A stretch of 20,020 nt of DNA from a virus: positions 1 to 20,020 of the IMG/VR virus record IMGVR_UViG_3300034018_001188; one strand, written 5' to 3'. The position numbers and the translations under genes are program-made. How positions within the stretch are numbered: the stretch's first letter is position 1; every line of letters begins with the position of its first letter. Below the pieces are notes generated by a model. The model did not search any database. It was not told the DNA's origin and saw only the letters and a program-made list of their open reading frames with translations. Shown piece after piece: positions 1-20,020 of this stretch.

Positions 1-789
1 GAGCAAGCCGCTCGCGCCCGCGGAACCGCTACCGGCAACATCCTCGGCAACCTGTCCGCTTTCCGTGAGGCTCGCGCCGTCAACGAGGCGATCGCCAACG
101 CGGATGTGCAGCGCCGGCAGCAAGCCATTGGTCTGCTCCAGAGCGGCCAGACCACGAGCGATGTCGCCAATCGTCAGGCGCAGGAGGCGTTCAACAACAT
201 CCTCTCAGCCACCGGTCAGCGGAATACTGCGATGCAGCAGAGCTTCGCCGGTCAGATGGCCGCGCAGCAGCAGCAGCAGGCCAGTCGCCAGCAGAACATT
301 GCCAACATCCAGTCTGCCCTGGGACTCCAGCCGATCGTTTCGCAGGCTTCTCAACTTGGAGGTCTTCAACAGGGCGCTTCGCCATTTGCTGTTCCTCAGC
401 TCATGCAGGGAATGCAAATGGCAAGTCCAGCTCAGTCGATGCAGATGGGTTCGAGCTTCGCACTACAGAACGCTCAGAACGCGTTTGAAGCCTCGAAGGC
501 CAATTCTCCTCTTGCCATTGCTCAGGGCGTCACGAGCAGCATCGGAAACCTCGGTCAGGCATTCAGCGGATTCGGCCTTGCCGGCTGCTACGTGGCCCGC
601 GAGTGCATTCCCGATCAGTGGGAGGCGTTCTACTTCTGGAAGGAGCTTGTCGGTCCCAAGTGGTTCAAGAGCTTCTACGACAGCAATGCCGAGAAGTTCG
701 CCAAGTGGCTCAAGGACAAGCCGAAGACCAAGAAGATCGTGGCCAACTGGATGCTCGGTCGAATCAAGAGCCTCATCCCGAAAGCCTGA
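1..789 (+). CDS. Glutamine-rich phage virion protein, 5'-truncated by the window edge
   Basis: The frame is open from base 1, so the true start lies upstream; 262 residues are visible. The body (visible residues 1 to about 190) is Gln/Ala/Ser-rich, low in charge and probably helical or disordered, with a QQQQQ run near residue 90. The last ~65 residues, from C196, form a compact aromatic/basic module (CYVARE, then FYFWKELVGPKWFKSFY, then KPKTKKIVANWMLGRI). I recognise this as a module at the C-terminus of many tailed-phage tail or internal virion proteins, with the pattern CxVARE...P.W....Y...ae.fA.++.dKP..K..+..WM...I. Its molecular role is not known to me. It is followed after 3 nt by the next structural gene. 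The phage virion role is well supported; the exact position in the particle is not. Confidence 0.75.
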   Translation, partial: EQAARARGTATGNILGNLSAFREARAVNEAIANADVQRRQQAIGLLQSGQTTSDVANRQAQEAFNNILSATGQRNTAMQQSFAGQMAAQQQQQASRQQNIANIQSALGLQPIVSQASQLGGLQQGASPFAVPQLMQGMQMASPAQSMQMGSSFALQNAQNAFEASKANSPLAIAQGVTSSIGNLGQAFSGFGLAGCYVARECIPDQWEAFYFWKELVGPKWFKSFYDSNAEKFAKWLKDKPKTKKIVANWMLGRIKSLIPKA

Positions 790-792
790 TCA

Positions 793-1833
793 ATGGCAAA
801 CGATACCAGCACAGATACGTCAGGATCTGGAACGGATTCATCAAGTCCGAATCAGGCGTCTGAGAGGCTATATCTTGCCGGCGACCAGTATCTGCCATGG
901 GGAGCAATCATTCCTGGCACGGGTGGACTTCGAGTTGGAGATGAATATGTCGATAACGCTGGGAATCGCTGGGACTGGCAGATCGATGACTGGGAATACA
1001 ATAGGCCAGCAGTCGATCTATCGACCCCTCCAACCCCTAAGTTCGGACCAGTAACTCGATCCGGATACGCCCAGCCTCCGGTCGATCCGCTGAGCTACTA
1101 CTCGACTCCTGAACCGACTCCTGAACCGACTCCGTACACTGGTGGGCCAACAAGGTGGACCGAGATCAATCGTCCCGCTTTGGATCTGAGCAATATCCAG
1201 ACGTTTACTCCGGTTTCATCGCCTGCTCCTGAGCCAACCTCGCCTCCTGTATCTCAGCAACCAACCTACAGCAGCGAGGGAGAAGACTCTGGAACCAGCC
1301 TGATAACCGATGAAAACAGGGAAAGGTACATCAGGGAAGGCGGGATGAATCTTCAGGGACCATCGGAACCCACTCCGGTGAATCCTCTTCCTGAGACATC
1401 TCTCCCAAAGGTGGAAGATGTTAATACCAACATTTTCTCAGGCGTTGTTACAAACCCCGTCCAAGGAGGCGAGAAGCCTTACTACATAGAGGACACTGGT
1501 GTTGCCGGCCCCGCTATAGAGAGCAAGCCTATCACTCCAGGGTTGATCCCGTTGGATAAACCTCAATTCACCTTACAGCCCACAACCAGTTTTCCGTCAA
1601 CGACCACTCGCAACCCCATCGTACTCCCCGGTGCCTCGGTGCTGAGCAGGCCAGTCATCACGACCCCGCTGCCCGAGCTTCCGGTAAACCCCGTGCTGAC
1701 TCGCAATCGGGACATGGCTCCGAGCAGGTATTTCCGCGACATCAACTACGATCCCGAGGAGATCCTCGCCGCGGCGATGCGAAGCATGGGCGGTCGCATG
1801 GCCCGCCGGTCAATTCTCAACGAACAGAGCTAA
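793..1833 (+). CDS. Proline/threonine-rich phage structural protein of unknown function
   Basis: The gene encodes 346 residues from an ATG 3 nt after the preceding stop. I see no clear SD site in front of it. The N-terminus is Ser/Thr-rich (MANDTSTDTSGSGTDSSSPN). A short ordered-looking stretch with Trp/Tyr/Gly (about residues 30-75) is followed by a long Pro/Thr/Ser/Glu linker, including a PTPEPTPEP tract encoded by a tandem DNA repeat. The final ~50 residues are more basic (SRYFRDINYD, then AAAMRSMGGRMARRSI). No catalytic motif, signal peptide or membrane segment is evident. Its place between two virion-type genes in one transcription unit suggests a virion or assembly role, perhaps a flexible linker protein. 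I do not recognise the family. Confidence 0.7.
   Translation: MANDTSTDTSGSGTDSSSPNQASERLYLAGDQYLPWGAIIPGTGGLRVGDEYVDNAGNRWDWQIDDWEYNRPAVDLSTPPTPKFGPVTRSGYAQPPVDPLSYYSTPEPTPEPTPYTGGPTRWTEINRPALDLSNIQTFTPVSSPAPEPTSPPVSQQPTYSSEGEDSGTSLITDENRERYIREGGMNLQGPSEPTPVNPLPETSLPKVEDVNTNIFSGVVTNPVQGGEKPYYIEDTGVAGPAIESKPITPGLIPLDKPQFTLQPTTSFPSTTTRNPIVLPGASVLSRPVITTPLPELPVNPVLTRNRDMAPSRYFRDINYDPEEILAAAMRSMGGRMARRSILNEQS
1104..1133 (+). repeat. 12-nt tandem repeat encoding PTPEP units
   Basis: The unit gactcctgaacc occurs at 1104-1115 and again at 1116-1127, followed by a partial third copy (gactcc). It is in frame and encodes the PTPEPTPEP tract of the proline-rich protein. Slippage here would change linker length without breaking the frame. 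Confidence 0.8.
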
Positions 1834-1839
1834 CGATCT

Positions 1840-2715
1840 ATGGCTACACCCGAAGAAATCAGAAAGAAACTTGAGGCTCAGGCTACGCAGCGTGTGAATC
1901 CGCTGCTCAAGGGCCTGACCATGTTGACCGGAGGTTTGGCCGGCGAGTTCACTGGTACCAACGAGCAGATCCGCCAGCGCAATTTGGCCAAGCGGGCTCT
2001 GATGGAAGAGGATCTCGCTTCGTTGCAGGAGCAACGGTTGAACGAGCGCATGAAAGCGCAGCGCGGTCAGATGCTTGAGGATGAACTCAAGAGGATTGCT
2101 GCTCAGGACGAAGCGATTGCTCGTCGTCAAAGAGATGCCGAAATCGCTGCTCGTGAAGCAAAGCGTCCTGAAATGCGCGGATTATTGGAATCTCGCCCGA
2201 ATTACCAAGTCGGAGGAGATCGCGGGCTTGGTGGCGCAATGGCCGCTCCAATCTCTGCTCTTGAACCGATCGAAGAAGTTGAGCGGCAGTACTCCTACGA
2301 AAAAGCTCTCCAAGATCAGGAGCAAGAGGCTCGCAGGATCAAGAGCGGTTACATGAGCTACAACATCCCTGGCAGGGGAACCATTGGTGGCACTCCGGAA
2401 CAGATCGAAGCGATGGCTGAAAAGGATCCAGTGCTGAAGAAATTCATTTCTCAAGCGCCTTCTGAAGAGCCTCCGTTTTCGACCACTTGGGGTATAAACC
2501 CTTTCACGTATCGTCCGGAAGCAAAGCTGACATTCAGCAAGTCTGTTCCGTACGAAGAGCAGAAGAGGCTGGTCGAGCAGTTTATGGGTCAAAGCGGACC
2601 AAGCCCGTTTGCTGGCGAACCTGATCCTGGAACGACGTCTACCAAGAAAGAAGAGAAGCCTACCAGTTTTCCCGGTTATAAGGTAACAATACCAGGAAAA
2701 GAAGAACTGAAGTAA
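1840..2715 (+). CDS. Coiled-coil phage structural protein, unknown function
   Basis: The gene encodes 291 residues. Residues 1-40 include a small hydrophobic/Gly stretch (LLKGLTMLTGGLAGEF). Residues about 45-110 are a highly charged Glu/Arg/Lys/Gln region with a strong helical, coiled-coil look (NLAKRALMEEDLASLQEQRL onward). The C-terminal half is mixed, rich in Pro and Gly, and ends in a short basic tail (KVTIPGKEELK). No enzymatic motif is seen. It lies 6 nt after the previous gene and ends one base before the giant internal protein, so it is probably made with it. A role as an internal or connector-associated virion protein is an inference from position. Base composition drifts toward AT in the last ~60 nt. 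Confidence 0.7.
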   Translation: MATPEEIRKKLEAQATQRVNPLLKGLTMLTGGLAGEFTGTNEQIRQRNLAKRALMEEDLASLQEQRLNERMKAQRGQMLEDELKRIAAQDEAIARRQRDAEIAAREAKRPEMRGLLESRPNYQVGGDRGLGGAMAAPISALEPIEEVERQYSYEKALQDQEQEARRIKSGYMSYNIPGRGTIGGTPEQIEAMAEKDPVLKKFISQAPSEEPPFSTTWGINPFTYRPEAKLTFSKSVPYEEQKRLVEQFMGQSGPSPFAGEPDPGTTSTKKEEKPTSFPGYKVTIPGKEELK

Positions 2716-2716
2716 T

Positions 2717-5700
2717 ATGCCTAAATATAGAGTTTTTCAAGAATCAACTGGCGTTACTCTTGATCTTGAAGGCGACAAAGCGCCAGATCTTGATGATATT
2801 AATAGAGCATTTGCTTTTTATGGCCAACAAAAGTATCCGAATGCTCCGGTACTTCAGGCTCCCCCGAGTCTGTACGAGCAGGCCAAGGCTGTTGCCCCTT
2901 CTTTGGCCCGTGTTGCCGCTCCTCTGGCATTCGGAAGGCCGATGCCTGAGGACATTGCGACGACCGGAAGAGTGGTCCAACAAGGTGCAGAAGCTGTTCG
3001 CAGGCTGACCGGTGGTCGTGAAAAGCCCGAAGAGCTGCTGCAAGGCGCTTCTCAAATCGAGAGAGAAGGCATCTTAGCTCTTGGCTCAGCATCCCCAGAA
3101 AAGCGGGAACTTGCTGCCTCGCTTGGTGGCAGATTGGGTGAGGTCGTCAGCGAATACACTCCGATTCCTGAATCCGTAACTCGTCCCGTCGGACAGGTGG
3201 CAGGTCAGGTTTCGGCTGACCTTTTGTCCCCAATGAATCTGATGAGCCTCGGCATTGCCGGTGCCGCTCGTCAGGCTTCTCGCATTCCGCAGTTGGTTGC
3301 AGGTGCTGAGTTTGCAGAGACAACCACGCCTTCAGCGGTTCGTGCTGCTCAGATTGCTGATCTTCGTAGAGCTTCAGGAAGCGGTTCTTTTCCTGAAGCG
3401 TTGCAAAAAGAGTTAATGGAATTCCCCGGGGGACATCGATTAAAAGACTCTGCAAATGCTGTAGAACAAGTTGGCCGACTGGTTGCACCTGCACTGCTTC
3501 CTCCAATTGCGCTTGGAGCAGCAGAGTCCACAGGGATGGCTCTCCAAACCGTCGTTGATCCGAATGCTACTCCTGAGCAGAAACTGAAGGCTTCGCTTGA
3601 AGCTGGTGTTGGAATGCTGTTTTCCGCAGGTCTTGGCGCTCAGGTTGGCAAGACCTTCGGGATGAAGCGCGGAGTCACTCAGGCTCAGGTGCTTGAGCAA
3701 TTGGCGTCACGCAAGCAGACCGTTGGAGAGGCCATCAGCAAAGTTGAGGGTTTGCTCAACGAGATGGATCAGATTGTTCCGGTTGAGAATCTTAGGGATC
3801 AGTTCCGGAGATTCACTTCGGAAATGAATCCTGATGAACCTTTCATCTTTCGACAGGAACCGGTTGGAGAAGGGCCTCGCTCTCGCTCTCGTTTTGTTAC
3901 AGAGGAAGAGCGGGCTGCTGTTGCTCAAGAGCAGGCTTTCCAAGAAGCCAACCAACAGGCGGCACTTGAAAAAGCCGCAGAGGTATCTGGAACACCGCTC
4001 AAGACAGCCGAGCAATTGTTCCGCGAGCGACAAGAAGCAAACAAGCCTCCGGTAATTCCAAGCGAAGAAGTCCCTCCAGCGGTTCGTGATTACATCGATG
4101 AAGCTCAGGCTCGTAGAGATGCAGCCGCGGCAGCTCGTGGACAATTCATAACATCTGAAGCAGTAGATCTCCTTGCTAAGGTCGATTCCGGAGGTGTTCC
4201 CGCTCAGATTACTCGCAATTTGGAGCGAATCGCAAACGAGAATGGAATCACTGTTACACGGCAAGATACTCCAAATACGGTAATCGAAAAACTTCGCAGA
4301 AAAGGGTCTGGATACGCCCGTGAAGTTGGACAGCCCCCTGTCATTCAGGCTGCTGCTCCTGAAGGAACTCCCCTTCGATCCACTGAGGAGATGCTCGCTG
4401 AACGACTTCGTGTTCGTGATGAGCGGATCGCTGCGGAGCAAGAAGCTGCGCGTCCTGAAACCCTTAGGGGCGCTGAGGAAATACAGGCTCAACGCTCGGC
4501 TGAACGACAGGCTCAAAGAGAACGAGCTGCTGCCATTCGATCAGCTCTTGGTCGCCGAGAACTGACTGTCGAAGAGTTGATGAGAGAGGAGGCCGATCAA
4601 CCGCGCCCTTCTGCCCGTCAGATTGCCGAAGAGCTGCGCCGACAGATCGAGCCTCGCATCGAAGCACCTGAGGTTCTCACCGAACCCAGACGCGCTCGTG
4701 AAGGTGGCCTACTGCCTCAACGAGAGGCTATCGTTGAAAAGGCTGTTCAAGAAGGCACCCCGCTTCGCAGAGCCGAGGACATCATGGCTGAAAGGCTCCG
4801 CGCTCGTGATGAGCGTGTGGCCGCTGAACAGCAGAGGATTGCGGCAGAGCAGGCTCGCGTTCCTCTTGAAACTGCCAGTGAGAAACTCGCTCGTGCTCTC
4901 CAATCCAGAGACCGTCGCCTTGCCGCGGAAGCCGCCGCGGAAGCATTGGAGTCAGGAGCTGCTCGTGGCGAATCCGTAAGAGTTACCAGGGCCACGGTCG
5001 AGAAGTTGCTTCGGATAAAAGAGAAGCCGGCAGGCCAAGCCGTTGCTGAGGAAACGATCTTCAACGAGGTCTGGAACAAGGCGCTCGAAGAGACCCAAGG
5101 TAAATCAAAAAGACCTGAATGGAATGGAACAAAACAAGTTCCAGAAATGTGGAAATACAATACAGAGGGAGAAAGGTTTGGATTAGATGTTGAATACAAA
5201 TTAAGCCCAGTCAAAAAGATACCGACATCTGATATCAAATCAGGTGAATTTGATTCTCCATTAACAGGGGATCAAGTTAATGATATAGCCGCTATTCTTA
5301 AATCGGATCCAAATCAAATACCGCCTATTGTTGTTGAAATAAACAAATCTGGTCAATTGGTGGTTGTTGATGGAGAGCATAGATTTGGAGCTGCAAATGC
5401 AATTGGATTGAAAGAGATTCCAGTCAGAGTTGCGATACGATCAGATTTACCAACAAAACAATACGCTGAAAAAGCAAATCAAATTGCCAAAAAACTTGAA
5501 GGTTTAAGAGTTAAAGTCGAGCCCGGTGTCGGTGCAAACCCGTTCCCTCAACTGATGGGAGCGGCTTGGAACGGTGCGTTGTCGGTCGCCCAAGCTGTGA
5601 TTCGCGCTGGCGGATCTGTGGCCGACGGTGTTGCCGCGGGAATCCGCTACGCCAAGCAGAACTTCAAGGGCAAGTTCGATGAGGCTGATTTTACCGCTCA

Positions 5701-8284
5701 ACTTCAACGTGTCATAGAACGTCCGTCCGCAGTTCAAGTGCCTGAAGGAATGGCGGCCAGACGCTTTGCGGAACGAGCTGCCGCTTCTCCTGGCATTCCT
5801 CCGAAAATTCGAGAGGCAATTGCTGCTTCTCCAGAAGCCTCTTACGTCAGGCAAAACCTCAAGCAGACCGAGCAACAGGCTGGCGTGAAGACGGTTGATG
5901 AACTGTACGCGGATATATCCGATCCAGAATCTAACACCAGCACGGCATCATCCGTAGAACTGATCAAGAGACAGATTGCGGCAGGCGAAGCTCAAGATGT
6001 TGTAGATAAGACTCTTAAGCTGGCAAAGCGTGGTACCACAATGGGCCAGCTAATCAACCAGATGAAGCTTCTCAAGTCGGGAACTAGAGAAGGAATAATC
6101 TATCTGGTTACCAAGTCGATGGAGGAGAACGGAAGAACGCCAGACGGCCCACAGCTCAAAAAGCTCGGAGACCTAATGGATGTTTTTAGGTCTACAAGTG
6201 ACATCGCCCAGAACGCTGAGTTGAAGTGGAAAGAGGCTTCAAACCTTGGAGACAATACGGCGATCGACGCAGCTTTCAACGAGCTGCAATTGGCCGACTC
6301 TGCCAAGAACCAAGCAGACGCTGAACTCACGAAGCAAATTTCACGGATGAATCCGTCTTTGCTTCCAGACCTGTATGTTGCACTGGTTCAGGGATCCGTC
6401 CAATCGACTCTTTCTCTGGCTGGAAACCTGTACGGAAACATTGTTAATAGGCCAATGTCGGAGCTTTCAGCGATGGTCGCAAAGCTGGTCGATTCGTCTC
6501 TGTTTCGTGGAAGGCTTGGAAATACTTACAACCCTAGAGCAAGGGCTTTTGATCGCATCAACAGCTTGAGAAAGTCTGTTCCAGAGGCTTTTCAAATTCT
6601 CAAAAAGGGATCAGAGGCGGCTGCCTACGAACCCGGTTTTGACATGGGAAATCCCCTCAATTTCACGAGGGCTGCAAGAAACGTATACGATCGGATTTTC
6701 AACGGTGCCAATGACATCCCTCTTTTGAGGAATGCTGTTGAAATGACTCTTGGTGCTTATCCTGACACCATATTTAGAATCAACCAAAGCGTTGATAACG
6801 TGTTCAAGTCGGCTGACAGAGCTGCTTTGATTCGTGAGGTGGGTCAAAGACGCGGCCTGACAGACGCTCAGATCAAGGTCGCCCAAAGGAACCCCAAGCT
6901 CTACGAGATCAGCAACAGGGAGTTTGAAAAAGGCGTCAAAGGGTTCACCGCGGATGACCTTGGGTACATTGATTTTGAGGCGGCTAGGTCTGTGTTTCAG
7001 CAGGAAAACGCTGCCACTCAATTTGCCTCTATGGTGAATCGGTTCGTGAAAGAGAAAGGTGGCCCTGTTTTCTACATCCCATACAGGACTCTCTTCTTAT
7101 TCCAGAAGACCCCCATCAACGTCGCAGCCGAAGCTCTGTCATTCATGCCTTCTGGTTTGGTCAGAAGGTGGGGACAGATGGCTCCGAGGGAAAAGAACTT
7201 GGCGGCTGTGAAGCTGACGATTGGGGCGATGCTCATCACCGCTTACAATCAGTTGTACGACAAAGGGATCATCACCCCCAACCTCGACACTCCTGGTGAG
7301 ACGAACAAGGCCCGCGAGTTGGCCAAGTCTGGTGGCGTCATGCCTCCAGGAACTCTCAACGTCAGCGGCTTGGTTCGATATGTTAACGGCGAAGATCCGA
7401 GCTTCCAGCCCGGTGATAACGTGCGTGATCTCGCCAAGTTTGGAACATCGGGCGCGATTGGCATGATGGTTGGCACTGCCCGAAGGATTCGTGAAAGAAG
7501 TCGAACCAGCGATCCTGATTGGCTGACGATTGCAGGAGGAACAGTGTTGAGTGCCGCAAACTTCATTCAACAGCAAGGATTCCTTGATGGTGTCAGCGGA
7601 ATGATCAAAGCCCTGTCCCAGGAGGGTGGAGCTTCGATGGAAAGCCTCGTGAAGAAGTACCTTTCGACGGCAACATCACCGGTTCAACCTGCGATCCTCG
7701 GGAGTTTGATGCGAGCCGAACGTGAGTTTGTTCCGGTTACCGGCGGCGAAGGTGTAATCAAAGACCTGACCAACGAACTCAACCAAAAATACGCCGCTCT
7801 TCCGTTTTTCGAAGGAAAGCAGCTTCCTCTTCGGCGCGATCTTTGGGGAGATCCAGTCAGGCAGACCCCAAAGAGCGAGAACCCTTGGGTTTACAACTTC
7901 CTTGAGCCTTGGAAGAGCCGAGAAATCGATGCTGATCCGCTCAATGCCTCGATCTATCGGGTGTGGCGCAGGACCGCTGATAATCGGGCGATTCCATCGA
8001 TTCCGAATCCTCAGATCACCTACGGTAAAACCAGTTTTGAGAAGCTGTCTCCTGAGCAGTTCGACCGCTACGCCCAACTCGTTGGTTTCTACCGGCGCAA
8101 ATTGGCTGAGGAGGTCTACATGACCAATGACTATCGGGAAGGATCAGATGACGCTCGCATCGCGCTTCTAAACCGAGCCTACGATCGTGGCATCAACATC
8201 GGAAAGTACCGTTTCCTTCAGGAATTGAGGAAATCTGGCCAGACTTTGACGCCAGTCGCACCCCGCCGAGGCTTCGAGGAATAA
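2717..8284 (+). CDS. Giant multidomain internal virion (ejection/polyvalent-type) protein with embedded ParB-like domain
   Basis: The protein has 1855 residues. Residues 1-35 (YRVFQESTG..LDLEGD..PDLDDINRAF) match a short N-terminal module common in phage tail/internal proteins (TG.T..LEGD.PPTE.d+..+F). Residues about 45-340 contain Ala/Gly-rich amphipathic stretches. Residues about 390-770 are a charged Arg/Glu/Ala helical region with three related GTPL(K/R) repeats. Residues about 796-935 hold a ParB-like domain (VVVDGEHRFG at 882-891) in AT-rich DNA. Residues about 1100-1640 resemble the conserved C-terminal region of large podovirus internal proteins, including a Q.T.SLAGN..GN+ stretch and FYIPYRTLFLFQKTP. 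Such proteins are generally ejected into the host with the DNA; that role is inferred here from family resemblance and size. The ATG follows the upstream stop by one base. Confidence 0.75.
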   Translation: MPKYRVFQESTGVTLDLEGDKAPDLDDINRAFAFYGQQKYPNAPVLQAPPSLYEQAKAVAPSLARVAAPLAFGRPMPEDIATTGRVVQQGAEAVRRLTGGREKPEELLQGASQIEREGILALGSASPEKRELAASLGGRLGEVVSEYTPIPESVTRPVGQVAGQVSADLLSPMNLMSLGIAGAARQASRIPQLVAGAEFAETTTPSAVRAAQIADLRRASGSGSFPEALQKELMEFPGGHRLKDSANAVEQVGRLVAPALLPPIALGAAESTGMALQTVVDPNATPEQKLKASLEAGVGMLFSAGLGAQVGKTFGMKRGVTQAQVLEQLASRKQTVGEAISKVEGLLNEMDQIVPVENLRDQFRRFTSEMNPDEPFIFRQEPVGEGPRSRSRFVTEEERAAVAQEQAFQEANQQAALEKAAEVSGTPLKTAEQLFRERQEANKPPVIPSEEVPPAVRDYIDEAQARRDAAAAARGQFITSEAVDLLAKVDSGGVPAQITRNLERIANENGITVTRQDTPNTVIEKLRRKGSGYAREVGQPPVIQAAAPEGTPLRSTEEMLAERLRVRDERIAAEQEAARPETLRGAEEIQAQRSAERQAQRERAAAIRSALGRRELTVEELMREEADQPRPSARQIAEELRRQIEPRIEAPEVLTEPRRAREGGLLPQREAIVEKAVQEGTPLRRAEDIMAERLRARDERVAAEQQRIAAEQARVPLETASEKLARALQSRDRRLAAEAAAEALESGAARGESVRVTRATVEKLLRIKEKPAGQAVAEETIFNEVWNKALEETQGKSKRPEWNGTKQVPEMWKYNTEGERFGLDVEYKLSPVKKIPTSDIKSGEFDSPLTGDQVNDIAAILKSDPNQIPPIVVEINKSGQLVVVDGEHRFGAANAIGLKEIPVRVAIRSDLPTKQYAEKANQIAKKLEGLRVKVEPGVGANPFPQLMGAAWNGALSVAQAVIRAGGSVADGVAAGIRYAKQNFKGKFDEADFTAQLQRVIERPSAVQVPEGMAARRFAERAAASPGIPPKIREAIAASPEASYVRQNLKQTEQQAGVKTVDELYADISDPESNTSTASSVELIKRQIAAGEAQDVVDKTLKLAKRGTTMGQLINQMKLLKSGTREGIIYLVTKSMEENGRTPDGPQLKKLGDLMDVFRSTSDIAQNAELKWKEASNLGDNTAIDAAFNELQLADSAKNQADAELTKQISRMNPSLLPDLYVALVQGSVQSTLSLAGNLYGNIVNRPMSELSAMVAKLVDSSLFRGRLGNTYNPRARAFDRINSLRKSVPEAFQILKKGSEAAAYEPGFDMGNPLNFTRAARNVYDRIFNGANDIPLLRNAVEMTLGAYPDTIFRINQSVDNVFKSADRAALIREVGQRRGLTDAQIKVAQRNPKLYEISNREFEKGVKGFTADDLGYIDFEAARSVFQQENAATQFASMVNRFVKEKGGPVFYIPYRTLFLFQKTPINVAAEALSFMPSGLVRRWGQMAPREKNLAAVKLTIGAMLITAYNQLYDKGIITPNLDTPGETNKARELAKSGGVMPPGTLNVSGLVRYVNGEDPSFQPGDNVRDLAKFGTSGAIGMMVGTARRIRERSRTSDPDWLTIAGGTVLSAANFIQQQGFLDGVSGMIKALSQEGGASMESLVKKYLSTATSPVQPAILGSLMRAEREFVPVTGGEGVIKDLTNELNQKYAALPFFEGKQLPLRRDLWGDPVRQTPKSENPWVYNFLEPWKSREIDADPLNASIYRVWRRTADNRAIPSIPNPQITYGKTSFEKLSPEQFDRYAQLVGFYRRKLAEEVYMTNDYREGSDDARIALLNRAYDRGINIGKYRFLQELRKSGQTLTPVAPRRGFEE
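3989..4831 (+). repeat. Three diverged GTPL-type repeats inside the giant virion protein
   Basis: The motif GTPL(K/R)..E.....ER occurs at residues 425-438 (nt 3989-4030), 549-575 (nt 4361-4441) and 679-705 (nt 4751-4831). The last two copies are identical at 20 of 27 positions (EGTPLR...MAERLR.RDER.AAEQ) and are 130 residues apart. The first copy is shorter and more diverged. This suggests segmental duplication in the charged helical part of the protein, or a short linear motif used several times. Confidence 0.7.
5101..5519 (+). other. AT-rich island encoding a ParB/Srx-like domain within the giant gene
   Basis: The reading frame runs unbroken through this block, but composition changes sharply. 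Three 60-nt samples inside it are 32-35% GC, whereas samples at 4861-4920 and 5581-5640 are about 55% and 70%. The encoded residues (about 796-935) have the order expected of a ParB N-terminal-like fold: IPTSDIKSGEFDSP, then an IPPIVVEI strand, then VVVDGEHRFGAANAIGLKEI with the signature DG.HR..Aa...G, then VRV. This motif binds or hydrolyses nucleotides in ParB/sulfiredoxin relatives. The composition break indicates that the domain was acquired as a unit. Confidence 0.8.
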
Positions 8285-8337
8285 TTTCCGCAAGAAATAG
8301 TTTGCAACACTGGGCAACACGGGGTACGTTCTTCCCC
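8285..8337 (+). promoter_or_regulatory. Putative control region at the virion/replication border
   Basis: These 53 nt separate the giant virion gene from the HTH gene. They contain a direct repeat, gcaacac at 8304-8310 and 8314-8320, with a 10-nt period (about one helical turn). Next comes a small hairpin with arms gggg (8321-8324) and cccc (8334-8337), directly before the GTG start. A weak sigma70-like pair, TTGCAA (8302-8307) and TACGTT (8325-8330) with 17-nt spacing, can be drawn, but it matches consensus at only 4/6 and 3/6 bases. The repeat could be an operator for the adjacent HTH protein. All functional reading is inference. Confidence 0.35.
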
Positions 8338-8511
8338 GTGAGCGTAAAACTACTCTCGATCAAAGAGATCGCACAGACCCTCGGGACTCATCCCGAGACG
8401 GTGCGTCGATGGATCAGGGATGGTCGGCTTCCAGCCATGAAGGCAACGAAGCGCACGATCCGTGTTCGCTCCGACGTCATCGAGCAACTACTCCGAAACA
8501 ACAACAAATGA
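8338..8511 (+). CDS. Small excisionase/MerR-type helix-turn-helix DNA-binding protein
   Basis: The protein has 57 residues from a GTG at 8338. The frame also allows a TTG at 8302, but the HTH domain begins right after the GTG and the extra residues look like leader. The HTH_17/excisionase pattern is clear: SIKEIAQTLGTHPETVRRWI (residues 7-26), then RDGRLPAMKATKRTIRV and a closing helix SDVIEQLL. The family binds DNA as small winged HTHs, acting as recombination directionality factors or regulators. No integrase is in the window, so excisionase is not proven. As the first gene of the replication operon, after a region with direct repeats, it may be an autoregulator. Its stop overlaps the next ATG (ATGA). 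Confidence 0.8.
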   Translation: MSVKLLSIKEIAQTLGTHPETVRRWIRDGRLPAMKATKRTIRVRSDVIEQLLRNNNK

Positions 8512-9293
8512 ACGCAATCGCAACGACAACGCAACAGGCTGATCCATCCGCTGAGATGTACAGCAAGATCGCAGACCCCATCACCGCCATCGAGAAGATG
8601 GGCGAGTGGATAGCTTCCAGCGGAATGCTGGGATGCACCAAGGTCGAACAGGGAAAGCTCATCGCGTGGCAGTGCGCCGCCGAAAGAAAGACGCCGTTCG
8701 ATTTCAAGCGCGAGTACCACATCATCAACGGCTCTCTCTCCATGAGGAGCGATGCCATGCTGGCCGGCTACCGCGCCCGCGGCGGCAAGGTGGTGTGGAA
8801 GCAGTTCGATACCAAGGCAGCCATCGCTGTCTGGTCCTACGATGGTAACCAGTGCGAGATCGGGTTCTCCACCGAGGACGCCAAGCTCGCTGGACTACTC
8901 CCTGCCAAGCCGGGTTCCGGATGGGCCAAGGATCCTGGTGCTATGCTCCGCGCTCGGTGCATCAGCAAAGCGATCCGCATGCTGGCTCCTGAAGTGGTGG
9001 CCGGCATCTACACCCCTGAGGAGACCGAGGACTTCCAGCCAGCCATTGCTGAGACGCCTGTCGCTCCCACCAAGAGCTTCGACCTCTTGGCCAAGCTGGA
9101 AGAACTCTTCGAGTCACGCGAGTCCGATGTGAACGCCCTGCTGCTCAAGGTCGGTCGCATCAAGGAAGGTCAGACATTCCGCGATCTGGATGACACCTTC
9201 GCCAGCAAGTACATCAGCAAGCCTGATCTCATCTTGAGCAAGCTGCCCGTCATCGTGACACCCGAGATCGTGAACGCGGAGGTCCAGCCGTGA
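8508..9293 (+). CDS. RecT-like single-strand annealing protein
   Basis: The protein has 261 residues from the ATG at 8508, which overlaps the previous stop by 4 nt. A longer in-frame extension upstream only reads through the HTH gene out of frame. The order of motifs fits the phage RecT-like family: CAAERKTPFDFKREYHIING near 56-75, SMRSDAMLAGYRARGGKVVW (79-98), a beta-rich core ending IGFSTEDAKLAGL (118-130), and W..DPGAMLRARCISKAIRM (139-158) followed by PEVVAGIYTPEE (161-172). Such proteins anneal complementary single strands after an exonuclease resects ends. The next gene is a RecE-like nuclease, which strongly supports the call. The start lies in a CA-rich, SD-less context (acaacaacaaATG). 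Confidence 0.8.
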   Translation: MNAIATTTQQADPSAEMYSKIADPITAIEKMGEWIASSGMLGCTKVEQGKLIAWQCAAERKTPFDFKREYHIINGSLSMRSDAMLAGYRARGGKVVWKQFDTKAAIAVWSYDGNQCEIGFSTEDAKLAGLLPAKPGSGWAKDPGAMLRARCISKAIRMLAPEVVAGIYTPEETEDFQPAIAETPVAPTKSFDLLAKLEELFESRESDVNALLLKVGRIKEGQTFRDLDDTFASKYISKPDLILSKLPVIVTPEIVNAEVQP

Positions 9294-10069
9294 GCGGAGA
9301 AATCATCTGCAACATGCCTGCTGCCATCTACCACGGCACCAAGGCACTCTCGAAGTCCGGGCTCGATCAGTTCCGTAAGTCGCCCGCTCACTTCCGCGCT
9401 TGGCAGGATGGCACGACCAAGAACGAGTCGTCACCTGCACTGGAGTTCGGGACCGCCGTTCACATGGCGATCCTTGAGCCTGAACTGTTCGCCAAGTCCT
9501 ACGCGGTGTTCAGCGGAGATCGCCGCACCAAGGACGGCAAAGCAGCCTACGAGGCCGTTATCGCCGCTGGACTGACACCGCTCAATCAAGAGCAGTGGGA
9601 CAACATCACCGGAGCCGCAGCCGCGGTTCACGCTCACCCTGCCGCAGCGCCGCTACTCAACGGCATCCAGACCGAGGTCTCGTGCTTCGACTCGTGGAAT
9701 GGCGTGAAGGTCAAAGCCCGCATCGATGGCCTCGGCAAGGACTACATCATCGATGTCAAAACCACCCAGGACGCCTCACCCGCGTCCTTCGGCAAGTCGT
9801 GCGCCCAGTTCCGCTATCACGTGCAAGCCGCGTGGTACCAGCGCATGACCGGGGTCAACCGGTTCATCTTCATCGCAGTCGAAAAAGAAGCGCCCTATGG
9901 CGTGGCCTGCTACGAACTCGATCAACAGGCCATCGACCTCGGTCACTCAATCATCGAGGAGCAACTCCGCACGTTCGTCGAATGCCAACAGCTCAACTCT
10001 TGGCCTTGTTACTCATCAACCATCCAATCACTCTCGCTGCCCGCGTGGGCGGCTCGTCAGTCCGAATAA
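9290..10069 (+). CDS. RecE-like PD-(D/E)XK exonuclease (exodeoxyribonuclease VIII family)
   Basis: The protein has 259 residues from a GTG whose bases overlap the RecT-like stop (GTGA), with GGAGG at 9278-9282 seven bases upstream. Family landmarks are visible: Y......SKSGLDQFRKSPAHF (15-35), FGTAVHMAIL with H58, ARIDG with D146, the catalytic IIDVKTT with D155-x-K157, and the helical VQAAWY with Q179. These are the metal-binding and catalytic elements of lambda-exonuclease/RecE-type nucleases that resect dsDNA 5' to 3'. Translational coupling to the annealing protein matches their joint function. The C-terminal ~25 residues are Ser/Pro-rich without recognisable features. Confidence 0.88.
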   Translation: MSGEIICNMPAAIYHGTKALSKSGLDQFRKSPAHFRAWQDGTTKNESSPALEFGTAVHMAILEPELFAKSYAVFSGDRRTKDGKAAYEAVIAAGLTPLNQEQWDNITGAAAAVHAHPAAAPLLNGIQTEVSCFDSWNGVKVKARIDGLGKDYIIDVKTTQDASPASFGKSCAQFRYHVQAAWYQRMTGVNRFIFIAVEKEAPYGVACYELDQQAIDLGHSIIEEQLRTFVECQQLNSWPCYSSTIQSLSLPAWAARQSE

Positions 10070-10088
10070 ACAACACACATCCCAACAC

Positions 10089-10508
10089 ATGAAATTCAAA
10101 GTCGATCGTTCCCAAGCCGAAGTGAAGCCGTTTGCCGGCCCCGGCGAATACACTGTCATCGTCAACTCCTGTAAGGATGACGGTCTGGACAAGAGCGGTA
10201 ACAGCGTCGCAACCCTGCGATACAAGGGTCCATCCGGGGAGGTCATCAGCGACCGCTTCGTTCTCAAGGACACCATGATGTGGCGCATTCAGGCGCTGAT
10301 CAGTGCGACCGAGGCAAACATCGATGACGGTGCTGAGTTCGATTTTAGCCTCAACGGAGCCTTCTTCCGATTCCTCCAAGGCTTCGTTGGACTGTCCCTC
10401 GTGATCGTCCTAGAAGAGGAGAAGTACACCGACAAGTTCGGTGCTGAGCAGATCGCTCTTCGAGTCCGTCGCATGAAGAAGGTGCCGAGCGATAACGACA
10501 CCATCTGA
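10089..10508 (+). CDS. DUF669-type protein, putative phage ssDNA-binding protein
   Basis: The protein has 139 residues. I chose the ATG at 10089 because an upstream in-frame extension would overlap the exonuclease gene by about 170 nt, and its translation is unlike protein. The sequence KPFAGPGEYTVIVNSCKDDG, a following beta-rich core (VATLRYKGPSGEVISDRFVL), an alpha segment (WRIQALISATEA) and a C-terminal beta strand resemble DUF669. That family sits next to phage recombinases and helicases and is thought to bind single-stranded DNA. The C-terminus ends in a mildly acidic tail (SDNDTI), as in SSBs. The leader is CA-rich and SD-less (catcccaacacATG). The SSB role is inferred from family and neighbours. 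Confidence 0.65.
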   Translation: MKFKVDRSQAEVKPFAGPGEYTVIVNSCKDDGLDKSGNSVATLRYKGPSGEVISDRFVLKDTMMWRIQALISATEANIDDGAEFDFSLNGAFFRFLQGFVGLSLVIVLEEEKYTDKFGAEQIALRVRRMKKVPSDNDTI

Positions 10509-10522
10509 CCTACAAACAAAAG

Positions 10523-10550
10523 CCCCCCGGAGAGTGCAGGCTCCGGGGGG
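10523..10550 (+). promoter_or_regulatory. Strong 10-bp GC hairpin covering the helicase start region
   Basis: CCCCCCGGAG (10523-10532) pairs perfectly with CTCCGGGGGG (10541-10550) across an 8-nt loop. The 3' arm ends 4 nt before the helicase ATG at 10555, so its G-rich bases are the only SD-like stretch and would be sequestered when folded. No T-run follows on the plus strand, so this is not a canonical intrinsic terminator for the upstream operon. On the minus strand it is followed by CTTTTGTTTG. Translational control or transcript-end stabilisation is inferred. Confidence 0.6.
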
Positions 10551-10554
10551 TGAC

Positions 10555-11715
10555 ATGAGTCCAAAACAAACAAACAAAGCGCAACGACACGCTATGCAGA
10601 CCAAAGATCATCCGGAAACCATTTCGACGCAAGCATTTCTGCTGCGTCCCTACCAGCAACGAGCGGTCGAGTGGGCCAAGTCTGGAGCTGATGGACTCAT
10701 CATCGCACCCGCGGGGAGCGGCAAGACCCTCATCGCTTCCTCGATCATCAAGCATTTCTGCCAATTTCCGACATGGACATTTGGATGGCTCGCCCCCACC
10801 CGAGAGACATGTCAGCAGGCGGTTGCTTCGCTTCATGCGATGGGCGTCAATACTTCCCGCGTTGAGGTCCGTTGCCCCCATGAATCAGTCGATTTCTCCA
10901 GGAAGAATCTGATCATCGTGGACGAGGCGAAGCACAGTCCCGCTGCCACTTGGCTCAAGATTATCGAGTCATGCAGCGGCCTGCGATTTGGATTCGATGC
11001 GACCCCTTGGTCCGATGATCCAGAGCGTAATGAGATCCTTCGCAAGCTCTTCCGCGATACCCAGTTCGAAATCCGCCGGGATGAACTGGCCGGTGTGTTG
11101 GCTCATGCGACCGTGCACATGAGTTCCGCCACCGACCTGCATATCCAGGCGAAGATCGATGGCCACATCGAAAGATTGTTCGCAGAACGCAAGCGGTATA
11201 TGAGGATCAGCCAGCCAGAACTCCGAGCCATGTGCGCTTGGGAGGCTCTCACAGAGATCGGTATCTGCGGTAACCAGACACGCAACGCTACCGCAATCAT
11301 GTTGGCCAACTGCCACTCTACAACCGGACCCACCCTCGTTTTGGTTCCCCGTGTCACACTCGGAGAAATGTACGCCAGCAAGATCGAAGGATCGGTACTG
11401 GTTCACTCCAAGATGCCCAAGAAGTCTCGGAAGTACGTCATGGATGAGTTCCTCAAAGGCCACATCAAAACCATGATCGCCACATCACTGGCCGACGAGG
11501 GGTTGGATCTGCCTAACGTCGAGACACTGGTCATGGTGTCCGGTGGTCGGAGCGCCCAGAAGACCATCCAGCGGGCCAGCCGTGCGCTGCGCCGTGCGCC
11601 AGGAAAGGACCACGCGATCATCCACGACTTCCGCGACACCTTCCATCCGTTGGCAGAAGCCCACGCCAAGAAGCGCATCAAGTGCTACAAGGAACTCGGA
11701 TGCCACTTCGCATGA
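10555..11715 (+). CDS. Superfamily 2 DEAD/DEAH-type helicase
   Basis: The protein has 386 residues from the ATG at 10555. A GTG at 10534 is in frame but sits in the hairpin loop, and an ATG at 10594 is also possible. Motifs in order: Q-tip-like LRPYQQRAVEWA (30-41), Walker A APAGSGKT (51-58), Ia LAPTRETC (79-86), DEAK box IIVDEAKH (120-127), a DATP motif-III-like element (148-151), motif IV-V LVHSKM...MIATSLADEGLDLP, and motif VI QRASRALR (339-346). The compact two-RecA-domain form is typical of phage SF2 helicases that unwind DNA in replication or recombination. DEAK replaces the usual DEAH/DEAD. It lies between the DUF669 gene and a one-TM peptide, and its TGA overlaps the next ATG. Confidence 0.88.
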   Translation: MSPKQTNKAQRHAMQTKDHPETISTQAFLLRPYQQRAVEWAKSGADGLIIAPAGSGKTLIASSIIKHFCQFPTWTFGWLAPTRETCQQAVASLHAMGVNTSRVEVRCPHESVDFSRKNLIIVDEAKHSPAATWLKIIESCSGLRFGFDATPWSDDPERNEILRKLFRDTQFEIRRDELAGVLAHATVHMSSATDLHIQAKIDGHIERLFAERKRYMRISQPELRAMCAWEALTEIGICGNQTRNATAIMLANCHSTTGPTLVLVPRVTLGEMYASKIEGSVLVHSKMPKKSRKYVMDEFLKGHIKTMIATSLADEGLDLPNVETLVMVSGGRSAQKTIQRASRALRRAPGKDHAIIHDFRDTFHPLAEAHAKKRIKCYKELGCHFA

Positions 11716-11828
11716 GCACCGCACTCACCATCGTCTCCATGGCCGTGCTGATGCCGCTCTGCGTGATCGCAGGTGTCTACGTAGGCCACACTCTCACCAT
11801 CAAGTCCCAACAAACCAAAACCAAATGA
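11712..11828 (+). CDS. 38-residue single-membrane-span peptide
   Basis: The peptide starts MSTALTIVSMAVLMPLCVIA and continues GVYVGHTLTI, then a basic tail KSQQTKTK. About 20 hydrophobic residues (4-25) form one probable membrane helix. It is embedded by 4-nt ATGA overlaps at both ends: with the helicase stop at 11713 and with the PP-loop enzyme ATG at 11825. The last residues (QQTKTK) are encoded by the same 18-nt CA-rich sequence that precedes the resolvase start. The tail may therefore be a translated leader rather than selected protein. The function is unknown; the double coupling argues that it is really translated. Confidence 0.55.
   Translation: MSTALTIVSMAVLMPLCVIAGVYVGHTLTIKSQQTKTK
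11807..11824 (+). repeat. 18-nt CA-rich leader repeat, copy 1 (before the PP-loop enzyme)
   Basis: The sequence ccaacaaaccaaaaccaa lies immediately before the ATG at 11825. An identical 18-mer ends at the A of the ATG at 12674. It has no G, no SD site and little capacity to fold, so it looks like an unstructured initiation leader. Confidence 0.8.
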
Positions 11829-12640
11829 GAATCCTGAACCTTGGCGGTGGCGTACAGTCAACGACGCTCTATCTGATGGCCCTCAAAGGTGAGATTGCTC
11901 CGATAGAATGCGCCATCTTCGCCGATCTGGGCGAAGAGCCGAAGTCAGTCTACGTCCACATGGAGTGGCTCAAGAGTCTGGGTGGGCCAATTGTCCATGT
12001 CGTGTCTGCCGGGATTCTTGGTGACGACCTAAAGCATGGAGTCAATTCATCGGGAAGATTTGCATCAATCCCTGCATTCACCGCTCAGAACGAAGGTGAG
12101 CCGCTTGGGAAGATCCGCCGTCAATGCACCAGCGAGTACAAGATTCTGCCAATCGAACGATTCATTCGACGTAATCTTCTTGGACTTCAGAAAGGTGAGC
12201 GCATAAAAACCAAACTGACCCAGCTTTTTGGAATCAGCCTCGATGAAGCGGGCCGAGCTACACGCATCAAAGCCAACAGTCCGCACTGGTCTGAACCCGA
12301 GTTCCCGCTCTGCGACAAGATGATGACCAGAACAGACTGCGTGAAGTGGCTGGAAGCATTTGGAATCCCGCATCAGGTGCCGCGTTCTGCCTGTGTATTC
12401 TGTCCGTACAAGTCAGACTACGAATGGCTGAAGCTCAGAGAATCCGATCCAGATGGATGGGCTAGAGCGGTCGAAATAGACGATGCACTCCGAGTTGAAG
12501 GAACCGTTTGCAATCGAAACCTCAATGAAAAGCTCTACATCCACAAAAGCTGTCGCCCCCTGAAAGAGGTGCACCTGACCGACGGAGAGCGCGGTCAATC
12601 AGCATTCAACTTTGAGTGCGAAGGTGGATGCGCTCTTTAA
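11825..12640 (+). CDS. PAPS-reductase-like N-type PP-loop enzyme (adenine nucleotide alpha hydrolase family)
   Basis: The protein has 271 residues. The PP-loop LNLGGGVQST (4-13) binds ATP or an adenylated substrate; it is the phage-type variant of SGGxDS. Further family features are RRQCTSEYKILPIERFIR (98-115), LFGISLDEAGR (134-144), MMTRTDCVKWLEAFGIP (166-182), RSACVFCPYKSDYEWLKL (187-204) and a C-terminal ECEGGC (264-269). C101, C190, C193, C265 and C269 could hold a metal or Fe-S cluster, or carry sulfur. Family members reduce or transfer sulfur or modify tRNA/DNA. The substrate here is unknown, and no sulfate-assimilation partner is present. It sits among DNA-processing genes, so nucleic-acid thio-modification is possible but unproven. 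The start overlaps the previous stop (ATGA). Confidence 0.8.
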   Translation: MRILNLGGGVQSTTLYLMALKGEIAPIECAIFADLGEEPKSVYVHMEWLKSLGGPIVHVVSAGILGDDLKHGVNSSGRFASIPAFTAQNEGEPLGKIRRQCTSEYKILPIERFIRRNLLGLQKGERIKTKLTQLFGISLDEAGRATRIKANSPHWSEPEFPLCDKMMTRTDCVKWLEAFGIPHQVPRSACVFCPYKSDYEWLKLRESDPDGWARAVEIDDALRVEGTVCNRNLNEKLYIHKSCRPLKEVHLTDGERGQSAFNFECEGGCAL

Positions 12641-12656
12641 CAAAAATTTCAGTACA

Positions 12657-12674
12657 CCAACAAACCAAAACCAA
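12657..12674 (+). repeat. 18-nt CA-rich leader repeat, copy 2 (before the resolvase)
   Basis: This is an exact second copy of ccaacaaaccaaaaccaa. Its last base is the A of the resolvase ATG. It occupies half of the 33-nt gap after the PP-loop enzyme. There is no SD site, which fits an SD-independent start. Confidence 0.8.
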
Positions 12675-13129
12675 TGAGCAAAACAATCGTAGCCTGTGAC
12701 CCCGGCGTGAACGGCGGGTTCGCAATCCACACCAAGGACGGGATCCTCCTGTTCGCAATGCCCGAATCATTGCCCGATATGGCGCAACTACTAATCGGAT
12801 TCAAATTAGCAGATAGCCATCTCTGGATTGAGAAGGTCCCCAAGTTCGTGTCCAAGCTGACTCCTGCTGCTTCGGTCGCCACCCTGCACGAGAACTACGG
12901 CATCATCCAAGGATTGGCCTACTCCATTGGCTACGCCCTCCACCGCGTGGAACCCAAGGTATGGCAAGACCCTCTTGGACTGGGTGGTAAACGCTCTTGC
13001 GCCAACTCCGCGGAGTGGAAGCGCAAGCTCAAGGCGAAGGCCCAGGAACTGTATCCGCACCTAGATGTCACGCTTAAGAACTGTGACGCCCTGCTGGTCC
13101 TCCACTACGCCCAGGGAGGTGGTCGATGA
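12674..13129 (+). CDS. RuvC-like Holliday-junction resolvase (RNase H fold)
   Basis: The protein has 151 residues. The RNase-H-fold signature is visible: VACDPGVNGGFAI with D9 (strand 1), LWIEKVP with E53, a central helix ASVATLHENYGIIQGLAYSI, HRVEPKVWQDPLGL, and the C-terminal catalytic NCDALLVLHYA with D138. These match the acidic residues of RuvC-type endonucleases that cut four-way junctions by a two-metal mechanism. It is shorter than bacterial RuvC, as is usual for phage and plasmid relatives. Lying after recombination genes, it probably resolves recombination or replication intermediates before packaging. Initiation is SD-less through the CA-rich leader. The stop overlaps the next ATG (ATGA). 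Confidence 0.82.
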   Translation: MSKTIVACDPGVNGGFAIHTKDGILLFAMPESLPDMAQLLIGFKLADSHLWIEKVPKFVSKLTPAASVATLHENYGIIQGLAYSIGYALHRVEPKVWQDPLGLGGKRSCANSAEWKRKLKAKAQELYPHLDVTLKNCDALLVLHYAQGGGR

Positions 13130-13290
13130 GCGAGCAGGTCAAACGAATGATCAACGATGGTACCGGGGTGTACCAGATGAGCAGGAGCCAAGCCGGTGAA
13201 ACCTATCGTGCAGCGAAGAAACTTAAAAGATATGAAGTCAGCTACTGGAACAGGAACAAAAAGAACAAGCAAACCCAAACGAAACCGTGA
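13126..13290 (+). CDS. 54-residue basic protein, unknown function
   Basis: The protein starts MSEQVKRMINDGTGVYQMSR and ends in a Lys/Asn/Gln/Thr-rich tail (NRNKKNKQTQTKP). The ATG overlaps the resolvase stop, and GGGAGG (13114-13119) stands six bases upstream. Residues 5-32 could form a small HTH (VKRMINDGTGVYQMSRSQAG, with a Q.SRS.AG turn), so DNA binding is possible but weakly supported. Its last 59 nt overlap the start of the ribbon-helix-helix gene in another frame. The repetitive tail may be unselected sequence encoded by that neighbour's leader. Confidence 0.55.
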   Translation: MSEQVKRMINDGTGVYQMSRSQAGETYRAAKKLKRYEVSYWNRNKKNKQTQTKP

Positions 13291-13426
13291 GCTTGTTAAA
13301 CACGTTTTAGTGTCACCAGATGTGCATGCTGAGTTAAAGGCATACGCAATCAAAAATGGATATAGAACTCAGGGACTGGCAGATGAAGCAATTGCAGAAT
13401 ATCTAAAGAGACAGGAGGCGAAATGA
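13232..13426 (+). CDS. Ribbon-helix-helix (CopG/Arc-like) DNA-binding protein
   Basis: The protein has 64 residues from the ATG at 13232; an upstream GTG at 13196 is also in frame. A basic N-terminus (KSATGTGTKRTSKPKRNREL) is followed by a strand VKHVLVSPDVHAELKAYAIK and a second helix YRTQGLADEAIAEYLKRQ. This is the beta-alpha-alpha pattern of RHH regulators or antitoxins. No toxin gene is recognisable beside it, so a phage repressor is as likely as an antitoxin. The sampled stretch 13291-13350 is about 42% GC, lower than flanking genes, hinting at a different origin. It ends with AGGAGG-cgaa-ATGA, which provides the SD and overlapping start for the next gene. Confidence 0.6.
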   Translation: MKSATGTGTKRTSKPKRNRELVKHVLVSPDVHAELKAYAIKNGYRTQGLADEAIAEYLKRQEAK

Positions 13427-13620
13427 GCGAGCAAAACAAATCAGAGACGGTACGACTAACATTCAAAGGACTGCTGTCCATTTACCTGCCGGACGAGAAG
13501 GTGGCGGAAGTGTACAACGCCACCGAACTGTCCTGCCGCAGGAACAATTGGGGAATCGCAATCGACGAGAGCAACCGATTGGACTTTGTTCCGATGGTGA
13601 AGGTGGAGGAATCGAAATGA
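13423..13620 (+). CDS. 65-residue phage protein of unknown function
   Basis: The sequence is MSEQNKSETVRLTFKGLLSI, then YLPDEKVAEVYNATELSCRR and a short hydrophobic end. A strong SD, AGGAGG (13413-13418), precedes the ATG, which overlaps the RHH stop. Predicted secondary structure by eye is beta (TVRLTFKGLLSIYL), alpha (EKVAEVYNATE), then beta (NNWGIAID, LDFVPMVKV). No catalytic or metal motif is seen. The first four residues (MSEQ) and the surrounding DNA repeat those of the 13126 gene, consistent with a shared gene-boundary sequence. Confidence 0.65.
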   Translation: MSEQNKSETVRLTFKGLLSIYLPDEKVAEVYNATELSCRRNNWGIAIDESNRLDFVPMVKVEESK

Positions 13621-13886
13621 GCGCACCAATCAACGACGGAGGACCGGCGTTTCCAACTGCTGCAACCGCGACAACGCATGGATTCTATCAAGACGGTCAA
13701 CCTTGCATGACCCATTACGGTTCGAGATCTGGTATCACTGTCAGAGACTACTTCGCGGCGGCTGCGTTGCAGGGAATCATCTCGGACGCGAGCGTTCCGG
13801 CCAGTAGCAAGAAGGATGGGGAATTGGTTTCCCGATCTGCCTATGAATACGCCGACGCGATGCTCAAAGCGAGGGAGGGCAAATGA
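13617..13886 (+). CDS. 89-residue conserved phage protein (INDGGPAFP...RDYFAAAALQG family)
   Basis: The ATG at 13617 overlaps the previous stop (ATGA), with GGAGGA at 13605-13610. The frame is open further upstream but that extension is out of phase with the neighbouring gene. The opening PINDGGPAFP, a middle SGITVRDYFAAAALQGIISD and a closing helix RSAYEYADAMLKARE match a small protein family found widely in tailed phages of diverse hosts. No biochemical role is known to me. The amphipathic ALQG and YADAML helices suggest a small helical fold. Confidence 0.78.
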   Translation: MSAPINDGGPAFPTAATATTHGFYQDGQPCMTHYGSRSGITVRDYFAAAALQGIISDASVPASSKKDGELVSRSAYEYADAMLKAREGK

Positions 13887-14068
13887 GCGACGACACTTTA
13901 GCAAAACTCACAGGCGCAGTTGCTGTGAGCATGTTCATCATCGGAATTATCTTAGGATTCACCAGAGGTGACACGGCACTGAGAAAAGAAGCCATCCTCG
14001 CAGGAGCCGCCTACTACACAAACGACGCGAGCGGTAAACCGCAGTTCAAATGGAAGGAGTGCAAATGA
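13883..14068 (+). CDS. 61-residue one-TM phage protein
   Basis: The sequence MSDDTLAKLTGAVAVSMFII followed by GIILGF gives one membrane helix (residues about 9-26). The rest is a short soluble domain ending AILAGAAYYTNDASGKPQFKW. That end follows a pattern common in small phage proteins (A..aG.A.Y..d..G...F.Wk). GGAGGG at 13874-13879 precedes the ATG, which overlaps the previous stop. Its function is unknown; a membrane-anchored accessory role is inferred. Confidence 0.7.
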   Translation: MSDDTLAKLTGAVAVSMFIIGIILGFTRGDTALRKEAILAGAAYYTNDASGKPQFKWKECK

Positions 14069-14547
14069 GCGACACCCCGATATCAGACTCGACTCCGCAC
14101 AACGTAGCCGATCTGGGGATGCGGATCAGGATGATCGAACGCGAACTCAACGCGGCCAATGCAATCATCCGGCAGCAGCAATTGCTGGATGAAGCAAACC
14201 TGCGGCTTCAAGACCACATCAAACGGTTGGAGGAATGGAAGGAGTCGGCATTGGCGGTTGAACGCGAATGGGACGCCAACGCCATCGCAAAACTGCTCGG
14301 AGCAAAACTCGGAGAGTCTCAGCGCAAAGTGATTCAGCGCGAAGTGCCTCTACTTTTAGAACGCATCAAGCGGTTGGAGAAGTCCTCGCAGCAATTGAAA
14401 TCATTAAATAATAAAATATGCGAGATAAATCTCAAAGTGTCTCAAGAGCGGCATGACTCGAATGTCCGCATCACCCAACTGGAGCAGGAGAACGACGCAT
14501 TGAGAGCCGATCTGCTGCTGTGGGAGAACGGAGGGCCGTTGCCGTGA
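14065..14547 (+). CDS. Coiled-coil phage protein, 160 residues
   Basis: After a short Asp/Ser/Thr leader (MSDTPISDSTPHNVADLG), residues 19-80 form a heptad-rich helix (RIRMIERELNAANAIIRQQQ onward). A central helical segment (AIAKLLGAKLGESQRKVIQR) and a second coiled coil (about 95-155) follow. A stretch at 14397-14440 is strikingly AT-rich compared with the rest of the gene and encodes KSLNNKICEINLKVS inside the second coil. AAGGAG (14054-14059) and an ATGA overlap set the start. No enzymatic motif is seen. It may be a scaffold or oligomerisation protein; I do not recognise a specific family. Confidence 0.68.
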   Translation: MSDTPISDSTPHNVADLGMRIRMIERELNAANAIIRQQQLLDEANLRLQDHIKRLEEWKESALAVEREWDANAIAKLLGAKLGESQRKVIQREVPLLLERIKRLEKSSQQLKSLNNKICEINLKVSQERHDSNVRITQLEQENDALRADLLLWENGGPLP

Positions 14548-14747
14548 AACGCTACACCCACATCGTATTGCGACGAATGCCTCCTTTGAACGGATTCAGC
14601 ATCAAGACTCCAGAAGGTAAGTTCCTGAGCGACATACGTCCACGGGGCATTGTGATGGAACTCAATCGTCTCAACGACCGGATCAAACAACTCGAAGCCA
14701 AAGTGGATGAACTCCACGACTTGGAGAAATGGTTGGAGGGAAGATGA
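14544..14747 (+). CDS. 67-residue small coiled-coil protein
   Basis: The GTG at 14544 overlaps the previous TGA, with GGAGGG at 14530-14535 eight bases upstream. The frame is open a few codons further, but the GTGA coupling fits the cluster. The N-terminal ~35 residues look beta-rich (YTHIVLRRMPPLNGFSIKTP, then GKFLSDIRPRGIV). A C-terminal helix with heptads (NRLNDRIKQLEAKVDELHDL) could pair with the neighbouring coiled-coil protein. That partnership is speculative. Confidence 0.6.
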   Translation: MKRYTHIVLRRMPPLNGFSIKTPEGKFLSDIRPRGIVMELNRLNDRIKQLEAKVDELHDLEKWLEGR

Positions 14748-14950
14748 ACCCCGCATTCATCTACCGACATACGATGACCAGCGAGGTGCTGGTGGTGGAT
14801 ATGCAAGGAGCCAAGGATCTGGAAGCCGCCAGACCTTACTGGAAACTGCTGCACTCAATCAACGCGGTCGAGGTGCTGCATTTCATCATCAGACTGACAC
14901 CACGGCAGAGAAACCGATACATCAAGTCACTTACTACCGAGAAACCATGA
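14744..14950 (+). CDS. 68-residue phage protein of unknown function
   Basis: The sequence begins MNPAFIYRHTMTSEVLVVDM and continues with an alpha-helical part (AKDLEAARPYWKLLHSINAV) and a basic end (RLTPRQRNRYIKSL). GGAGGG (14735-14740) precedes the ATG, and start and stop overlap the neighbours by 4 nt. No recognisable domain is present. The early strand and later helices suggest a small alpha/beta fold. Confidence 0.6.
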   Translation: MNPAFIYRHTMTSEVLVVDMQGAKDLEAARPYWKLLHSINAVEVLHFIIRLTPRQRNRYIKSLTTEKP

Positions 14951-15162
14951 AACGCTGGAACAAGAAAGCATGGCCTTTACTGGCAGGAACCAAGAATGGA
15001 AACACCATCAGAGTCTGGTGCCCATATTGTCGGATTCACCATGTGCATGGATGGGACAAGGACTGTTCAGATTCCGATGCAACCCATCGAGTGGCACACT
15101 GCCTGCCTGGTGGACCATTCCGCGAGACAGGGTACTACATCACTGTGGAGCCAATACTATGA
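14947..15162 (+). CDS. 71-residue zinc-binding protein (WCPYC..HxHG...HRvAHC family)
   Basis: The ATG at 14947 overlaps the previous stop. The protein has VWCPYCRIHHVHGW (C25, C28, H31, H32, H34), then ATHRVAHCLPGGPFRETGYY (H47, H51, C52). This C..C-H.HG-HR.AHC-GY pattern is one I recognise in small phage and actinobacterial proteins. The conserved Cys and His residues could coordinate one zinc ion. The function is not established; such mini zinc ribbons may bind nucleic acid or protein partners. The N-terminus is basic (MKRWNKKAW). Confidence 0.72.
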   Translation: MKRWNKKAWPLLAGTKNGNTIRVWCPYCRIHHVHGWDKDCSDSDATHRVAHCLPGGPFRETGYYITVEPIL

Positions 15163-15344
15163 CCATCGAAGAAATGAGAACCATTGACGGAGTGAAGACT
15201 TGGAAAGAGCTGGAGGAGGCCAAGGAGCGCATCGCGCACTTGGAGGCAGCCATCCGATCCACACTCGAAGCCAATCGGCATCTGGCCGACGGAGACAACT
15301 GCACCCTGATCGAACTCAAGAAAGTCCTACCAGACTACCCATGA
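15159..15344 (+). CDS. 61-residue helical phage protein (LADGDNCTL motif)
   Basis: Residues 15-45 form a charged helix (TWKELEEAKERIAHLEAAIR). It is followed by the loop LADGDNCTLIELKKVLPDYP, a motif (LADGD.CTL..L) common near the end of small tailed-phage proteins of unknown role. GGAG (15147-15150) lies eight bases before the ATG, which overlaps the previous stop. The stop overlaps the next ATG. Confidence 0.68.
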   Translation: MTIEEMRTIDGVKTWKELEEAKERIAHLEAAIRSTLEANRHLADGDNCTLIELKKVLPDYP

Positions 15345-15886
15345 TCTACTCACAAGCAGGCCAATTGCCTCACCATCAGTACTGCTTCGTCGAAGCATCC
15401 TTCCTCGGATTATCCGGGGCAGCATTCATCCCCTGCGTCTGGTTCGGCCTAGTATCCATCCCAGGTCGGATGTGGGGCTGCACCATCATGCTTGAGTGCG
15501 GCGCGGTTTACCGGGCGGTGCCGCCTCACGCGCTAGCATTCGATCCACAGCCTGAACTCGACTGGCGCCCAGACCACGCCCAGCGATGGGACTGCTACGG
15601 AACCGACTTCACCACCATCGAGTACACCTTCCTCCGAGGACTCGAATGCCAGGTCAAATGCGCCGATCAAATCATCACCGGCGACTACCTCTTCACCGCC
15701 GCTCCCATCGGCGATAGCTGGAGCCGACAACCCAACCAAGCCAAGGAATTCATGTTCATCCGAACCGATGGCGAACGACTCACCATCCAGCCCACCGACA
15801 AGGTCATCTTCATCGAGAAGTCATTCACCGAACCTCAATGGCCCACCGGCCTGCGAACCACCGACAAAATCTACACCTGCGAATAG
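15341..15886 (+). CDS. 181-residue conserved phage hypothetical protein
   Basis: I chose the ATG at 15341 (ATGA overlap) over a longer open frame that would run through the previous gene. The protein has a beta-rich look with many aromatics: SIPGRMWGCTIMLECGAVYR, PPHALAFDPQPELDW, RWDCYGTDFTTIEYTFLRGL, a short ITGDYLFTAAPIGDSW, and a C-terminal QPTDKVIFIEKSFTEPQWP. The order G.C.+.E.GAVYR.+P.HAL - WD.+G - GdYLFT - QP..+.+ resembles a conserved phage family whose function I do not know. Six cysteines are scattered with no clear zinc spacing. It is the largest of the small-gene cluster and ends the nine-gene run of 4-nt overlaps. Confidence 0.68.
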   Translation: MIYSQAGQLPHHQYCFVEASFLGLSGAAFIPCVWFGLVSIPGRMWGCTIMLECGAVYRAVPPHALAFDPQPELDWRPDHAQRWDCYGTDFTTIEYTFLRGLECQVKCADQIITGDYLFTAAPIGDSWSRQPNQAKEFMFIRTDGERLTIQPTDKVIFIEKSFTEPQWPTGLRTTDKIYTCE

Positions 15887-15895
15887 AAGGGGAAA

Positions 15896-16141
15896 ATGAC
15901 GATACTTCAACAATTGGGGTTGACCAAGGAGTCCATGTCTCGCATGGTGGGCCATGTCACTCCGTTCAAGGATCCGAACCCTCGGATCAACCGGCGGTGG
16001 CCGGCTGTTCCAACCGAGATCCGGGATGCCATCCTGAAAGAGGACAAGTCACGCACTTACCCAGAGTTGTCCAAAAAGTACAACATCTCACTGTCATGTG
16101 TATGGAACATCAAGAACAGCAAAAACAACAAACAACAATAG
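15896..16141 (+). CDS. 81-residue helix-turn-helix protein
   Basis: The ATG is preceded by AGAAGGGG (15885-15892). Residues 38-76 contain a homeodomain/Psq-like HTH: VPTEIRDAILKEDKSRTYPE followed by LSKKYNISLSCVWNIKNSK, where ISLSCVWNIK is the recognition-helix pattern. The N-terminus (TILQQLGLTKESMSRMVGHV) is helical. It probably binds DNA as a small regulator. Its last 46 nt overlap the zinc-peptide gene in another frame. Two genes downstream lies a second HTH protein, so this stretch is a small regulatory cluster. Confidence 0.68.
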   Translation: MTILQQLGLTKESMSRMVGHVTPFKDPNPRINRRWPAVPTEIRDAILKEDKSRTYPELSKKYNISLSCVWNIKNSKNNKQQ

Positions 16142-16281
16142 AGGAACTACAACGATGGAAACAGTTATGTCACGAATTGGCCGATTGCTTGGGATGCGGA
16201 TGCATAATCAAGCACGGCCTGTGTGTTCAGTGCCACAAAGCACAGAAGAGGTACCGAGCAATACAAACACCTTTGAGGTAG
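16096..16281 (+). CDS. 61-residue small zinc-binding protein overlapping its neighbours
   Basis: The sequence MCMEHQEQQKQQTTIEELQR leads into a helix (WKQLCHELADC) and then CLGCGCIIKHGLCVQCHKAQ and KRYRAI. The C-x2-C-x-C...H-x2-C-x2-C spacing looks like a real zinc site, and the closing C..A..RYR is common in small phage proteins. It starts inside the HTH gene (46-nt overlap), and its TAG overlaps the GTG of the next gene (TAGTG). The competing frame over 16155-16281 (extending the next gene upstream) has no domain-like features, so I prefer this one. No SD site precedes the ATG. Confidence 0.6.
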   Translation: MCMEHQEQQKQQTTIEELQRWKQLCHELADCLGCGCIIKHGLCVQCHKAQKRYRAIQTPLR

Positions 16282-16694
16282 TGGCAGTTAGTAAGAAGAA
16301 GAAGGACAAGAAGCGAATATACATGAAACTCAGCGATTCAATCGATCAAGTTAACAAGCTGCGATCAGAAGGGCTTACCTATCGTCTCATCGGTGAACAC
16401 TTCAAGATGTCCAAGCAGCGGGTCTATCAGATCATCAAAGCCGGTCAGCAGCGCGATATCGAGCGGGCCAAGTGGACCTACGGGCTCAGCGTTCGTAACG
16501 CTAAGCTGATGGACTTCCTCGAATTGAAATCCAAGGATGCCGCTCGCAACGCGGTTCTATCTAGGGAGATCGCTCCTTTCAAGTGGGACAACTTCGGTCG
16601 CAAGTCCTACACCGACCTCTGCCAATGGCTCGAAGTCAAACCGCTTGAATCATTCAGCGGTAAGAAGTGTCCTCACTGCGGCCTTCAAACATGA
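16281..16694 (+). CDS. Putative transcription factor: sigma-region-4-like HTH fused to an RNA polymerase alpha-CTD-like domain
   Basis: The protein has 137 residues from the GTG at 16281 (TAGTG overlap); an ATG at 16323 would give 123 residues and keep all domains. A Lys-rich N-terminus precedes an HTH (22-55: DQVNKLRSEGLTYRLIGEHF then KMSKQRVYQIIK) like sigma region 4. Residues 69-120 mirror the bacterial alpha-CTD: LSVRNA (69-74; E. coli LTVRSA) and NFGRKSYTDL (104-113; E. coli NLGKKSLTEI) at comparable spacing, which is the helix-hairpin-helix that binds UP elements and activators. A single CPHC (130-133) ends the protein. A promoter-directed regulator that touches host RNA polymerase or its DNA sites is inferred. 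The stop overlaps the next ATG. Confidence 0.72.
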   Translation: MAVSKKKKDKKRIYMKLSDSIDQVNKLRSEGLTYRLIGEHFKMSKQRVYQIIKAGQQRDIERAKWTYGLSVRNAKLMDFLELKSKDAARNAVLSREIAPFKWDNFGRKSYTDLCQWLEVKPLESFSGKKCPHCGLQT

Positions 16695-16954
16695 GCAACC
16701 GTCACCAATACCCACTCGTTGAATCAATCAAGGTGGTCCGCCTCTCGGAGGGGCGGACCATCCGCATTACAAGGGATCGTACCAAGCAAGACCTCAAAGT
16801 GATCCACGGCGACGGAGACATCCATCTCACCTGCGTCGCTCAAGCCCATGACCCCATCGAGATGATCAAGACCTTGGCCCGCCTCGAAGACGTCCGATCA
16901 GTCGAACTCACCGACGCCAAGGGCAACGGCATCATAATCCACAAACAGAAATAA
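16691..16954 (+). CDS. 87-residue phage protein of unknown function
   Basis: The ATG overlaps the previous stop. The sequence is beta-rich: ESIKVVRLSEGRTIRITRDR, KQDLKVIHGDGDIHLTCVAQ, then helix IEMIKTLARLED and strand VRSVELTDAKGNGIIIHK. It could be a small alpha/beta fold; no motif is recognised. The DNA for residues 15-24 forms a 9-bp inverted repeat, TGGTCCGCC (16734-16742) and GGCGGACCA (16752-16760), 40 nt after the start codon. Confidence 0.62.
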   Translation: MSNRHQYPLVESIKVVRLSEGRTIRITRDRTKQDLKVIHGDGDIHLTCVAQAHDPIEMIKTLARLEDVRSVELTDAKGNGIIIHKQK

Positions 16955-16955
16955 C

Positions 16956-17201
16956 ATGAACCAGTCCTCAACACACGACATCGTAACGGCACTCAAGATC
17001 GTCAGCTCCCAAATCGAATCACCAGATGGAGTCGCTCAAGCCCTCTGCCTCGAAGCAGCAAGTCGTCTCACTGACATGGTCAAGCTCACGAGCGACCTCA
17101 CTGCACACGTCATCTCCAATCCTGTGCATCACCCTCGATGTAACTCCAAAACCAAGGGTACCTACTGCAATTGTATCCTGGCTCGCATCCTCCCCACATG
17201 A
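16956..17201 (+). CDS. 81-residue protein with a possible C-terminal zinc motif
   Basis: The N-terminal two-thirds is helical (HDIVTALKIVSSQIESPDGV, then LCLEAASRLTDMVKLTSDLT). The C-terminus HHPRCNSKTKGTYCNCIL places H58, H59, C62, C71 and C73 close together, a plausible zinc site and a pattern common in tiny phage proteins. The leader is A-rich and SD-less (cagaaataacATG). The stop overlaps the next ATG. Function unknown. Confidence 0.6.
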   Translation: MNQSSTHDIVTALKIVSSQIESPDGVAQALCLEAASRLTDMVKLTSDLTAHVISNPVHHPRCNSKTKGTYCNCILARILPT

Positions 17202-17464
17202 AGACCCCAAGACACGAGCAGCCATGGTACGAATGCCGCCTTGAAACCAACAAGAAGCCAGCCCCATTGACCGCAGAGGAACGCACCACCATGAGCGACA
17301 TCAACCGAAAGCTCATCGAGGACGCCCCTCGCCTCATCGAATACGGCATCAAGAAAGGGTGGATCTCCTACCCAAAGAAGACTCGAGCCTACCACACATG
17401 GATCACCAAGGATAGTCCGCCACTCGAACAAGACGATTCGTCCACGTTCGATACCAGTCCGTAG
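17198..17464 (+). CDS. 88-residue charged phage protein, unknown function
   Basis: The ATG at 17198 overlaps the previous stop. The sequence includes EQPWYECRLETNKKPAPLTA, then a helix (EERTTMSDINRKLIEDAPRL), IEYGIKKGWISYPKKTRAYH and an acidic end (LEQDDSSTFDTSP). The helix followed by a Trp/Tyr/Lys segment suggests a small helical fold, perhaps nucleic-acid binding, but no family is recognised. It is the last of the small genes; a 20-nt CA-rich gap leads to the primase-helicase. Confidence 0.6.
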   Translation: MKTPRHEQPWYECRLETNKKPAPLTAEERTTMSDINRKLIEDAPRLIEYGIKKGWISYPKKTRAYHTWITKDSPPLEQDDSSTFDTSP

Positions 17465-17484
17465 TCCAGCAACAAATCAACGAC

Positions 17485-19347
17485 ATGACAACGCTCCTCG
17501 AACGAGCAGCGCTTTGGCTCGCCAAGGTGCCGCCAGCCATCTCCGGATCCGGAGGGCACTCACAAACCTACACCGCCGCCGTTGGCCTCGTCCACGGCTT
17601 CGGCCTGTCAGACACAGACGCATTCACACTCCTGTCCGATTGGAACCGCTCATGCCAGCCACCCTGGCAGGACCGCGAACTCCTCCACAAGATCCGACAG
17701 GCCAATGAGAAGTCCCACTCCAAGCCCCGCGGGCACCTCGCCAATTCCTCGGCAAGCAGCCCCGCTGAGCCATTGGACCTGACACGGGTGCGGTTCAGTA
17801 GGCCAAAGCCTGTGGAGCCTCCGCGGGTGCCAGAGGGGTCCGTGGAGCCGTCCGCGCCATCAAACCCGCCCGCAGCCCCCATACCGGCCTCGCACGACGC
17901 ATCGGAGTTCAAGCGGTTCCTCACATCCGCCTTCGCGGCCACCGAGGTGGTCTGCATCTGCGAGCAGGTCGAGGATGGTAGGCCAATCAGTGCCGGCTCA
18001 TTCCTTCCCCTCGAGGACTGGATCGCTCGCTTCGATGATCCCGAGTCCATCCTGTTCCGCAGCGACCGAACCGATGGCGTCTTCGTACGCATCAACCCGT
18101 TCAAGCCCAACCTCTACAGCGGCTCCGACAACGATGTCAGCGCGTACCGCCATGTCCTGGTGGAGTTCGATTCCAAACCCAAGGCCGAGCAGGAACAGCT
18201 CCTCCGCTCCTCGGGCCTCCCCATCAGCGTCCTCATCGACTCCGGTGGCAAGTCCATCCATGCATGGGTCCGTGTCGATGCCCCCAACCGCAAGGAATGG
18301 GACGCCCGCAGGGACCTCATCTACTCGGCAATCCCCGATGTCGATCCCAAGAACAAGAACCCATCGCGCTTCTCCCGGCTCCCCGGCTCCTGGCGGGGCG
18401 AAGAGAAGCAGAAGCTGTTGGACATCAACCTCGGCGCTCGATCATGGGAAGATTGGCTCACCGATCGGGAGACCGATGATGACAAGGCCACCGTCGTCAC
18501 GGTCAAAGACCTCATCAACTTCGACCCGGACAACGATCCGGATAACCTCATCGGCAAACGGTGGCTCACACGCGGCTCCTCCATGATCATCTCCGGTGGC
18601 ACCGGCATCGGGAAGTCATCCCTGATGATGCAGATCGTCATCCAGTGGGCCATGGGCAGGGACTTCTTCGGTGTTGCACCTGTACGACCACTCCGCATCG
18701 GTATCGTCCAAGCCGAGAACGACAAGGGCGACCTCGCCGAAGCATTCAAGGGCGTCATCAAGGGGCTGAACATGCACACGCCCGACATCCGCATCCTCCA
18801 AGAGAACCTGCACTTCCGCACCGAGGCCGTCCGCACCGGTGACGCATTCCTGGCCTACGCGAAGAGATTCATCACCCGATCGAAGCTCGATGTCATCATC
18901 GGTGACCCGCTCTTCTCCTACTTCGGGGGAGACCTCAGCGACCAGGGCGAGGTCAGCGTGTTCTTGAGGAACAAACTCCAGCCCATCCTCCACCAGACCA
19001 AGGTCGCTTGGATCTGGATGCACCACATCAGCAAAGCCCAGCGGAAGGACGGCGAGCCCATGACCACCATGGAACTCGCCCACTCCGGGTTCGGATCCAG
19101 CGAACTCGCCAACTGGGCTCGGGAGATCGCCGTCTTGGTAGAAGTAGGCCAGTCGAAGCCCCGACGGTTCCAACTGGCCTTCTGCAAGCGCGGATCAAGG
19201 CTGGATGCTAACTCACTACATCTTCAGCATTCTCCCAAGGATATTCTGTGGGAGCAGTGGAATCCCATGGTGATGACCGGGGCGCAACTGAAGGAGCCGC
19301 AGCCACCGAAGAAGCCTTCTTATCCTCGTCGAGGGCGTCGCGCATAG
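17485..19347 (+). CDS. Fused primase-helicase: PriCT-like module, AEP-type primase and RepA-like RecA ATPase
   Basis: The protein has 620 residues. Residues 1-85 form a PriCT-like module (KVPPAISGSGGHSQTYTAAV, LVHGFGLSDTDAF, SCQPPWQDRELLHKIRQA). A Pro/Ser linker (about 90-140) follows. Residues 140-310 look like an AEP primase: motif I VLVEFDS (E227, D229), motif II SGGKSIHAW with S257 and H259, and DVDPKNKNPSRFSRLPG (285-301). The C-terminal half is a RepA/RecA-type helicase: Walker A GGTGIGKS (371-378), Walker B LDVIIGDPL (468-476), then WIWMHHISKA. Such proteins prime and unwind DNA at a phage origin. Motif I has Glu where Asp is usual. The start is SD-less in a CA-rich leader. The last 140 nt overlap the convergent minus-strand gene. 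Confidence 0.85.
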   Translation: MTTLLERAALWLAKVPPAISGSGGHSQTYTAAVGLVHGFGLSDTDAFTLLSDWNRSCQPPWQDRELLHKIRQANEKSHSKPRGHLANSSASSPAEPLDLTRVRFSRPKPVEPPRVPEGSVEPSAPSNPPAAPIPASHDASEFKRFLTSAFAATEVVCICEQVEDGRPISAGSFLPLEDWIARFDDPESILFRSDRTDGVFVRINPFKPNLYSGSDNDVSAYRHVLVEFDSKPKAEQEQLLRSSGLPISVLIDSGGKSIHAWVRVDAPNRKEWDARRDLIYSAIPDVDPKNKNPSRFSRLPGSWRGEEKQKLLDINLGARSWEDWLTDRETDDDKATVVTVKDLINFDPDNDPDNLIGKRWLTRGSSMIISGGTGIGKSSLMMQIVIQWAMGRDFFGVAPVRPLRIGIVQAENDKGDLAEAFKGVIKGLNMHTPDIRILQENLHFRTEAVRTGDAFLAYAKRFITRSKLDVIIGDPLFSYFGGDLSDQGEVSVFLRNKLQPILHQTKVAWIWMHHISKAQRKDGEPMTTMELAHSGFGSSELANWAREIAVLVEVGQSKPRRFQLAFCKRGSRLDANSLHLQHSPKDILWEQWNPMVMTGAQLKEPQPPKKPSYPRRGRRA

Positions 19348-19825
19348 CCTTAAACCAGTCCTCTCCATCAGCCGCTTTCTCTTCGGGGGGAGCGGCTTGT
19401 TGCTGTTGGGGTTTCGAATCCAGATCATCCTCCTCCGAGTCGGCCACATCATCGGTCTTCCTGCCTCCCTTGCGACGACGCAGCCACACAACCTCGCCCT
19501 TCACCTTCCGAAGCTCCGATCTCAATGATGATATATCACGCTTCAGCTCTGTCACAGTGCTCATCAATAGTGATATCTTGTCCACCTCCTCAGCAGGAAC
19601 CCAATCACAACCACGCCACTGGCGATGGATACGATCGAATATCAATACCGCGCTCTTCATGTGGCGCATCGAATCAAACGCACGAAGCGCACGGCCAAGA
19701 TCGCATTTCAGATTCTCGCGAATGTAGGTCACGACCTCGGACCGAGTAGGGTCGGCGTCGTGCCTCATCGGCGGCATCAGGCGGAACATGGCGCGGAGGG
19801 TGGAACCGTTCTCTAGATAACTCAT
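19208..19825 (-). CDS. 205-residue coiled-coil phage protein on the minus strand
   Basis: I chose the ATG at 19825; a GTG at 19888 is also in frame but would add 21 residues and reach into the structured region. Residues 25-76 form a helical, Cys/Trp-containing domain (SEVVTYIRENLKCDLGRALR, then AVLIFDRIHRQWRGCDW). A coiled coil spans 80-115 (VDKISLLMSTVTELKRDISS onward) and ends in basic residues RRRKGGRK. A long acidic Gln/Pro/Ala-rich tail follows. No SD is close to the ATG. Its 3' end runs 140 nt antisense into the primase-helicase gene. The family is unknown; a DNA-binding N-terminus with an oligomerising coil is a guess. Confidence 0.62.
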   Translation of the reverse strand: MSYLENGSTLRAMFRLMPPMRHDADPTRSEVVTYIRENLKCDLGRALRAFDSMRHMKSAVLIFDRIHRQWRGCDWVPAEEVDKISLLMSTVTELKRDISSLRSELRKVKGEVVWLRRRKGGRKTDDVADSEEDDLDSKPQQQQAAPPEEKAADGEDWFKAMRDALDEDKKASSVAAAPSVAPRSSPWDSTAPTEYPWENAEDVVS

Positions 19826-19873
19826 AGGAGAACCAAGGTACGTTCTCCCGGGGCACCCGTCAAGTATCCAGAA

Positions 19874-19904
19874 GGAACTTCCAATCACGGTCCCAGAAAG
19901 TTCC
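19874..19904. repeat. 7-bp inverted repeat in the right-end intergenic region
   Basis: GGAACTT (19874-19880) is complementary to AAGTTCC (19898-19904), with a 17-nt spacer. A run of eight C follows at 19908-19915. It lies upstream of the minus-strand gene's ATG and may be part of its regulatory region. Confidence 0.5.
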
Positions 19905-19920
19905 GCGCCCCCCCCGCTAT

Positions 19921-19962
19921 CTCCCCTAAAAGGGAGTCTTACTACTCCCTTAAAAGGGAGTC
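19921..19962. repeat. Two tandem near-palindromes exactly 24 nt apart
   Basis: The 18-nt unit ctccc(c/t)taaaagggagtc occurs at 19921-19938 and 19945-19962, with a single mismatch between copies. Each unit is itself an inverted repeat (CTCCCT..AGGGAG in the second copy, CTCCC..GGGAG in the first). Repeated palindromes with fixed spacing in a non-coding region suggest paired operators or origin iterons. Transcribed, each could also form a small hairpin. Confidence 0.75.
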
Positions 19963-19973
19963 AAAAATAGCAT

Positions 19974-20018
19974 CGCCGAGACGCTGCGGGGGCGTTTCAA
20001 GACGCCCCGCGCTCGGCG
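19974..20018. other. Large two-tier GC-rich stem-loop at the right edge
   Basis: The inner stem GGGGCGT (19989-19995) pairs with ACGCCCC (20002-20008) around a TTCAAG loop. The outer arms CGCCGAG (19974-19980) and CTCGGCG (20012-20018) are also perfectly complementary. Read on the minus strand, a T-run (ctattttt) begins a few bases past the outer arm, so it could be a terminator for a leftward gene beyond the window. It could equally be an origin hairpin or a structured RNA. The window ends two bases after it. Confidence 0.7.
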
Positions 20019-20020
20019 GC

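Follow-up and report, generated by a model that had tools for sequence, protein, structure and literature searches.

A small phage protein pairing a helix-turn-helix with a remote relative of the RNA polymerase alpha-CTD

The window, by which we mean the whole stretch of DNA analysed, is a virus record of 20,020 bases with plus-strand genes throughout the region of interest. The gene under study lies in a conserved block whose order is an HTH-like protein, a CxxC protein, the HTH/alpha-CTD-like gene, three small genes and a primase-helicase. The features that the text draws on are as follows.

15896–16141, plus strand: small protein, HTH-like by eye, no PHROG hit; in the conserved block
16099–16281, plus strand: small CxxC...CxxC protein, the constrained frame in the overlap; in the conserved block
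16281–16694, plus strand: open reading frame of interest, 137 aa counted from GTG
16323 and 16155, plus strand: alternative conserved ATG starts of that frame, giving 123 aa and 179 aa respectively
16329–16445, plus strand: helix-turn-helix (HTH), residues 17–55, from sub-threshold Pfam matches, PHROGs, AF2 and Foldseek
16476–16634, plus strand: alpha-CTD-like (helix-hairpin-helix, HhH) domain, residues 66–118, from hhalign to RpoA CTDs with shuffled controls
16485–16502, plus strand: LSVRNA block, with R72 at the equivalent of E. coli R265
16503–16577, plus strand: variable middle of the alpha-CTD-like domain, residues 75–99, from sliding identity among L040, the window and L053
16590–16619, plus strand: NFGRKSYTDL hairpin block
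16668–16682, plus strand: CPHCG at the C-terminus, CxHCG being invariant in the family alignment
17485–19347, plus strand: RepA-like primase-helicase (phrog_2597, DNA primase, E 5e-55), end of the conserved block

All 10 relatives examined share this block, even L064 and L065, which have diverged furthest, and the genes to its left vary. Upstream of it lie RecT, an exonuclease, SSB, a helicase, a PAPS-reductase-like gene and RuvC. The frame at 15338–15886 matches phrog_3704, labelled ferredoxin (E 2e-16), a label that looks doubtful, and 2717–8284 encodes a 1855-aa protein that resembles large polyvalent phage proteins and is ParB-like around residues 830–925. Scans for promoters, terminators and repeats stayed at chance level and revealed no operator-like site, and no iteron-like direct repeats were found at the locus. 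In L041, L053 and many other relatives a perfect inverted repeat, GAGCAGGA-N9-TCCTGCTC, stands just upstream of the ATG of the MKL start; it is absent in the window and is possibly an operator or an RNA hairpin.

Translation of 16281–16694 places LSVRNA at residues 69–74, NFGRKSYTDL at 104–113 and CPHC at 130–133, exactly as the first-pass annotation of this DNA had given them, and the encoded protein is basic (pI ∼9.6–9.9). Conservation does not extend to the GTG at 16281, which is GTA in several relatives and also different in L041 and L064, and the coding signal across 16281–16322 is only modest. For that reason, translation begins either at the conserved ATG of 16323 or farther upstream within the same open frame, where another conserved ATG stands at 16155. 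All relatives examined keep two open frames across the 126 bases of 16155–16281, and the constrained frame in this overlap (16155–16280) is that of the upstream CxxC protein, not that of the HTH/alpha-CTD-like gene.

Relatives of the protein occur in about 50 IMG/VR contigs at 67–99% identity. Across the core of the gene, codon differences in its own frame comprise 1513 synonymous versus 1574 non-synonymous changes, compared with 256–383 synonymous versus ∼2800 non-synonymous in the other frames of the same core, and pairwise dN/dS across the whole core is 0.25–0.62. Since the synonymous excess is found in its own frame only and dN/dS is in this range, 16281–16694 is a genuine gene, subject to purifying selection. 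Two scans of genome contigs revealed no bacterial relative, tblastn of the window protein against isolate phages gave chance matches only, and PDB sequence searches returned nothing.

The N-terminal part had been described as an HTH of the sigma region 4 type. An HTH is present at residues 17–55, where AF2 places helices at 17–29, 34–40 and 45–67, but the region 4 assignment is not specific, as other HTH families do equally well. Sigma70_r4 (PF04545) reaches E 0.011 and 15.7 bits on the window protein, below its gathering score of 24.1, HTH_28 scores above it at 17 bits, and across the 21 members of the family alignment HTH_28, Sigma70_r4, HTH_7 and HTH_23 all give similar sub-threshold Pfam scores. 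PHROGs likewise returns a generic HTH family for this part, with the HTH proteins of phrog_686 and phrog_11376 matching the HTH segment only (E ∼2e-6). The Foldseek matches of the HTH model, SIRV1 ORF55 and DosR at ∼1.1 Å across 38–40 columns, support the fold class only, since their E-values are 1.4 and above. In L066 and L067 an HTH of this kind is joined to other partners, and the window protein has no sigma region 2. In RpoD, the −35 reading residues are R584, E585, R588 and Q589, at which the segment SKQRVYQI, placed by eye, gives K, Q, Y and Q; because E585 thus becomes Q and R588 becomes Y in the recognition helix, reading of a −35 element is not evident. The HTH is real but generic, and sigma region 4 is indistinguishable in it from other HTH classes.

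The further proposal that an RNA polymerase alpha-CTD-like domain follows the HTH holds for residues ∼66–118, through a profile-profile match and through conserved minor-groove contact residues, and it does not register in single-sequence searches. The Pfam profile of the domain (RNA_pol_A_CTD, PF03118) has no match in the window protein and no single family sequence passes its gathering score of 23.8 bits; 5 of the 21 relatives touch it weakly (best E 0.081, ∼12–13 bits), the displayed alignments being confined to its last 17 positions. For the profile-profile comparison, a family alignment was set against eight RpoA CTDs (E. coli, Streptomyces, Azospirillum, Acetoanaerobium, Bacteroides, Collinsella, Sinorhizobium and Pontibacillus), drawn from the rpoA genes of a plasmid collection and E. 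coli rpoA. With these, hhalign aligns 49 columns including both motifs at a probability of 89% and P 2.3e-6, or 84% when the whole protein is used, with P ranging from 2.3e-6 to 7.5e-6 over runs. A 15-sequence profile of RpoA plus seven phage alpha-CTD-like sequences gives 95.7% and P ∼1e-8, falling to 92% and P 6.3e-7 without L142, the inclusion of which is partly circular since L142 was itself found through the window protein's family.

The controls behave very differently from the real alignments. The score is 33.4 against a column-shuffled mean of 10.2 (sd 2.1, max 21.3, n = 300) with the RpoA-only profile, and 40.7 against 10.1 (sd 2.3, max 25.0, n = 400) with the larger one; none of 600 column-shuffled controls came close to the real family–RpoA score, reversed controls also fail, and the HTH half, used as a negative control against the alpha-CTD profile, reaches 0.3%. 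Multiplied by 24,736 Pfam families, P becomes ∼0.06 (RpoA only), 0.016 (without L142) or 0.0003 (all sequences). The matches run over 49–51 columns with both motifs in order, and identity to the RpoA CTDs is 24–27% across ∼50 columns. Since the scores lie far above the shuffles and the multiplied P is between 0.06 and 0.0003, the profiles support a kinship of residues ∼66–118 with the alpha-CTD that is real but remote.

The conserved residues point in the same direction. In E. coli alpha, R265, N294 and K298 contact the minor groove of UP elements (PMC5101437), and N268 is important for DNA binding (PMC11434276). In the window protein, R72 corresponds to R265, and N104, G106, K108 and S109 to N294, G296, K298 and S299, with all five invariant in the 21-member alignment. 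Of the DNA- and sigma-contacting residues that the first-pass annotation had singled out, the equivalents of R265 and K298 are therefore kept, but that of N268 is Lys and the 261 determinant, the sigma-contacting patch of alpha, is lost: positions V257, D258, D259 and E261 align to K, W, T and G. The motif spacing, reported as comparable, is indeed so, with 32 residues from R72 to N104 versus 29 from R265 to N294 in E. coli RpoA, a 3-residue insertion. Between the two blocks, L040 resembles the window outside residues 75–99 and L053 inside them by sliding identity, and this middle was apparently swapped between alleles by recombination. Fixed DNA-contact blocks around an exchanged middle would be expected of a DNA-binding domain more than of a surface kept for docking to polymerase.

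Structure prediction is less clear on the C-terminal part. For the whole protein, AF2 gives a confident HTH plus three helices, and the C-terminal model, made on L053, reaches pLDDT ∼80 and pTM 0.66 from 21 closely similar rows (Neff 1.4). Its helices start at the SVR and NFGRKS blocks, with one more between; the helices of the alpha-CTD likewise start at SVR and at the equivalent of NFGRKS. The first helix expected of an HhH, directly ahead of the hairpin, is missing from the model. Foldseek with this model against PDB and BFVD, a search from a shallow alignment (Neff 1.4) run without a known-alpha-CTD control, returned no alpha-CTD, and the whole model returned HTHs only. Since Foldseek does not recover it, the alpha-CTD fold is unconfirmed. 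The CPHC noted earlier after this domain is present at residues 130–133; together with C114, which is invariant in the family, CPHCG could form a metal-binding or dimer knuckle, with Zn-ribbon Pfam matches of the region at E ∼0.04–0.06 only.

Compared with bacterial RpoA, the window protein has the LSVR and NFGRKS blocks in order and the R265, N294 and K298 equivalents kept, and it differs in having no alpha-NTD, the 3-residue insertion, a Pro replacing the first HhH helix, Lys for N268, no 261 determinant and sub-gathering Pfam scores. Closer in architecture are proteins of ∼300–335 aa from phages and prophages (L142, L143, L146–L149, L090 and L098) that carry Sigma70_r4, RNA_pol_A_CTD and, in most, HTH_17. 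In the scanned L142, L090 and L098, from gut and other virus contigs, RNA_pol_A_CTD is found at E 4e-10 to 5e-15 and Sigma70_r4 at E 6e-5 to 3e-6, the latter above the Pfam cut-off in L090 and L098 and just below it in L142; L146–L149 look the same by eye, L147 and L148/L149 being near copies of L090 and L098. Like the window protein, L142, L146–L149, L090 and L098 place an HTH before an alpha-CTD in one protein on a virus contig; unlike it, most of them carry HTH_17 as an additional N-terminal domain, with a long linker, and the three scanned proteins have a clear alpha-CTD and a much stronger Sigma70_r4. An alignment of L142 to the window protein from residue 44 onward was rejected as HTH homology, as that part matches a linker in L142. 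The fusion thus has precedent in other phage contigs and is not unique; on sequence grounds, the window protein represents the HTH plus alpha-CTD design in a short and diverged form, the likeness being one of architecture.

Phage-encoded alpha-CTD-like domains outside RpoA also came from tblastn of isolate phages with a hand-written consensus alpha-CTD as query, in Bacillus phage Goe8, Microbacterium phage Mazun gp26 and Ruegeria phage V16. None has a matching HTH: Goe8 and Mazun have uncharacterised N-termini, and in V16 gp23 (L086:2932–3798) an N-terminal alpha-CTD-like domain is fused to a pyrophosphatase. A literature search found no paper on a phage fusion of an HTH with an alpha-CTD-like domain.

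Taken together, we consider it probable that this is a small, basic, bipartite DNA-binding protein that regulates the early/replication region of its own phage and acts apart from the host polymerase. The N-terminal HTH would grip the major groove and the alpha-CTD-like HhH would hold the minor groove next to it by way of R72, N104 and K108, probably as a dimer or in groups, and the protein may serve as a repressor, an activator or a nucleoid-like organiser of that region. Points against this reading are the failure to pass PF03118, the lack of an alpha-CTD among Foldseek matches and of a pre-hairpin helix, the Lys at N268 and the lack of an operator-like site.

It is unlikely that the protein instead redirects transcription, as the first-pass annotation had suggested, with the HTH placed around the −35 position of phage promoters and the host alpha-CTD contact supplied or replaced by the alpha-CTD-like domain, thereby recruiting host polymerase. 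The alpha-CTD homology would suit such a role, and the pairing of a Sigma70_r4-type HTH with a clear RNA_pol_A_CTD in the larger phage proteins suggests selection for a promoter-linked task, but the 261-determinant residues are replaced by K, W, T and G, the HTH is not sigma-4 specific and shows no evident −35 reading, and the window scan found no promoter-like excess. Similarly improbable is an accessory role in replication, in which the protein would mark or bend origin DNA for the primase-helicase just downstream with no control of transcription; the fixed block directly ahead of the primase in every relative examined, amid RecT, exonuclease, SSB, helicase and RuvC, is consistent with this, but the locus has no iteron-like direct repeats and we know of no alpha-CTD-type protein that acts as an origin binder. 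A further reading, to which the Foldseek result and the 17-position Pfam matches might point, takes the C-terminal part for a small helical domain of other descent that arrived at the two short motifs by convergence; it is very unlikely given an ordered match of 49–51 columns that shuffled and reversed controls fail to reproduce.

The findings suggest that phages took over the alpha-CTD module and now use it as an independent DNA-binding domain, too diverged for Pfam to recognise. A bolder reading, which we regard as quite unlikely, is that of a portable alpha-CTD: the HTH would anchor the protein at phage promoters and the CTD would take over the UP-element and activator docking role, so that host polymerase prefers phage genes. 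If that were true, the larger prophage proteins with Sigma70_r4 and alpha-CTD would represent more elaborate forms of it. Given its small size, the protein lends itself to asking directly whether a stand-alone alpha-CTD-like domain acts on DNA, polymerase or both.
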